From NCBI GenBank assembly GCA_016936575.1, contig JAFGXQ010000125.1, positions 1 to 64,000 on the forward strand: a stretch of DNA of 64,000 nucleotides. Direction: 5' to 3'. Under the pieces are notes generated by a model. That model saw only the letters and a list, made by a program, of their open reading frames with translations, had not been told where the DNA came from and did not search any database. The DNA comes from Deltaproteobacteria bacterium (GTDB lineage Bacteria; Myxococcota_A; Polyangia; JAAYKL01). The position numbers and the translations under genes were made by a program. Below are positions 1 to 64,000 of the stretch, one piece after another (position 1 is the stretch's first letter; the number at the start of each line of letters is the position of its first letter).

Positions 1-10
1 GGAGTGTATA

Positions 11-3000
11 ATGTTCATTTTTTTTAAATCCACCATGCGCGCACCGGGATGTATGGTCTTGTTGGCACTACTATCGGTGGTGGTCTTTGCATGCGACGAT
101 TCTAAGACAAGCCAAACCATGGACGCCGGACCATATAGAATTTCGGAAACGGATCAATCTATTCTCGGATTTGAAGATTTCAACGACTGGTTCGGTTCGA
201 ATGCCAACTCCACTGTGCATTCTGAAGGAACCCATTCTCTGGTTGTTCAGGTAAACGGATGGACCGAACTGGTCAGCGCAAATCTTTCCAGCATCGGACC
301 TGTGGGTGAACAGATTAGCCTAGACATACAAATGCCTGCCGAAACCCCGGATTGGGGAGAAGTGGTGTTGATGGCTGAAATGCCTTCTCAGGGCCTATAT
401 CGACGAGAAATCGGGCGCGTTGGTACAAGCGGCAGATCGGCCGGTATTTTTGAAACCTTCACTTTTTCCCTGCCGGCCGATGTTCAGGCAAAAATAAATG
501 GCTCGTATTCGGACCTTACGCTCATTGTTGCGGTAAACGCTCCCGCGGGAACCTATTTGCTGGATAATCTTTCTTTCACGGAAGGTCAGATGCCCGATAC
601 GGATTCCACTGACGACGTGCACTTGAAAGTATTTGTTCGTTACGAAGGCACCCACGAGACCAACATCTTAAAACCCAGAATATACCTACAAAATGTTGGC
701 GAAACACCGATACGCAATTTCAAGGTATATTACTACTTCACGATTGAACATGGACAGATTCTTCCAGCGTCCCCCGAAGACTACTACACACCCTACTGTG
801 ATGTATATTTTGAGCGTCTTTCGGCAATCGAATATCGTGTTGTGTATGACTACAATGGCTACATTCTGCCTGCCGGCGGCATCGTTCCGAATACATCAGG
901 CAACGCTATCGGCATTCACTACGCGGACTGGTCAACATGGAACAAGGATGACGATCCATCCTATGACGGGCCGAACGTTAATTTTGAAGAAACGACCAGT
1001 ATTGTTGTTGTCGGCGAAAATGAGGAGCTACTGCACGGGCAAATACCGTTGACCGGGCGCAGATATAAAACCCATCACGGGATGGATGAGAATACACTAA
1101 ACGACATGGATAAGAAATATCGACCAGATTATAGCATGTCATATATCGATGCCTATGCCGACGAAAACGGGGTGCCCAGATTTGCGGCGATTTGGACTCA
1201 AACCGGAAGCGTTCCAACGACATATGCAACCGGTATGACGTCTGATGAATATCAGGCAATGTTCGACCACTGGGAAGGAGAGGAAGGCTACCGCCTTGTC
1301 AGTGTGGATGGCTACAATGTCGGGAGCTCCGAACCGCTTTTTGCTGCCGTTTTTCACAAAGTGACCGGTTCAAGCTGGACATCGTTTCATAACCGCAGCA
1401 TCACTCAACTGAGAGAAGCGGAAGAAACGCAAAGGAATGTATATGGTCGCGTTCCAACCGCCATCAATGGATATGTAAATTCATCCGGCGAATCCCTTTA
1501 CGCCGTTATTTTTGAACAAACCAATCGACCTGTCCCGGAGGTGATATTCGACTACAGTCACGAAGATTATCAGAACACATACACCGATATGGCCTCCGAC
1601 GGATACACTATCACCCATCTGGACGTTCATGCAAATGGTACGGATACCGTGTTTGCATCCATTTGGGAACGACGATTTGAACCCCGCCGCGCCGTACACG
1701 GTCGAAGCCATGAACATTACCAGATTATTTTCGATAATATGATGTACTCCGGCCACCGCCTTGAAAAAGTAACCGGCTATCTGGAAGACGGTCAGGTGAA
1801 ATACGGCGCGTTCTGGAAACCCGTTTATCTGAGCGCCGAAGACACGAGATATATTGCGGATAACATTAAAGCAAAAATGGTTGAATACCACGTACCTGCA
1901 GCTTCTGTCGCCATTTCCCATCACGGGAAGTTGGTTTATGCTCAGGGATTTGGTATCGCCGATACAGGCGGGACACCGGCTGGTCCGTACCATCGTATGC
2001 GTATTGCCAGTATCTCAAAATCGATTACCGCGGCAGCAATTATGAAACTGATCCAGGATTACCCAGACGAATTTGAGGGTACCGACATGGAAAGTCGGCT
2101 GAATACGCCGATTTTTGGAGATAACGGCATTTTAGGTCACAATTATGGAACCATTGATGCTGACAACTCTTATTTGGCAACCATTACACTGAATCATTTG
2201 CTGGAGCATCGCCTTGGGTCCTGGGGCAGTAGGAATCAAATCAACGAAGGTCTGCAAATCGATCCGGGGATAGACTTGAAATCCAAGGGAAATTACACTG
2301 CACGGTGGGAAGATATTCCAGCCGTCATCCAAAACACCGTTGAGCACACCGTGAACGACACCGACGGCGTTGGTCCTGCGGACCAATGGGTGATGCCGGA
2401 GCCCGATATGTCTGATGTATTCTCATACTCAAACTATGGCTATATGATTTTAGGCGAGGTGATCGCTCATATCACCGGCAAACGTTATGAAGAATATGTA
2501 AACGACGAAATTTTTGCGCCACTCGGCATTACAAAAACAGCGTTATCAGAATACACATGGGTGATGGATCCCGCGAATCCGGATGCCGATGGTTGGCAAA
2601 ACGCGGCACTACTGTCCATGGAAGTGGAGTATCCGCAGGGAGGGCCGAGTGACACAGATCACCCCGCTGGAGACGATGGACGGAATATTCGTCGAATGGC
2701 GGCTCATGGTGGCTGGGTGGCACCAGCAATGGATCTGGTGCGTTTTGAATGGCAGCAAAGTGGTGAATTCGGTTCGATTCAGCCGGATGGTACCTATGAT
2801 CCGTATGCCACTAATTTGTATGGTCTGAAAAATGAAACAGCTGATGAGTATCGGACAATGAGAGCACCAAGTGGCCACGACTACGCGAAGGGGGTCAATA
2901 TCGAAGGACTGGGTGGCAGTACGACAGACGCTTACAGGTGGTGGCATAGTGGTTCGCTTGATGCAACAATCTCTCAGTTTTGGTGTCAAAATAGCGACAG

Positions 3001-3205
3001 CACCAACAATGACCCCGAATACAATGGATTCTGTGTCGCAGTCATATTGAACAACTCCCATATTCTCAACCCCAATGACGACCCTAAAGATCCGGATGAC
3101 AATTTACTAAAAATTCCGTCAGATGAATTCAGAAATGTCTTACTGGATGCAATTCAACACATTGGCTATTGGCCGGATGTGGACCACTTCTACGGCAGCA
3201 ACTGA
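11..3205 (+). CDS. Secreted lipoprotein: CBM3-like module, tandem repeats and serine beta-lactamase-fold hydrolase
   Basis: A 1064-residue predicted lipoprotein with the lipobox cysteine at about residue 28. The region at about 45-200 looks like a jelly-roll carbohydrate-binding domain. About 205-325 resembles a CBM3 module (aromatic-rich YYYFT and a DW..W..DDPS segment). About 340-610 holds roughly five copies of a repeat of the bacterial tandem repeat type found in polyglycine hydrolases. The C-terminal half is a class C beta-lactamase/DD-peptidase fold with Ser667-x-x-Lys670, Tyr806-Ser-Asn808 and His979-Ser-Gly981. It probably hydrolyses a peptide, ester or amide at the cell surface; the substrate is unknown. 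GGAG seven bases before the ATG at 11 supports this start over the ATG at 35. It overlaps the convergent gene by 16 bases. Confidence 0.85.
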   Translation: MFIFFKSTMRAPGCMVLLALLSVVVFACDDSKTSQTMDAGPYRISETDQSILGFEDFNDWFGSNANSTVHSEGTHSLVVQVNGWTELVSANLSSIGPVGEQISLDIQMPAETPDWGEVVLMAEMPSQGLYRREIGRVGTSGRSAGIFETFTFSLPADVQAKINGSYSDLTLIVAVNAPAGTYLLDNLSFTEGQMPDTDSTDDVHLKVFVRYEGTHETNILKPRIYLQNVGETPIRNFKVYYYFTIEHGQILPASPEDYYTPYCDVYFERLSAIEYRVVYDYNGYILPAGGIVPNTSGNAIGIHYADWSTWNKDDDPSYDGPNVNFEETTSIVVVGENEELLHGQIPLTGRRYKTHHGMDENTLNDMDKKYRPDYSMSYIDAYADENGVPRFAAIWTQTGSVPTTYATGMTSDEYQAMFDHWEGEEGYRLVSVDGYNVGSSEPLFAAVFHKVTGSSWTSFHNRSITQLREAEETQRNVYGRVPTAINGYVNSSGESLYAVIFEQTNRPVPEVIFDYSHEDYQNTYTDMASDGYTITHLDVHANGTDTVFASIWERRFEPRRAVHGRSHEHYQIIFDNMMYSGHRLEKVTGYLEDGQVKYGAFWKPVYLSAEDTRYIADNIKAKMVEYHVPAASVAISHHGKLVYAQGFGIADTGGTPAGPYHRMRIASISKSITAAAIMKLIQDYPDEFEGTDMESRLNTPIFGDNGILGHNYGTIDADNSYLATITLNHLLEHRLGSWGSRNQINEGLQIDPGIDLKSKGNYTARWEDIPAVIQNTVEHTVNDTDGVGPADQWVMPEPDMSDVFSYSNYGYMILGEVIAHITGKRYEEYVNDEIFAPLGITKTALSEYTWVMDPANPDADGWQNAALLSMEVEYPQGGPSDTDHPAGDDGRNIRRMAAHGGWVAPAMDLVRFEWQQSGEFGSIQPDGTYDPYATNLYGLKNETADEYRTMRAPSGHDYAKGVNIEGLGGSTTDAYRWWHSGSLDATISQFWCQNSDSTNNDPEYNGFCVAVILNNSHILNPNDDPKDPDDNLLKIPSDEFRNVLLDAIQHIGYWPDVDHFYGSN

Positions 3206-4716
3206 AATAAATTATGCATTCTTGACCGCTGTTCTCCCACCGCGCGACAACCGCACCCGTCGGTGTCGGAGGTGACGGTATCATCGCTATCACTGTCGGC
3301 ATCACTGTCGGCATCACCGTCAACATCACCGTCAACATCACCGTCCGCATCACCGTCAACATCGCCGTCCGCATCACCGTCCGCATCGCCGTCACCGCTC
3401 GCCGTGGGTATTTCTCCGTAGGCATCTATCCCATCACCACTGGTGCCGAACTCAAAAGCCCCCGCATCATCCGCACTCTCGCGAACCCGGAATCCACGGG
3501 CCACGGTTTCATTCAGATAGTATTCCGCCTGGGGTTCGGTGCCCAATGAAGGATTCGCCGCATCCACCGCGCTGCCGGATTCCGTCAGGGTGAAATCCAA
3601 CGCTTCCGCATCCGCGAAACCCGGGTCGGCGCCTTCCGTACTATCGCTCAGTGAAGACAGCTCGGTACCCGCACTCACCCAGTTGAAGGCCCCCGCAAAC
3701 GACCAGTTCGACAGCCCCGCATCGGCCACCTCCACCACCTGGCCCATCTGATAAATGATATTGTTGTTCACCACCGCGTGGGTATCGATGGAATCGTTGC
3801 GCAGATTGAGCAGCGTGTGCGACTGCCCGGGGTTGCGCGGGGTGCCGATGACGGTGTTGTACTGCAGCTCAATATTCATCTCGGTCACGCCGGTTTCCTC
3901 ATCATCGTACAACGCGATAATCTGACTCTGATTGGCGGGCGTTCCCTGAATAATCACATTGCCGGTGAGCGACATGTACTGGGCGGTGCCGTCGCACAGA
4001 TATTCACAGCTCATAATATCGCCCACATACCCGGCCGGTCTGGCCAGCCAGTTGTACTCAATGATGGAATGGGCCGCCCGCACGTGGAACAGCTGCCCTT
4101 CGTGGGAGTCGTGATTGTAGCAATAACGCATGGTGAAATTGCCGCCGTAAATGTAAATATTGTGGGTCATGTTGCCGCCCTCGAACACCTGGCCGTTGTT
4201 GCGAAATTCACAATGCTCCACCACCAGATCTTCGGACGCGCCGGTAAGCCCGTTGGTGTTGTTTTCGAACAGACAATCGGTCAGCGCGACCGGCCCGGAA
4301 TTCACCAGTCTCAACCCCGCCGAAGCGGAATCGCGGCAGTTGCGAAACACAATACCCGAAATGTCATAGTACGCGCCGCTCGGCCCCACCTGCCAGCATC
4401 CTCGATTCAAATCCCCCGCAGTGTAGCTGCCGGGCGCATCACTCACCAGATGGTCTTCATCACCGACCAAATCCCATACCGGTTTATCGGCCGGGTCCGC
4501 CGCTCGAATGACAATCGGTTCCGCCGCAGTGCCCGCGTTTTCCAGATACACCCGAAAATCATACGTTCCCGGCGCAATTTCTACCACATCCCCGGCCTGC
4601 GCTTTCTCAAGCACTGACCAATCGTCCTCCGGGGTCATCGTGTAAGTGGCCGCGGCCGCCGACTGCGAACCGATCACCACACAGGTCAACATTGTCCATG
4701 AAAGCCATGTGCGCAT
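3190..4716 (-). CDS. Secreted right-handed beta-helix protein with acidic linker and CGC tail
   Basis: A 508-residue protein with a Sec signal peptide ending near an Ala run (about residue 22). A long parallel beta-helix of the pectate lyase/PbH1 type spans about 30-420, recognised by the opening DVVEIAPGTY-like segment and repeated N-x-I/V-x-x-C/N rungs. A linker of Asp-Gly/Ala/Val repeats (about 435-485) follows, then Cys488-Gly-Cys490. Such proteins bind or cleave acidic polysaccharides, but catalytic residues cannot be assigned here. The CGC end resembles MYXO-CTERM sorting tails but lacks the hydrophobic segment and terminal arginines. It starts 14 bases after the upstream esterase stop with an AGGAGGG ribosome site, so the two form an operon. 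Confidence 0.8.
   Translation of the reverse strand: MRTWLSWTMLTCVVIGSQSAAAATYTMTPEDDWSVLEKAQAGDVVEIAPGTYDFRVYLENAGTAAEPIVIRAADPADKPVWDLVGDEDHLVSDAPGSYTAGDLNRGCWQVGPSGAYYDISGIVFRNCRDSASAGLRLVNSGPVALTDCLFENNTNGLTGASEDLVVEHCEFRNNGQVFEGGNMTHNIYIYGGNFTMRYCYNHDSHEGQLFHVRAAHSIIEYNWLARPAGYVGDIMSCEYLCDGTAQYMSLTGNVIIQGTPANQSQIIALYDDEETGVTEMNIELQYNTVIGTPRNPGQSHTLLNLRNDSIDTHAVVNNNIIYQMGQVVEVADAGLSNWSFAGAFNWVSAGTELSSLSDSTEGADPGFADAEALDFTLTESGSAVDAANPSLGTEPQAEYYLNETVARGFRVRESADDAGAFEFGTSGDGIDAYGEIPTASGDGDADGDADGDVDGDADGDVDGDVDGDADSDADSDSDDTVTSDTDGCGCRAVGEQRSRMHNLFQLLP
3283..3402 (-). repeat. Short tandem repeats encoding the Asp-rich linker
   Basis: Near-perfect 6- and 12-base units (minus-strand sense GATGGTGACG-like) encode Asp-Gly-Asp-Ala/Val repeats. 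The tract is in frame and multiples of 6, so copy-number change would lengthen or shorten the linker without a frameshift. Confidence 0.7.
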
Positions 4717-4730
4717 GGTGCCCTCCTAAA

Positions 4731-5663
4731 TCAAAGTGATGCGAAAAAATCCCACATGCCCTGGGGCGCGATAGCCGGCCAGTTGTGTCCGTTGTCCGGG
4801 TCTGTGTAGGTACACCAGACAACCGGATAGGCGCTGTCGCAGTCCGCATAGGCGACACATCCCTCGGGGGACACGTCGGTGCTGGAATCGGCGGAACATC
4901 CGTTGGCTTCAATCCAGTGGTCCCGGCTGCCCTCGCCCATGCTGATGTCCACAGTCGTGTCGTTGGTTCCGTGAATTACCCATGCCGCCACCTGTCCGCT
5001 GCAGCTGCCCCAGGGGCCTCCGCCCGACACCGGTGCGATAGCGCGTAATACGTCTCCCCGCGCACACCCCAGCGTATTGGTGAAAAAGCCGCCGGAGCTG
5101 TGCCCGGTGGCGAACACGCGATCCTCGTCGATGCACAGCCGGGTTTTCAGCTGTGCGAGCATATCGTCAAAAAAAACGACGTCCGCGCCGCCCAAATCCA
5201 TTTCCCAGGCAGTGGGGTCTCCCAGAGCGTCCGGATGAACCACGATGGCGTCGTCCCCCATGGCCGACAACAGATTGCCGTACCACTGGCTTCTGAACAG
5301 TTCGCCGTCGGTTCCCATGCCGTGAAATCCGAACACAATCGGATACGGGGTGCTGGAATCATAAGAGGGCGGAATATCCAGAATATACGTTCTGTCCACG
5401 CCGCCCGATACCACCGTATGAGACCCGTTGCCCGGCGGTTCACTGCCGCACCCGGACGACGGCGTGCCCGTATCGGTATCGCTGTCGCTGTCAGCGTCAC
5501 TGTCCGCATCTGAATCGGCATCCGCATCGGTATCGCCGTCCGCATCCGTGTCGGAATCGGCATCCCCATCGGTACTGTCGCCGCCCCCTGAATCTTCTGA
5601 ACATCCCCCGCCCAGCAACACGATGCCCAATGCAAGAGTCATCCAGATAAATAGATTGCGCAT
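4731..5663 (-). CDS. Alpha/beta-hydrolase lipoprotein, PHB depolymerase/feruloyl esterase-like
   Basis: A 310-residue lipoprotein from the ATG at 5663, chosen because AAGGAG lies eight bases upstream and the signal peptide then ends at a Leu-Gly-Gly-Gly-Cys21 lipobox; an upstream in-frame extension has no support. After a Ser/Asp/Ala linker (about 25-70) comes an esterase domain of the LpqC/feruloyl esterase/PHB depolymerase type. It has nucleophile elbow Gly-His-Ser189-Ser-Gly, Asp235 in HGTND and His293 in DNGHNWP as the likely catalytic triad. It probably removes ester-linked groups from polysaccharides or polyesters at the cell surface. It is first in an operon with the beta-helix protein, which suggests joint action on a decorated polysaccharide. 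Confidence 0.82.
   Translation of the reverse strand: MRNLFIWMTLALGIVLLGGGCSEDSGGGDSTDGDADSDTDADGDTDADADSDADSDADSDSDTDTGTPSSGCGSEPPGNGSHTVVSGGVDRTYILDIPPSYDSSTPYPIVFGFHGMGTDGELFRSQWYGNLLSAMGDDAIVVHPDALGDPTAWEMDLGGADVVFFDDMLAQLKTRLCIDEDRVFATGHSSGGFFTNTLGCARGDVLRAIAPVSGGGPWGSCSGQVAAWVIHGTNDTTVDISMGEGSRDHWIEANGCSADSSTDVSPEGCVAYADCDSAYPVVWCTYTDPDNGHNWPAIAPQGMWDFFASL
5464..5580 (-). repeat. Short tandem repeats encoding Asp/Ser/Ala linker
   Basis: Six-base units (minus sense GACAGC, GATGCG, GACGGC variants) encode the linker between the lipid anchor and the esterase domain. The same type of tract occurs in the next gene of the operon. Confidence 0.65.
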
Positions 5664-6243
5664 ATCCTGCTCCTTCGGTTGACTCGTTTCCATCCCTGAA
5701 AGTGCCGCCATATCCCGCCGTCTCCCTCGAAAACGAGGTCCAGACAATGCGACAGGTCGCAGGCATTCGCCGACTGGCGACTGGAATATCCGATCCGGGA
5801 TGGATACTCGGTATACTTATTGTCTATCATTACCGTGAATACAGAATACCACAAAAACACATTGTCAAAGTGGAAAAACACAAAACCCTCAAACAGACTC
5901 AAGTATCTTGTAACACAAAGGATTTATTGAAAAAAATTAGTAGATATAATTTTTCTGGAGCGCATCTTAAAATCAAGAGAACCAGCAAGTTACCGCTTCT
6001 TCTCCTCCTTTGATTCCGAGATGCGCCCCAGCAAAAAAGGCTCCTCTATCTTTGAAGTACCCGGACGAAAAAATATGGTTCAGAAAAAATGAAAAAATAG
6101 TTTCCGCGTGTGATTCGCGGGATCGGCAAAGCCACCGCATGCGATGGACCGATTTGATCGCAAATAAAAAAAACAAGCTATATATTTGCAAAATCGTGCT
6201 GACACTGTAAAAAAATAACACTACGCATTTAAAGGAGTCCCCA
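5664..6243. other. 580-base divergent intergenic region with large imperfect inverted repeat
   Basis: No gene is supported here. The right part (about 5880-6240) is AT-rich and must hold the promoters of the esterase operon (leftward) and the TerB-like gene (rightward). A TTGACA on the minus strand near 5866 is a possible -35 but no well-spaced -10 is convincing. Within it, 5950-5976 and 6010-6037 form an imperfect inverted repeat of about 27 bases per arm sharing TTTTT, CTGG, GCGCATCT and AATCAA blocks, separated by about 33 bases. It does not encode protein and could be a transposon remnant, a REP/MITE-like unit or an RNA hairpin. Confidence 0.6.
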
Positions 6244-6699
6244 ATGGCCGCACAAAAAGGACAATACAAGCTCAGCGAAGACAACTCGCTGCTGTGTACG
6301 CTGGAACTGAATCCGACGCTGAAGACCTATGCCAGTAATTTTCTCTTGTACGGAGGAATTCTGGCGGGCCATTCGGACGGACGCTTTGATCTGGAGGAAC
6401 TGGCATATTTGTCCGATGCGCTGAGTCCGCTGTTTGACAGCCCCGAAGAGTTGATTCGAGGCATGGGGTCTCCCGAAACCGCGGTGGCGTCGTTGGATGA
6501 AACCATGGACTGGCTGAAAGAGAACGGCGACGACGTGAATCACGATTTACTTCGCTGCCTGACCGGCATCGTGGCTGCGGATCACGTGCTTCGCCCGGGG
6601 GAACTGCGGTTCATCCAGAATATCTCGAACGGGTTGGGTATTTCCTCTGAAGACGGAAAACAGATACTCGAAGACGCATTTCGCGCCATGGGACACTGA
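6244..6699 (+). CDS. TerB-like acidic helical protein
   Basis: A 151-residue all-helical cytoplasmic protein. Two internally similar segments (about 35-65 and 105-145) contain the acidic metal-ligand pattern of TerB/DjlA N-terminal domains, for example HSDGRFDLEE and AADHVLRPGE. TerB-like domains bind metal ions and are often associated with membrane stress or DnaJ-type partners. The ribosome site AAAGGAG sits seven bases upstream of the ATG. It stands alone, convergent with the HD-GYP-type regulator. The family call rests on pattern only, and a stand-alone function cannot be stated. Confidence 0.6.
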   Translation: MAAQKGQYKLSEDNSLLCTLELNPTLKTYASNFLLYGGILAGHSDGRFDLEELAYLSDALSPLFDSPEELIRGMGSPETAVASLDETMDWLKENGDDVNHDLLRCLTGIVAADHVLRPGELRFIQNISNGLGISSEDGKQILEDAFRAMGH

Positions 6700-6714
6700 C
6701 CGTCGGAATCCGGC

Positions 6715-8664
6715 TTAGCGATTTTCCTCGTCCATTCGACGCATTCCTTCCAGAAGCAGCATCTCCGCGGTCATGTTGATCACTTTCGAGTCGGCAGTGA
6801 AAGACGGATCAAGGGAGAAGTTTCCTTCCCGGTATTTCAACATGGCGATGAACGCATCTTCACCGCGAATGTTGCCGTACATGGCGTTGTAAATATCGCC
6901 GCGAACAAAATGAATCTCGCCATTGGTATTGTTGGGGAATCCCAGTTTGAGCAGACCGGTTTTCTGACCGTGAGATAAAATCTGAACCAAATCCGGAATG
7001 GACATTTCCTTGAGAGACCCGGAAACGCCGCCGGCGCCGGCCCGGGGGGCTTCCCGCGTCAGGAACTTCTGGATTTTGGTGGCGACCACTTCAATATTGG
7101 ACGGTTTCACCAGATAATCTGCGGCACCCAGGCTGAACCCGCGGTCCACATCTTTGCCGTCCGCCCGCGATGTGAAGTAAATGATGGGAATATCGGCGGT
7201 TCGCTTGTCTTCATTAAGACGCGTCTTCAGCTCAAACCCATCGAACGGCTTCAGGTCAACTTCGGAGATAATCAGATTGGCCGGCTCGTTGATGAGAATG
7301 CGAACCGCTTCGTCCGCCCGCTTGGTCGACCGCGCCTTGAACCCACGCGTGGTGAGCTGCATCTCCAGAATCGCGCACTGTTCCGCATCGGAATCCACCA
7401 CCAGAATGCTCTGCGCACCGGTAAGCAACTGTCGTTTGATGTCATCTCCCGAAACCACAAACGAGAACAGGTCGATCAAGTTGCCGTCAAACACCGTATT
7501 CTTACCCTTTTCAATCACCTGCATCGCTTCGGCCGTAGTCAGCTGACGCCGATACGGGTTTCTGGGATTCGACGTGAGGTCGGCAAAGGTATCGGCAATG
7601 GCCAGAATCCTTGACCCCAGCGGAATTTCACTTTTCCGCGAGCCGTCGGGCAACCCCTTGCCGTCCACCCGTTCGTACATGCTTCGAAGAGACTGTACCG
7701 TGGACCTCGGGAGTTCAGCAGATTCAAACAACCGCACCGGTGTCTCATACCGCTTCTGCGCATTGGTGCGGTGCCCCTGCCATTCGGCCACATTGAACGC
7801 GGTCAGATGGTACGGCCCGCCTTTTCCGATATCGTGCAACAGCGCAGCCAGGGTGATGGCGTTGGTCTCCGATTCGGACAGCCCCATTTTTTCGCACACC
7901 TTCTGGGTGTTGGCCGCCGTGAGCACCGAATGCCCCGTCAGATTTTCACGCGTACTTTCCAGCAGCGACACCAGCACCTTGGCCAGCTCCAGGGACAGAC
8001 CCGTATTGGCTTTGGCGCCGGTGGATACCACACCGGTGCGATCACCTCGCTCCAGATCCTCTTCGGACAGTACCTGCTCTTTTCGACCCATTCCCGCCGC
8101 CTGCGCGGTGGCGGCCACCATGGTTCCTTCATCGAGCAGATTGCGTTCATACACATCCATCATGCTCTGGAACGCGGCGATAGACTCCTTGTCGATAGAC
8201 GTGAACGCGTGAATATCGCCCTTGTAAAATTTATTGATCGCAGCGGTAATCGCCGCGGGACGAGCCACAAAACTGCGCACGTGTACGGCCTCCGCAATTT
8301 TACGAAGATTGTCGAGCACCGGTAGATTTCCCGGATCACTGGTCACAATTGACAACGTGGCGTTTCCATCTTCAAACAGAATTGGGAACACATTGTATTT
8401 CATTGCCACATCCACCGGCACTTTCTGCAGCACCTTCTGACCGATTTTCGCCTTCTTCAACTTGCCGGTCGTCACAAATTTTGTCTTATACTGCTGTGCG
8501 AGCCACTTGATGAGGGTCTCTTCATCCAGCACGTTGCTGTCGATAATCGCATCGATAATATGACAGGAAAAGTTGTGCATGTACTCCACGGCGTTTCTGT
8601 GATTTGCTTTGGAAATCACGCCGGCCTGCAGTAGTTTGTCAGCAACTTCTGTAGAAGGTTTCAT
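6715..8664 (-). CDS. Hybrid regulator: MshEN, degenerate HD-GYP, receiver and PATAN domains
   Basis: A 649-residue cytoplasmic protein from the ATG at 8664, which follows GAGGAA at good spacing; a GTG at 8679 lacks one. Domains in order are GspE/MshE N-terminal (about 1-150, a nucleotide or c-di-GMP binding fold), HD-GYP-like (about 235-410), receiver (about 417-535) and PATAN/DUF4388 (about 545-640). The HD pair (His277, Asp278) is kept, but the usual HHE becomes Met-Tyr-Glu331 and the GYP motif reads Gly-Lys-Gly-Leu-Pro. In the receiver the acidic pair, Thr/Ser and Lys520 remain, while the phospho-acceptor position is Glu468. It is probably a c-di-GMP-related signalling protein with reduced or no catalysis. 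Confidence 0.82.
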   Translation of the reverse strand: MKPSTEVADKLLQAGVISKANHRNAVEYMHNFSCHIIDAIIDSNVLDEETLIKWLAQQYKTKFVTTGKLKKAKIGQKVLQKVPVDVAMKYNVFPILFEDGNATLSIVTSDPGNLPVLDNLRKIAEAVHVRSFVARPAAITAAINKFYKGDIHAFTSIDKESIAAFQSMMDVYERNLLDEGTMVAATAQAAGMGRKEQVLSEEDLERGDRTGVVSTGAKANTGLSLELAKVLVSLLESTRENLTGHSVLTAANTQKVCEKMGLSESETNAITLAALLHDIGKGGPYHLTAFNVAEWQGHRTNAQKRYETPVRLFESAELPRSTVQSLRSMYERVDGKGLPDGSRKSEIPLGSRILAIADTFADLTSNPRNPYRRQLTTAEAMQVIEKGKNTVFDGNLIDLFSFVVSGDDIKRQLLTGAQSILVVDSDAEQCAILEMQLTTRGFKARSTKRADEAVRILINEPANLIISEVDLKPFDGFELKTRLNEDKRTADIPIIYFTSRADGKDVDRGFSLGAADYLVKPSNIEVVATKIQKFLTREAPRAGAGGVSGSLKEMSIPDLVQILSHGQKTGLLKLGFPNNTNGEIHFVRGDIYNAMYGNIRGEDAFIAMLKYREGNFSLDPSFTADSKVINMTAEMLLLEGMRRMDEENR

Positions 8665-8771
8665 ATATGGGTTCCTCACACGACTATACCGCTACTGATA
8701 CACGGTGGATTGATATTTCACGTTCAACATAATATGATGCAATACGGTACAAATCAAGTAATCGATATGAT

Positions 8772-9995
8772 TCAGACTGCGGCAAAGGGAACCGCGATGA
8801 TATTTTCGCTGATGCGCTGAACACGCTTGTCGTTGTTGATTACGATGCCGTAGGGACATTTGTACTCCTCCAGAAAGTTTTGAAGTCCCCTGATATGGCG
8901 CGAGTTGATCTTTTGACTGTATTTTATCTCTACGGGGATCATGCCGAACGTTCCGGTAACGACCATATCCACCTCCGCACCGGCACCGGTTCGATAGTAG
9001 CAATAGTCAACGTTGGTCCCCTCGCTTTGGAACGAGCGCAGCAACTCTTCCTGAACCATCCCTTCAAATGAATGTCCTATAACCGGATGGCGCAGCAAAT
9101 CCCTGGTTGTTTGAATGCGCAGCTGGTGGTGCAGTATGCCGCTGTCGCGGATATATCCGCGCGGATGCTTCACCAAACGCTTTACACTATTGCGGTGGAA
9201 TGCGGGAATATTTCTCCACAGGAATGTCCCATGGGCGATTTGAAAATATTCCTTTATCGTTTTGGGAGTGGTATCGAGTGCGCGGGCGACATCAGAATAA
9301 TTGATGGTTTGTCCCGAAAGACCCGCGAGCAGACCGACGAACCGCTGAAACCGAAGACTATCGAGTTGCGGAAAAAGGCGACCGATGTCTCTGGAAACAT
9401 ATGTAGTGAAATAGTTTTCCCTCCAAACTTCTGTGAATCGAGGATTGTTTTTTATCCATGGTTCCGGAAATCCACCTTCCAGCCAGTATTTATGGATTCC
9501 CTGAGGGTCGGACTTCAATTGAAGTGAGGATTCAAATTCCTCAGGCGTTGCCCGACGGGAAATCAACGAAGTTAAAGAGACGCTTTTAGCGGTACAGACT
9601 TCCCGAAAGGTGAAAGGGGGCAATTCGATAACACCGATGCGCCCTGCCAAAGACTGCGAAATCGCGTGCAGGAGCTCCGGAGAGCTGGAACCGGTGATGA
9701 CAAATCTTCCGGGGTACTCCCGGTTTTCGTCGATGGCAACGCGAAGTGCCGAAAAAAGTGCAGGGAGGATCTGTGCTTCATCTACAATAACCTGCTCCGG
9801 ATGCAATGCGAAAAACTGATCGGGATCGTGCGATATAACGGAAAAATCGGCCTGCCGTTCCAAGTCGTAATAATTCCAGGAGGAATCAAGGGTACGTACA
9901 AGAGTGGTTTTTCCGCATTGCCGGGGTCCAACTACGGCAACTGCTGGAAAAAACGTCAGATATTCCGAAAGTAATTGTTCAAATGCACGCTTCAT
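8772..9995 (-). CDS. AAA_14/DUF4143 ATPase (copy 1)
   Basis: A 407-residue COG1373-type protein from the ATG at 9995. An N-terminal P-loop ATPase carries Walker A VGPRQCGKTT and Walker B VIVDEAQ, followed by the sensor-like segment FVITGSSS. The C-terminal DUF4143 part ends in the PD-(D/E)xK-like pattern AEVDMVV then VEIKYS. The role of this family is not established; members behave as accessory, often laterally transferred genes and have been linked to DNA-repair or defence-like functions only by inference. A perfect 8-bp inverted repeat sits directly upstream of the start codon. The ribosome site is weak (AAGG). The gene stands alone between a signalling gene and the MinD-like fusion. Confidence 0.85.
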   Translation of the reverse strand: MKRAFEQLLSEYLTFFPAVAVVGPRQCGKTTLVRTLDSSWNYYDLERQADFSVISHDPDQFFALHPEQVIVDEAQILPALFSALRVAIDENREYPGRFVITGSSSPELLHAISQSLAGRIGVIELPPFTFREVCTAKSVSLTSLISRRATPEEFESSLQLKSDPQGIHKYWLEGGFPEPWIKNNPRFTEVWRENYFTTYVSRDIGRLFPQLDSLRFQRFVGLLAGLSGQTINYSDVARALDTTPKTIKEYFQIAHGTFLWRNIPAFHRNSVKRLVKHPRGYIRDSGILHHQLRIQTTRDLLRHPVIGHSFEGMVQEELLRSFQSEGTNVDYCYYRTGAGAEVDMVVTGTFGMIPVEIKYSQKINSRHIRGLQNFLEEYKCPYGIVINNDKRVQRISENIIAVPFAAV

Positions 9996-9997
9996 AC

Positions 9998-10018
9998 CTT
10001 GCAATTTAGTATTGCAAG
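9998..10018. promoter_or_regulatory. Perfect 8-bp inverted repeat abutting the start of the DUF4143 gene
   Basis: CTTGCAAT, five bases, ATTGCAAG. It lies immediately upstream of the ATG at 9995 on the minus strand, where an operator or an mRNA hairpin over the ribosome site could act. No T-run follows, so it is not a terminator. Confidence 0.5.
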
Positions 10019-10115
10019 TACAAAAATACAAGGTATAAAACTCAATAGCTCACCATGTAACCGCTTCTTTTTATGAAATCAATGCATCTGCGACACAGCA
10101 ATCGGATGGATGAAA

Positions 10116-11678
10116 CTATCTTTTGGCCGCGGTGGATTTCTCGAATTTGCTCATGAAATCTGTGGTCGCGCGTTTTGGGTCGATCTTTAAAAATCGGGCG
10201 AACTCCGTCACAAACCCGCGGGTGAATACCGATGCGGGCAAGTCGTTGAATCGCTCCTCCTCAATCGCTCTTAAATAGCGAACCGATATTTTGGCGCGGT
10301 TCGAAATATCTTCCAGTTCCACATTGCAGGCTCTGCGAATTTTTCCCAAAAATATGCCGTCCACAAAATCGTCGTCTGAGAGTGTCACCGTGGGTAACGA
10401 TGCCTGGGTCACATTTACGGTTCCGGCAATACTGTCCCGCTGTTTCAGCTCCGGCGGCGCCGCGCGATGAAATCCGTCGGGAAAATTCTGTTTGTCGTAT
10501 TCCCGTCTCTCGGATCGATCCAACAATCGGGCGTGGGCCGTTTCCGCCAGCCGCTCAAACTGCAGCCGTTCTTCTTCTGAGGCCGCACCCCGCACCGACA
10601 TGCCTTCCAGCCCGAACCAATGTTGAATCTGCTTGTATGCCCGTCGAACCTCTTCTTCTGATGCCCCGGGAAAGATTTCGAGCAGCTCATAATAATTCTG
10701 CCGGATGGTCTCCGGCGGAATCACCGTAGGAAGCAACTGCTCCTGGTATTCGCGACTCATCATTTTACGCACAATCTGTTCCAAATCTTTGCAGGCGCGG
10801 CTGCGGGCGAAATCCGTAAGCAGTCGCTTGCCCCGGCGCTGCGCCAGCCAGACGTTGTCATCCCATCCGATACTCCCCAGCAGAATCGGTACAACCCCCA
10901 GCCAGCGAGTGGACGCAGAGACGATTGAATCTCCCAAGTCTTCGTCATCTTTCAATTTAATCTGATTTACAATGAGTTGCGGATGAAACTCTGTCGAAAG
11001 TTTCATCGCCGCTTCCGCCGCATCGGGATGAATTTGAGCCAGCTGCGCGATCACCTCCCGCGGCGTTTTCGGCTTTCCGGACGCGGTTTTTACCTCGCGC
11101 AAAAACTGCTCTACCGTTTCATGCCGGCCCACGCCGGCGGCCGTGAGCTGGTGCAACCAGGCCGCCATCATAAACCGATAGGTCGCCTCCACCGAATCGG
11201 GCAACGGCAACGATACCAGCACAGCGGAATCGGCGCGGCAAAACAAACTTACTGTGAAATCGTCGATATTATTTGGCAAATCGATAATCACAAAGTCTGC
11301 GTCCGCCTGCTCCAGCTGATGCCACAACTGCTCCATCTGCACCCGCGTCAGGTAATCGCTACCCTGGAGATGCGTGACCGTGGCGAGTAGATACAATCCG
11401 GTGATCGGAGTGGCCACGGCGCTTTCGGGGATGGAAGCATCCCGCACCAGTACGTCACCGATAGATTTTTCCGGTGCAGTCATGCCCAGCCAGGTGTGCA
11501 ATGCGCCGTTGTTCACATCGGCGTCCACCAGCAGCACGCGTTTTCCGATTTGAGCCAGAAAAATGCCGAGGTTGGTGGCAATCATGCTGGCCCCCACCCC
11601 ACCTTTACTGCCGCGGATGGCCACCACGCGCTTGAAAGACGCCGGCTGCGTCACAGGAATGCTCGATGGATTTGTCAT
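10116..11678 (-). CDS. MinD/FlhG-like ATPase fused to degenerate J domain and RodZ-type HTH
   Basis: A 520-residue protein. The N-terminal MinD/ParA-type domain (about 10-270) has a deviant Walker A reading Gly-Ser-Lys25-Gly-Gly-Val-Gly-Ala30-Ser, the DAD switch segment and a FVIIDLP Walker B. The P-loop lysine that normally precedes Ser/Thr is alanine (codon at 11589-11591). A J-like domain (about 335-405) keeps the YYELLEI opening and EYDK end but lacks HPD. The C-terminus (about 445-505) is an HTH_25/RodZ-type helix-turn-helix. MinD-J-HTH fusions of this kind occur in Myxococcota, presumably in cell polarity or motility. The ATG at 11678 is preferred over a TTG at 11717; neither has a clear ribosome site. 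Confidence 0.8.
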   Translation of the reverse strand: MTNPSSIPVTQPASFKRVVAIRGSKGGVGASMIATNLGIFLAQIGKRVLLVDADVNNGALHTWLGMTAPEKSIGDVLVRDASIPESAVATPITGLYLLATVTHLQGSDYLTRVQMEQLWHQLEQADADFVIIDLPNNIDDFTVSLFCRADSAVLVSLPLPDSVEATYRFMMAAWLHQLTAAGVGRHETVEQFLREVKTASGKPKTPREVIAQLAQIHPDAAEAAMKLSTEFHPQLIVNQIKLKDDEDLGDSIVSASTRWLGVVPILLGSIGWDDNVWLAQRRGKRLLTDFARSRACKDLEQIVRKMMSREYQEQLLPTVIPPETIRQNYYELLEIFPGASEEEVRRAYKQIQHWFGLEGMSVRGAASEEERLQFERLAETAHARLLDRSERREYDKQNFPDGFHRAAPPELKQRDSIAGTVNVTQASLPTVTLSDDDFVDGIFLGKIRRACNVELEDISNRAKISVRYLRAIEEERFNDLPASVFTRGFVTEFARFLKIDPKRATTDFMSKFEKSTAAKR

Positions 11679-11771
11679 CGGGCCTATTTTGTAATATCCA
11701 TAATTGGAACGAAACAAAAAAATGGGACATTCGAAAAAAAGTCGCTGTTCCGAAGGATCGCACTGTCAACC

Positions 11772-14732
11772 ATGCTAGCATACGTTGCAGACAACTCGTC
11801 ATTATCAGCAGCTGACAAAGTATCGGCGCTGATTCGCGAATACCGCCGTCGAGCGACGTGGCAGGTTGCGATTCAGGCCATCCTGTGGCTCAGCAGTGCT
11901 GTGGGGCTGCTGTCGATTCTGCTACTGTTCGCCCTGGGGTGGTGGGGCGGAAGCCATATTCGCATTTCCGGACTGCTGCTGTGGATGCTGATTATCGGGG
12001 CAGTGCTGTTGTACACACTCATTCTTCCCTTGCGAAACCTGCACCGACCCTCCCAGATGGCGCGTCGCATCGGCGATGCGTGTCCCAGCGCTCGATCTGC
12101 CATTATCAGTGCCGATGAACTGTTGCACCGGGGCGTTGATCAGCCGTTCTCGCGCTATTTGCTTCAGGCACATCTGGAGCGCACATATCAGACCATGGCG
12201 CACATCTCGCCGTCCGCTGTTCTACCGCCGTCAAAGCTCTTGCTGCCGGGAATGCTTTTTGTGCTGGTGGCCGCGGGCGTCTATCTGTTCGGCAGCATTC
12301 ATCAGCCGGTCATCGCCGCCGGATTGAACAGTTTGTTTTCCGATCGGGAACTTCCCGAGCAGACGGTGCTGCGGGAACGACTGCATCCGGTGGTGAGCGA
12401 TCTTTCCCTGCGGTTGAAGTATCCGGCATACCTTGGAAAAAAAGAGAAGCAGTTCACCTCCTTTTCAGGCGGACTCGAAGCACCGCTGGGGACCACGGTC
12501 ATTCTGGAAGCCACCCCCATTGAAAGCGATGCGACAGCCGGCGACATCGCACTGTCGGACGGAAGTCACACACCTCTCAGCTTTCTGCCCGACGGCCGGG
12601 TGGTCGGAAAATTTCTTATAGATGACATTGAATGGTTTTCCATTTCACTCGGAAATGACCGCAGCATGATTCGAGGTCCAAAACGCACGGTTCATGTGGA
12701 AACCGATCGGCGTCCCACCATACGGCTGCTGCGTCCGACTCAGGCACTGGAAGTGAATGCGGACGGCGATGTGTACCTTGAGTATGAAGCCCATGATGAC
12801 CACGGTATCGGCAGAATCGATCTGATTGTCCGCGGCGCCAGAGATGTGAACCTTCAGAAAACAATCACCCATGCGGCGCCCAATGTCACTCATATTCGCT
12901 CGGATTACCAGTGGAATGTGAGCAGTGTCCGCTTGGAAGACATTCACGATGTGGAACTGCTGGTGCGGGTGTACGATGATGACACCATTCGCGGCCCCAA
13001 GTACAGCAACTCCGAGCCGGTTGCCGTTAAAATCATGACCCCCAAATCCCGCCAGCAGGAATTGATTGTCAAACAGGGACAGATTCTGGACGGCATGGTG
13101 GATTTGTTGGCCCATCGACTTTCCACACCGGTGCCTGTGAGCTACGAAAAAGCCGATGATATTCGCGACCGCTACCTTAAGTTACGCGGTGAAACAGAAG
13201 ATGTGACCAGCGCCATTGCCAAATTACTCAACCGATTCGAACAGGAGTCCGCCGCGTCGCTCCTGTTGAAAGACACCTATCGTCAGATACGCCAGGACAT
13301 CACCAATCAGATTCTGTTCGAAGCGAGTCTGAACGAGTTGCCGCTGGCATCCTATAAAAAACGAGTCGGCGTGGACTCGGTGACTGTCAGACTGCTGGAA
13401 CGGTCCATTGCGCAGGTGGACGACCTCATTCTGGATATGCAGTTCTATACTATGAACGAAAGCGGTAAGCTGCTTGAACAGCAGCGAAATGACCTGGTTG
13501 AATTGCTTCATATATATCAGAAACGTCGTTCTGAGCGGACGAGACAAAACCTTTCCGAAGCGATTTTGCGGATGCAGCGAACCGCCCAATACCTGGCTGA
13601 GAAGATGAGCAAAGTGCGCGGCCAGGTAGCGTCGGCAGCGGTTTCGCAAGCGCTGGATCAGGCCATTGACCTTGACCATTATTTCAAGGAGCTGGAAAGA
13701 AGTCTGGGGGAGGGAAATCTGAAACAGGCGCTGGCCCTCGCCGAGCAGTTGGAACAAACGATTTCTCAGCTAATGGCCGGACTGGAAGGCGGGCATCTGG
13801 CGTTTAAAAACGAGCGCTTCGGCAAACACAACGAGTTCATTGGTCACCTGCTCGACAAACTGAACCAGGCGGAAGCGGCAGAGCTCCAGCTGCGCAGAAA
13901 AACCATCGGCATTCAGCGCCAGTATAAAGAGAAAGTGCTTATCATGATGCGGGGTGAAATTGACGGGTTGGTGAAAACCCAGTCTCGAAAGGTAAAACAG
14001 TTGCGGACGTCGATTGAAGCGATCCGTGATAAAGCGTCATTGGCGTCAACCAAACTGATCATGCAATTGCGCGAGCTCACCAAACGAATGGACGATGTGC
14101 TGCAGCAGGGTGATCTGGACCGCACCATGGAATTCGCCCGGGAGATTCAGTCCCGTGTCCGCTTCGCCAAGAGTGCCGATATTCCCGATACCACATATGC
14201 CGACCTGAAAGCCGTTGAGTCGTTGTCACAGAATATTGTACGAAAAATCAACGAATCCTTCCCCAACCCGGCAAGGGTGTTCAACGATCGCAACAAGCGG
14301 GATATTCGCAACATCACCTTCAACCAGCGTCGCGTAATGGGCAATACTCGCGGAATTGTCAGCTGGCTGAAAGACCAGAAGAGCGATTTACCGTTTCTGG
14401 GCGAACAGACCCGTCAGGTGCTGTCGACGGTGATTGATCATATGCGCGACAGCACCGCTTATCTTGAAAATCGAAATCTTCAGGAAGCGGCCAAAAGTCA
14501 GACCCTGGCATTGGATGCGTTATCGAAACTGAAACAGCGGCTCAAGAGCACCGGCACCGTGGTTGTGGAAACCACCGCCACATCGGAACGTCGCAAGGTG
14601 GTGATTCCCGGTCCCAGAGATTATGAAGTACCGAAAAAGCACCGGGACGACATTTTGAAAGCCATGCGGGCGCAGTTGCCTGAACAATACAAAGAGGCCA
14701 TAAAAAAATATTATGAGACACTGGTTCGCTAA
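11772..14732 (+). CDS. DUF4175-like membrane protein with long coiled-coil region
   Basis: A 986-residue protein. It has two N-terminal transmembrane segments (about 35-60 and 68-88) and a third near 165-185. These surround the ARRIGDACPSARSAIISADE block typical of DUF4175-like proteins. A periplasmic YPAYLG..EAPLGT beta-sandwich segment follows (about 220-320), then long alpha-helical, probably coiled-coil sequence to the C-terminus. Such proteins usually accompany MoxR ATPase/DUF58/VWA operons and are thought to assist envelope assembly; those partners are not in this window. The start is the first ATG clear of the divergent gene, with GAAGGA about 13 bases upstream. Its end overlaps the next gene by 20 bases, implying translational coupling. 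Confidence 0.72.
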   Translation: MLAYVADNSSLSAADKVSALIREYRRRATWQVAIQAILWLSSAVGLLSILLLFALGWWGGSHIRISGLLLWMLIIGAVLLYTLILPLRNLHRPSQMARRIGDACPSARSAIISADELLHRGVDQPFSRYLLQAHLERTYQTMAHISPSAVLPPSKLLLPGMLFVLVAAGVYLFGSIHQPVIAAGLNSLFSDRELPEQTVLRERLHPVVSDLSLRLKYPAYLGKKEKQFTSFSGGLEAPLGTTVILEATPIESDATAGDIALSDGSHTPLSFLPDGRVVGKFLIDDIEWFSISLGNDRSMIRGPKRTVHVETDRRPTIRLLRPTQALEVNADGDVYLEYEAHDDHGIGRIDLIVRGARDVNLQKTITHAAPNVTHIRSDYQWNVSSVRLEDIHDVELLVRVYDDDTIRGPKYSNSEPVAVKIMTPKSRQQELIVKQGQILDGMVDLLAHRLSTPVPVSYEKADDIRDRYLKLRGETEDVTSAIAKLLNRFEQESAASLLLKDTYRQIRQDITNQILFEASLNELPLASYKKRVGVDSVTVRLLERSIAQVDDLILDMQFYTMNESGKLLEQQRNDLVELLHIYQKRRSERTRQNLSEAILRMQRTAQYLAEKMSKVRGQVASAAVSQALDQAIDLDHYFKELERSLGEGNLKQALALAEQLEQTISQLMAGLEGGHLAFKNERFGKHNEFIGHLLDKLNQAEAAELQLRRKTIGIQRQYKEKVLIMMRGEIDGLVKTQSRKVKQLRTSIEAIRDKASLASTKLIMQLRELTKRMDDVLQQGDLDRTMEFAREIQSRVRFAKSADIPDTTYADLKAVESLSQNIVRKINESFPNPARVFNDRNKRDIRNITFNQRRVMGNTRGIVSWLKDQKSDLPFLGEQTRQVLSTVIDHMRDSTAYLENRNLQEAAKSQTLALDALSKLKQRLKSTGTVVVETTATSERRKVVIPGPRDYEVPKKHRDDILKAMRAQLPEQYKEAIKKYYETLVR

Positions 14733-16284
14733 TATTCTGCCGGCGTTCACTGCCGCAGTGCTGCTTTGTTCGAGACCGGGGTGGGCAACCCCCACCCTGG
14801 GTGACATCGACGCGCTCATTGAAAGTTATCAAATGGAAGAAGCCGAAGAAGCCATTTCGCAGCTTCCCGGCGACAACCTGCAGTCCGCCGAAGGGCAGTA
14901 CACCCTCGGCAAGTACTATTTTTTCATTGGCAAATACCAAAAAGCCGAAACGCTGATTCGCGCGGCGATTCAGGAATCGAAAACCGAACTCGACTGGAAG
15001 TACATGCGCGATCAGGTAGACATATCCAGCCGGCAGACTGAAGCGCTCACTCGAACCAAACCCGCTCACGGCATCACATTCTATCACCCCCACGGCGCAG
15101 AACGTTTGCTGATCACCTACGCGCTGAAGGCGTTGCGGGCACAGCGCGATGCATTGAAAAGCGAGCTGGGCGATTTTGTTCCTGACTTGCGGGTGTACAT
15201 CCTGCCGTCTGTTGAAGTGCTGTCTGAGATGTGCGGGCTATCTGTGGAGCAGATTGAATCCACCGGCACAGTGGCAATAACCAAGTACAATCGAATTATG
15301 ATATTGAGCCCCAAACTGATCGTCGGCGGCTACCCATGGATGGACACCTTGGCCCATGAGCTGACCCATATCTATATTACTCGTCTGACTGCCAACCGAG
15401 CCCCCATCTGGCTTCATGAGGGAATTGCCAAGCTGCTCGAAAGTTTGTGGCGAAAGGGACCGCAGGGTCAACTTACACCGGTATCGGCCTACCTTCTCGA
15501 CCAGGCGGCTAGAGAAAAGCGGTTGATTCCGCTGCGACGGTTTCATCCGTCTGTTTCTTATCTTCCCAACCAGGAGGACGCCGCACTCGCGTACGCGCAG
15601 GGGTTGAGCTTTCTGGCGTACATTTCGCAGAAGTTCAAAGACGGACATTCGCTGAAAACTTTTTTACCACTGGTCGCGTCCAGTGGTGTGGAAACCGCCC
15701 TGCGCGAGACCACGACGTACGAAATTAAAAAATTGTATCGGTGGTGGCAGGAAGAACTGGTGGGCGCCCGGGCCACTCCCGCCGCATTGGTTCCGATGAT
15801 GAAGCGCCGGTTTAAAACACGTACTGATGAGCGAAACGCCAATATTGATCCGATTCTGGGCAAAGAAGTTCGTCGACATATTCGCGTGGGTGACTTGCTT
15901 CGTCTTCGCGGTCATGTGGATGCGGCGATTCGGGAGTACAAATGGGCACTTGAAAAAACCGATGCGCTCACGCCCGACATTGTGGATCGCCTGGCCGGCG
16001 CGTTGCTGATGCAGAAAAATGCGGGTGAAGCGCTTGAATTGCTGCAACCGATGAAATCGTTGTATCCCCATCACGCCACCGTGTTCATTCAGGCCGGCGA
16101 AGCCCACACTGAGCTGCGTAACTTCAAGGCGGCCGAAACCGAATTGAACACCGCAATATCGCTGGAGCCCTTTCATGCGGAGGTTCATTGTATGCTCAGT
16201 GCCATCTTCGGAGAGCGAGGCGACACCGCAGCAGCAGAAAGAGAAAAGAAGGTGTGCCTGGAGCTGAGCAGTTCCTCTGAGTGA
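14713..16284 (+). CDS. Secreted peptidase MA-type metalloprotease with TPR repeats
   Basis: A 523-residue protein with an N-terminal signal peptide (cleavage near residue 25). An N-terminal TPR-like stretch (about 35-90) precedes a gluzincin domain with His215-Glu216-x-x-His219 and a downstream His235-Glu236 glutamate ligand, the pattern of the peptidase_MA_2 family. Three C-terminal TPRs (about 395-510) complete it. It probably acts as a periplasmic or outer-membrane-associated protease or a zinc-dependent scaffold. It overlaps the DUF4175-like gene by 20 bases and is followed 102 bases later by a beta-barrel protein, so an envelope role fits. Confidence 0.8.
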   Translation: MRHWFANILPAFTAAVLLCSRPGWATPTLGDIDALIESYQMEEAEEAISQLPGDNLQSAEGQYTLGKYYFFIGKYQKAETLIRAAIQESKTELDWKYMRDQVDISSRQTEALTRTKPAHGITFYHPHGAERLLITYALKALRAQRDALKSELGDFVPDLRVYILPSVEVLSEMCGLSVEQIESTGTVAITKYNRIMILSPKLIVGGYPWMDTLAHELTHIYITRLTANRAPIWLHEGIAKLLESLWRKGPQGQLTPVSAYLLDQAAREKRLIPLRRFHPSVSYLPNQEDAALAYAQGLSFLAYISQKFKDGHSLKTFLPLVASSGVETALRETTTYEIKKLYRWWQEELVGARATPAALVPMMKRRFKTRTDERNANIDPILGKEVRRHIRVGDLLRLRGHVDAAIREYKWALEKTDALTPDIVDRLAGALLMQKNAGEALELLQPMKSLYPHHATVFIQAGEAHTELRNFKAAETELNTAISLEPFHAEVHCMLSAIFGERGDTAAAEREKKVCLELSSSSE

Positions 16285-16386
16285 CGACACCGGTTATTTG
16301 ACTTTGTTTTCCAGAGACTTACTATACGGTCAAACCCTATACGCTGCTGTCACTGATCGACAGTCAGCCAGACAGGAAAGGTTTGT

Positions 16387-17697
16387 ATGCTGATTCAACG
16401 TATTGCCATATTCAGCGCGGTCATCGTCGTTATTTGTTCGGTTTCCGGCCGCACGTTCGCACAGGATTCCGGCCCCCAGGTGATTCCCGAAGTGTCGGGT
16501 ACACTTGTGAACTACGATCGCTCCGGGTGGCACCCCAGACTGAAATTCAACGCCAATTTCGCCCTCGGTCAATCCAAAAATGTTCCCGGAAACACCGACG
16601 GTCTCTCGGTGCAGCTGGGGTATTTGTTAAATGGAACAGCCGACTATCTGAGCGACAACGACAACCACGAATGGACCAACGCATTGCTCTGGGAGCTGGG
16701 CTACACGAAGACACCGGTGGTGGATACGTGGATAAAAAGTATGGACACTATCGACTTTAAAACCTCGTACCTGTACCACTTGCCGAAACCACGCTGGTTG
16801 GGACCGTTTGTGAGTTTTCGACTCACCACCGCTATGCTTCCTTCCTACGAAGTGCGCGCCGCGGAAACCAATGTGGTTCGACTGGATCCGGGAGATACCG
16901 TGACAGAAGGTCCCAGCGGAGCGCCGGTTAACGAGAACGGTGCCTTTTTACCCCTTCGCACCTTCGGCTCCGGTGAAAAAATTGATTTAACCCCCGCATT
17001 TTCACCGCTTACCTTAAGAGAAAGCCTGGGGTTGTTCGCCAAGCCGTCTGAAAAAACCACCTTCACACTCGATGCGCGATTGGGCGTCGGCGCGTGGGAA
17101 ACGTTCGTGCAAAACGGGTATGTGCTGGAAGACAACGAGGATACCGCGTTTCTGGAGCTTCGGCGCATGACCGACACCGTGCAGATTGGTACCGAACTCG
17201 GTATCGTGGCGAACGGTGCGTTCCACGATGACACAGTATCGTATCGATTGAGCGCCCTGTTCATGCAACCTTTCGCGCATAACGCAGACACTGATCTGGA
17301 AGGCGTCGATTTGATGAACCGGGAGTTCGAAGCCGGATTGGGCGTGCAGCTGCTGGACTTCCTCAGTATCAACTATTCGTTCAAAGCATACAAGCAACCC
17401 CTGATTGTCAATAAATGGCAGATTCAGAACAGTTTGATGCTTTCTATCGGATTTGACCTCATCGGCAATCCGCCGCCCGCGCCCGCAGAAGTGCCATGCG
17501 ATTGCACCGACGCGGTAACCGCTGCCACCGCAAAATGCAAAGCGGAACGGGCGCTTTCCAGCGAACCGAGAGCCCCGGCCGCTCCGTCGGAAGATGCCGC
17601 AACCACAAATGCATCCGACGGTGACACAAGCGCGCCAGCCGATGACGGCGCCGCCGTTCCTTCAGCGGAAGAGACCGCATCATCGGAAGAAGAATAA
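16387..17697 (+). CDS. Outer-membrane beta-barrel protein, DUF3078-like
   Basis: A 436-residue protein with a signal peptide ending near TFAQ (residue 26). The body (about 40-355) has alternating amphipathic strands with aromatic girdle residues, resembling DUF3078 barrels. The last 75 residues form a non-barrel tail with a CDC motif and Ala/Pro/Asp/Ser-rich low complexity, unlikely to be membrane-embedded; this is unusual because barrels normally end in an aromatic strand. GAAAGG lies about six bases upstream of the ATG. It may be transcribed with the two preceding envelope genes. Transport or structural function is unknown. Confidence 0.65.
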   Translation: MLIQRIAIFSAVIVVICSVSGRTFAQDSGPQVIPEVSGTLVNYDRSGWHPRLKFNANFALGQSKNVPGNTDGLSVQLGYLLNGTADYLSDNDNHEWTNALLWELGYTKTPVVDTWIKSMDTIDFKTSYLYHLPKPRWLGPFVSFRLTTAMLPSYEVRAAETNVVRLDPGDTVTEGPSGAPVNENGAFLPLRTFGSGEKIDLTPAFSPLTLRESLGLFAKPSEKTTFTLDARLGVGAWETFVQNGYVLEDNEDTAFLELRRMTDTVQIGTELGIVANGAFHDDTVSYRLSALFMQPFAHNADTDLEGVDLMNREFEAGLGVQLLDFLSINYSFKAYKQPLIVNKWQIQNSLMLSIGFDLIGNPPPAPAEVPCDCTDAVTAATAKCKAERALSSEPRAPAAPSEDAATTNASDGDTSAPADDGAAVPSAEETASSEEE

Positions 17698-17890
17698 ACG
17701 CTGCCATTTTTTGCATCTCACGTCGCCTGCTATCCATCAGAACTGGATTTTCCCTCTGATTTGGGCTAGGTTTCGAGAGTGACCCCCCGGCCTACTCGGT
17801 TGTTGACCCGTGGGTGTTGGTACAGGTAAAAGAATAACAATCGGTGTCGCCGAACCATAGCGCATCGCATCAGAGACGACGGAGTGATCA

Positions 17891-18307
17891 ATGTCAGTAG
17901 TTGGAATTTTTCTAAAGGGAAATCGTGCGCACATCGTGACGCTGGAAGGAACTAAAAAAGAACATCATTTTGTGGATGAAGAATTCAAGGTACTCGAATT
18001 CGAAAAGAACCCTACTCAGAAAGATGTGGCGGCAGCCCTGAAAAAACTGCAGTCTCATATCGATGCGCACGGCGTGAAAAAAATTATTCTCAACCGCCGA
18101 ATCACCGCCGGACAGATGGCGGGAGCCGCGGGAACATTCCTGTGGGAAGGGGTGCTGCTTGCGGCATCACCGTTGCCGCTTACGTTTGTTCATGCGGCCA
18201 CATTGCGTTCAACCGCCAAAAAACACGGTGATCTGAAACATTCAATCCCCGAAGAACTTCTTGGAAAAACCAAAGCCTACGATTTCGCTTTTGAGGGGTT
18301 GAAATAG
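17891..18307 (+). CDS. DUF3010-like small protein
   Basis: A 138-residue cytoplasmic protein. The opening GIFLKGNRAHIVTLEG and the central NRRITAGQMAGAAGTF block match the pattern of DUF3010 proteins known from gamma-proteobacteria, which have an RNase H-like look. No enzymatic motif can be assigned. GGAG precedes the ATG by six bases. It is monocistronic, with 190 bases upstream and 220 downstream free of genes; the downstream gap holds a 6-bp perfect hairpin (18399-18414) without a T-run. Confidence 0.6.
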   Translation: MSVVGIFLKGNRAHIVTLEGTKKEHHFVDEEFKVLEFEKNPTQKDVAAALKKLQSHIDAHGVKKIILNRRITAGQMAGAAGTFLWEGVLLAASPLPLTFVHAATLRSTAKKHGDLKHSIPEELLGKTKAYDFAFEGLK

Positions 18308-18527
18308 GACATCGCCAACCCATCGGGGCATCAACCGTCTTCAGGGGGTCTCGAAGGAAATACTTCAATTTTGATGAATACCACGGCACATTTGCCGTCC
18401 CAACGCTAGTTGGGAAAACGATTTCCCTGCGAGAATTAGCCTTTGACCTTTCTTATATTGTGGTATTTTTACTAAAAAATTGAATTTAACGCTTTATCAA
18501 CGCGAATATGAATAGTGAGGAATAAGG

Positions 18528-19418
18528 ATGATGAACCGTTTGATTGGCACGTTACTCATTTTATGTGCGGCCTTGCCTGCTGCCGCGCAAACCGCCGCGT
18601 GGACCTGCCCCGAATCCTACTACGGAGACGACGGATGTGACTGCGGATGCGGCGAACTCGACGTGGACTGCGCCGGGGAAGACTTTGCAGATTGTGAATA
18701 TAACAACTGCGATGACCCGTTGTCTCCCGGCTATGCCGACAATTACAACTGCTATGCCCAGGGAGAAGACCCCGAACTCGAAGGCTGGATTTGCCCCACA
18801 TCGTACTATGGCGATGGTAAAATTGATACCGATCAGGGCGGCTGCGACTGCGGTTGCGGTATTCCCGATGTCGATTGTCCCGGCAATAATCTTTCCGTTG
18901 CGGTCTGTGAATACGACAGTTGCCCGGACGGCCAGTCCCCCGGATTGCTCGACAACACTACATGTAATGTATACGGCTCGGACCCGGATTTGGGCAGTGA
19001 CTGGACGTGTGCCTCGTACTATTGGGTAGACGACGAATGTGACTGCGGATGCGGCTCTGTCGATGATGGGTGCAGCGATGCCACCTCCGAATCCTGCGAT
19101 TACGATTATTGTGACGCCGGCACCGTTGTGGCGCCGGACAACAACGGGGTCTGCACATCGACCATTCCGGATTCCGACTCCGACACTGTCATTGGTACAG
19201 ATGATTCAGACACAGCAGTAGCCTCAGATTCCGATTCAAGTACCGAATCCGGAACCGACACATCTGCGGACACTGATTCCGGTCGCGATATTGTAGACCG
19301 CGAACTGCCCCCGGTGGTTGATGAAACTCCGTCCGGAGACTCCAGCGATACCGGTGACAGCGGGTGCGCTTTTTACTCGATACCGCCGACCTCCACCCTG
19401 TTTCGCCTTATTTTTTAA
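18528..19418 (+). CDS. Secreted Cys-rich CDCGCG tandem-repeat protein
   Basis: A 296-residue protein with a signal peptide ending around AAAQTAA (residue 23). Three tandem units of about 60 residues (about 25-80, 85-145, 150-205) share the pattern Trp-x-Cys...Ser/Ala-Tyr-Tyr...CDCGCG..D.D/G-C...CDY/EY..C, suggesting a disulfide- or metal-stabilised fold. An Asp/Ser/Thr-rich linker follows (about 210-275), and the protein ends with a single Cys and a short hydrophobic tail. Repeats of this kind are known as accessory modules on secreted Myxococcota proteins; here nothing else is attached. GAGGAATAAGG precedes two adjacent ATGs (18528, 18531). Function unknown. Confidence 0.75.
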   Translation: MMNRLIGTLLILCAALPAAAQTAAWTCPESYYGDDGCDCGCGELDVDCAGEDFADCEYNNCDDPLSPGYADNYNCYAQGEDPELEGWICPTSYYGDGKIDTDQGGCDCGCGIPDVDCPGNNLSVAVCEYDSCPDGQSPGLLDNTTCNVYGSDPDLGSDWTCASYYWVDDECDCGCGSVDDGCSDATSESCDYDYCDAGTVVAPDNNGVCTSTIPDSDSDTVIGTDDSDTAVASDSDSSTESGTDTSADTDSGRDIVDRELPPVVDETPSGDSSDTGDSGCAFYSIPPTSTLFRLIF

Positions 19419-19547
19419 TATGCTAGAACTCTTGGGTTGAGTGGCGCAGCTATTGCCAAATCCCTTGAAATTTCCGATGTATCTGCGCTGCGTGCGACAG
19501 CTAAAGGCAGAGAAATCGCAAAACAAGATGGAATAGATTTTGAGTAA
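19419..19547 (+). pseudogene. In-frame C-terminal remnant of a transposase-like HTH protein
   Basis: Directly after the stop codon at 19416-19418, the same frame stays open for 42 codons and then ends in TAA at 19545. It reads LGLSGAAIAKSLEISD and ends KGREIAKQDG, a helix-turn-helix pattern like the C-terminal tail of IS200/REP-associated (RAYT) transposases. There is no start codon or ribosome site. It is best explained as debris from an insertion event at the end of the Cys-rich protein gene. The family assignment is a guess from a short stretch. Confidence 0.35.
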
Positions 19548-19618
19548 AGTAAGAAAGCTCGTCGCGTCCCCTATGCCCTCTATGCCCTACTTTTTCATTT
19601 CTTCTATGTAGTATTAAG

Positions 19619-19671
19619 AAATGGCGGCAGCTTCGCCATTTTTCCTTTAATTATGGCGGAGTCGTTGCCAT
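19619..19671 (+). repeat. Two ATGGC...GCCAT palindromes at 32-bp spacing
   Basis: AAATGGCG-7 bases-CGCCATTT (19619-19641) and ATGGC-9 bases-GCCAT (19653-19671). The two TGGCG boxes start exactly 32 bp apart, and the inner one ends 42 bases before the ATG of the ATPase gene at 19700. A mirrored set lies upstream of the convergent ATPase gene near 22.2 kb. Confidence 0.6.
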
Positions 19672-19693
19672 TTTTTAGTATTTATAGTATGAT
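19665..19693 (+). promoter_or_regulatory. Predicted sigma70 promoter for leaderless DUF4143 mRNA
   Basis: TTGCCA, 17 bases, TATGAT. The -10 box ends six bases before the ATG at 19700, so the expected transcription start is the first base of the start codon or within one base of it. No ribosome binding site exists. The -35 box overlaps the inner GCCAT repeat. Confidence 0.55.
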
Positions 19694-19699
19694 TACAGT

Positions 19700-20854
19700 A
19701 TGACTAAGCAATATCGTCGATTTTTAACGCTTCCGCCAAACGCTTCTATTTTTTTATTCGGTCCCCGTGGTTCGGGAAAATCAACATGGCTGAAAAGCCA
19801 TCTTCCAAATGCGCTGTATATCGATTTGTTAGAGCCGGAAACCGCGCGTTCTCTATCGGCCCACCCGGAAACCCTTGAATCGCGGGTACAAGGCGCATCC
19901 AACAATTTAGTGGTTATCGATGAAATACAAAAACTGCCGAACCTGTTGGAAGTGGTTCATCGCTTGATAGAAAACAACCGTGACCTTCATTTTGTACTCA
20001 CCGGCTCCAGCGCACGCAAACTAAAGCGCGCGGGTGTTGATTTATTGGCCGGTAGAGCATTGGTTCGATTTTGCTATCCATTTATCGCAGCCGAGCTCGG
20101 CAAATCGTTTTCGCTGGAACGCGCGCTTCAAGTTGGCACCATGCCGGTTGTTTGTACCCATGACAAGCCTGAAGATGTGTTGAAATCTTATCTGTACACT
20201 TACGTTGAACAGGAAGTCAGACAGGAAGGGGTTGTTCAAAATATCGGTAATTTCAACAGATTTTTGGAGGCACTCAGTTTTTCTCATGCGTCCCTGTTGA
20301 ACACATCAGACATTTCCCGCGAGGCTGAAGTCCCCAGAAAGACGGTGGAAGGATACATTTCAATCGTTGAAGACCTGCTGCTTGGTCACCGTATTCCGGT
20401 TTTTTCCAGACGCGCGAAACGCCACCTGATTAAAAAGCAGAAATTTTATTACATTGACCCGGGGGTATTTGCGGGGCTTCGGCCGAAGGGCCCGCTGGAT
20501 TCTGTTCAAGAAATCGCAGGTGCGGCATTGGAAGGGTTGGTGTTCCAGCACTTGAAAGCATGGATTGAATACTTTGACGTGAAGTTATCCATATCTTACT
20601 GGCGCACACGATCGGGAAAAGAAGTGGATTTTGTGTTGTATGGACAGGACGGTTTTTACGCCCTGGAAGTAAAAAACAGTCGGCGGGTACACAAGAAAGA
20701 TGTCTCTTCATTGAAAACGTTTTCTGAAGACTACCCGGAAGCCACCCCCCTGCTACTATATCGCGGGGATGCGCGGTTGCAAATTGAAGGCATTCGCTGC
20801 GAACCGGTCGAGCCGTTCCTCACATCATTGGATTCAAAACAGTTCCCGCTGTAA
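19700..20854 (+). CDS. AAA_14/DUF4143 ATPase (copy 2)
   Basis: A 384-residue protein with Walker A GPRGSGKST, Walker B VVIDEIQ and the FVLTGSSA segment. A winged-helix-like middle part (about 190-240) is followed by the DUF4143 end with KEVDFVL and ALEVKNS, a PD-(D/E)xK-like core. The short spacing between domains and divergent sequence show it is not a recent duplicate of the other three copies in the window. It has no Shine-Dalgarno sequence and is predicted to be leaderless. It is convergent with, and overlaps by 21 bases, another DUF4143 gene. Cellular role unknown. Confidence 0.85.
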   Translation: MTKQYRRFLTLPPNASIFLFGPRGSGKSTWLKSHLPNALYIDLLEPETARSLSAHPETLESRVQGASNNLVVIDEIQKLPNLLEVVHRLIENNRDLHFVLTGSSARKLKRAGVDLLAGRALVRFCYPFIAAELGKSFSLERALQVGTMPVVCTHDKPEDVLKSYLYTYVEQEVRQEGVVQNIGNFNRFLEALSFSHASLLNTSDISREAEVPRKTVEGYISIVEDLLLGHRIPVFSRRAKRHLIKKQKFYYIDPGVFAGLRPKGPLDSVQEIAGAALEGLVFQHLKAWIEYFDVKLSISYWRTRSGKEVDFVLYGQDGFYALEVKNSRRVHKKDVSSLKTFSEDYPEATPLLLYRGDARLQIEGIRCEPVEPFLTSLDSKQFPL

Positions 20855-22156
20855 GGACTTGCTCGATTCTGTTCCAAATAATCGCCAGGCCGGGACTGAA
20901 ACAGCGGGGCAATCTATTCCCGGGACAGATTTAAAGGAATGCACCTCGGTGTCCATGTTCACAACCATCGCCAGTAACAACGGCTTGTCGAGCAACGACT
21001 GAAGATTTTTCAAATGACGGGCATCTTTCGCGCAAAAGTGTTCGCTCAGTTTACATTCTATCGCTATGTAGCCGGCGTCACTTTCAATTAAAACGTCTAC
21101 TTCACGGCCGTCGCTGGTGCGCAGGTGATAGAAATCGACCATTGCTTTGGCAATCGAAGATTGTTTATACAGCTCTGAAAAAACGGCCGTTTCAAATTCT
21201 GCGCCGTCAACATTTCCAGTGCGACCGATAATGCCGCGGCGTACCCCCGGATCAAGGAAATGGAGTTTACTCATTTTCGAAAGTCGCTTTTCTTCATTTC
21301 GAAACCATGGGCGCAGCAAGTGAACCTGGTAACTCAATTCGAGGTAGTGGAGGTACCGCTTGGCGGTTTTCGCATCAATGCCGGCAGCATTCGCCAGAGA
21401 TGAAAACTGCAGGGTTTGTCCGGTGCGCAAGGCCGCAATTGTTTGGGCGGTAATAAAAAGTGTCAGATCTGCCAATCTGGCAAGGTCCGCCAGGTCACGT
21501 TGCAGATACAGTTCATGATAGTCACGCAGCCATTCCATCCTTGATGCGTCGTTCATTTCCTCGTGGGTAAGTGCCGGCATGCCTCCGAATCGCAAATAAT
21601 ACTCAAACCATTGACGCGAAGATGCATCGTTTGAAGATAACTGTCGATGAGCTGCGCCTATTTGGGAAATAAACTGTTGCACTGATTCCTCTGAAACATT
21701 TGCAATCAATTTCATAAACTGGGATTGGCTGGTGGAATGTGCCGAATCGCTCATCAATTCAGGGATCGTCAACGCAACCATTTTTTGCAATGCCACTCGA
21801 CCTGCCAGTGATTCCCGCACGCCTTGAAGCAGCATTATCTGTGACGAGCCGAGCAAAACGTATTTCAGATGTTCAGCCTGGTCGTAGCAACTTTTCAGCG
21901 TCTCCAATACTTCAGGCGCTTTTTGTATTTCATCTAAAATGGCCGTGGGATATTGTGAAATCCATTGAGCAGGTGTCATTTTTACGTACACATTGCGTTC
22001 TACCGGAGAATCAAACCGCAATAATGGAATATCGGGGAACGCATGTTGTACCAATGTCGTTTTACCCACTTGGCGCGCACCGGTAAGCACCGTAAATCTA
22101 CCGCGCTTTGAGGCGAGAAGTTCTTGTACCCTGTTATATAGAAATCGTTGTTTCAT
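20834..22156 (-). CDS. AAA_14/DUF4143 ATPase (copy 3)
   Basis: A 440-residue protein with Walker A GARQVGKTT, Walker B AILDEIQ and the YVLLGSSQ segment. A long helical middle follows, and the C-terminal nuclease-like pattern is REVDVLI then AIECKLSE. It faces the copy-2 gene, their 3' ends overlapping by 21 bases, which forms a two-gene cassette flanked by TGGCG repeats. The start at 22156 has no ribosome site. A weak promoter in the same position as in copy 2 (TGGCAT, 17 bases, TAACCT, six bases, ATG) can be drawn. Role unknown. Confidence 0.85.
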   Translation of the reverse strand: MKQRFLYNRVQELLASKRGRFTVLTGARQVGKTTLVQHAFPDIPLLRFDSPVERNVYVKMTPAQWISQYPTAILDEIQKAPEVLETLKSCYDQAEHLKYVLLGSSQIMLLQGVRESLAGRVALQKMVALTIPELMSDSAHSTSQSQFMKLIANVSEESVQQFISQIGAAHRQLSSNDASSRQWFEYYLRFGGMPALTHEEMNDASRMEWLRDYHELYLQRDLADLARLADLTLFITAQTIAALRTGQTLQFSSLANAAGIDAKTAKRYLHYLELSYQVHLLRPWFRNEEKRLSKMSKLHFLDPGVRRGIIGRTGNVDGAEFETAVFSELYKQSSIAKAMVDFYHLRTSDGREVDVLIESDAGYIAIECKLSEHFCAKDARHLKNLQSLLDKPLLLAMVVNMDTEVHSFKSVPGIDCPAVSVPAWRLFGTESSKSLQRELF

Positions 22157-22188
22157 AATTTCAGGTTATCACATTCATCACTTTTATG

Positions 22189-22285
22189 CCAGAATATACG
22201 CTAAAAACAGGTAACGCAAGCCAGTATTTACGCCAAAAATAGGTTTCAGATTCCAGTATTTACGCCATTTTTACATTAGAAGAGT
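22189..22285 (-). repeat. Three 32-bp tandem iteron-like repeats upstream of DUF4143 copy 3
   Basis: Units begin at 22189, 22221 and 22253 (plus sense CCAGTATTTACGCCAAAAA). Units 1 and 2 agree at about 20 of the first 24 positions, and units 2 and 3 share the first 15. In gene sense each gives TGGCG-TAAATACTGG. The box nearest the gene ends 43 bases before its ATG. The units are contiguous without spacers, so this is not a CRISPR array. Confidence 0.65.
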
Positions 22286-22324
22286 CCAGAACAACCCCAG
22301 AAAAATTCCCCCCTGTTTCGTATA

Positions 22325-22340
22325 CTGGAATCAATTCCAG
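22325..22340. repeat. 7-bp perfect palindrome
   Basis: CTGGAAT-CA-ATTCCAG between the repeat array and the 3' end of the lyase-like lipoprotein gene. No T-run follows on either strand. It could be a protein-binding site related to the CCAGTAT units, or chance. Confidence 0.3.
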
Positions 22341-22442
22341 ATTTTAGGATATAAAACAGGAATGTACTCCAAAATTAATCGTGCGAATATTCAGATGAAG
22401 GCGCATCCGTGATCCGAAGGTGAAAATCGATCACTCTGTAAA

Positions 22443-23966
22443 CTACAGGCTCTGCCAGGCGAGGACTTCTTCTGTGGTGACGCCGTGGTCCAAATCGAAG
22501 ATGGCCATGTCGTCGAGGTAATAGGTGATGTCCGGGGCGCCGGTGGACCACCATCTGGAGTACACCCCCATGGCCCATTTCATGTCGCAGCGGCCCGGCT
22601 CGAACGTATCGAACAGGGTTTTGATGCCCGATTCCTCAGACAATAACTCGCCATCCCGGTATAGCCGATAATAGCCGGTTTCGTCTTTGGTCCAATAAAT
22701 TTCCAACGCATATGCGGTCCATACATCGGTCTGGTAGGTGTATTGGGGCTCAAAGCAGGAGGGTTCCGCCCGAAACCGGAATCCTATCTGTGAGGGGTCG
22801 CCGGTGATCAGGCCGCGATCATTGAAGATGCCGCCGCCGCCGCACATGAAGTCTCCGTATGCGCTGTTTGCGTCTTCGCACGGGTAGGTTTTCCATTGTC
22901 CCAGCGCCAGCAAATAATAGTCGATACCGTTGAACGTGGCGCCGGGGAGGTATTCCTTCCATGCGTAAATGTGGGTTTTGCCTTCAGTAGCCACATGGGT
23001 CGCCTCGTATTCCGCGCGAATGTACCCCTCCTGCGGAACATGGGACATAAACACCTTGTTTGAAAAATTGCCCACCGAGGGAACCGGGTTGTCAACAACG
23101 GTGGTGTATTCCAGGTGGTACTGGCTGATGCCGTTTTCCTCGTCGAACACATGTTGACCCAGAACCAGCCGACTGCCGATATCGGGGTCAAAGCTGCCGT
23201 TTTCGAATGTGGCCAAAAAGCGTGCGGGCACGTTGCCGGGCGGGAGAACAGACGCTGTCAGGTTGTCGAGGTGAACAACCCGTTCGGTGATGGGCCTGTG
23301 AGCGTTGGAGACAAACATGTGAATATCGGTAATCGCACCCCAGCCGTCGGTGTCATCCGAACCGCCGAACAACCCTTTTTCAAAGGAGAACTGTCGCCAG
23401 CCCTCATGTTCCAACCGTACCAGGGCATCGTAACTTCCCCCCTCATAGATGAGGTTCAGGTAAATCCAGTCGAGGACCACTTCTTCGTACGTTTCGTGAT
23501 AGGTCTCGTTGTACGCGGAGCGGGTGTCGTTGTGAATCCACATGTTGATAAACTCGAAATTGGAGAGATCAAGCGGCCCGTCCATCTCGAGACGCAGATA
23601 GCAGAAGGTGCTGCCGTCGTACTCGAAGCAGCCGTCTGCATCGAGAGCATGCTCCCAGCGAAGTGAACCGGTTCCCTCCACCTTCATCGTTTCATCAATG
23701 GTGCCCGCACCCCATTCGAGTGTATCGAAGGAGGAGATCACCGTTGGGTTCGAAAGCGTGCTGAACCCCACCGATTCGGTGTCGATACCGTTCAACGTGC
23801 TTTCTCCCCCGCCGGTGTAGCCGCTTGGCGTGTAGCCACTGCTGTCTTTGTTTTTGGAACTGCACGCCGGTCCGATCATCCCAATGCACACCCAAAATGC
23901 CGCAACCCACATTCCAATCGTTTCCTTCGGTTCACAAACCGATTTAATATTCTTTTTTGTTCCCAT
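22443..23966 (-). CDS. Polysaccharide lyase-like lipoprotein
   Basis: About 507 residues from the ATG at 23966, with a lipobox ending Met-Ile-Gly-Pro-Ala-Cys near residue 34. The N-terminal half (about 50-240) resembles the jelly-roll lyase N domain of chondroitin-type lyases. The C-terminal half (about 255-500) resembles heparin/glucuronan lyase-like jelly-rolls, with the WTAYALEIYWT...YRLYRDGEL segment typical of that fold. It probably binds or depolymerises an acidic polysaccharide at the outer membrane. The start is uncertain: an ATG at 23912 has AAGGA nine bases upstream but would leave a signal peptide without positive charge. Confidence 0.6.
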   Translation of the reverse strand: MGTKKNIKSVCEPKETIGMWVAAFWVCIGMIGPACSSKNKDSSGYTPSGYTGGGESTLNGIDTESVGFSTLSNPTVISSFDTLEWGAGTIDETMKVEGTGSLRWEHALDADGCFEYDGSTFCYLRLEMDGPLDLSNFEFINMWIHNDTRSAYNETYHETYEEVVLDWIYLNLIYEGGSYDALVRLEHEGWRQFSFEKGLFGGSDDTDGWGAITDIHMFVSNAHRPITERVVHLDNLTASVLPPGNVPARFLATFENGSFDPDIGSRLVLGQHVFDEENGISQYHLEYTTVVDNPVPSVGNFSNKVFMSHVPQEGYIRAEYEATHVATEGKTHIYAWKEYLPGATFNGIDYYLLALGQWKTYPCEDANSAYGDFMCGGGGIFNDRGLITGDPSQIGFRFRAEPSCFEPQYTYQTDVWTAYALEIYWTKDETGYYRLYRDGELLSEESGIKTLFDTFEPGRCDMKWAMGVYSRWWSTGAPDITYYLDDMAIFDLDHGVTTEEVLAWQSL

Positions 23967-24084
23967 ACGACTTACTGTATCACGTTCGTTCCGTTTTGCA
24001 TCAGAACCCAAGGGAAATTGTGTTTTTAGTATTGAGTAGCGGTCTCTTTATCACGGATTATAGACAGGGCCGGCGTTGTCGTCT

Positions 24085-24348
24085 TCAATACAACTCGCAT
24101 GCCGTTTCTTTGCTCGGCAAGCACAAAGGCCGGCCTCCGATTGGAGAATAATAGCATTGCTGCGCCGCCGCACAGGGCGGATTTGCCGCCTCACATGCCG
24201 AATATTGCGTGCTCAGTTGCTGTGCCTCGGAAACTGTCATTGCATCATTTGGGTCATTCGTTGTTTCGCATCCAGTGAACAGCAGCCAAATCGCCCCGAC
24301 AACGAAGCTCAATCTATTATTGTTTTGTTTTTTGATTTTTGTTCGCAT
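24085..24348 (-). CDS. Small Cys-containing lipoprotein
   Basis: An 87-residue protein: basic N-region KIKKQ, hydrophobic stretch and lipobox LLFTGC (Cys about 27). The mature part is short, with four further cysteines (ACEAANPPC, CYY, PLC, ACE) that could form two disulfides. GGAGG lies six bases before the ATG at 24348, which decides the start over an upstream GTG. It precedes the lyase-like gene by 118 bases in the same direction and could share a transcript. No recognised family. Confidence 0.55.
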   Translation of the reverse strand: MRTKIKKQNNNRLSFVVGAIWLLFTGCETTNDPNDAMTVSEAQQLSTQYSACEAANPPCAAAQQCYYSPIGGRPLCLPSKETACELY

Positions 24349-24517
24349 GAAAACCTCCACTACTGAAAATTCGTCTTCTCTCTATGTGGTGAGGGTAGAC
24401 CGCTGTTTTTTTTTGATTCACTGACAGAATAACACCTGTCAAAAACAAAATGAGAATTGAAAAATGAATAACAACAGCATGAGAAGCAAGCGCATGATTT
24501 CGATTTACCAGTTATGC

Positions 24518-24533
24518 CTAGTATTTTTACTAG
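24518..24533. promoter_or_regulatory. Perfect palindrome overlapping the -35 box of DUF4143 copy 4
   Basis: CTAGTA-TTTT-TACTAG. Its right arm shares the first bases of the TAGACA -35 element, a position typical for a repressor site. Confidence 0.5.
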
Positions 24534-24558
24534 ACAAATCTATTAAAACGGTTACAAT
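24531..24558 (+). promoter_or_regulatory. Predicted sigma70 promoter for leaderless DUF4143 mRNA
   Basis: TAGACA, 16 bases, TACAAT, with the -10 box ending six bases before the ATG at 24565. This is the same geometry as at 19665-19693. No ribosome binding site precedes the ATG. Confidence 0.55.
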
Positions 24559-24564
24559 TCCTTT

Positions 24565-25704
24565 ATGAAAGAAATTCAATTACCGTTCATCGATCGACTA
24601 AAAGCTACGATTGGCGCCAAACCGTCACTAATTCAAGTGGTCATCGGTCCGAGACAAGTGGGGAAGACCACCGGAATGAAACAGCTGCTGGCACAATTGC
24701 CTGCGCAGTCATTTCGGTACGAATCAGCGGACGCCATCATCGGCCCGCCCACAGCCTGGATATTTGAAAAGTGGCACGAAGCACTCTCCAATAGCCGCAC
24801 AGAGTTGTTGGTGATTGATGAGGTGCAAAAAATTGAAAACTGGTCTGACGCCGTTAAGAAGCTTTGGGATGAGCAACAGAATCACTCGAGACAATTACAA
24901 CTCGTTTTGTTGGGCTCCAGTTCGCTAGATATTCAAAAAGGGCTCTCTGAAAGTCTTGCGGGCCGATTCTTTGTTCACAAAGTGTATCACTGGAATGCGG
25001 AGGAAAGTCGACAGGCGTACAATCTTTCATTGGATGAATATTTGCGTTTCGGCGGCTACCCGGGAAGTTATCCGTTTATTCAGTCAACGGAACAATGGCT
25101 TAACTACATGAATGAATCTATTATCAACCCCGTCATTGGGAAAGATATTCTCAGTCAGGCAAGGGTGAAATCTCCGGCGCTGTTTAAACAGTGTTTTGAT
25201 ATTGTTTGTGCATATCCTGCGCAGGAAATCAGCTACACCAAATTATTGGGGCAACTTCAAGACAGAGGAAATACAGATTTGGTCAAGCATTATCTGGAAC
25301 TGTTTGAAAGTGCGTTTCTCATTAAACAGATTTTCAAATTTTCAAATCGACACGTACGGAGCCGTACATCTTCTCCTAAAATATTGCCGCTTTGCCCCGC
25401 ATTGTTCAGCGCGCAACAGGATGCCGATCTCAACGATGAAGAATTGGGCCGGGTTTTTGAACTCTCTATCGGCGCCGCGCTGGTGAGGCTTCCCGGCCGT
25501 TTGTTTTACTGGCGCGAAAAAAACGCCGAGGTGGATTATGTTTATCAGAACGGAAAAAGGCTCGTTGCCATAGAAGTAAAATCCGGCAGAAAAAAAAGCG
25601 CAAAAGGATTAATGAAATTTTGTGAACAATTTTCGAACGCGATCCCGCTGGTCATTACGCGAGAGAACTATAACGAAGCACTTCGAAGAATCGCATTGGA
25701 GTAG
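24565..25704 (+). CDS. AAA_14/DUF4143 ATPase (copy 4)
   Basis: A 379-residue protein with Walker A GPRQVGKTTG, Walker B LVIDEVQ and the LVLLGSSS segment. The DUF4143 C-terminus carries AEVDYVY and AIEVKSGRK, again a PD-(D/E)xK-like core. The upstream 200 bases are AT-rich and free of genes, and the promoter appears to yield a leaderless transcript under a palindromic operator. It is 75 bases upstream of the DEDDh exonuclease gene and could be co-transcribed with it. Function unknown. Confidence 0.85.
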   Translation: MKEIQLPFIDRLKATIGAKPSLIQVVIGPRQVGKTTGMKQLLAQLPAQSFRYESADAIIGPPTAWIFEKWHEALSNSRTELLVIDEVQKIENWSDAVKKLWDEQQNHSRQLQLVLLGSSSLDIQKGLSESLAGRFFVHKVYHWNAEESRQAYNLSLDEYLRFGGYPGSYPFIQSTEQWLNYMNESIINPVIGKDILSQARVKSPALFKQCFDIVCAYPAQEISYTKLLGQLQDRGNTDLVKHYLELFESAFLIKQIFKFSNRHVRSRTSSPKILPLCPALFSAQQDADLNDEELGRVFELSIGAALVRLPGRLFYWREKNAEVDYVYQNGKRLVAIEVKSGRKKSAKGLMKFCEQFSNAIPLVITRENYNEALRRIALE

Positions 25705-25779
25705 AAGGGGCAACAATCGTTCAGCGTTGACGCGATGTGCGAACCTGTTCATAGTGCCTCTTTCAGTAAAAGGCTGTTT

Positions 25780-26577
25780 ATGAGACTAAATTTAAAACGC
25801 CCACTCATCATATTCGATTTGGAAACCACCGGTACCGATCCCCAGCGGGATCGCATTGTGGAAATGGCGGCCATCAAGCTGTGGCCTGACGGTACAAAAG
25901 AGTCCAAACGGCGTCGCTTCAACCCGGGCATATCCATTCCCAAGGAAGCGACCGCAGTTCACGGCATTTCTGACGAAGACGTGAAGGACGAACCTCATTT
26001 CATGAAAGTTGCCAAAGGCGATCGGGGCATCTCCGCCTATTTTAAAAATTGCGATTTGGCCGGCTACAACATCATCAATTTTGACATTCCCATGCTGGCG
26101 GCGGAACTGGAGCGCGCGGGAGAAAAGCTCGATGTGTCGCAAATCGCGGTCATCGACGCCTACCGTATTTTCTGCATTCGCGAGCCCCGGGATCTGACCG
26201 GCGCGATGCGGTTCTACTGCGGGAAACAGCACGGCAGCGCACACGAAGCGTTGGGGGATGTGGAGGCCACCCTCGAAGTGCTGGAAGCGCAACTGAAGCG
26301 CTATACGGATTTGCCGGATACCCCGTATGAAATCGATCAGGCCACCCGCGACCCCGAAGAAGTGGACCGCCGCGGTAAGCTGAAGTGGGTAGACGGCGAA
26401 ATCGCTGTGAATTTCGGACGTCACAAATCCAGAACCCTGCGCTACCTGGCTGAGAAGGAACCCGATTATATTCGATGGATGATCGACAACAAAGTGGTAG
26501 ACGATGCGGTGCATCATCTGCACGATGCGTTGCTGGGTCATTTTGCGAAAGCCGCCGATAAAAAGCCGGGGTCATAA
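25780..26577 (+). CDS. DEDDh-family 3'-5' exonuclease
   Basis: A 265-residue protein of the DnaQ/RNase T superfamily. Exo I Asp-Leu-Glu in FDLETTG (about residue 15), Exo II Asp in YNIINFDIPML and Exo III His/Asp in HEALGDVEAT are all intact, so it should be an active two-metal exonuclease. A C-terminal domain (about 205-255) has the FGRHKSRTLRYLAE..PDYIRWM pattern seen at the ends of exodeoxyribonuclease X-like proteins. The ATG at 25780, with AAAGG six bases upstream, is preferred to the ATG at 25735. Probable role in DNA proofreading or repair, or in RNA trimming. Confidence 0.82.
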   Translation: MRLNLKRPLIIFDLETTGTDPQRDRIVEMAAIKLWPDGTKESKRRRFNPGISIPKEATAVHGISDEDVKDEPHFMKVAKGDRGISAYFKNCDLAGYNIINFDIPMLAAELERAGEKLDVSQIAVIDAYRIFCIREPRDLTGAMRFYCGKQHGSAHEALGDVEATLEVLEAQLKRYTDLPDTPYEIDQATRDPEEVDRRGKLKWVDGEIAVNFGRHKSRTLRYLAEKEPDYIRWMIDNKVVDDAVHHLHDALLGHFAKAADKKPGS

Positions 26578-26636
26578 TGCTTTATTCGACGTCAGGCGTC
26601 CAATAGCTGAAACACGAACCCCGTGAGGAAAAATCA

Positions 26637-27563
26637 ATGAAACATCTAAATCAATATTTATGGGTGCTGTGGCTGATGTTCGGTGTGTGGGCCTGTTCCA
26701 GCGATAAGGCGCAGATGGAACTCGTGTATTCGCCTAAGAACGCGACGATCACCATCGACGGATACAGCCCTGATTCCTATCAATCGCCCCATGTGTTCGA
26801 TTTTTACAAACCCGGTGAATACACCCTGAAACTGTCTGCTCCGGGATACGAGGCGATCACCATGCGGATTAACGTGCGAGCCGGAGAAACACTCAAACAG
26901 GAAATTCACCTGGTGAAAGCCGCACCAACCGATGAGCCCCCGAATGTGATCGCCACGTCTCCAGCCGATGAACCGACCGCTTCGGAACCACCCGCGGTGC
27001 CGTCCCCCGGTCCAAATGCCATGGATTTTCGTCTGCTGGTAGAATCAACGCCGTCTGACGCGCAGGTGCTTCTGCGCACTACCCAGCTTAATTCCGTGAT
27101 GGTGTTGAAGACGCCCCTGTCACAATTGCTTCGGCGTCATGTGCCATGGCAGGTGGAAGTTCGCAAGGAAGGGTACATTCCGGTGATACGCACAGTTGTG
27201 GGACCGGCCTCTCAAAATGAGGTTCATCTGAACATCGCGTTGCAACCCCATACCGGCAGCACTTCCCCCGCCGTCAACTCGCCCGCACCTCCCGGCCAAA
27301 CCGCAATCGCAGTAGATCCACCCCCGGAGGAACCGGCGCTCGGGATTCCCGAGCCGGCCAAAGGGTGGTTGTCTGTACAGACCGTTCCCTGGACCGTAGT
27401 GTCGGTGAACGGAAAGGTGATTGGCAACACTCCGATTCTCAACCACGAACTCCGCCCGAGAAGTTACAAAATTCTGATGGAAAATCGCGATTTATCCAAA
27501 CGAAAGGTGCAAACTATCACCATCGTGGCCGGCGAACACGTTCGGCTGGACCAGGAATTGTAG
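26637..27563 (+). CDS. PEGA-domain lipoprotein
   Basis: A 308-residue lipoprotein with lipobox Gly-Val-Trp-Ala-Cys (Cys about 20). It has three PEGA-like beta-sandwich units (about 28-95, 130-205, 242-308), each with an x-V/I-x-V/I-D/N-G and P-G-x-Y/H-x-L pattern, separated by Pro/Ala/Glu-rich linkers. PEGA domains are found in surface or periplasmic proteins and are thought to bind cell-wall or ligand surfaces. GAGGAAAA precedes the ATG. It lies 59 bases after the exonuclease gene but is probably unrelated to it. Confidence 0.75.
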   Translation: MKHLNQYLWVLWLMFGVWACSSDKAQMELVYSPKNATITIDGYSPDSYQSPHVFDFYKPGEYTLKLSAPGYEAITMRINVRAGETLKQEIHLVKAAPTDEPPNVIATSPADEPTASEPPAVPSPGPNAMDFRLLVESTPSDAQVLLRTTQLNSVMVLKTPLSQLLRRHVPWQVEVRKEGYIPVIRTVVGPASQNEVHLNIALQPHTGSTSPAVNSPAPPGQTAIAVDPPPEEPALGIPEPAKGWLSVQTVPWTVVSVNGKVIGNTPILNHELRPRSYKILMENRDLSKRKVQTITIVAGEHVRLDQEL

Positions 27564-27574
27564 CCTTTTTTTTT
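27544..27574 (+). terminator. Weak Rho-independent terminator after the PEGA gene
   Basis: GGCT...AGCC (27544-27547 with 27562-27565) followed by nine T residues. The stem is only four pairs with a possible extension, so strength is uncertain, but it separates this gene from the dksA promoter. Confidence 0.35.
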
Positions 27575-27691
27575 GCAGCGGCCTGGTTCGCATTTCCCAA
27601 AATAAATAAGGAATTCGGCGGCTTTCGTGCAGCAAGCCCTTGCAGGGCGGGCATTAATAGCGTAAATTATAAAGATTCACGCTGGTTGAGC

Positions 27692-27720
27692 TTGACACTG
27701 CGGTTATTGCTCATTATGCT
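27692..27720 (+). promoter_or_regulatory. dksA: Near-consensus sigma70 promoter of dksA
   Basis: TTGACA, 17 bases, TATGCT. The expected start near 27727 gives a leader of about 38 bases before the ATG at 27765. Confidence 0.6.
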
Positions 27721-27764
27721 CCCTTCGCCCTTTTTGGGGCTGAATGCTGATTTGGGAAAACAAC

Positions 27765-28130
27765 ATGAAGAAAAAAGAACTAGAGAAATTCAAAAAGATT
27801 CTCATTGAGAAAAAAGAGAAAATTCTCGGCAATGCGGTTCACACGTTGTCAGACGACATGACACTCGATGTGGCGGATTTGCCCGATGAAATGGATTTAG
27901 CATCCAGCGAATATCTTCAGTCGTTCCAGTTTCGACTTCGCGGTCGTGAACGCACATTTTTAAATAAAATTGATGACGCACTGAAAAAAATCGAAACCGG
28001 TGAATTCGGTATTTGTGAGCACTGCGACGAGAAAATCAACACCAAGCGGCTGGAAGCACGCCCCGAAACCACCATGTGCATCAAGTGCAAAGAGGAACAG
28101 GAACAGGAAGAAAAACAGTTCGGTGAATAA
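27765..28130 (+). CDS. dksA: DksA/TraR-family C4 zinc-finger RNA polymerase regulator
   Basis: A 121-residue protein: an N-terminal coiled coil (about 1-75), then a C4 zinc finger with Cys-Glu-His-Cys and Cys-Ile-Lys-Cys. It contains the acidic DLPDEMDLAS segment used at the RNA polymerase secondary channel. DksA proteins work with ppGpp to redirect transcription during starvation. The ATG at 27765 (KKKELEKFKK) is chosen because it matches the usual family start and follows a GGGA; an ATG at 27744 would add seven residues. It has its own strong promoter and precedes the DTW gene by 26 bases. Confidence 0.9.
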   Translation: MKKKELEKFKKILIEKKEKILGNAVHTLSDDMTLDVADLPDEMDLASSEYLQSFQFRLRGRERTFLNKIDDALKKIETGEFGICEHCDEKINTKRLEARPETTMCIKCKEEQEQEEKQFGE

Positions 28131-28156
28131 CCGAAGTCGCTTTTTTCCTCTCCACC

Positions 28157-29335
28157 ATGTGCACTTCTGATGAAGCTCATCGAACAATCTGTTATCGCTG
28201 TTTCAAACCGACCGTAGTCTGTATCTGCGAAACGATTGTACCGATTCCCAATCGCACGCGAATAGATATATTGCAGCATCCCGCCGAGCGAAATCATCCA
28301 ATCGGCACTGCTCGGTTTGCCGAATTGGGATTGCAGAATGTGAGTTTGAAAATCGCATATCCGGACGAAACCGGCGCGCTCACCTGCTCGGTTCCGACGT
28401 TGAAAAATGTCGGACTGTTGTATCCGTCTCCCCAGGCAACATTGTTGTCGCCCGACCTACCGGAGGACAAGCGCCCCGAAACGCTGCTTGTGCTCGATGG
28501 AACCTGGTTCACTGCGCACAAACTGTACAAAGGAAATCGATGGCTTTCACAAATTCCGCATTTCACATTGCAACCGAGTTCTCCCAGCCGGTATCGCATT
28601 CGGCAGGAACCCTCGGAACATTGCATCTCCACCCTGGAGGCAATTGTGGAAGCGTTGCGCATTCTGGAACCGCAGACCGATTTTTCTTCTTTGATTCACG
28701 CGTTTGACGCCATGATCGATCGTCAGTTGGTGTATATCCAATCGGGTCGGGGCCGTTCACGATATAAGCGCCCCCGCAAACGGGCGCAGCGATGTGTGCC
28801 GAAATATCTGGTGGAGCGGTTTAACCATGTAGTGGTGGTGTACACCGAAAACATTCGCGTCGAAGAATTCGGTCGGGTACTGGTGTCGTGCTGTGCCGTG
28901 CGAATGGGTGATGGACAGACGTTTGAATCGTTTGTGCAGGTTCCGGCGCACGTGGCGAATCGGCTTCCGGAGCTGGAGCCCAGCGACATACTGGAACCCC
29001 ACAGCCGTCTTGGGGTACCAAAAGAACAATTCATCGCGTCGTGGCGACAGTTTCTGCGCGATGACGACGTGCTGTGCGCGTGGAACAAAGGCACGCTGAA
29101 AAGTCTGTTTCAGCTGGCGGGGCCGCCGTCCCATCCGTATCTGTATTTGAAAGCGGCGTATGGAAACACTGTAAAAGAAAAGTTCGGCACCCTTGAAGAG
29201 GTTATCGAAGATATACATGAAACGCCTGTGCCTATGCCGTTTTTCGGCCGCGCGAAACAGCGCATGGGAAACGCCGTAGCGGTCGCCAGATACCTTCATC
29301 ACTACACCCCACCCAAGACAACGCGAACAGTGTAG
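28157..29335 (+). CDS. DTW-domain tRNA aminocarboxypropyltransferase fused to degenerate exonuclease-like domain
   Basis: A 392-residue protein. Residues about 1-200 are a DTW domain: zinc-binding C-x2-C...C-x-C (CYRCFKPTVVCIC) and the Asp-Gly-Thr-Trp signature near 115. DTW proteins transfer an aminocarboxypropyl group from S-adenosylmethionine to uridine in tRNA. About 220-385 looks like a DEDDh exonuclease fold (CAWNKGTL, LYLK, GRAKQRMGNAVAVARYL), but the acidic ligands are replaced, so it is probably an inactive RNA-binding module. It follows dksA closely and may be co-transcribed. The C-terminal assignment is my own pattern match. Confidence 0.75.
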   Translation: MCTSDEAHRTICYRCFKPTVVCICETIVPIPNRTRIDILQHPAERNHPIGTARFAELGLQNVSLKIAYPDETGALTCSVPTLKNVGLLYPSPQATLLSPDLPEDKRPETLLVLDGTWFTAHKLYKGNRWLSQIPHFTLQPSSPSRYRIRQEPSEHCISTLEAIVEALRILEPQTDFSSLIHAFDAMIDRQLVYIQSGRGRSRYKRPRKRAQRCVPKYLVERFNHVVVVYTENIRVEEFGRVLVSCCAVRMGDGQTFESFVQVPAHVANRLPELEPSDILEPHSRLGVPKEQFIASWRQFLRDDDVLCAWNKGTLKSLFQLAGPPSHPYLYLKAAYGNTVKEKFGTLEEVIEDIHETPVPMPFFGRAKQRMGNAVAVARYLHHYTPPKTTRTV

Positions 29336-29383
29336 AATTCGTACGCGTCGCATCAAGCGACGGTTACCCGTTGCAAATTCAAA

Positions 29384-29884
29384 TCATGAATCTGCTGCCG
29401 CGGATTTTATTGCTTCGAGGTATTGATGAAAGGGAATGCGGGACGCGGGGTGGCGCAGGGTGGGGTCCAGTTCAAGAAGGCTGGTCAGCACAAAGTCCCG
29501 GTGAATCAGTTGGGGATGGGGGATGATTAGATGGTCGCTTTCAATAATGCGATCGCCGAACAGCAGAATATCGATGTCAATTGTGCGGGGCCCCCACCGC
29601 TCTGAGGGTGTCCGCCCCAGTGCGTGTTCCATGTGTTTGATGCGCTGCAACAGGTGGTTGGGCGACAGCGTGGTGAAAACCACTGCGACCACATTCAGAA
29701 AATCGGGTTGGGGCACGCCGCCCCACGGAGGGGTTTCCAGCAGGGTGGACACATTGCACACGTCAATATCATGGGTGTTCCTCATTGCCTGCAGCGCCGC
29801 TTCAATATTTTTTTCTCGATTTCCCAGGTTGGTTCCCAGTCCGAGGAAGATGGGTTCATGGAGGGTGGCGGGCGTATCCATCAT
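29384..29884 (-). CDS. folK: 2-amino-4-hydroxy-6-hydroxymethyldihydropteridine pyrophosphokinase
   Basis: A 166-residue HPPK of standard length. It transfers pyrophosphate from ATP to 6-hydroxymethyl-7,8-dihydropterin in folate synthesis. The opening FLGLGTNLGNRE, the LETPPWGG loop, the signature GPRTIDIDILLFG and IPHPQLIHRDFVL are all present, including the metal-binding aspartates. No other folate gene is nearby. It lies 20 bases downstream of the TPR/barrel gene on the same strand, so it may be read from that promoter. Confidence 0.95.
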   Translation of the reverse strand: MMDTPATLHEPIFLGLGTNLGNREKNIEAALQAMRNTHDIDVCNVSTLLETPPWGGVPQPDFLNVVAVVFTTLSPNHLLQRIKHMEHALGRTPSERWGPRTIDIDILLFGDRIIESDHLIIPHPQLIHRDFVLTSLLELDPTLRHPASRIPFHQYLEAIKSAAADS

Positions 29885-29903
29885 CGGCAGTGGAATATAG
29901 CGG

Positions 29904-30914
29904 TCAGAATGTGTAGGTAATGCCGAGACGGGGGCCGACAGAGAGCAGAATGCTTTTTTCCCAGTCGTCGTTTGTCGGTTTCACCACAAACGCCGGTCCG
30001 CCTTCAACCACCGCGGTTAAGTTGATTTCCAGTTTTTGAGTAACCATGATGTTCATACCCACCCGAATATCGAATGCAACCCACGTGGCGCGTTTGGTCA
30101 TTCCTTCCCGCTTGATGGAAGATGGAATAGCCAGAATGTTGGTGAGCAATGAGGTGCGAGTATTGAACTGTTTTTTCATCGTTACTCCTAAACCCGCGCC
30201 GATGTGACTTCTAGGGTCGCGATTAATGTATGGCCTGTCCCCTTCAATATAAGAACCAATCAGCACAACGCCGGTAATGGCAAACCAGCTGTTCATATAA
30301 AAATGCAATAACAAATCAATCGCAAAATAGTTTCGTTTGGCAGGCTCTTCACCTGCGTCGGTTACCCCGGTGTCCGGGTTTAAAATTGTAAACGCCGGCC
30401 CCATGGCCAGTTCCAGAGCAATTCGATCGAGTCGCCCTTCTTTTTTCTTTTTTTTCTGGTGCGACCAGCCGTCATCGTCGCCGTCATCGTCGCCGTCATC
30501 GTCATCATCGCTGTCGTCATCGCCGTCTGTATCATCGGAACCACCGCCGGAAGCACCTTTCAGCTGGGCGATTTTGACTTTGACTTCCGCCGCGTCCTCC
30601 CCGTCCGATATTTTCAGGTACATTTCGTAGTGCGTAATCGCCTGCTCGGTATCACCCTGTTCTTCGTAACACTTGGCGATGTTATAGAGTATCTCGGGCG
30701 ACCCAGTGATGTCATACGAAATGCGAAAGTGTTCAATTGCCAACAAATACTCGCCTTGAGAAAACCGGGCTTGTCCCTTCTGAAAATGAATCAGTGCTTC
30801 CTGTTTTTTTTCCTCCGATAACGAGGAATCCTCCCCGCTGTTATCCGCGGCGGCGTAGAGTGAAAAAAATGTAACGAGAATTAGAACCCAAACGCTTTGC
30901 TGAAAAAAAGTCAT
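29904..30914 (-). CDS. TPR protein with Asp-rich linker and predicted beta-barrel domain
   Basis: A 336-residue exported protein from the ATG at 30914 (GGGG about ten bases upstream). After the signal peptide, two TPR units (about 35-110) include the YNIAKCYEEQGDTEQAI motif. A run of Asp/Gly follows (about 125-150), then a Lys patch. The C-terminal 180 residues alternate hydrophobic and polar residues and end in Gly-Ile-Thr-Tyr-Thr-Phe, a terminal aromatic typical of outer-membrane barrel proteins. It probably sits in the outer membrane with its TPRs in the periplasm. Function unknown. Confidence 0.65.
   Translation of the reverse strand: MTFFQQSVWVLILVTFFSLYAAADNSGEDSSLSEEKKQEALIHFQKGQARFSQGEYLLAIEHFRISYDITGSPEILYNIAKCYEEQGDTEQAITHYEMYLKISDGEDAAEVKVKIAQLKGASGGGSDDTDGDDDSDDDDDGDDDGDDDGWSHQKKKKKEGRLDRIALELAMGPAFTILNPDTGVTDAGEEPAKRNYFAIDLLLHFYMNSWFAITGVVLIGSYIEGDRPYINRDPRSHIGAGLGVTMKKQFNTRTSLLTNILAIPSSIKREGMTKRATWVAFDIRVGMNIMVTQKLEINLTAVVEGGPAFVVKPTNDDWEKSILLSVGPRLGITYTF
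30462..30530 (-). repeat. GAC/GAT-rich tandem repeat encoding poly-Asp linker
   Basis: Nine-base units (plus sense CGTCATCGTCGC) encode alternating Asp and Gly. This is a third acidic linker tract in the window and could vary in length without a frameshift. Confidence 0.55.
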
Positions 30915-30932
30915 CGATACGAACCCCAAATC

Positions 30933-30956
30933 GTTTCGGGCGAAACTGCCCGAAAC
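30933..30956 (-). terminator. 9-bp perfect hairpin between CBM9 lipoprotein and TPR/barrel genes
   Basis: GTTTCGGGC-6 bases-GCCCGAAAC. It lies 13 bases past the stop of the upstream gene and about 20 bases before the next start; only GATTT follows. It may be a weak terminator, attenuator or RNA-stability element. Confidence 0.45.
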
Positions 30957-30968
30957 CCGTCTTGTGAG

Positions 30969-32216
30969 CTATTTTGTAAACGTGAGTTTCCCCATCCTAT
31001 CCAGTGCGTGAAAATCTCCGCGCATAGGTGGCGACCATCCACTATATTCGGTAACTTGAGCGTTTTTGTCTATGCGAAAAAAATTGGCTGAAAAAGTATC
31101 GCCTGCAACGAGAACAGTACCGTCTGATTTGGGAACCGACGAAAGGGGAATGGCCATTTCAACGGACCAACCGGTATCGCTGTCGCTGCTGTCATTAACC
31201 ATTCCATTGGGAGTGACGGCAATTTGAACGTTGCTGTCCCACTGGACATCGCCTTCGCGATACGTACGATATGATGAATCAAAAATGATACCATTGGGGC
31301 TGACCTGAATTTCATAATATGTTTCTGATTCATCCGGACGGATGAACACGTCCAGCGCGTCGGCTTTCCACAGCTCCTCATCTTTCTGGGTAAACGGGCT
31401 GAGCAGTTCGGTATCTGTGGCGGTCATACCGATGAAAAGCGTTTTTTCGTTCCATAAAATCCGTACATCTGTGGGGGATTTCACCATACCGCCGTTCAAC
31501 GAATTTTTAAATCTATCCAACCGCTTGGCGGATTCCCAAACCAGATCATCCAGTTTACCGTCGATGCGCGGCGCAGTGGTGGTGTATGGAATATCGCTCG
31601 ATGACGAGATACGACTCATCATGGGGTTGGGAGCGTCTGTGGTAATCGTGACCACCGGCCCCTTGATGCGATTTTCCGCGTCCACCGGCCCGGAAATAAT
31701 GCTCATTCGATTGGGGCCGTACCACAATCCGGTGCGCAGCTCCATCACCGGCGACGTCCAGTTTTGCGGAATAATAATTCGCTCCATATCCTGAATGATT
31801 TCGCCGGGATTCCACATCTGCGGCTTATATGTGGAGCGCATGGGTCCCTGCGAGTTCGCACTTTGGACAAGATTTCCGTCGTTGTCGATCATATGGGTGA
31901 AGAACTCCCAGGTGCCCGATATTTTAGAAAGTGACTTCCAGTACCAAGTGATGGTGATGGCTTGTCCGGGGGCAAATGTATCAGAATTGATACTATATCC
32001 GAGTAAAATCGCCTTTTTTTCAAGATTGGCATCCACTCGCTGAATGTTCGGCGGCAGCTGTTTAATTACGAACCGACTGCCGTCCACCGATGCCGGAGCG
32101 GCTGTTTTCTTATCGAGCACAATCTCTTTTTTCTCTGACTCCCCGTCACCCGGCTGGCCACAGGCCGCCACGGTCAATCCACAGAACAGCACCCACATCG
32201 CAATTGATTTTTTCAT
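30969..32216 (-). CDS. Lipoprotein with CBM9/DOMON-like carbohydrate-binding domain
   Basis: A 415-residue lipoprotein with lipobox Thr-Val-Ala-Ala-Cys (Cys 19). The N-terminal part (about 60-200) is a beta-sandwich of unknown type (LLGYSINSDTFAPGQAITITWYW). The C-terminal part (about 215-415) matches the CBM9/DOMON pattern: APRIDGKLDDLVWESA opening, VRILWNEKTLFIGMTATD, DALDVFIRPDE, and the closing GWSVEMAIPLSS segment. Such domains bind reducing-end sugars or heme. GGGGAGG lies before the ATG. It is separated from ffh by 26 bases but is probably only partly co-transcribed. Confidence 0.75.
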   Translation of the reverse strand: MKKSIAMWVLFCGLTVAACGQPGDGESEKKEIVLDKKTAAPASVDGSRFVIKQLPPNIQRVDANLEKKAILLGYSINSDTFAPGQAITITWYWKSLSKISGTWEFFTHMIDNDGNLVQSANSQGPMRSTYKPQMWNPGEIIQDMERIIIPQNWTSPVMELRTGLWYGPNRMSIISGPVDAENRIKGPVVTITTDAPNPMMSRISSSSDIPYTTTAPRIDGKLDDLVWESAKRLDRFKNSLNGGMVKSPTDVRILWNEKTLFIGMTATDTELLSPFTQKDEELWKADALDVFIRPDESETYYEIQVSPNGIIFDSSYRTYREGDVQWDSNVQIAVTPNGMVNDSSDSDTGWSVEMAIPLSSVPKSDGTVLVAGDTFSANFFRIDKNAQVTEYSGWSPPMRGDFHALDRMGKLTFTK

Positions 32217-32242
32217 TGTCGCCTCCCCGATATGTTGAACGC

Positions 32243-33847
32243 TCAGCGTTTTTTACGGCCTTTTTTGCGCGCTTGTTTGGCGCTTTTGCGTTTCTGTTTG
32301 CTTTTCACTTTTTCTTTGCCGCTTTGCGTTTTTCTGGTGCCCGGACTGCCGGCCACGGCGGACTGCAGCATTTCATCGGTAAAATTTCCCATTCCGGGAA
32401 GGCCGGGCATACCGGGCATACCGGGCATACCGGGCATGCCGCCGCCCATCGCGTTTTTCATCTGCTTGGCCATCGCCATTTGTTTCATGCCGGGAATCTT
32501 CGACAGCATCCCCGCCTGTTTTCCGAGCGCGCCCATCATGTCGCGAACGCCTTTGAAGCGTTCCAGCAGACCCTCCACATCTTTCACATTGCGGCCGCAT
32601 CCTTTGGCCACGCGCGCTACTCGGGTGGGTTGCTTCTCGAACAGACTCACATCAATTCGCTCTTTTTGGGTCATGGATTGAATCATCGACTCAATTTTCA
32701 CCAGCTCGGTGCCATCCATGTTCTTCACTTCGTCGGGCATGCCGTCCTGAAAGAAGGGCAGTTTTTCCATCAGGTCAGTCAGCGACCCCATTTTTTTAAT
32801 CATTTGCATCTGTTCCAGAAAGTCCAGCATGGTGAACTGACCGCGAAGCATGCGCTGAGCGTCTTTTTCAGCCTTTTCTGCATCTACCACCTGTTCGAAA
32901 TCCTTGACCAGACCGACCACGTCCCCCATGCCCAGAATACGGGACGCCAACCCCTCCGGACGAAACTCTTCGAGCTTGTCCATGGATTCTCCCATACCCA
33001 GATACTTGATGGGGGCGCCGGTGGCTTCCTTGATGGAAATCGCCGCACCGCCGCGGGCATCGCCGTCGAGTTTGGTGAGCACCACCCCCGACAGGGTCAA
33101 CCGCTCGTGAAATTCTTTAGCGGTGATCACCGCGTCCTGACCGATCATCGCATCCGCTACCAGGAAAATGTTTTTGGGTTTGACTTCCCGTTTGATGTCC
33201 TGAAGCTCCGACATCAGTGTATCATCCACGGTCTGACGCCCGGCGGTATCGAACAGCACGATGTCGCACTTCTTTTCCCGCGCTTCGACCATAGCCGCTT
33301 TACAGATGGCGACCACATCTTTGCTATGAAAGTCGGCGTACACAGGCACATTCAGACGGCCGGCCAGCACCTGAAGCTGCTCAATCGCCGCCGGTCGATA
33401 AATATCGGCCGCGCAAAGAAGCGGTTTATGCCCTTTTTTAACTAATAGATTCGCGAGTTTACCGGTCGTTGTGGTTTTACCCACACCGTTCAGTCCCACC
33501 ATCATAATACCTGTGGGCACATTTCCAGAGGCCATTTCGAGGTCTGTATTCACCGGTCCCATCATGGAGACCAGTTCGTCCTCACAGATTTTCACAAACG
33601 CGTCAGAGGCCGAAATGCGAACCCGTTTTCCGGCTTTTGACTTGGCTGAAATTTGAACCACCTCCCCCAGGGCTTTATCCTTCACCCGGGAGAGAAAATT
33701 TTTGGTCAGTTTTAAATCTACATCGGCTTCCAATAAAGAAAGCCGAATATCGCGCAATGACGCATCAATAACTGATTCATCAATTTCAATTTCGCCACGC
33801 AGACGTTGTCGGGCTTTACTAAATCCCTTTTGAAGTGTTTCGAACAT
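32243..33847 (-). CDS. ffh: Signal recognition particle protein Ffh
   Basis: A 534-residue SRP54 GTPase from the ATG at 33847 (MFETLQKGF, GGAG 11 bases upstream); an upstream in-frame extension is not needed. N domain about 1-90, G domain about 95-295 with GLNGVGKTTTTGK, DTAGR, TKLDGDARGG, and the methionine-rich M domain about 330-480 that binds 4.5S RNA and signal peptides. It targets membrane proteins and Sec substrates to FtsY and SecYEG. The tail is longer than in E. coli (453 residues): a (Pro-Gly-Met) repeat and a very Lys/Arg-rich end of about 35 residues. Confidence 0.97.
   Translation of the reverse strand: MFETLQKGFSKARQRLRGEIEIDESVIDASLRDIRLSLLEADVDLKLTKNFLSRVKDKALGEVVQISAKSKAGKRVRISASDAFVKICEDELVSMMGPVNTDLEMASGNVPTGIMMVGLNGVGKTTTTGKLANLLVKKGHKPLLCAADIYRPAAIEQLQVLAGRLNVPVYADFHSKDVVAICKAAMVEAREKKCDIVLFDTAGRQTVDDTLMSELQDIKREVKPKNIFLVADAMIGQDAVITAKEFHERLTLSGVVLTKLDGDARGGAAISIKEATGAPIKYLGMGESMDKLEEFRPEGLASRILGMGDVVGLVKDFEQVVDAEKAEKDAQRMLRGQFTMLDFLEQMQMIKKMGSLTDLMEKLPFFQDGMPDEVKNMDGTELVKIESMIQSMTQKERIDVSLFEKQPTRVARVAKGCGRNVKDVEGLLERFKGVRDMMGALGKQAGMLSKIPGMKQMAMAKQMKNAMGGGMPGMPGMPGMPGLPGMGNFTDEMLQSAVAGSPGTRKTQSGKEKVKSKQKRKSAKQARKKGRKKR
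32403..32438 (-). repeat. ffh: Four 9-bp repeats in the ffh tail
   Basis: Four units of CCGGGCATA/G (plus sense) encode Met-Pro-Gly repeats after the M domain. Confidence 0.75.
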
Positions 33848-34103
33848 CAGATACACAACTCCATTTATACACCAGGCTTTTGACGGGAAGCGCTGATTGC
33901 TTATCACACAAACGGGCTCCGCCATAGATTTTATTTAGAAATTAATAAAAACAACCGCTATAGGAAAATTTTTTCGGGAATAAATTCAATTTTGCGCAAA
34001 ATGATTAAAAAAATCGTAAAAAAATTTTTTTCCACCCATCTAAGCATCAGGAAACCACAACGGGTGCCATTGTAAAATTACATGCGCACCGGAAAAGGGC
34101 GGA

Positions 34104-35303
34104 ATGATGCAAAAATTGTTTACGAAGGGGTTATGGATTGCCGCAGTATCGATGGGAATAACGATGTTCGGGGCCTGCAGTGATGATGTGAAAGGCGCGA
34201 GCGGAAGCGATGGAAACGGAGACAGCGACAGCACACCGGCCGTCGATGAAGACAACGATGGGTATGGTCCACCGCAGGATTGTGACGACAACAACCCGGC
34301 GGTACATCCCGGTGCGACCGAAGATCAGAATAATGGAATCGATGATGACTGCGACGGACGGACGGATGAGGCTTTTGACTCCGACGATATTTGCGGTGAA
34401 GCCGAAGTGGATTTCACTTCGCAGACGCCGACGGTGTTGTTACTGATTGACCAATCCGGCAGCATGAACGAAGGGTTCCCAAGCAACAACGACCCCTGGC
34501 GCTGGGATGTGGTGAAAGAAGCATTGATCAATCCGGTGGACGGCATTGTGCTTCAGTTGGAGTCTGATGTGCGATTCGGGTTGTCTCTGTATACCAGCGA
34601 GGGTGGCGGCTCTGTTCCGGATGAATGTCCGATGTTGACAGACGTGGCCCCGGCATTGGACAACTACGACGCAATTTTTGACCCGTACGATGCAGCCGGC
34701 CTGGGTGTTGATACCCCGACCACCGAAAGTGTTGAAGCCGCCTCCGTCACGCTGCAGCAAATCACAGCGCCGGGACCGAAGGTAATCGTACTGGCCACGG
34801 ACGGTGATCCCGACACATGTGAAGACCCGGATGCCCATAACGCCCAAACCCAGGCTCTGGCCGAAGCGGCGGTGCGTGCGGCATATGAGGATCACGGAAT
34901 CTATACCTTTGTCATCAGCGTGGGGGATGATACCACCCCTGAGCATATGCAGCGGATGGCCAATGCCGGTCAGGGCGTTGCGGAAGACGGCGACGATGTT
35001 CAGTGGTGGCTGGCCAATGATTCGCAGGGGCTGGTGGATGCGTTCGACACCATTATCAACGGAGTACGCAGCTGTGTGATGGATTTAAGCGGCGAAATCG
35101 TTGAAGGCAAAGAGGGCTCCTGCGCGGTGAGCTATGTGAGCGACGGTGTGCCCACGCAACTGACCTACAACGATGAAAACGGCTGGCGCGCCAACAGTCT
35201 TACTCAGATTGAGCTGGTGGGAGACGCCTGCGAAGCCATCAAATCCGGCGCCGCTTCCGCCTCCGTGGCCTGCCCCTGCGACGCATACACCGTACCGGAA
35301 TAG
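34104..35303 (+). CDS. VWA-domain lipoprotein with MopE-type metal-binding motif
   Basis: A 399-residue lipoprotein (lipobox Met-Phe-Gly-Ala-Cys25). A MopE/thrombospondin-3-like motif (about 48-92) reads D-N-D-G-Y...DCDDNNPAV...NGIDDDCDG and probably binds calcium or copper. A von Willebrand A domain (about 105-325) has the complete MIDAS start Asp-Gln-Ser-Gly-Ser, a downstream Thr (DTPTTES) and ATDGDPD. Six or more cysteines in the last 60 residues suggest disulfides. It probably binds protein or surface ligands. AAGGGCGGA precedes twin ATGs (34104/34107). It is divergent from ffh over a 256-base AT-rich gap. Confidence 0.8.
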   Translation: MMQKLFTKGLWIAAVSMGITMFGACSDDVKGASGSDGNGDSDSTPAVDEDNDGYGPPQDCDDNNPAVHPGATEDQNNGIDDDCDGRTDEAFDSDDICGEAEVDFTSQTPTVLLLIDQSGSMNEGFPSNNDPWRWDVVKEALINPVDGIVLQLESDVRFGLSLYTSEGGGSVPDECPMLTDVAPALDNYDAIFDPYDAAGLGVDTPTTESVEAASVTLQQITAPGPKVIVLATDGDPDTCEDPDAHNAQTQALAEAAVRAAYEDHGIYTFVISVGDDTTPEHMQRMANAGQGVAEDGDDVQWWLANDSQGLVDAFDTIINGVRSCVMDLSGEIVEGKEGSCAVSYVSDGVPTQLTYNDENGWRANSLTQIELVGDACEAIKSGAASASVACPCDAYTVPE

Positions 35304-35378
35304 AACTTCTCCCCTTCACATTTCGAAAAGCGTGCCTACAACAACAGAGTGTTAAGAACAATTCGATTGGAGGTACCT

Positions 35379-35942
35379 ATGCTGGATAGAATTTTAGCGA
35401 TGCTGAAGGAAAGCAGTGAAACCGTGATTGCGGTAACCGCAGTGATTGTTGTGGCGATTGTTCTGTATCAATTATCAAAACGCGGTCTGTACATGATGTT
35501 GAAAAGAGGCAAACTGGCAACCCCGGTCGTATCTACTTTGATAGTGTTGTTGCGGTGGACTTTCTTAATCGTTGCGTTGCTTCTGGTGTTGCAGCAAATC
35601 GGCGTGTTGCAGAATGTTTGGGCGGCACTGCTGGCGGTTGGAGCGACGATCGCCATTGGATTTGTGGCCGGGTGGAGCATTTTATCAAATGTATTCAGTA
35701 CGCTGCTGGTGCTGATATACCGGCCTTTTCGCATTGGAGACATCGTGGACATTCCGGCGGACTCGGTAAAAGGTCATGTGATAGACATCAACTTCATGTA
35801 CACTACAATGAAAACACCGGAAGACGCATTTGTTCAGGTTCCAAACAACACCTTTTTCATGAAACCGGTGATTCGTACACCAGGAAAACAAAGCATTTCA
35901 TTGTATGAGCAACTGAACAGCGACAGCCCGTTTAAAGCATAA
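35379..35942 (+). CDS. Minimal MscS-type mechanosensitive channel (copy 1)
   Basis: A 187-residue inner-membrane protein from the ATG at 35379, with GGAGG five bases upstream. It has three transmembrane segments (about 13-32, 48-70, 76-110), a pore-like third helix with GATIAIGFVAGW and FSTLLVLIYRPFRIGDIV, then the MscS beta domain (about 115-175). The cytoplasmic alpha/beta cage of E. coli MscS (286 residues) is missing. It should release solutes on osmotic downshift, though gating without the cage may differ. The next gene encodes a paralogue of identical length. Confidence 0.8.
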   Translation: MLDRILAMLKESSETVIAVTAVIVVAIVLYQLSKRGLYMMLKRGKLATPVVSTLIVLLRWTFLIVALLLVLQQIGVLQNVWAALLAVGATIAIGFVAGWSILSNVFSTLLVLIYRPFRIGDIVDIPADSVKGHVIDINFMYTTMKTPEDAFVQVPNNTFFMKPVIRTPGKQSISLYEQLNSDSPFKA

Positions 35943-36093
35943 CCGCTCCTGCATCGACCGGTCTCGCGGCCGGCGGGCCTGTGGGAATCATCTGATTTGA
36001 AAAAGCGTTCTCCTTTGGGGTGTTTCCTTTTCGTTTTGTGAAAAAACGCATAAAGAGAAACCACGACTTTTCAACGTAGTGAAGGAGAACCAA

Positions 36094-36657
36094 ATGTGGA
36101 ACAAAATTTTGACATCGATTGAAAACAGCGGTGCGATGGTTTTTTCTGTGATTATCGTCGCGGTGGTTTCGTTTATTCTGTATCGGCTGGCCAAACGCGC
36201 ACTGAATATTCTTGAGACCAAAGACAAACTGGCCGCGCCGGTGGTTTCCACACTGAAAGTGCTGACCCGCTGGATTTTTTTCTTTGTCACCCTGCTTCTC
36301 ATTCTGCAGACCATCGGCGTACTGCAAAACGTGTGGGCGGCGCTACTTGCGATTGCGGCGGCGGTGGCAGTGGGGTTTGTTGCCGAATGGAGTATTCTAT
36401 CCAATATTTTCAGCACGCTGCTGGTGCTGATTTATCGCCCCTACCGCATCGGTGATACGGTGGAGCTGCCCACCGCCAAGGTGAAAGGCATGGTTGTGGA
36501 TATCAATTTTTTGTACACCACCTTTAAAATTGAAGACAACCTGCAGGTTCAAGTTCCGAACAAGACATTCTTCTTTCAGCCCATTATCCGCGCCCAGGGA
36601 GATGAAACCGTTTCATTGTATGAACAGCTGAAAAGCGACAAACCGGCAGAACGGTAA
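36094..36657 (+). CDS. Minimal MscS-type mechanosensitive channel (copy 2)
   Basis: A 187-residue paralogue of the preceding gene, sharing the WAALLA-x-x-A pore entry, the AEWSILSNIFSTLLVLIYRPYRIGD block, the YTT segment and the closing ISLYEQL-like end (here VSLYEQL). The ATG at 36094 follows AAGGAG; an in-frame ATG at 36079 lies upstream of that site. The two copies are clearly diverged, so the duplication is old. A tandem arrangement suggests homo- or heteromeric channels. It is convergent with hemG across 59 bases that contain a 6-bp hairpin (36682-36706). Confidence 0.8.
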   Translation: MWNKILTSIENSGAMVFSVIIVAVVSFILYRLAKRALNILETKDKLAAPVVSTLKVLTRWIFFFVTLLLILQTIGVLQNVWAALLAIAAAVAVGFVAEWSILSNIFSTLLVLIYRPYRIGDTVELPTAKVKGMVVDINFLYTTFKIEDNLQVQVPNKTFFFQPIIRAQGDETVSLYEQLKSDKPAER

Positions 36658-36716
36658 ACGAGAGTCGTGCAGATGAAATGGCAGGATGATAATACTAAAA
36701 ATCCTGACCGCGAAAA

Positions 36717-38096
36717 CTAAATTTTTAGATAAGCAGCTACCGCCTTGGCTACTTGGGGCGCCTCTTCGATGCAATGATTGACGCTGATGCCGCCGTAGGA
36801 GCTGCCGCTGAGGAACAGACCGGGGTGGTGGAGGAATTGTTTTTCGACTCGTTTCATTCGCGCGGTGTGCCCGCACTCATACTGCGCGATGGCGCGTGGG
36901 TGACGGTACACTTTTACCAGCGACGGAATCGCCGTGATGCCCATGGTCGATTCGAGATCAGTGCGTGCCACATGGACGATTTCGTCATCGCTGAGTGTCG
37001 ATGCGGCTTCATCGACAGAACCGCCCACCATGGTGCGCAGCAGAATCGAATCGTCGGGCGCGCGATGGTTCCACACCGATGAACTCCATAAACAGCCGAG
37101 CGCGCGCACGTTCTGATTACGCGGTACCAGAAACCCGAACCCTTGGGGGACAGAATCCAACTCCGCGATTCGATACCCGGTGGCAACCACAGTAATGGCA
37201 GGATAATAAATTTGCTTGAGTTCGGCGGCCAGCGTCGTGTCAAAAGAAGCGATCATTCGGGTCGCGCTCCAGGCTGGGTTGGCCAGCACAACCGACTGCG
37301 CTTCAATATCAGTTCCGTCACTACAGGAAAGAATGAAATGTTCCCGCTGCTGAATGCGCACCACGTCGCGAAGCGGTTGAACCATCGCACCTAGTGCTTC
37401 CGCCAAAGCGGTGGGAAGGGTCTGCATGCCGTCTACAAATGACGTAAGGCGTCCGCCGGGACCTGCCGGTCCGCCGCTGGGTTTTCCGGCCCGTTTGTTG
37501 GCACGGGCTTTTCCAATCATGGCTTTGAAAAGAGAGCCGTACTGTTGCTCCATGGCGTACATTTTGGGGAAGGCACTCTTCAGTTCGAGTTTGCGGGCAT
37601 CGCCGGCGAACACGCCTTGCACCATTGCAGCAACCAACAGTTCCGCGGCGTCCTTGCCGATACGCCGGGCGGCAAAATCAAAAACCGACTCTGTCTCGCT
37701 GCCGCCTTTTTTTTGGAATGGCTCGAGCGCTACGCGAGCAGCACCGCTTAAAGGGAGTACGCCACTACCGATGAATTTAACCGGATGTGTCTGTATTTCC
37801 CGAAGTTTGCCGGCGCGATAGATAAAACGGCGGGCGGCATTCTCGTTGCTCTGCAGCAGTTGGTCGTCGATACCCAGTTTCTCCACCAATGTAAATGTGG
37901 CGGGAGAGTTGTCCAAAAAGCCGTTCGGCCCTTTTTCGATGGTGAAACCGTCCACTTTTTCAGTCTGCAGATTCCCCCCCGCAGTTGCCGAAGACTCCAA
38001 TACAACGAGGTCATCCGAAGTCAGCCCCAGGTCGTTCAACCAGTAGGCAATCGCCAATCCGGAAACGCCGCCACCGACTATCGCCACTTTTTTCAT
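36717..38096 (-). CDS. hemG: Protoporphyrinogen oxidase, HemY-type FAD enzyme
   Basis: A 459-residue flavoprotein that oxidises protoporphyrinogen IX to protoporphyrin IX. It has the FAD dinucleotide fold VAIVGGGVSGL at the N-terminus, the GGNLQTEKVDGFTIEKGPNGF substrate/FAD segment, VQGVFAGDA, and the C-terminal FLSGSSYGGISVNHCIEEA flavin motif. HemY-type enzymes usually use oxygen as acceptor. It is the last gene of the heme operon, 14 bases after hemN. No ferrochelatase follows. Confidence 0.92.
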   Translation of the reverse strand: MKKVAIVGGGVSGLAIAYWLNDLGLTSDDLVVLESSATAGGNLQTEKVDGFTIEKGPNGFLDNSPATFTLVEKLGIDDQLLQSNENAARRFIYRAGKLREIQTHPVKFIGSGVLPLSGAARVALEPFQKKGGSETESVFDFAARRIGKDAAELLVAAMVQGVFAGDARKLELKSAFPKMYAMEQQYGSLFKAMIGKARANKRAGKPSGGPAGPGGRLTSFVDGMQTLPTALAEALGAMVQPLRDVVRIQQREHFILSCSDGTDIEAQSVVLANPAWSATRMIASFDTTLAAELKQIYYPAITVVATGYRIAELDSVPQGFGFLVPRNQNVRALGCLWSSSVWNHRAPDDSILLRTMVGGSVDEAASTLSDDEIVHVARTDLESTMGITAIPSLVKVYRHPRAIAQYECGHTARMKRVEKQFLHHPGLFLSGSSYGGISVNHCIEEAPQVAKAVAAYLKI

Positions 38097-38110
38097 ACGG
38101 ATCCCTTCTT

Positions 38111-39508
38111 TTACACCGTTCTCGAAAAGAGCGGTCGATCTGCGCTTTTGGTTTTCAGGTACGTGTCAAACACCATGCATACATTGCGTACAAACAGCTT
38201 GCCCGCGTCGGTCAGACGCAAATGAGAGTCGAGCGTGGTGAACGGAAATTCATCGCTTCGCTGTGCGTCAAGTTCGGCGAGCTCTTTTTTGAAATACGAC
38301 GAAAACGACACCTGCCAGCGTGCTTCAAATGCGGCAATATCCAATCTGAAATTGCACATGATTTCGGTAATTACCGCAGCGCGAATGAGGTCATCATTCG
38401 ATAGAATCAAGCCTTTTTGAACCGGTAACTCACCCTTGGAAACGCGACCATAATAGACAGCGTTCTCTTTTTCATTCTGAAAATACGAACCGTCCACATA
38501 TCCGATGGATGAAACGCCGAGCCCTATGCTGTTTTTACTCCGAGTCACCGTATACCCCATGAAATTTCGAAAAAGCGTGCCGTTCGAAGCGGCCTGCCCC
38601 ATCTCATCGGTGCGAAGCGCGAAGTGATCCATGCCGATTTGCAGATAATCGTTTTCCTGGAATCGACGCAGCGCCATCGCAAAAAAAGCAAACTTGTCAT
38701 CGCGGCCGGGCAATGCATCCGGGTTGAGTTTTCCTTGATTTTCACGAATCCAGGGAATGAATGCGAAGGAATACAATGCGACGCGGTCCGGACGAATAGC
38801 GAGCACATCGCTGAGGGTTTTCGAAAATGTATCGACCGTTTGGTACGGCAGACCGTAAATGAGGTCGAGATTCACCGACGAGAATCGGGCGTCTCTGGCG
38901 GCGTCAATCGCCTGAACGGTATCTTCGCGGGTCTGATTGCGGCCGATTTCTTTTAGTACGTGGTCGTTGAAATCCTGCACCCCCAGACTGATTCGGTTGA
39001 ACCCGATGTCACGCAACTGCCGAATCTGGTCGGGCGGAGTGACTCCGGGGTTGACTTCAATCGATACTTCAGCGGTTTCCAGAAGAGAGAAATGATCGGT
39101 GATATATTGGAACATTTTTTTCAACCGCTCAATGCCGAGATATGCCGGCGTTCCACCGCCGAAATGAATTGCCGCAAGTGATCGTTTTGAAGCCAGCCGC
39201 CCGGCAAGCAACGACACTTCACCGCAGACATGGGTCACATACTCATCCATTTCGTAGGGCTCCCGGCACAATGCAGTGTGACAGCCGCAAAAATGACACC
39301 TGCTCTTACAGAATGGTATATGAACATATACACTGACCGGATCATTGTTGTGCTGCAATGCATCCAATCGCTGTTCGTACACCCGGTGTGTCACGTCTTC
39401 GGTAAATTCCAGCGCGGTCGGGTACGACGTGTATCTGGGCCCGGGTTTGTCGTATCGGGCCAGCAATTCCGGGGTGATAAAATCGGTTGACGAGGAGGGG
39501 TGAGTCAT
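38111..39508 (-). CDS. hemN: Oxygen-independent coproporphyrinogen III oxidase
   Basis: A 465-residue radical SAM enzyme that decarboxylates coproporphyrinogen III to protoporphyrinogen IX without oxygen. The [4Fe-4S] cluster motif is in IPFCKSRCHFCGC, with the extra downstream Cys typical of true HemN. PRYTSYPTA, GGGTPAYL, NRISLGVQDF and GMDHFA are present, as expected for HemN rather than HemW. It starts 16 bases after hemE. This allows heme synthesis under anoxia. Confidence 0.95.
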   Translation of the reverse strand: MTHPSSSTDFITPELLARYDKPGPRYTSYPTALEFTEDVTHRVYEQRLDALQHNNDPVSVYVHIPFCKSRCHFCGCHTALCREPYEMDEYVTHVCGEVSLLAGRLASKRSLAAIHFGGGTPAYLGIERLKKMFQYITDHFSLLETAEVSIEVNPGVTPPDQIRQLRDIGFNRISLGVQDFNDHVLKEIGRNQTREDTVQAIDAARDARFSSVNLDLIYGLPYQTVDTFSKTLSDVLAIRPDRVALYSFAFIPWIRENQGKLNPDALPGRDDKFAFFAMALRRFQENDYLQIGMDHFALRTDEMGQAASNGTLFRNFMGYTVTRSKNSIGLGVSSIGYVDGSYFQNEKENAVYYGRVSKGELPVQKGLILSNDDLIRAAVITEIMCNFRLDIAAFEARWQVSFSSYFKKELAELDAQRSDEFPFTTLDSHLRLTDAGKLFVRNVCMVFDTYLKTKSADRPLFSRTV

Positions 39509-39524
39509 AACCGTACCTGACTTT

Positions 39525-40559
39525 CTATCGGGCGCTCAGACGCTTCACTTCGTCGAGCATGTGTTTGGCATTCTCCACCGGTGTATTCGGCAAAATACCG
39601 TGACCCAGGTTGAATATATGCCCCCTACCCTTGGGAACCGCGTCGAGCACCTTCTGCACTTCCCGGGTAATGATGTCCTTGTTGCAGAATAGAACGGCGG
39701 AGTCCAGGTTTCCCTGAAGTGCGGGGCCGGGGCCGATTCCGGCAGCTGCGGTGGAAAGACTGATTTTGTCATCAATGGAAAGAACATCGGCGCCGGTCTG
39801 CGCGAGAAGATCCAAGGCATGGGCCGCATCCTTCATGAAATAAATCACGGGTACGCCCGGCCGTTTTACCTTTTCGATAAGAACCTGAATCTTGGGAATC
39901 ACAAACGTTTCGATGATTTCTCTGGGCATGCTCCCGCCCCAGGTGTCGAAAATCTGAACCGCCTCGGCGCCGGCATCGATCTGCGCACTGAGAAAATCCG
40001 CCTGAATATCGACCAACAAATCGAGCATCTGGTGCGCGGCTTTTTCTTCCTGATAAAACAAGGTTTTCAGGTTTTCGAAGTTTTTACTCTTTCCACCTTC
40101 CACCATGTACGCTGCCAACGTAAGCGGAGCGCCGCCGAAACCAATGAGTGATGCACAGCCGTTCAGCGACTGTTTTATTTGCCGTAGGGCATCGAATACA
40201 TACGGCAGTTCTTGTTGAACATCGAATCGCTTCAGTTCATTCACCTGCAAAACGGTGCGAACCGGCGATTCAAGACTCGGCCCCGGAGAGAATTTCACGT
40301 CCAGCCCGAGGGGGGGCAACACCACGAGGATGTCTGAAAACAGAATGGCCGCATCCGGCGCCAGTTTATCGATGGGTTGCATGGTCACTTCTGTCGCCAG
40401 GTCGGGTGTGCGACATACGGTCCAGAAGTCATGCTTTTTTCGGACTTCGCGGTATTCCGCCATATAGCGACCCGCCTGACGCATCATCCACACCGGGGTT
40501 CGCTCCACGTCCTGTTGCAGACAGGCGCGAATAAATAAATCATTTTTCATATTGGTCAT
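39525..40559 (-). CDS. hemE: Uroporphyrinogen decarboxylase
   Basis: A 344-residue enzyme that removes four acetate carboxyls from uroporphyrinogen III to give coproporphyrinogen III. Signatures TPVWMMRQAGRYMAEYR, the catalytic aspartate in LFSDILV, GFGGAPLTLAAY and FNLGHGILP are all present. AAAGGG precedes the first ATG at 40559; a second ATG lies three codons later. It begins two bases after the hemL stop, so the genes are tightly coupled. Confidence 0.96.
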   Translation of the reverse strand: MTNMKNDLFIRACLQQDVERTPVWMMRQAGRYMAEYREVRKKHDFWTVCRTPDLATEVTMQPIDKLAPDAAILFSDILVVLPPLGLDVKFSPGPSLESPVRTVLQVNELKRFDVQQELPYVFDALRQIKQSLNGCASLIGFGGAPLTLAAYMVEGGKSKNFENLKTLFYQEEKAAHQMLDLLVDIQADFLSAQIDAGAEAVQIFDTWGGSMPREIIETFVIPKIQVLIEKVKRPGVPVIYFMKDAAHALDLLAQTGADVLSIDDKISLSTAAAGIGPGPALQGNLDSAVLFCNKDIITREVQKVLDAVPKGRGHIFNLGHGILPNTPVENAKHMLDEVKRLSAR

Positions 40560-40561
40560 CG

Positions 40562-41863
40562 TTACCCTTTCAACGTCTCAAACGCAGCGGCAAATCCCTT
40601 TTCCACTCGCGCCATCACTTCATCTGAATGTGACAAACTCACGAACAACGCTTCATAGCCGGAGGGCGCCACAGACATGCCCTGAGCCAAAAGCGCACCG
40701 AACAGTCGATTAAAAATGGCAATATCGGAGGCGCATACCTCAGTGAAATTGGTTACCGGCCCTGGGTTGAAAAAAAAGCTCATCATACTGCCCACGCGGT
40801 TCAGGGTAATTTGCTGTCCAGCGCCGGCTGCGGCGTTTTCGATAATATCGGCCATCTGCGCACCCTTTTCTTCGAGCACGTTATACACGCCCGGTGCAAG
40901 GAGTTGCTCCAGCACGGCAATACCGCAGGCGGTGGCGAGCGGGTTTCCGGCGAGTGTACCGGCCTGATATACCGGACCGACCGGGGCCATCTGTTCCATG
41001 ATTTCTTTCTTGCCGCCGAATGCGCCCACCGGCATACCACCGCCGATGATTTTTCCCAGGGTGGTCAAATCCGCATCCACACCATAGCGTTCCTGGGCGC
41101 CGCCTTTGGCCACTCTGAAACCGGTGATCACTTCATCAAATATCAGTAGCGTCCCTTCGAGCGTGCACAGATTGCGAACCGCTTCAAGGAACCCGGGTTT
41201 GGGCGGAATGCAGCCCATGTTTCCGGCTACCGGTTCCAGTATCACCGCTGCGATTTCGTTTTTATTGACCTCAAATAATTTTTGAACCGAATCCACATCG
41301 TTGTACACAGCTGTCAATGTATCTTTCGCGGCCCCTGCGGGAACGCCCGGCGAGCTGGGTACGCCCAATGTGGCCGCACCGGATCCGGCGTTAATAAGAA
41401 ACGCGTCTGCATGGCCGTGATAACAGCCTTCAAATTTAACGATCTTGTCCCGCTTGGTATATCCGCGGGCAAGGCGTACGGCGCTCATGGTCGCTTCGGT
41501 GCCGGAGTTCACCAGACGCACCATTTCGATATTTTTCATCGCTGAGGTGATCAGTTTGGCCAGGGTGAGTTCCGCCTCATGAGATGCGCCGAAAGAGATT
41601 CCTTTTTGGGCAGCGGTAACCAATGCGTTGCGAATGCCTTCGTTGTTGTGCCCCAATATCAAAGGACCCCACGATGCCATGAAATCAACATATTCGTTGC
41701 CATCCACATCATATACAAAAGCGCCGTCTGCCCGCTCCACCAGAAACGGTGTCAATCCCACTGTTTTAAACGCACGCACCGGAGAGTTCACGCCGCCGGG
41801 AATGATGCGGCTCGCGGCTTCAAAAAGTGCCTTGCTATTATTTCCCGGATTCCAATTTGTCAT
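40562..41863 (-). CDS. hemL: Glutamate-1-semialdehyde 2,1-aminomutase
   Basis: A 433-residue PLP enzyme that converts glutamate-1-semialdehyde to 5-aminolevulinate, the last step of the C5 route. Family motifs include GGVNSPVRAF, VNSGTEATMSAVRLAR, the DEVITGFR segment and the PLP-lysine in TTLGKIIGGGMPVGA. It lies 33 bases downstream of hemB and just upstream of hemE. Together with hemA this shows the organism makes ALA from glutamyl-tRNA, not from glycine and succinyl-CoA. Confidence 0.97.
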   Translation of the reverse strand: MTNWNPGNNSKALFEAASRIIPGGVNSPVRAFKTVGLTPFLVERADGAFVYDVDGNEYVDFMASWGPLILGHNNEGIRNALVTAAQKGISFGASHEAELTLAKLITSAMKNIEMVRLVNSGTEATMSAVRLARGYTKRDKIVKFEGCYHGHADAFLINAGSGAATLGVPSSPGVPAGAAKDTLTAVYNDVDSVQKLFEVNKNEIAAVILEPVAGNMGCIPPKPGFLEAVRNLCTLEGTLLIFDEVITGFRVAKGGAQERYGVDADLTTLGKIIGGGMPVGAFGGKKEIMEQMAPVGPVYQAGTLAGNPLATACGIAVLEQLLAPGVYNVLEEKGAQMADIIENAAAGAGQQITLNRVGSMMSFFFNPGPVTNFTEVCASDIAIFNRLFGALLAQGMSVAPSGYEALFVSLSHSDEVMARVEKGFAAAFETLKG

Positions 41864-41896
41864 ATCTGTTTCCTTCTGTTCAGGGTACCTGTCGGT

Positions 41897-42877
41897 CTAT
41901 TTACGGTTGTTCAGCAGTTTCGCCACATCTTTGGCGAAATAGGTGATAATAATATCGGCGCCGGCGCGGCGAATGGAGAGCAGTGTTTCCATCATCACAC
42001 GCTCCTCGTCAATCCATCCCAACTGACCGGCGGCTTTGATCATGGAGTATTCCCCCGAAACATTATATGCGACCACCGGAACCATGAACTCGTCCTTCAC
42101 TCTACGAATGATGTCGAGATACGCGAGTGCCGGTTTCACCATAACCATGTCTGCGCCTTCGTCCAAATCAAGGGCCACTTCGCGCAAAGCTTCGTCGCTG
42201 TTGGCCGGGTCCATCTGATAACTGCGCCGGTCGCCGAATCCGGGAGCACTGCCTGCGGCATCGCGAAACGGGCCGTAGTAGGCCGACGCGTACTTGGCGC
42301 TGTAGGCACAGATGGGGGTGTCTTCGTAACCGGCTGCATCCAGCGCGGCGCGAATGGCATCCACCCGGCCGTCCATCATATCTGACGGCGCGATGATATC
42401 TGCGCCGGCAGCCGTATATACGCGCGCCGCTTCAGCCAGCAGCGGGAGGGTTTTGTCGTTGTTCACTGTCTGGTGTTCCACCACGCCGCAATGCCCATGG
42501 CTGGTGTATTCGCATAGACAGACATCGGCCCAGATGCACAAGTTCGGAAACTCTTTTTTCAGTGCCGAGATGGCGGTGGGAACTATGCCGTCCTCGGCGT
42601 ATCCGCTCGATCCAACCTCATCTTTTGAATCGGGGATGCCGAACAAAATGACGCTGCTGATATTTAATGATTGTAGTTCCTTTACTTCTTCGAGCAGCAA
42701 ATCAATAGATAACTGGTAGCAGCCCGGCATTGAAGCGATCGGGTTTTTCACCTGTGTTCCCCCAATCACAAACAGGGGATATACCAGTTTTTCCAGTTGC
42801 AGTGTGGTTTCGCGCACCAGGCTGCGTATCTGTTCGGTGCGGCGGTTTCTTCTAAGCCGTATAATGGGAAAGGTCAT
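41897..42877 (-). CDS. hemB: Porphobilinogen synthase (ALA dehydratase)
   Basis: A 326-residue enzyme condensing two 5-aminolevulinates to porphobilinogen. The start at 42877 ([14 protein letters not shown] seven bases upstream) lies inside the end of hemD, overlapping by 26 bases. The zinc-site cysteines are in [15 protein letters not shown], marking the Zn-dependent class. The two active lysines are in AYSAKYAS and [11 protein letters not shown]. Substrate-binding [10 protein letters not shown] is also intact. Confidence 0.96.
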
Positions 42878-43610
42878 CAGAACACTCCGTCGGTTGTTGT
42901 TGTTTACATTGGTTGACAGCGTCCAGCAGCCCCTGTGTGTCGGGACGAGCGGATACCACAATGCGCGGAGCATTCAATCGCTGCAATGTGCTTGCGGTTG
43001 CCGCGCCGATAGCGATGGACGCCATGCGGGGAACCTGACTTGGGGGCAGCAGCGAAAAAAAATGCTCCGCGCCGCTGCTGCTGAAAAAAATGGCGATATC
43101 GTGATTTGCGAGTCTCGCCGCTGTTAATTGTTTTGGAATGATGGTTTCGTACACGGGAACCGCGTGAACGGTTGCGCCTTGGGACGCTGCTTGGCGCGAG
43201 AAATCGCTACCTATCAGATTTGACCCCGGGTACAGAATGCTTTTGCCCTGAATTGAAATTCTCGCAGACAATTCATCGAGCAGCGCGGCAGCGCCTTTAC
43301 CTGAACCGATCATGTTCGGTTTAAATCCGGCCGTCTGCAATGCCTCGGCCGTTTTGGCACCCACCGTCGCCAGAAAATGCGGCGACAATTTCGCGGCAAT
43401 CGTTACATACGCGGGAACGGTATTCCGACTGGTGAGCACAACAATATCGACCCGGTCGGGCCATTTCATCTGTTCAAGGTCGGGTCGCTGCACGATGTCA
43501 ATCAGCGGTACGCATTCCACCCGCGCGCCCCGGGATTCGAGCGCCTGCTGGAGTTCGGCCGCCTGTGTCCCGGCACGACCTATTAGAATGCGTGGGCCGT
43601 TGGGTTTCAT
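42852..43610 (-). CDS. hemD: Uroporphyrinogen-III synthase
   Basis: A 252-residue two-domain protein that cyclises hydroxymethylbilane to uroporphyrinogen III. The family is poorly conserved; support comes from ILIGRAG at the N-terminus, [20 protein letters not shown], the hinge, the [10 protein letters not shown] segment and position between hemC and hemB. The ATG at 43610 overlaps the hemC stop in an ATGA arrangement, deciding the start over upstream in-frame sequence that only shadows hemC. Confidence 0.9.
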
Positions 43611-44572
43611 TTGTCGCTTCCCGGCAGTGAGTCGCGCACCGCATCGAGTATTTCTTTTCCGCCGCGTGCAAGCAAATCCTGAGCGAGTTGGGTACCCACC
43701 GTCACAGGGTCGGTGCCTTCCACATGACCCTTCACCGTTTTTCGGCCGTCCGGTGATAAAATGATACCGGAGAGGTCCACGGTTGTGTCGGTGAACGTGG
43801 AGAACGCTCCGATGGGCAGGCGGCATCCGCCCTCCATCACATTCAGAAACGTGCGTTCCGCCACGGCCGCCAGTTTTGTGCGCGCGCAGTTGAGTTGCGC
43901 GGCGATGGCAATGGCCGAATCATCCTGTGCGCGAATCTGAAGCGCGATAACGCCCTGACCCGGTGCGGGCAGGAAGACATCGGGGGGAAGAAAGTCGGTC
44001 ACCAGTTTGCCATAGCCCAGCCGTTTCACGCCGGCCGCCGCCATGACAGTGCCATCCAGCGCTTCTCCGGAATATGGCTTGGCGTCTTTTGCTTCTTTGC
44101 CCACTGCTCCCAGACGGGTGGGCACATTCCCGCGCAGCGGCACCACGGTAAGGTCCGGACGTAAATGTTTGACCATGGACACGCGGCGCAGGCTCGAAGT
44201 GCCGATAACTTTCCCCGCGGGAAGCTCCTGCAGGGAGGTGCCATCCTTTGATACGAACACATCGCGGGGATCTTCCCGGGGAAGATACGCACCGATGATG
44301 AGTCCGTCGGGCATCACGGTGGCCAGATCCTTCAGACTGTGCACCGCAATGTCGCAGTCGTTCTGCAGCAGTGCGGCTTCAATCTCTTTAGTGAATACCG
44401 CCGTGCCGCCCAGTTCCGCCAGGGGTTTGTCGGTTACCCGATCTCCCAGTGTCACGATGGGGACGATTTCCACCTCAATGGTTTGGTCCAGTTTTTTCAG
44501 CTTTGCCGCCACGTGTTCAGTCTGCCACATGGCCAGGCGGCTTTTTCTTGTTCCCAGTCGAATCTTTGTCAC
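43607..44572 (-). CDS. hemC: Hydroxymethylbilane synthase (porphobilinogen deaminase)
   Basis: A 321-residue enzyme that polymerises four porphobilinogens. It has RLGTRKSRLAMWQ at the N-terminus, the catalytic Asp in DIAVHSLKDLAT, GTSSLRR, LRGNVPTRL, and the dipyrromethane cofactor cysteine in EGGCRLPIGA. The start overlaps the hemA stop by four bases (ATGA), and its own stop overlaps hemD the same way, so hemA-hemC-hemD are translationally coupled. Confidence 0.97.
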   Translation of the reverse strand: MTKIRLGTRKSRLAMWQTEHVAAKLKKLDQTIEVEIVPIVTLGDRVTDKPLAELGGTAVFTKEIEAALLQNDCDIAVHSLKDLATVMPDGLIIGAYLPREDPRDVFVSKDGTSLQELPAGKVIGTSSLRRVSMVKHLRPDLTVVPLRGNVPTRLGAVGKEAKDAKPYSGEALDGTVMAAAGVKRLGYGKLVTDFLPPDVFLPAPGQGVIALQIRAQDDSAIAIAAQLNCARTKLAAVAERTFLNVMEGGCRLPIGAFSTFTDTTVDLSGIILSPDGRKTVKGHVEGTDPVTVGTQLAQDLLARGGKEILDAVRDSLPGSDK

Positions 44573-45864
44573 TTTTTACTCTTTCGTTCCTCGACCGTTT
44601 TGTCGAGTCCAAATAGTTTTTCAAACCATTGCGCTTTGTCGAACGGAGCATCCTGTTCGTGTGCCAGTTCCCTCACCCCCATGGTGGGCCAGTGCAACAG
44701 CTTGTTGACGATACTTTGGGCGAACTGCTCAAGAAGTGCTTTGTCTTCCGTACGGAACTTGTTTTCAAATCGTTCCAGTTCCTGTTGGCTCACTTCATGA
44801 AACGACGATCGCAACGCCTGAATCAGCGGCCCCACTTCGAGGGTACGCTGTCTGTCAAAGAATGCCTCGGTTTCTTCCCGCACAATACACTGTGCATGTT
44901 TTTTTTCTGCGGTTCGTTTTGAGATGGACGTCGCGACCATCTCCTTGAGGTCATTCATGTCAAATAAGAACACGTTCCCGACGTCAGTGATGGAGGGGTC
45001 CACATTGTGCGGCAGTGAAATATCAACCACCAGCAACAGTTCGCCCTTTCGCTTTTTTTGTGCGTCGGCGATCATTGCCTTGGTAATGAGCGGGGTTTTA
45101 GCGCCGGTGGCAAGATACACCACATCGACTTTGGTCAGAATCGAGGCTATATCTTCAAACGGCACGGGGGCAGCATTCACCTCTGACGCCAGTTGCCGCG
45201 CTTTTTCATCAGTACGGTTAGCAACAAAAATAACCGCCTGTTCTTCAGCCAGATACGTGCAGGCCAATCGGCCGGTTTCTCCGGCGCCGATCATTAGAAC
45301 ATGTTTCTGCGCCAGGTCTCCCACAATGCGTTTCGACATGTGAACCGCGGCTTTGGCCACTGACGTGGTTCCCTTGTCGATATCGGTTTCGGTGCGAACC
45401 CGTTTACCCGTGCGAAATACCGCGTCAAACAACTGTACAAAATAATTGCTGACCAGCCCTTCGCATTGAGACACGGCAAAAGCCTGCTGTAACTGCCCGA
45501 TAATTTCGGTTTCACCCATGATCATGGAGTCCATGCCGCTGGCGACCTGAAACAGATGCGCTACCGCATCGTTTTCAGAGTGGCAGTACAGATGCTCGGG
45601 AAGCAGCTCGATATCTCCGCAGACCGTGTTCAGGTACGTGACGATTTTCTGACGAGTACTCTCAATGTCCTCGGTGGAGCCGATGATTTCAGTGCGGTTA
45701 CAGGTGGATAACACCACCAGGTCTTCCGTCTGCACCCACCCGGCCATTTCTTTAATGACCGATTGCAGTTCGTCTTTTCCGATGGACAGCTTTTCGAGCA
45801 TTTCAAGCGGAGCGGTGTGAAAGCTGCTGCCGATAACGAACGGAATTTTGGTTAATTTCGTCAT
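44569..45864 (-). CDS. hemA: Glutamyl-tRNA reductase
   Basis: A 431-residue NADPH enzyme that reduces glutamyl-tRNA to glutamate-1-semialdehyde, the committed and usually regulated step. The catalytic cysteine is in VVLSTCNRTEI, followed by MIMGETEIIGQLQQA, the NADPH fold VLMIGAGETGRLA, FVANRT and the C-terminal dimerisation helix region. It begins two bases after the stop of the HemX-like gene. It is the first enzyme of the operon. Confidence 0.97.
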   Translation of the reverse strand: MTKLTKIPFVIGSSFHTAPLEMLEKLSIGKDELQSVIKEMAGWVQTEDLVVLSTCNRTEIIGSTEDIESTRQKIVTYLNTVCGDIELLPEHLYCHSENDAVAHLFQVASGMDSMIMGETEIIGQLQQAFAVSQCEGLVSNYFVQLFDAVFRTGKRVRTETDIDKGTTSVAKAAVHMSKRIVGDLAQKHVLMIGAGETGRLACTYLAEEQAVIFVANRTDEKARQLASEVNAAPVPFEDIASILTKVDVVYLATGAKTPLITKAMIADAQKKRKGELLLVVDISLPHNVDPSITDVGNVFLFDMNDLKEMVATSISKRTAEKKHAQCIVREETEAFFDRQRTLEVGPLIQALRSSFHEVSQQELERFENKFRTEDKALLEQFAQSIVNKLLHWPTMGVRELAHEQDAPFDKAQWFEKLFGLDKTVEERKSKK

Positions 45865-45866
45865 AA

Positions 45867-46691
45867 CTACCTAACGAACTGATGCCAACTGGAAATCGAT
45901 GCGTGACTGATCACTGTGGAAAGTGCCAGCAGAACGAATCCGAGCAGATTGAGAATTGCGGTTCGTCGATCGGACCACCGAAGAAAGAAGTGCGCGAAAA
46001 TGACAAATGCGTATACCAGCCAGACCAATACCGTGAAACCGATTTTAGGGTCCATGTGAAACCCTTGCACTGCGCTGGCAGCGGTGTGTGCGCCAATGCC
46101 GAGCCCCACCGTCATGAATATAAAACCGATAACGGTGGTGCTGATGGTCATTTTTACCAGGATGGACAACGAGGGAAGCTGCTCAAAAATGATGCCGTAA
46201 TTTTTTTGCTTCAGGGAACGTTCAAACATGAGCAGCATCACCGCAAACAGCACCCCCAGAAAGTAGGCCGCGTAGGCAGATGCAAACATCGAGGCGTGAA
46301 GTGCGAATTTCACCTCTCTCAACATCGGGACCAATGTGGAGGACACATCAACGCCGATGGATGCGATGAATTGCAGCACAAACACCGCCGGCACCACAAA
46401 TGCGCCGATGAACTTGTTTTTATAATAGGTTTCGAGGAACAGGTAGATGATGGCCATGGTCATCGCCACAAACGAGAGGAATTCGAAAATGGTGGCCATC
46501 GGATGACGTCCGAGCAGTACGCCCAGCGCAATCGTGTAGGTCGCATGCAGTACCGTTCCGCCAGAGAGAAATGAAGTTGCGCCCCGGGAGACACCGATGC
46601 GCTTAGTAAAAAAATAAATCAGGTAAAACAATGCCGCAATTCCATATAAAACCGGCAGTGTGGTTTGGAGTATTTGTGATAACAAAATCAT
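45867..46691 (-). CDS. HemX/CcsA-like multispanning membrane protein
   Basis: A 274-residue protein with about eight transmembrane segments, related to CcsA/ResC cytochrome c assembly proteins and HemX. The family's tryptophan-rich heme-handling motif is degenerate: the segment near 205-225 keeps DPK but the surrounding tryptophans are replaced, which is typical of HemX, a protein that lowers HemA levels in Bacillus. Its place directly before hemA supports a HemX-like role. The start at 46691 has no clear ribosome site; a TTG five codons upstream is possible. It heads the nine-gene operon. Confidence 0.8.
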   Translation of the reverse strand: MILLSQILQTTLPVLYGIAALFYLIYFFTKRIGVSRGATSFLSGGTVLHATYTIALGVLLGRHPMATIFEFLSFVAMTMAIIYLFLETYYKNKFIGAFVVPAVFVLQFIASIGVDVSSTLVPMLREVKFALHASMFASAYAAYFLGVLFAVMLLMFERSLKQKNYGIIFEQLPSLSILVKMTISTTVIGFIFMTVGLGIGAHTAASAVQGFHMDPKIGFTVLVWLVYAFVIFAHFFLRWSDRRTAILNLLGFVLLALSTVISHASISSWHQFVR

Positions 46692-46756
46692 TTTTGTAAA
46701 AAACAATATTATATGAAATAAAGCAAGCGTCGAGCCGCCTTCATTTCATTTCGCTA

Positions 46757-48496
46757 TCAGTTCGGCGGAAGCAATGCGTTAAAGGAACCGTCGGATTCCA
46801 CCGCGGAGCGCGCCACCAGATATGCATTCTGCCCGAATTGTTTGTACCATTCGATGGAAACGCTCCCGAGATCGATACTTTGCGAATCCTGTTCAATTCC
46901 ATCGACATCCAGCGTTCCAGCGATTAAAAATGGGGTCTGTACCCTACCGGTAAACGAAAGTGTTTTGGATTGTCTCACATTCCAGATTCCGGTTCCCACG
47001 GCATATCGGCTTTCTTCCGGCGCCTGGACGATAACGTAGTAAATCGCTTTGTCGAGCCAAAAATTGAATAGGCCGTCGGCGTTAGAAACAGTCTTCTGAC
47101 TTAAAATGTAAGGATGCTGGGTTTCAATATTGGATGCCATAATCGTTGCGTTGGGTACAAGTTCATCAATAAATATCAAGTCCCCTGTAATTTCAAGTCG
47201 TTCATCCAGCACCAGGGAAAACTGATTGACCTGAACATCGGATTCTTCATCGATATCTTCCGCGGTATTGGAAACCCGGAGGATGGATTCCATTTCGGTT
47301 ACCGAGTATCGTTCTCCGCCGCTTGAACCGTCCTGTATCGGATATGCGGTGATACGATATTCTCCCGGATATAGATAGACGCCGTCCGCGCCCGGTATTC
47401 GTTCCACAACGCCGCGGTCATTGGTGTTCACCCAATAAGATAACGCTCGGTTGTCGTCGTTCAGTCGTTCAAACAGCAAGCGGCATCTTGGAACAGGAGA
47501 CGCGCCCGACGTGAATGAATTGCTGACAATCTCCCCCTGAACCAAAACCGGCGTATCCAATCTGGGTATTTCAAAACTCTGATCAGTGACATTCGTCGGT
47601 TCGACATATTTTATGTAAACCGGATAAAACGGCTCATTGGGTTTGTAGAGCCTAAGCCCGATGTCGGTGGTCCCGGGAATAATCGGAATCAAATAGGAAC
47701 TGCATACTGTGGTACCGGTGCCGACAGGACCAGGAATACATGTCAGTTCACGGCCTCTGGAAAGAATTTGCCCGGTATCCGGGGCAAATGCCTGGATGTA
47801 CAGGTTATCAATTTCTGAATTGTCGCCGCTCGTGTTCTCGTAGAGAACTTGTCCGGAAACGCGGTCGTATCCGTCACTGTTTGTATAAGGAAACGAAATC
47901 AGAATTGGGATATTGCTCTGTAAAACCGTCCCGTCCGCTTGAATCTCAACCTGCCCCATGTGGTAAACGGGGTGTTCAAATGACGCCGTTCCGACAGGGT
48001 ACAGGCTGACGTTATATTCGCCGGGCAGCAATGTGAACTCGTTGTCGGCATAAACGGTTTTATAAACAAACACGTCCGGATCTTTATTGGGTAGCGTGTT
48101 GGAGATTTCAGCAAACAGGACGTCCGCGTCAACCATGGTAGAAATATCGGTAACCGGAACTGGCGCCTGCGCATGGAGCTGTAATGCGGAAGTACTCTCC
48201 AGCGGCACGGAAAAGATTTGCGCCGGCAGCGCGACTGAATCCAGGATCACTTTGGCAAAAAGTATGTCGTTTCCTATTTTTTCCACGGTGCAAATCGATA
48301 GGGATTTATTGCAGGTACCTTCGGGGCAATTGCTGTTGGTAATACACTTGTTCACCGGGCCGTCATATGTTTCATCCGGTGCAGGTGCGCTGAGACTGTC
48401 GCAGCCGAACAGCCATATGCAACACCATATGCAACAGAGCGCCAAAACGGCGGCGGTTCCTGCGATTCTGAGGAATGCGCCGTTTCGGAAAATCAT
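46757..48496 (-). CDS. Large lipoprotein with carboxypeptidase-regulatory-like beta-sandwich repeats
   Basis: A 579-residue lipoprotein: a long hydrophobic signal with several cysteines, lipobox probably at Trp-Leu-Phe-Gly-Cys32. A small disulfide segment (KCITNSNCPEGTCNKSLSIC) follows, then several beta-sandwich units with the pattern DGxF/V-x(5)LPPGEY seen in carboxypeptidase regulatory-like domains (for example TLLPGEYNVSLYP, VYLYPGEYRITAYP, SNADGLFNFWLDKAIYYV). Its ATG overlaps the stop of the upstream lipoprotein (ATGA), so it is the third gene of a coupled set headed by the sigma54 activator. Function unknown; a structural surface role is likely. Confidence 0.65.
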   Translation of the reverse strand: MIFRNGAFLRIAGTAAVLALCCIWCCIWLFGCDSLSAPAPDETYDGPVNKCITNSNCPEGTCNKSLSICTVEKIGNDILFAKVILDSVALPAQIFSVPLESTSALQLHAQAPVPVTDISTMVDADVLFAEISNTLPNKDPDVFVYKTVYADNEFTLLPGEYNVSLYPVGTASFEHPVYHMGQVEIQADGTVLQSNIPILISFPYTNSDGYDRVSGQVLYENTSGDNSEIDNLYIQAFAPDTGQILSRGRELTCIPGPVGTGTTVCSSYLIPIIPGTTDIGLRLYKPNEPFYPVYIKYVEPTNVTDQSFEIPRLDTPVLVQGEIVSNSFTSGASPVPRCRLLFERLNDDNRALSYWVNTNDRGVVERIPGADGVYLYPGEYRITAYPIQDGSSGGERYSVTEMESILRVSNTAEDIDEESDVQVNQFSLVLDERLEITGDLIFIDELVPNATIMASNIETQHPYILSQKTVSNADGLFNFWLDKAIYYVIVQAPEESRYAVGTGIWNVRQSKTLSFTGRVQTPFLIAGTLDVDGIEQDSQSIDLGSVSIEWYKQFGQNAYLVARSAVESDGSFNALLPPN

Positions 48497-49044
48497 TTTC
48501 CAACCTCTTCATCGGTGGCGGCAATATCTTCAGGGAACATTTCGAAGGTCCAGTTCACTCGAAATGGATTGGCTCCGTCGGGCAATTCGAGTTCGTCCTG
48601 GTCGAGAAACCCGCGATCTGAAATTTCTGCCTGAACGATAACGCTGGTCATATCTGATGCGTTCAGCTCAAATCGCGCGGTGCAGGTGAGGGTGACCATG
48701 ACGCCGCCTTCATATCGCGACAGGTCCGGGTCTGAATAATCGATTCGTTCGCATCGAAACGATAACGTTCGGGTCTGGGAAGAATTGAGCTGCTCGATGA
48801 CTTTTACATAACCGTCGTATGCACCCCCATAGAGCGTAGCGTCTTCCTCGTCAGGATCCCATAATACGATAGTGAATGTTTTGGAGGAATTGATCATGGC
48901 CGTGTTCACCGTGTCTACGGGTGGCGAAACGGATTCCAAACGCGGCGGCATGTTCAATTTGTCGGTGAATTCGATTTCATCGGAAACCACGCATGCGGGG
49001 ATTTCCAGAAGCAACATAAACACAAGAAATCTAAATACAGACAA
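48493..49044 (-). CDS. Lipoprotein of unknown function, TTG start
   Basis: A 183-residue lipoprotein. The chosen start is TTG at 49044: GGAGAAGG lies six bases before it and the resulting N-terminus (MSVFRFLVFMLLLEIPAC) is a clean lipoprotein signal with Cys18. The first base of this codon is one base after the stop of the sigma54 activator gene. The mature part is a probable beta-sandwich with two or three cysteines and an acidic C-terminus. No known family is recognised. Its stop overlaps the next lipoprotein start, indicating a shared function. Confidence 0.65.
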   Translation of the reverse strand: MSVFRFLVFMLLLEIPACVVSDEIEFTDKLNMPPRLESVSPPVDTVNTAMINSSKTFTIVLWDPDEEDATLYGGAYDGYVKVIEQLNSSQTRTLSFRCERIDYSDPDLSRYEGGVMVTLTCTARFELNASDMTSVIVQAEISDRGFLDQDELELPDGANPFRVNWTFEMFPEDIAATDEEVGK

Positions 49045-49045
49045 A

Positions 49046-50818
49046 TTACGCCTTCTCCAGATAACGGTAAATGGTTCGGGGGTCCACATCGAGCTCTTCG
49101 GCAGTTTTAGTTCGATTGCCGTTGTTTCGGTCTAGAATTTCAAGCACATATTTGCGTTGAAACTCCTCCCGCGCTTCGGCCAGCGGCATCACGGACGGAA
49201 GCGTATCTTCGGTCAAATCCAAATCGGCCTGCCCGAGCATGTTCGAGTCGCAGAGGATGATCGCCTTTTTCAGCCGGTTTTCAAGTTCTCGAACGTTTCC
49301 GGGCCAATGGTGTTTTTTGATGGCCGCCATGGCGCCGGGAGTAAACCCTTTGACTTTCGATGTGAATTCCTCACAATATTTTTTCAGCAGGTATTTGGAG
49401 AGCAGCATCACGTCATCTCCACGGTCCCGCAGAGGCGGCAGGTCGATGTGAATTACGTTGAGGCGATAGTACAAATCTTCTCTGAAATTGCCCCGCTGGA
49501 TTTCCGCTTCCAAATCGCGATTGGTTGCGGCGACCACTCGAATATTCAGGGTTTCGGTTTTGGTGGCCCCCACTTTCATCACCTGGTGTTCCTGTAGCAC
49601 CCGCAGCAGCTTCACCTGAAGAGACAGCGGCATTTCTCCGATTTCGTCGAGAAAAATGGTGCCGTCGTTGGCCGCCTGAAACTTGCCTTCTTTGGTGGCG
49701 TCGGCACCGGTGAACGCTCCCTTTACGTGGCCGAAGAATTCCGATTCCATCAGGGTTTCGGGAATGGCTCCGCAGTTTACGGTGATAAACGGCCCGTTGG
49801 CGCGACCGCTACGACGATGAATTTCATGCGCAATCAACTCCTTACCCGTACCGGTTTCTCCGCTGACGAGTACCGACACGTCCGCCACTGCCACCTTTTC
49901 GACCTTTTTAAACACTTTTTCCATCGCGACGGAAGAGCCGATAATCTGCCCGAAGCGCTGTTGCTCCAGCTCTTTGGACAGCGTCACATTTTTCAGTTTC
50001 AGTTCATCGAGCAGCACGGCGTTCTGAACCAGCAGTGACGCCTGCGAAGCGAATACTTTCAGCAGCTCCAGCGTGCCCATTTCGAACAGTCCGCGGACCG
50101 TGTCATTGCCCACGTAAATCAGGCCGAGCATCTGACCACGGCTGAGCAGGGGCGCGCACATCACGGAATTCAGCTTCAGATTGATAACAGATTGCGCGTT
50201 GGCGAATTTGTTGTGGCTCTGGGCATCTGAAACGATGATCGCCGCACGGGTCTGCACTACCTGCGCGACGATGCTGTCAGACAGTTGCGATACCGCAGAC
50301 CCCAGGTTTTCCCGACGAAGGTTGCGCGCCACTTTAATAATCGGGGTTTCGTCTTCGAACAGAATAAGAAACCCTTTGGCCGCACCGGTCAGCTCAATGA
50401 CCGAATCCATCAGTACTTCAAGCAGCTCGTCCACCGAGTTTTTGTCCAGCAGCGCCTGAGAAAACTGCTGCAGTTTTTTCAGCCCCTCCAAATCGGTAGC
50501 CGCGTCTTTTTCCTCGGGAATCACCGAGCCGTCCATCAGGTTGAAGAGCAGCTCCGCATTCCCCAGCGAAATTCGATCTTGGTGAATCAGTTTAGCCTTT
50601 TTCTTTTTGCGAGAGTTTACGCGAACATCTCCTCGTCCGGCGATGTCGTTCAAACAGAAATCCCGACCGTCGAAAACCAGTTGGGCATGGTGGTCCGCCA
50701 ATTCCATCGATTGAATCACAATATCATTTTCCACTGCGGAACCGATAGTTGTAATCGGTTTTGCCAGCGACAGTACTTTTTTTCCACCCTCTTTGGGCCA
50801 CCAGCTGAGTGTAGGCAT
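49046..50818 (-). CDS. Sigma54-dependent activator with FHA and GAF domains
   Basis: A 590-residue transcription activator. The FHA domain (about 5-95) should bind phosphothreonine partners, and the GAF domain (about 125-275) senses a ligand. The AAA+ domain (about 295-525) has Walker A GETGTGKE, the sigma54-contacting GAFTGA loop and Walker [11 protein letters not shown]. The Fis-type HTH (about 545-590) ends the protein. FHA-bearing activators are typical of Myxococcota, where Ser/Thr kinases feed into sigma54 promoters. The FHA core retains [11 protein letters not shown] and SMELADHHA. It is followed without a gap by two lipoprotein genes. Confidence 0.93.
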
Positions 50819-50923
50819 CGGGTTGCCGACCTTTCGTAAAAACCACGTTCACATTTGAGAAAACGAAATGACCCTACTGTAATTGAAAAAGCAAATTTTC
50901 GCATCGAATTTATGATATGAATT

Positions 50924-51409
50924 TTAAAGGCCGAGGGCCGACAACGCTTCGATGCTCTGCTGTGCGCTGCGATGATGAATAAATACGCCCCCCATCTCTT
51001 CAAACGGCGCTTTCAGTTTCTCGCGGTCATCCACAAGTACCGGAATTCTTTCTGTATCCCGGGCGCGGGCCACCTTGGCCTTGTTTCTGGACAGGCAGGT
51101 CAGCACCTCAACGTCGGGTCCCAGCTCCCGCTCGCACCAGTGCCGTTTTTGGGGTTCCGCCCATTTACCTATCGGCAAACCGGTTAAAATTACGGGAGAA
51201 TTTTTTTTACATGCCTCCCAGAGGACTCGCCCGTCGGGCATCCAGTCCAGCTGATTGTAGAAATCAGGGGTGCGCGCCAGCCTGGGCCAGAGTTGCTTTG
51301 GGGGAATGGTATCAATGGGCTTGTGAAAGAGTGTCTCTACCCCTTTTTCAAAATCCACCAGCACACCATCCAGGTCGAGAAATAAAATATAGTTGTCTGT
51401 TGCCGTCAT
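50924..51409 (-). CDS. HAD-family phosphatase, 5'-nucleotidase-like
   Basis: About 161 residues. The HAD core is present: nucleophile motif Asp-Leu-Asp-Gly in FLDLDGVLVDFEKG, motif II Thr in VILTGLPIG, and motif III/IV Asp-Asp in VLVDDREK. The small size and cap arrangement fit the 5'(3')-deoxyribonucleotidase-like HAD group (PF06941-type), which dephosphorylates nucleotides; the substrate is not certain. The start is unclear: ATGs at 51409 and 51427 both lack a ribosome site; the shorter one puts the first strand near the N-terminus, as is usual. Confidence 0.7.
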   Translation of the reverse strand: MTATDNYILFLDLDGVLVDFEKGVETLFHKPIDTIPPKQLWPRLARTPDFYNQLDWMPDGRVLWEACKKNSPVILTGLPIGKWAEPQKRHWCERELGPDVEVLTCLSRNKAKVARARDTERIPVLVDDREKLKAPFEEMGGVFIHHRSAQQSIEALSALGL

Positions 51410-51484
51410 TGGGAAAACATAATTCATTTTTCGGGATGTGCATGGGGGCAACCGGGTTTTGTGCGTTCCTATACTCCCCGCGGG

Positions 51485-52993
51485 CTATTCGGCTTCGTTC
51501 TCTTCAACGTGTACGGAGTAGAAACCCTGCTCGGCGTCGTTCATCGCCCTGTTGTCTGCTGGGCGTTGGAGCGTTTCTTCCCAGTTCTGAAGCAGCAATT
51601 TCAATTCGGCCGCTTTTTCCGGTTGGGTTTCGAGCTGATTGTTTCGCGCGACTTCGGGGGCCGTCATGTCAAACAGGTATTCTCTTTCCGATCCCGCTGA
51701 AATATATTTCCAGTCGCCTACGCGCACCGCGGACTGCCGCCAGAAGCGCCAGTAGAGCGGACGTTGATTCAAATATGCGCCGTTTCCCGCTATGGCGGGA
51801 ACGAGGTCCACGCCGTCGAGCTGCGCAAGCACGGCGTCGGAGGCACCGGCAAGTTTTAACGCAGTGTAGATGGCATCCAAGCTGCTGACAGGTTCGTCGA
51901 CGATTTCGCCCGCCGGAAATGCCGTAGGCCAGTGAATGAGGTAGGGAATTCGAATACCCCCGTCTGTGAGCATCCCTTTTTCGCCAATCAGCGGTTCGTT
52001 CAGTGACCCGTCCCAGAGGTTATCCGTATCGCTTGCCGGAGTGTCGGGGGTGGTGAGTGCGATTTGGGCACCGTTGTCGCTGAGAAAAATGATGACCGTA
52101 TTATCGTAAATATTGTAGGTGCGCAGGGCTTCAATGACTTCTCCCACGCCGTCATCCACAGATGCCATGGCGGCGAGGGCATATCTGCGACGCTCCGGGA
52201 GTTCTTCTGAAAACAGCGCCAGTTTTTCAGGAGTAGCTTCCAACGGTAGGTGCGGTGCATAATGATTCACCAGAAGAAAAAAAGGAACCGCGTGATTTCG
52301 TTCTACAAAAGTCACCGCTGCATTGCTCACCACATCAACACGGTAGTCCGTATCGACGATCCAGCGGGGATTCTGTGACTGACCGTCCAAATCAAATGTT
52401 GTCCAATAATTGTTCAGGTATCCGGAAAAAGTTTCATCGAACCCCCGTTTACTCGGGTAGTATGAGGAGCGGAGTTCGAATGGAATTTGCGGATAAGAAT
52501 CTCTTGAAATTTCCTGATCGGGAAACATTTGTGAATACCATTCAAAGGAATTCTGGGTCACATCCAGATCCCATTTCCCCACCTGACCGGTTCTGTATCC
52601 GAGCTCCTGGAAATGTTCACCGACAGTCGTCACGGACAATGGGAGCGGTCCGTATTCATTGTCGTCGACACCGAATCGTTGCTGGTAGACGCCGGAGACG
52701 ATGGCCGCCCGCGACGGAACGCATTGGGGGGCGGTAACATAACCGTTGGTCATCCGAACACCGTTTTGAGCCAGCGCATCAATATTCGGAGTATAAATAT
52801 CAGCGCGAATCTCATACGCGCCGACATCTGCATATCCCTGGTCATCTGTGACGAAGATAATGATGTTCGGGCGTGCATCTGAAACGCGCGTTTTTTCGGT
52901 TGAGGAAACGTTGCATCCGGTGGTCGAAAGAAAAAACAGACACAGATACAGTGCGCAGCATTCCCGCATCTGCGTAAAAACCATGGCAAGCAT
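51485..52993 (-). CDS. Sulfatase lipoprotein, formylglycine type
   Basis: About 502 residues from the ATG at 52993. A signal with possible lipobox Ser-Thr-Thr-Gly-Cys27 is followed by an arylsulfatase-type domain: PNIIIFVTDDQGYADVG metal site, the CVPSR (C-x-P-S-R) formylglycine motif, GKWDLD, and FLSDNGAQ metal ligands. It should remove sulfate esters from polysaccharides or other sulfated compounds outside the cytoplasm after maturation by a formylglycine-generating enzyme, not in this window. A longer in-frame extension to 53476 only reads through the neighbouring gene on another frame. No ribosome site marks the start. Confidence 0.85.
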   Translation of the reverse strand: MLAMVFTQMRECCALYLCLFFLSTTGCNVSSTEKTRVSDARPNIIIFVTDDQGYADVGAYEIRADIYTPNIDALAQNGVRMTNGYVTAPQCVPSRAAIVSGVYQQRFGVDDNEYGPLPLSVTTVGEHFQELGYRTGQVGKWDLDVTQNSFEWYSQMFPDQEISRDSYPQIPFELRSSYYPSKRGFDETFSGYLNNYWTTFDLDGQSQNPRWIVDTDYRVDVVSNAAVTFVERNHAVPFFLLVNHYAPHLPLEATPEKLALFSEELPERRRYALAAMASVDDGVGEVIEALRTYNIYDNTVIIFLSDNGAQIALTTPDTPASDTDNLWDGSLNEPLIGEKGMLTDGGIRIPYLIHWPTAFPAGEIVDEPVSSLDAIYTALKLAGASDAVLAQLDGVDLVPAIAGNGAYLNQRPLYWRFWRQSAVRVGDWKYISAGSEREYLFDMTAPEVARNNQLETQPEKAAELKLLLQNWEETLQRPADNRAMNDAEQGFYSVHVEENEAE

Positions 52994-53066
52994 AAGGGAA
53001 TTGTATTGGTTTAAATAAAAATCGCAACCAAAAATAATAGCAGTGTATAATTGATGGACGATACAA

Positions 53067-55430
53067 TTATTGCTGCATGGCTTGCGCTTGCTGCCGGTAC
53101 TTTCGCTGTTGTTCCGGTGAAAAATGGGGGTTTTGCGCGGCGGCTTGAAACACCCGTCCGGCGTTTTCCAAGTCATTGCGTTTTGAGTAGAGTGTACCCA
53201 ACAACGCATAGACGCCGATGTGGTCTGGTTCTTTTCGGATGATTTCTTCCAATATTTCCATGGCGCGTCGGGGTTGATTATGGTCGGCCAGGTAAAATGC
53301 AAATGTATAGGCGTACTCCGGGGCGTCCGGTTGAATGCGCAATGCGGTCTCGCAATATTGCCGAGCTTTGGACCAGTTGAGAGGCGCGTAAAGAATGCAC
53401 AGGTTATACGCCGCTTGATCAGAATCCGGATGGCTGGAGAGCGCACGTTCAAAATACGCGATCGCGGCGTTGACATTGTTTTGCTCCCCTTTCAGCAGGG
53501 CCATATTTAGTAACGCTGCTTCATTGTCGGGCGAAATCGAGAGGGCCCGTTCCAGCGATTTTTCGGCGGACGCAGATTGACCCGCTTCGTGTTGAGACAA
53601 CGCCAGGTGAATCCATGCATATATGTCTTGGGGGTGCATTCGAAGGACGGCTGAGAACGCCTGTATCGCTTCTGCGTAGTCACGCTGACTCAAAAGAAGA
53701 TTACCGAGTTCCCATTGACTTGCTGCATGGTCTGTACGTGCATATAGTGCGTCTATATGAGTACGGATGACGTCCGCAAGCGTTCTGCGGTACTCGAAGG
53801 GAATATTGCTGTCGGGCACCGAGGCCAGTGCTTCCGCGGACCGGACCCGCACCAACGCAGACGGGTCTTCCAGCATGCGGCAGAGAATCGGAATAATCGG
53901 TCCTTCCACCTGTGCCTGAAGCGATTGTATTGCCGAGGCACGAATGAGCGGTGATTTGGAGCGGAGCAGCAGACGCGCAACCGGTATCAGTTCAGGGGAG
54001 GCACTTGGCGCAAGCAGTCGCAGCAGTGAACTGACAAAGATTTCTTCATCGGGGTGCCGGCCAATCCAGTCGAGTGTGTCGCCTATTTCGGACCACTGTT
54101 GCGTTCGAGCGTTTTGTATGTGGGTGGCCGCTTCCAGCATTTCATCGGAACGCCGGTCCCCGTGCCATCCGCGAACGATTGCATCCGCCCAGCCGGCGCT
54201 GGCGGTTGTGTGGCATTGCGTACAGGCGTTGGGAGAATCAAATGCCGCAGTGGCCGCTGGTGAAGGTGGTCGCATCGAATGGTCACTGCGGTGCATGCGG
54301 GTGAATGTGGTTGTGGGCATGTGACAGTCGACGCAACCGGGTGCAGAATCGCCTGCCGTATGATGACTGTGGGAGGCAATGCTTTCCAATTTTTTCTGAT
54401 GACACGGTGCGCAGGATTTGTCGGGCGATTCCCGATGCTTGAAACGGCCGCTCGACGTATGGCAGTGCAGGCAGTCCAGCTGACCGGTTGCAGCACAGGC
54501 GCTCATTCCCCACGAGGCGAACGTGTAGTTTTCTCGTTTGTCTCTTCCGTCGGGGTAGTAGTCGTCGCTTTCGAGCAGCACCACGTCGAAATGATCGAAC
54601 AGGTCGTTGCCGGGCTGAAATGCGCTGTTGAGGGGAATCAGTTTGCTGTGACAGCTGAGGCAGGCGTGATTGTTCTGCGCTTTGCTGAACCCGCGCCCGC
54701 CGCGAACAATCCTGAAGTCATCAGGCACGGCTCCGGCTCGGGCGGCAGCATTGCAAACCCGAACATGTTCGCCGCAGGGGCCGTGACAGGTTTCGCAATT
54801 GATGCCGGGTTCATTCCAAGTGGTATGATAGGTATCGGTTTTCGCGGAATAATTGGTTTCAATCTGGCTGACATGGCAGCCGTAGCACGAGGTGTTAAAG
54901 GTAAAAACCGGACTTCGCCAATGAATCGGCGTCTCTTCGCGCGAGGTGGTATGCACGCCGCTGTCTGAAATCGCGATCCATTTTCGGTCAATGGTGTCGA
55001 AACCGATGGGGAGTACTTGCAGGCGACCTCGCTCCAGGGGGGTTAAAAAGTAGTACACATATTTTCCACCCAGAACGTACTTGATAAGGTGTCGTTGTTT
55101 TTCTGCGGTTTTTCTTTTTTCGAGCACTCCGCTGGGGGTTGCTGTAAATCGGCTGTCTCCGACTTGAATGGAGGCGTGGTTGAAGTGAAGGTGTTGCCGG
55201 GCGAACGCTTCGGAATAGATCTGCATGGCTGTTCCATGAAACGAGGTCGCCCAAAGCTGATAGAATTTTTCGTGACAAGGTCGACAGGACTTCGCCCCCG
55301 CGTATTCGGGACTATCTGTTTTTTCGGCGATAGGCGCGGCATCAGTGTGTTCCGCGGGCGGTGGTGCACAGGCAGCGACTACGACACTGCAAAGAAGTTG
55401 AATAGTGCGTTGAATACCGAAGGGAACCAT
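53067..55430 (-). CDS. Octaheme cytochrome c lipoprotein fused to HEAT and TPR repeats
   Basis: A 787-residue lipoprotein from the ATG at 55430 (AGGAGGGG seven bases upstream), lipobox Val-Val-Ala-Ala-Cys21. Eight CxxCH heme motifs occur in the first half: CRPCH, CYGCH, CETCH, CLSCH, CLHCH, CAPCH, CVDCH, CTQCH, in the style of cytochrome c554-like doctored families (CXXCH with distal histidines). A HEAT-like region (about 440-555) and at least six TPRs (about 570-785) follow. It is probably periplasmic or outer-membrane-bound and carries electrons to or from an unidentified partner, which the repeats may hold. Confidence 0.88.
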   Translation of the reverse strand: MVPFGIQRTIQLLCSVVVAACAPPPAEHTDAAPIAEKTDSPEYAGAKSCRPCHEKFYQLWATSFHGTAMQIYSEAFARQHLHFNHASIQVGDSRFTATPSGVLEKRKTAEKQRHLIKYVLGGKYVYYFLTPLERGRLQVLPIGFDTIDRKWIAISDSGVHTTSREETPIHWRSPVFTFNTSCYGCHVSQIETNYSAKTDTYHTTWNEPGINCETCHGPCGEHVRVCNAAARAGAVPDDFRIVRGGRGFSKAQNNHACLSCHSKLIPLNSAFQPGNDLFDHFDVVLLESDDYYPDGRDKRENYTFASWGMSACAATGQLDCLHCHTSSGRFKHRESPDKSCAPCHQKKLESIASHSHHTAGDSAPGCVDCHMPTTTFTRMHRSDHSMRPPSPAATAAFDSPNACTQCHTTASAGWADAIVRGWHGDRRSDEMLEAATHIQNARTQQWSEIGDTLDWIGRHPDEEIFVSSLLRLLAPSASPELIPVARLLLRSKSPLIRASAIQSLQAQVEGPIIPILCRMLEDPSALVRVRSAEALASVPDSNIPFEYRRTLADVIRTHIDALYARTDHAASQWELGNLLLSQRDYAEAIQAFSAVLRMHPQDIYAWIHLALSQHEAGQSASAEKSLERALSISPDNEAALLNMALLKGEQNNVNAAIAYFERALSSHPDSDQAAYNLCILYAPLNWSKARQYCETALRIQPDAPEYAYTFAFYLADHNQPRRAMEILEEIIRKEPDHIGVYALLGTLYSKRNDLENAGRVFQAAAQNPHFSPEQQRKYRQQAQAMQQ

Positions 55431-55508
55431 GGGGACAGGACCCCTCCTTTCAATGGTGGCGTTCCCGCCGTGGGCCACGGGGACATAGGGGGCGTGGGGG
55501 TCGGCGGG

Positions 55509-56282
55509 TCAAACGAAATCCTCATGGCCGTATTTAGATTTGGTACGTCTGGCAACGATGCTGATCAGGTCGTCAGCGACGATTCCCCAGTTTTCTATCC
55601 ACCCCATTGGATCGGATTTATCAATAATGGTGATGGTTTTCCCCGCGCACATGACTTTGATGCGGGTACGTCCGTCGGGGCCCCGGGAGGTGATGATCCC
55701 ACGAATTTCGTAGAGGGGGGTTTGCCCGTTGGAGTGAAGCATGGTCGCGCTGCCCGGCTGAATCAGAAACTGAAGCGGATTGGATGCAATGCCGAGGGGG
55801 GCGTGCATGTGACTGGAAAGGAAATCAGCCAGGTCAACGACCGTCAGGTCCACGAGACATTGATGAATGGGAATATACGCGTCAGAACCGTCAACTTTCA
55901 CCATTAAAACAAATACCGGCACCTTGCGCCACGGGAGCATTCCGTGGCCGGCCATGACGCCTCGAATCGAGTTGAACGGAATAACCAGTTTTCTTCCCAC
56001 ATACAGGATTTCTTTTCTGAAATCGGCAAACGCCGGGATGCGGTTGGGGCCCCGCATGCCCATAAAGTAATCACCGATGCGTACTGCCGCTCCCTGTCCG
56101 CGATAGACAGATGAATCTACGCTGCGGACATATCGCCACAAAGGATCGTAGGCCCATTCCCCTCGGGACAAAACGATGCGTGCAATAACGTTGAGTGATC
56201 GTGTACCCTCAGGCAATTCCACCACTTTAATGAGAGAACGGGGGTTAAACAGCTTTTCGGATTGTTCCTTTTTTACAATCAT
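55509..56282 (-). CDS. Conserved-looking protein of unknown function
   Basis: A 257-residue cytoplasmic protein with no signal peptide or membrane segment. It is rich in beta strands, with a repeated R-G-x-G-x-x-V-R-I-G and P-x-x-x-I-R-G-V/I theme, and several HMH/HGM clusters (residues about 125 and 180) that could bind metal. I recognise no family. The start at 56282 has only a weak GAGAG upstream. It is divergent from the methyltransferase gene over 114 bases and lies 78 bases before the cytochrome gene. Confidence 0.5.
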   Translation of the reverse strand: MIVKKEQSEKLFNPRSLIKVVELPEGTRSLNVIARIVLSRGEWAYDPLWRYVRSVDSSVYRGQGAAVRIGDYFMGMRGPNRIPAFADFRKEILYVGRKLVIPFNSIRGVMAGHGMLPWRKVPVFVLMVKVDGSDAYIPIHQCLVDLTVVDLADFLSSHMHAPLGIASNPLQFLIQPGSATMLHSNGQTPLYEIRGIITSRGPDGRTRIKVMCAGKTITIIDKSDPMGWIENWGIVADDLISIVARRTKSKYGHEDFV

Positions 56283-56396
56283 GATTCAGACTCTCAGTGT
56301 ACCAGAACTAGTGATGAAGAACGAGTTTTCAGCCGCGAAAATTTTGGTTCCGCCTCGTCATTGTATACGCAATTATTCGACGGTTCACATCTAAAA

Positions 56397-57362
56397 ATGT
56401 TGTCTCACGACGTAAAAATCCACTATACCCGGGGCATGAAGCGATTTACGGATGAACCGATACTGAGCTTGATTGACTGGATAGAACAGCGGAAAGCGCA
56501 GTTCCCTGATGGGGACGTCTCGTTTGAGATAATGTCGCCATCCGCGTCTTTTTCCGCAACGCCGGGAAAGATGGTGGAGGCGAATGGGGTTCGGTATATT
56601 CATCGAACATATCAGAACGTGCTGGACCTGGCCGAGGTGACCCGGTGCAGACTGAAGTCGGTACACCCTTCCGGTCCATGGGTGCAGGTTGTGTTTACGC
56701 CCACGTGTGAGACATCGCAGGTACGCGAGTCAAATGACTCCGAAAAATACGGCGTTCAGACCGCATTCGCTCAGATTCGCAAATTGGAAGACCCGTCGGT
56801 GGCGGCGGATATGCGACGTGCCCTGGTGGAGGCCGGTGTCCGCACTCGGAACTCCCTGATTGACTTGGGGGTGAATCGAGGTGACGAACTGCAGCTGGTG
56901 CATGAATTGAACCCCGCAATGCAATGCACTGGAGTGGATCACTGCGCATCGGCACTCGATGTGGCAAGAGAACGGTTTATCTCGCAACAGTTCGAATTTA
57001 TTGAGTTTGATATAAATCGAATCGATGAAATGTATCTTAAAAGATACGATATCCTGTTCAGTCTGGGTACGTTGCACAGTCCGGGAATAGACAGCAAGCG
57101 TGTCTTTATGTGGTGTGTTCAACATCTGTTGAATCCCGATGGCTCGGTGGTCATCGGTTTTCCCAACTGCCGATGGGTGGAGGGTCAGCCAGTGTACGGG
57201 GGACGAACGAAAAATCGTCGGGAACAGGATTTGTCCCTTGTGGTGAAAGATGTGTACTTTGTGAAAAAGTATCTGCAGCAACACCGGTTTATCGTGACAG
57301 TATTCGGAAAATACTATCTGTTTGTGGTTGGCGTGAAGCAAAAACAAGGAAATGTATCTTAA
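56397..57362 (+). CDS. SAM-dependent methyltransferase-like protein
   Basis: About 321 residues. The C-terminal two thirds (about 135-315) fit a class I methyltransferase fold: LIDLGVNRGDELQLV as motif I (normally G-x-G-x-G, here degenerate), TGVDHCASALDVAR as the acidic post-motif, ILFSLGTLHSPG, and NPDGSVVIGFPN. The N-terminal 120 residues are of unknown type. The target is not predictable. The start at 56397 has no ribosome site; an ATG at 56436 follows a GGGG and is an alternative. It is divergent from the unknown gene to its left. Confidence 0.6.
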   Translation: MLSHDVKIHYTRGMKRFTDEPILSLIDWIEQRKAQFPDGDVSFEIMSPSASFSATPGKMVEANGVRYIHRTYQNVLDLAEVTRCRLKSVHPSGPWVQVVFTPTCETSQVRESNDSEKYGVQTAFAQIRKLEDPSVAADMRRALVEAGVRTRNSLIDLGVNRGDELQLVHELNPAMQCTGVDHCASALDVARERFISQQFEFIEFDINRIDEMYLKRYDILFSLGTLHSPGIDSKRVFMWCVQHLLNPDGSVVIGFPNCRWVEGQPVYGGRTKNRREQDLSLVVKDVYFVKKYLQQHRFIVTVFGKYYLFVVGVKQKQGNVS

Positions 57363-57458
57363 ATGATACTGGTGAACGTACTGGCAACCCGAGAATAATA
57401 TGTTCTTTTTTTTAACTATTCAATGAATGTCGCTATGATATGGCCGAAAGGAAACCGC

Positions 57459-58136
57459 ATGAAGATTCCCAAAGCGCTGATTTTTGACATTGACGACACC
57501 CTGGTTGATACCACGCCCTCCTACCGAGGGTCGATTATCCGCACGGCTGCGCACTTCGGCGGCACTGTGACCATGGAAGATATTGCCCGGGCAAAAGCGA
57601 ACGGCGACGCGAACAACGATTGGGTGCTCACGCAGGATCTGCTTTCGCAGCAGGGCATCCGCGTTTCTATTGAGGAAGTGACCGAGGTGTTTGAGGCGTT
57701 GTACCAGGGAGAAGGCGATACACCGGGGTTGAAATTGCTGGAAAGCCTATTGATTGATATTAAAATGCTGGGCGCTTGGGCAAAGCGTTTTAAAATGGGG
57801 ATTGTTACCGGCAGGCCGCGAAAAGACGCGCTCGATTTTTTGGAGCGTTATGAGATTCAGCATTTGTTCGGTGCGGTGATTACGATGGACGACGGCCCGC
57901 TGAAACCGAGCCCGGCCCCGATTCGCATGGCGCTTGCTGCGCTGAATGAAACTGATGCCTGGATGATTGGGGATACACCCGATGATATACGCAGCGCGGT
58001 GGCGGCAGGAATCGTGGCGCTGGGGGTGATTGCGCCGGCGGACGACCCGAATGATGCGGTGAATGCGATGCAGCGGGCGGGGGCAGCGCGCGTTCTGAAA
58101 ACGGTTTGTGAATTGGAAGGGTTGTTACTGGGATGA
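57459..58136 (+). CDS. HAD-superfamily hydrolase, subfamily IA (TIGR01548-like)
   Basis: A 225-residue phosphatase from the ATG at 57459 with AAAGGA seven bases upstream. Motif I FDIDDTLVDTTPSYR, motif II IVTGRPRKDALDF, and motif III/IV MIGDTPDDIRSAV are intact. The ANGDANNDWVLT segment matches the TIGR01548-type subgroup often linked to histidinol-phosphate/IGPD-type genes, but no histidine gene is nearby. The substrate is unknown. The stop overlaps the next ATG (ATGA), starting a three-gene operon. Confidence 0.8.
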   Translation: MKIPKALIFDIDDTLVDTTPSYRGSIIRTAAHFGGTVTMEDIARAKANGDANNDWVLTQDLLSQQGIRVSIEEVTEVFEALYQGEGDTPGLKLLESLLIDIKMLGAWAKRFKMGIVTGRPRKDALDFLERYEIQHLFGAVITMDDGPLKPSPAPIRMALAALNETDAWMIGDTPDDIRSAVAAGIVALGVIAPADDPNDAVNAMQRAGAARVLKTVCELEGLLLG

Positions 58137-59551
58137 ACGTGTCCGTGCGCGCACTGTTGATTTTGCTTTGGTCGGCTTGCGTCGCTGTTTATTCAAAAGG
58201 CGCGACCGGTGCGGAGCCGCTGCTGAGCGAAACCGGCGAACCCAGCGAAGCGGTGGTTGAGGCGCTGCTTTACCCAGGGGAGTTCGGACACAAACAATTC
58301 GTTTATATCAGCGAAGGGGACGAGGCGCGCTATTGCCTGGATTCGAGTCTCAGTGCAGAAGAGCCGTTTGCACAGGTGTATCCGGAACGAATTGTCTGGC
58401 CCCAAATCGGCGGCGTGGATATTCGCGTCAAATCGCTGGATTTGAAACTGGTGCCGGAGAGCGACGGGGTGACCGACGATGCGCTTGATAAAGGGTTCGC
58501 CATTCGTTGGTTTTTGGAGGCAGATGGTCAGGATTTTTCGAATGCGCCGGTATTTTTGTTACGTGCGGTGGGCGCCGAGGTGTTTTCAACCGAAACCGCG
58601 CAGGTGTTGATGCATTGGCAGAAACCGGCACGGGAGAAGATTTGTAAAGAGGCCGAGGAGGGGTTCCCCTCGTGTGATGTCGCAGATGTCCCCCTTTCCA
58701 CCCAGGCGGTTGCGGTAGATCCGCTGGGGGATTCGGTCGCGATTGCCACCACCGGTCGAAAGCCCGGAATCGCCATGTACCGCATTACCGGTACACCGCA
58801 AAAAAAGTGGCAGGTGTTGTTTCCCGAGCAATCCGGCGGGGCGCGCGACGTGCGATTCTCCAGTGATGGAGAATACGTGGTGGCGCTGCTGGGTAACGGT
58901 GAAATCCATCGGTTCGACGCTCGCACCGGCGGTCGCCATCTGTCGATTCCGTCGAAAGGAATGGTGGCCCATGCGGTTCCGCCGGGGGATATTATCGCGG
59001 TGGGGGGGCAAAGCGGAGAAATCGTTTTGTGGCGTCTGGCGGACGGCACCATTGAATGGAAAGTGGACCCCAAACAATTTCGGGGTGACATCGACCGTAT
59101 GGCGGTAAGCGGTGACGGTAAAAGAATCGCGACACTTGAGTACAGCGAGAATGAAACAGTGATTCGCGTGTACCGCATTCATGAAAAACAGGCGGTGGCA
59201 CAGCTGAATCTCCCCGGAACGCTCTACGCGGATTTGGCGTTGGATTATACCGGCAAAACGCTGGTGCTTTCCCATGAGGAAAAGGGTCTCATGAAGGCAG
59301 ATATTTCCTCTAAGAAACCGCCGGTGGCGGTGGGAAACGATGCGGCGTCGTGCACGGAAGAACTGTACTGGGCGCCCAAGCAGCGGGGCCCCAGCTGTTC
59401 GGTGAGTGGTGGCATTTTATTTTTGACTGAAGAAGGGAAGATTCAGATGAAGCGACGTATTCACAGCGAGGCGACGCGATGGATGATGGACCAATCTCCG
59501 TCGGGTATTACCGTCGCAGTAGGCGCCGGCCATCTGCTGCTGTGGAGATGA
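58133..59551 (+). CDS. Exported WD40-like beta-propeller protein
   Basis: A 472-residue protein with a Sec signal peptide (cleavage near 27). The N-terminal domain (about 30-175) is unrecognised. The C-terminal 280 residues have WD40/YVTN-like blades: VRFSSDGEYVVALLGNGEIHRFD, IIAVGGQSGEIVLWRLADG, MAVSGDGKRIATLEY, LALDYTGKTLVLSHE. It probably forms a periplasmic scaffold. It is coupled by ATGA to the preceding HAD gene and followed immediately by the ferredoxin gene; the linkage of a periplasmic propeller with cytoplasmic proteins is unexplained. Confidence 0.65.
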   Translation: MNVSVRALLILLWSACVAVYSKGATGAEPLLSETGEPSEAVVEALLYPGEFGHKQFVYISEGDEARYCLDSSLSAEEPFAQVYPERIVWPQIGGVDIRVKSLDLKLVPESDGVTDDALDKGFAIRWFLEADGQDFSNAPVFLLRAVGAEVFSTETAQVLMHWQKPAREKICKEAEEGFPSCDVADVPLSTQAVAVDPLGDSVAIATTGRKPGIAMYRITGTPQKKWQVLFPEQSGGARDVRFSSDGEYVVALLGNGEIHRFDARTGGRHLSIPSKGMVAHAVPPGDIIAVGGQSGEIVLWRLADGTIEWKVDPKQFRGDIDRMAVSGDGKRIATLEYSENETVIRVYRIHEKQAVAQLNLPGTLYADLALDYTGKTLVLSHEEKGLMKADISSKKPPVAVGNDAASCTEELYWAPKQRGPSCSVSGGILFLTEEGKIQMKRRIHSEATRWMMDQSPSGITVAVGAGHLLLWR

Positions 59552-59556
59552 CACGC

Positions 59557-59925
59557 ATGGAAAGAAAAGTGAAGGTTATTGACGAATTCGGTCACGTCGG
59601 TACGTATGTTCTGGAAGACGCACCGACAATTTTAACCGCTTTTGAGGACGCCGGATATTACTACCCTCACGGCTGCAGGGTGGGAGTGTGCGGTGCGTGT
59701 GCATCTGAGGTGGTGGAAGGATCAGATCTTCTTGCCGCCGAAGATGGTATCGAAACAGAACGACTTGCGGATTTTCGAAGGCAGGACGCCGAGTCCGGTA
59801 AAAATCAGCTTGTCGGCCGGTGCATTCGTTTGATGTGCCGCGCGGGGCTGAACGCAGATGTCACCTTGCGACCCTTGTCAGGAATGGTCGTACTGATTAG
59901 CCAAAATGGTGACCCACAAAGTTGA
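59557..59925 (+). CDS. [2Fe-2S] ferredoxin
   Basis: A 122-residue ferredoxin of the plant/adrenodoxin-like fold. Cluster ligands are Cys-x4-Cys-x2-Cys in HGCRVGVCGAC and a fourth Cys in RLMC about 70 residues later. It carries single electrons to an unidentified partner. The start at 59557 has GGAG nine bases upstream; an ATG at 59548 overlapping the previous stop (ATGA) is also possible. A 233-base gap with AT-rich sequence separates it from pgi. Confidence 0.8.
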   Translation: MERKVKVIDEFGHVGTYVLEDAPTILTAFEDAGYYYPHGCRVGVCGACASEVVEGSDLLAAEDGIETERLADFRRQDAESGKNQLVGRCIRLMCRAGLNADVTLRPLSGMVVLISQNGDPQS

Positions 59926-60095
59926 CTCTTCTTCAACCCACAGATACTTTTTTCGATTTTCAAAGGCTTTGAACACTATCGATGCTGAACGATTGTTACC
60001 CCTTTTTTGCCTACTTTCAACAAAGCGTTTAAAAAGGGCGCGCTTCAATTGTGAAAAAAATATAAATGCAGTAAAAACGGCTCGATTGAATGTGA

Positions 60096-61808
<1,713 letters not shown>

Positions 61809-61814
61809 CCAGCC

Positions 61815-63392
61815 ATGATTTTTCGACTTCACGGCATTCGCCTGCGTTACAACCGCGATTCTATTGCATCGCTGAAAACGCGTATTCTGCAGCACCTGTC
61901 GCTCAAAGAAACCGAGCTGGTGTCCTTTTCCGTGGTGCGCCGCTCCATTGACGCCCGCAAGAAGCCGGTGTCGCTGGTGTACACCGTGGACTGCGTCACC
62001 ACCGAGAATATTTCCCACAAAGACATCACCCCGCCGGAAGAACTCAAACAGCTTGAGGTGCCGGTGGGCAAGATGCCGCTGCCGCACGCTCCGGTGGTGG
62101 TGGGCGCCGGACCGGCCGGTCTGTTCGCCGCGTATATGCTTGCAAAAAGCGGGTATCAGCCCATTCTGCTGGAACGGGGGCAGGCGATTGAAAAACGGAT
62201 GGCCGCCATTGCGGAATTTGCCAGAACCCGTGTGCCCAACCCCGAATCCAATGTACTGTTCGGCCTGGGCGGCGCGGGCACCTATTCAGATGGCAAGCTG
62301 ACCACCTCTCTCAGCCATCCGATTGTGGGCACCATTTTGCACACGTTGGTTGAACTGGGCGCACCGGAACGCATCTTGACCGATGCGAAACCCCATATCG
62401 GCACCGATCTGCTGCAAGGCGTGGTCACCAATCTGGCCGCAAAAATCGAAGAGATGGGCGGACATCTCTTTACGGAAACCAAACTTACCGGACTGAAGCA
62501 TCAAAACGGCAAAGTGGTCGGCGTGGAAACCTCGAAACGCTCTTTCGATACCACCCAGGTAGTGCTGGCAATCGGTCATTCCGCCCGCGACACCTGGGAA
62601 ATGCTCGAAGGCACCGGCGTGGCCCTGGCGCCCAAGCCGTTCCAGGTGGGGGTGCGGGTCGAACATCCGCAAAACTGGCTGGATACCCTTCAGTATGGTG
62701 AAGGAGCCGGGCATCCCGCACTGGGCGCCGCGGATTACAAAGTGACCGCACGCATCGATAATGTACCGGTGTTTTCTTTCTGCATGTGTCCGGGCGGGCA
62801 CACCATCGCCACCGTGAACGAACCCAATCAACTGAGCGTAAACGGCATGTCGCATCATGCCCGCAATGCGCCGTTCTCATCGAGCGGCATTGTGGTCACC
62901 CTTGCGCCGGAGGTATACGGCGCGGTCAATACAGAAAGTGCGCTGCGTTTTGTACGCACCCTCGAAAAGAACTGTTTTGAGCGGGGCGGCGGCGATTACA
63001 CCGCTCCGGCGCAGCGCCTGGTGGATATGGTGGAAGGAAATCGCAGCACAGTGCTTCCCAAATCCAGTTTCGCATTCGGATTGACCCCCACTTCGCTGGA
63101 AACCCTGTTTCCGCCCTTCATCTACAACCCAATTGTTCAGGCGCTGCCCATTTTTAATCGTCGCCTGCCCGGATTCATCCATCCCGAATCGGTAGCCATC
63201 GCGCCGGAGGCCCGGGCATCGAGTCCGCTGCGCATCGTTCGCGATAAAGACACGCGGCAATCGGTATCTCTGGCCGGACTGTACCCGGCCGGTGAAGGCT
63301 CCGGATATGCCGGCGGAATCATGAGCGCCGCCCTCGACGGTATCAACGCCGCCTTGAAAATCATCGAGCAATACAAACCGCTTCAAGGATAG
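61815..63392 (+). CDS. FAD-dependent dehydrogenase (COG2509-type)
   Basis: A 525-residue flavoprotein. The N-terminal 95 residues form the small domain usual in this family. The FAD fold is VVVGAGPAGLFAAYMLAKSG, followed by LLERGQAIEKR, FGLGGAGTYSDGKLTT and the closing GLYPAGEGSGYAGGIMSAALDG. COG2509 proteins are uncharacterised oxidoreductases related to geranylgeranyl reductases and thiazole/HI0933-like flavoproteins. The start codon follows a CAGCC spacer six bases after pgi with no clear Shine-Dalgarno, consistent with translational reinitiation. Confidence 0.85.
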   Translation: MIFRLHGIRLRYNRDSIASLKTRILQHLSLKETELVSFSVVRRSIDARKKPVSLVYTVDCVTTENISHKDITPPEELKQLEVPVGKMPLPHAPVVVGAGPAGLFAAYMLAKSGYQPILLERGQAIEKRMAAIAEFARTRVPNPESNVLFGLGGAGTYSDGKLTTSLSHPIVGTILHTLVELGAPERILTDAKPHIGTDLLQGVVTNLAAKIEEMGGHLFTETKLTGLKHQNGKVVGVETSKRSFDTTQVVLAIGHSARDTWEMLEGTGVALAPKPFQVGVRVEHPQNWLDTLQYGEGAGHPALGAADYKVTARIDNVPVFSFCMCPGGHTIATVNEPNQLSVNGMSHHARNAPFSSSGIVVTLAPEVYGAVNTESALRFVRTLEKNCFERGGGDYTAPAQRLVDMVEGNRSTVLPKSSFAFGLTPTSLETLFPPFIYNPIVQALPIFNRRLPGFIHPESVAIAPEARASSPLRIVRDKDTRQSVSLAGLYPAGEGSGYAGGIMSAALDGINAALKIIEQYKPLQG

Positions 63393-63506
63393 AGCCGCCT
63401 TCGGTGCACAAGACAAGGACAGACCTTTTGTTCACGGGATACGTTTAGCCAACGACCCGTCTCCAGCCAACAGACCGTTCATCACTTCATTATCGCAATC
63501 AAATTC

Positions 63507-63535
63507 TTGTTTCTAATATCAGATAGTGCTACAAG
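63507..63535 (+). promoter_or_regulatory. Candidate promoter for the partial lipoprotein gene
   Basis: TTGTTT, 17 bases, TACAAG, giving a leader of about 110 bases. Moderate match only. Confidence 0.35.
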
Positions 63536-63651
63536 CAGCCGCAATTATAAATTGTTGAATCTGTGAACGCAATGTGCTGCGGGGTACCCGTATCCACTCG
63601 GCTTTCTAATTGTAAGGTGTGCGGGTTCGCCACCAGAAGAAAGGAAAAACA

Positions 63652-64000
63652 ATGCGCAATGTAAAATTGGGAACCATTATTTTATTCATGGCATTTATGT
63701 TTGCCGCTTGTGAATCGAGCGATGAAATGTCAAAATCCACGGACGGCATCCTGCAACTCGGTCTTGTGGCCACCGGCGCCGATGGGTCGGTTTACCGTCT
63801 GCCCGCGGGAACAGACTTCTACGTAGTCGCCAACGCGGTCAACACGTATCTGTATATTGATGTCGACGGTCAGGAAGAAATGAAAATTGTTACAATGTCG
63901 ACCGGCGGGTATCGCGGCTACCTGAACAACCCCGAGGGCTCAGGTGCACCTTGGACGCTTATCCGCACCGCGCCGGACGGCACCGAAAGCACGGTGACCG
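63652..64000 (+). CDS. Lipoprotein, 3' end beyond the window
   Basis: The first 116 codons of an open reading frame that runs off the right edge. The ATG at 63652 follows AGAAAGGA. The signal peptide has a lipobox Met-Phe-Ala-Ala-Cys20. The mature part (GILQLGLVATGADGSVYRLPAGTDFYV, YLYIDVDGQEE) looks like beta-rich surface-protein sequence with a domain of the kind found in myxococcal adhesin-like lipoproteins. The function is unknown, and the true length cannot be seen. Confidence 0.75.
   Translation, partial: MRNVKLGTIILFMAFMFAACESSDEMSKSTDGILQLGLVATGADGSVYRLPAGTDFYVVANAVNTYLYIDVDGQEEMKIVTMSTGGYRGYLNNPEGSGAPWTLIRTAPDGTESTVT

Follow-up and report, generated by a model that had tools for sequence, protein, structure and literature searches.

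The window, by which the whole analysed stretch of 64,000 nucleotides is meant, carries four of the 17 DUF4143 matches of its genome; in relatives the number of such matches ranges from 0 to 34. Two of the four genes form a convergent pair with 3' ends overlapping by 21 bp (Table 1), and short boxes recur ahead of both. Before the left gene (start codon at 19700, plus strand) TGGCG is found on the plus strand at 19622-19626 and 19654-19658, 32 bp apart. Before the right gene (start codon at 22156, minus strand) it is read on the minus strand at 22267-22263 and 22235-22231 and is joined by TAGCG at 22203-22199, each step again measuring 32 bp. The inner boxes lie 42 and 43 bases from the respective start codons. 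Box positions, spacing and start distances are as the initial annotation gave them, and a spacing of three helical turns near a start codon does look regulatory.

Table 1. DUF4143 genes of the window and the repeat units in front of them
Feature	Position	Strand	Description
Left DUF4143 gene	19700..20854	+	384 aa; Pfam AAA_14 + DUF4143; PADLOC PDC-S01, E 4e-57
Left operator, unit 1	19621..19643	+	palindromic ATGGCG-gcagctt-CGCCATTTTT
Left operator, unit 2	19653..19675	+	ATGGC-ggagtcgtt-GCCATTTTT; 32 bp from unit 1
Whole left operator	19612..19680	+	both units join in a larger dyad of odd length; arms of 28 nt, gap of 13
Right DUF4143 gene	20834..22156	-	440 aa; Pfam AAA_14 + DUF4143; PADLOC PDC-S01, E 9e-79
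Right operator, inner unit	22188..22207	-	TTTTTAGCGTATATTCTGGC
Right operator, middle unit	22220..22239	-	TTTTTGGCGTAAATACTGGC
Right operator, outer unit	22242..22271	-	AAAATGGCGTAAATACTGGAATCTGAAACC
Another DUF4143 gene	8772..9995	-	407 aa; start moved to the ATG behind the dyad
Private dyad of the 8772..9995 gene	9998..10018	-	CTTGCAAT-actaa-ATTGCAAG, odd length, abuts the ATG
Fourth DUF4143 gene	24565..25704	+	379 aa; weak upstream dyad at 24501-24550, z 3.3

All three window proteins tested exceed the Pfam cut-offs for AAA_14 and DUF4143, the PDC-S01 profile giving E 3e-133 for the third of them, and no WYL domain is present among the Pfam domains of the window proteins. The left protein combines an AAA+ ATPase, whose Walker A motif spans residues 21-28, with a winged helix at about residues 181-235 and a PD-(D/E)XK nuclease (E278, D310, E323, K325), and its AF2 model (pLDDT 93.7) displays the same AAA+ core, winged helix and nuclease. 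Residues G26, K27, D74, E75, E278, D310 and E323 are invariant and K325 is nearly so, leaving the Walker A/B and PD-(D/E)XK motifs intact. In a Foldseek search of the PDB the model matches best Cdc6/Orc1 bound to origin DNA and then RuvB, the matches being partial with TM of about 0.25-0.4; sequence search of solved structures returns distant AAA+ matches only. The winged helix of the model and the Cdc6/Orc1 fold match make DNA binding by a protein of the left type plausible.

Separate operators of the convergent pair

Closer inspection of the two upstream regions reveals different architectures. The left pair consists of two palindromic 23-mers, ATGGCGGCAGCTTCGCCATTTTT and ATGGCGGAGTCGTTGCCATTTTT, repeated at a lag of 32 and matched by none of 200 shuffles, and the single-strand DNA fold of 19600-19680 reaches z = -5.2. 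The right side holds three direct repeats resembling TTTTTGGCGTAAATACTGGC, likewise at a lag of 32 and likewise matched by 0/200 shuffles. Since only the left units are palindromic, the two sides carry distinct repeat types with a common 5-mer, and the initial reading of mirrored copies of one shared box gives way to a palindromic pair facing a direct triplet of another sequence. The two upstream regions reach a best similarity score of 11, which is also the 95th percentile for unrelated pairs of DUF4143 genes; the stretch that matches is an AT-rich segment outside the boxes.

The genome-wide distribution of the units points in the same direction. The left unit has no third exact copy in the genome; its consensus finds two 2-mismatch matches elsewhere (control 1), and the right unit two distant 3-mismatch matches (control 2). 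Each set of units thus stands at its own gene only in this genome, and the single factor proposed for both genes is not borne out by such differing operators. TGGCG-N27-TGGCG occurs twice in the window against 0.39 expected, at least two occurrences being seen in 6 of 100 shuffles, and 26 times in the genome, fewer than the 35 of the reversed control, which is chance level; TGGCG at 32-bp spacing accordingly carries no special signal. Rejected for this reason as a common box, the spaced TGGCG is also absent from relatives of the left gene. The spaced-repeat search that had been proposed for relatives therefore fails for this 5-mer, while in a broader form it succeeds: paralogues carry their own, different sequences repeated at 31-33 bp.

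The surroundings of the left operator hold further repeated sequence. Just to its left, at 19421-19541, lies a 121-bp remnant of a gene 3' end that shares 90% identity with contig C169; copies of a 35-bp repeat at 19545-19580 are present on contigs C130, C216 and C129. The dyad of the 8772..9995 gene was spotted by eye and is below significance in the automatic scans.

Repeat arrays and common geometry across the DUF4143 class

Repeats were sought in the 110 bp before the start codon, the start being anchored on Walker A, and were scored against dinucleotide shuffles with a cut-off of z 3. Among relatives, 41/92 DUF4143 upstream regions (45%) exceed this threshold, compared with 4/92 neighbouring genes (4%; Fisher p 7e-11). 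A second, independent set from named genomes of Bacteroidota, Spirochaetota, Bacillota, Pseudomonadota, Planctomycetota, Chlamydiae and others gives 55% of 77 DUF4143 genes and 11% of 191 neighbours, and in a later set of plasmid genes 8/13 are above z 3, with two more at 2.6-2.7. One query used for finding further genes was approximate in its C-terminal part, which was in consensus form, and no identity was drawn from it. Roughly half of the DUF4143 genes show no significant repeat in the 110-bp scan. TetR comparison genes were positive in 3/20 cases, a poor control, as several of the chosen ORFs are plainly not TetR.

The arrays differ in form from gene to gene. Direct repeats of 32 bp precede two paralogues (L038, L040), long dyads precede three others (L028, L029, L039), and five 22-bp copies give one DUF4143 gene (L059) an iteron-like look. 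In relatives of the left gene the dyad often stands directly before the ATG and covers a TATAAA-like element. The operator of one subfamily is constant in Treponema and Lachnospiraceae, and paralogues within one genome differ. In a Clostridia subfamily (L251, L225, L235) two full dyads stand in tandem at 50 or 60 bp, of which close relatives keep one or two.

Behind this variety lies a common geometry. Odd-length dyads make up 83/88 overall, and counted once per 60%-identity subfamily they outnumber even ones by 54 to 2 (56 subfamilies, p 4e-14), compared with 9 to 6 among neighbours. Alignment on the dyad centre gives the consensus TGCAAATTTgaAgTt-N-aAcTtcAAATTTGCA, and in many dyads the two arms are complementary all the way to a single central base. 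A class matrix trained on other clusters places 37% of held-out DUF4143 upstream regions above the control 95th percentile, compared with 4% for the segment from -110 to -220 and 1% for shuffles. The window operators score 6.1 (left) and 4.3 (right) on this matrix, with a threshold of 7.9, and so belong to the class by architecture and not by consensus. Direct-repeat lags gather near 22, 32 and 52 bp with 10.5-bp phasing (R 0.53, p about 2e-4), and the half-site of the 22-bp arrays, CTTTCAATTGGTC, resembles by eye the outer half of the dyad. The operator usually takes the form of an odd-length dyad, about 31-37 bp long, or else of half-site direct repeats every two or three helical turns.

Dyad centres lie at a median of 39 bp ahead of the start codon. 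The -35-like hexamer TTGAC[AT] is found in 28% of DUF4143 upstream regions versus 7% of controls, and two thirds of these sites in strong-dyad genes overlap the dyad. With repeats at 45-55% of the genes and this -35-like enrichment, the family presents a dyad or repeat operator over its own predicted promoter.

Transfer of the operator with a single reading frame

The operator stays with its gene. Upstream regions are similar in 50% of pairs with 60-75% protein identity and in 78% of pairs above 75%, compared with 0-5% of pairs for the regions farther upstream and downstream. In 62 non-syntenic pairs homology stops no more than 7 bp past the stop codon, and in the 39 pairs with upstream homology it starts at a median of 1 bp from the repeat edge (quartiles -3.5 to 12). 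Homology running from repeat edge to stop codon in unrelated contexts defines one operator plus one ORF as the travelling unit. The initial annotation had offered the boxes as two termini of a two-gene cassette; throughout the family the repeat instead forms the upstream border of a unit of one gene, with the stop codon as its other border, and a two-gene cassette with the same TGGCG box at both ends was not found to be common to relatives. With a single gene as the unit of the family, the pair in the window is best taken for two such units placed tail to tail, and its boxes form two distinct operators, one for each gene. Relatives match the right-hand lyase gene and other parts of the region, never both flanks together, so that no empty site of the pair could be read.

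Comparisons of closely related replicons illustrate such movement. In Thermus thermophilus strains SG0.5JP17-16 and SNM1-7 the unit is flanked by PxpA and a CRISPR array; HB8 and AA2-2 have the same PxpA/CRISPR locus without it, and HB27 carries it at another locus, the gene copies at the two loci being 95.5% identical. Strain HB5018 (L300) retains a 106-bp remnant of a DUF4143 gene start where HB27 has the whole gene, which is a deletion scar. On plasmids of Rhizobium, Ensifer and Agrobacterium the unit, here 22-bp repeats, the ORF and about 90 bp, recurs in differing contexts.

The Rhizobiaceae plasmids (L292, L294, L301-L308) show one further peculiarity: the right end of the unit is GGTTCGATTCCCTTCAA, which recalls the T-arm of a tRNA. 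Several records have a motif of this kind about 280-330 bp upstream as well, and in two the neighbours are toxin-antitoxin pairs. These units possibly form a cassette array with tRNA-end-like junctions; neither ARAGORN nor Rfam detects a tRNA gene where the Rhizobium unit ends on its 3' side. At another locus (L029, G000:C144) the DUF4143 stop codon is followed by a diverged second copy of about 57 bp from the 3' end of the adjacent gene, as if the DUF4143 gene had entered the 3' end of its neighbour.

It could be supposed that the repeats serve mobility or assembly in cis, after the manner of iterons or element ends, and that the AAA+ ATPase-nuclease would gather on them to move its one-gene unit. 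The sharp borders at repeat edge and stop codon would suit such a role, as would the two Thermus loci, one of them empty in HB8 and AA2-2, and the many contexts of the Rhizobiaceae unit. One subfamily, moreover, occurs in just 12/397 genomes of a family and is nevertheless 74-94% identical there, and an Emticicia unit is fitted between araD and araA, leaving 58 and 39 bp free. (In this case, L367 on pEMTOL02 of Emticicia oligotrophica, the gene is on the opposite strand and its dyad abuts the ATG.) However, the Thermus and Rhizobiaceae comparisons yielded no target-site duplication, no matching 3' repeat and no common insertion site, so that compact-unit transfer is claimed here and a transposition mechanism is not. 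Older transfers would leave like borders if selection keeps only the functional part, and the repeats overlap promoter-like sequence; a mobility role is on the whole unlikely. A transposable element with inverted ends was rejected, as the repeat is upstream only and the Thermus comparison reveals no duplication. It is tempting to go further and picture DUF4143 genes as minimal self-moving one-gene elements, whose repeats would serve both self-control and as a recognised end for precise insertion. This would account for the fact that in many phyla the unit runs from repeat edge to stop codon; we consider it quite improbable.

Probable self-control of the unit and comparison with known systems

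The reading that we favour, and regard as rather probable, is that the gene's own product binds the private operator and represses its own promoter, operator and ORF travelling together. A dimer or higher oligomer of the product would occupy sites on one face of the helix; once bound, it would repress its own promoter and thereby hold down the level of an ATPase-nuclease that may be harmful, until the repression is lifted by infection or some other trigger. Operator and ORF pass between genomes as one compact unit. Self-binding with autorepression is the most economical account of operators that are private, stay with their gene, have a common geometry, overlap -35-like elements and accompany a protein with a DNA-binding fold. 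Regression of operator similarity on domain identity gives beta 0.26 for the AAA domain, 0.15 for the winged helix and 0.14 for the nuclease. The winged helix was accordingly rejected as a proven operator reader, the regression lending it no special weight over AAA or nuclease.

Host regulators, rather than the gene's own product, might instead read the operators. Binding by the product is something we infer, and the regression singles out no domain as reader. Nevertheless, operators differ among paralogues of one genome and yet remain constant for one subfamily in Treponema and Lachnospiraceae, each window unit serves only its own gene, and geometry and consensus are common to the family in many phyla, which makes reading by host regulators a decidedly unlikely arrangement. 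Chances are slimmer still that the dyads act as RNA hairpins in a 5' leader, in translation control or attenuation. Their location shortly before the start codon would allow it, but complementarity up to one central base is of no use to an RNA hairpin, the 22- and 32-bp direct repeats are phased to the DNA helix, and the TTGACA-like elements inside dyads would put these dyads upstream of transcription. Finally, one factor for both window genes, or two ends of one two-gene cassette, has the common TGGCG, equal spacing and mirrored placement to recommend it and is very improbable in view of the distinct repeat types with left/right similarity not above the 95th percentile of unrelated pairs, the chance-level genome count, the lack of such boxes in relatives and the one-gene unit of the family. 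Self-repression remains the preferred reading, and DUF4143 genes probably switch themselves on and off.

Several known systems share parts of this organisation. REP/RAYT elements likewise combine palindromes with mobile genes, and the 121-bp repeat remnant just upstream of the left operator recalls them; the repeat units, however, are not dispersed in the genome, and the remnant holds no known domain. Membership in this group, with its dispersed palindromes and Y1 transposase, was rejected on the lack of further exact copies and of a domain in the remnant. Orc1/Cdc6 proteins with their origin recognition boxes and iteron initiators similarly pair AAA+ and winged-helix domains with helically spaced repeats beside the gene, whereas DUF4143 proteins have an extra C-terminal nuclease and are encoded by single chromosomal genes in many contexts; unlike in iteron systems, dyads are commoner than tandem iterons. 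BrxR/CapW-type regulators are autorepressed winged-helix proteins with a dyad operator over the promoter and a defence context, and the DUF4143 units may be alike in outline. There, however, a separate repressor controls an effector operon, whereas here, if the favoured reading is right, ATPase, nuclease and DNA binder would be one polypeptide, and the window proteins lack a WYL domain.

The closest counterpart is PDC-S01, the PADLOC phage-defence candidate defined by AAA_14 + DUF4143 (COG1373), which all three window proteins tested match strongly. It is described as an ATPase fused to a PD-(D/E)XK domain that ranks fourth in frequency among the defence systems, putative ones included, of prokaryotes and is still unvalidated (PMC12988326). 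As far as consulted, that account is silent on an upstream operator, on odd-length geometry and on an operator + ORF transfer unit, and describes no control for what are among the most abundant putative prokaryotic defence genes (PMC12988326). The initial annotation knew of no such boxes at DUF4143 genes, and this holds for the literature searched under DUF4143, COG1373 and PDC-S01, which took in few subscription journals and no preprints. Autoregulatory operators as such are nothing unusual, but private ones throughout the PDC-S01/DUF4143 family are, as far as checked, new within that literature. Dyads of this kind can pass for host regulons or cassette ends. Recognised as private operators, they predict DNA-binding partners from sequence, suggest that self-repression is the safety catch of a putative one-protein ATPase-nuclease defence, and define the exact unit that is transferred.
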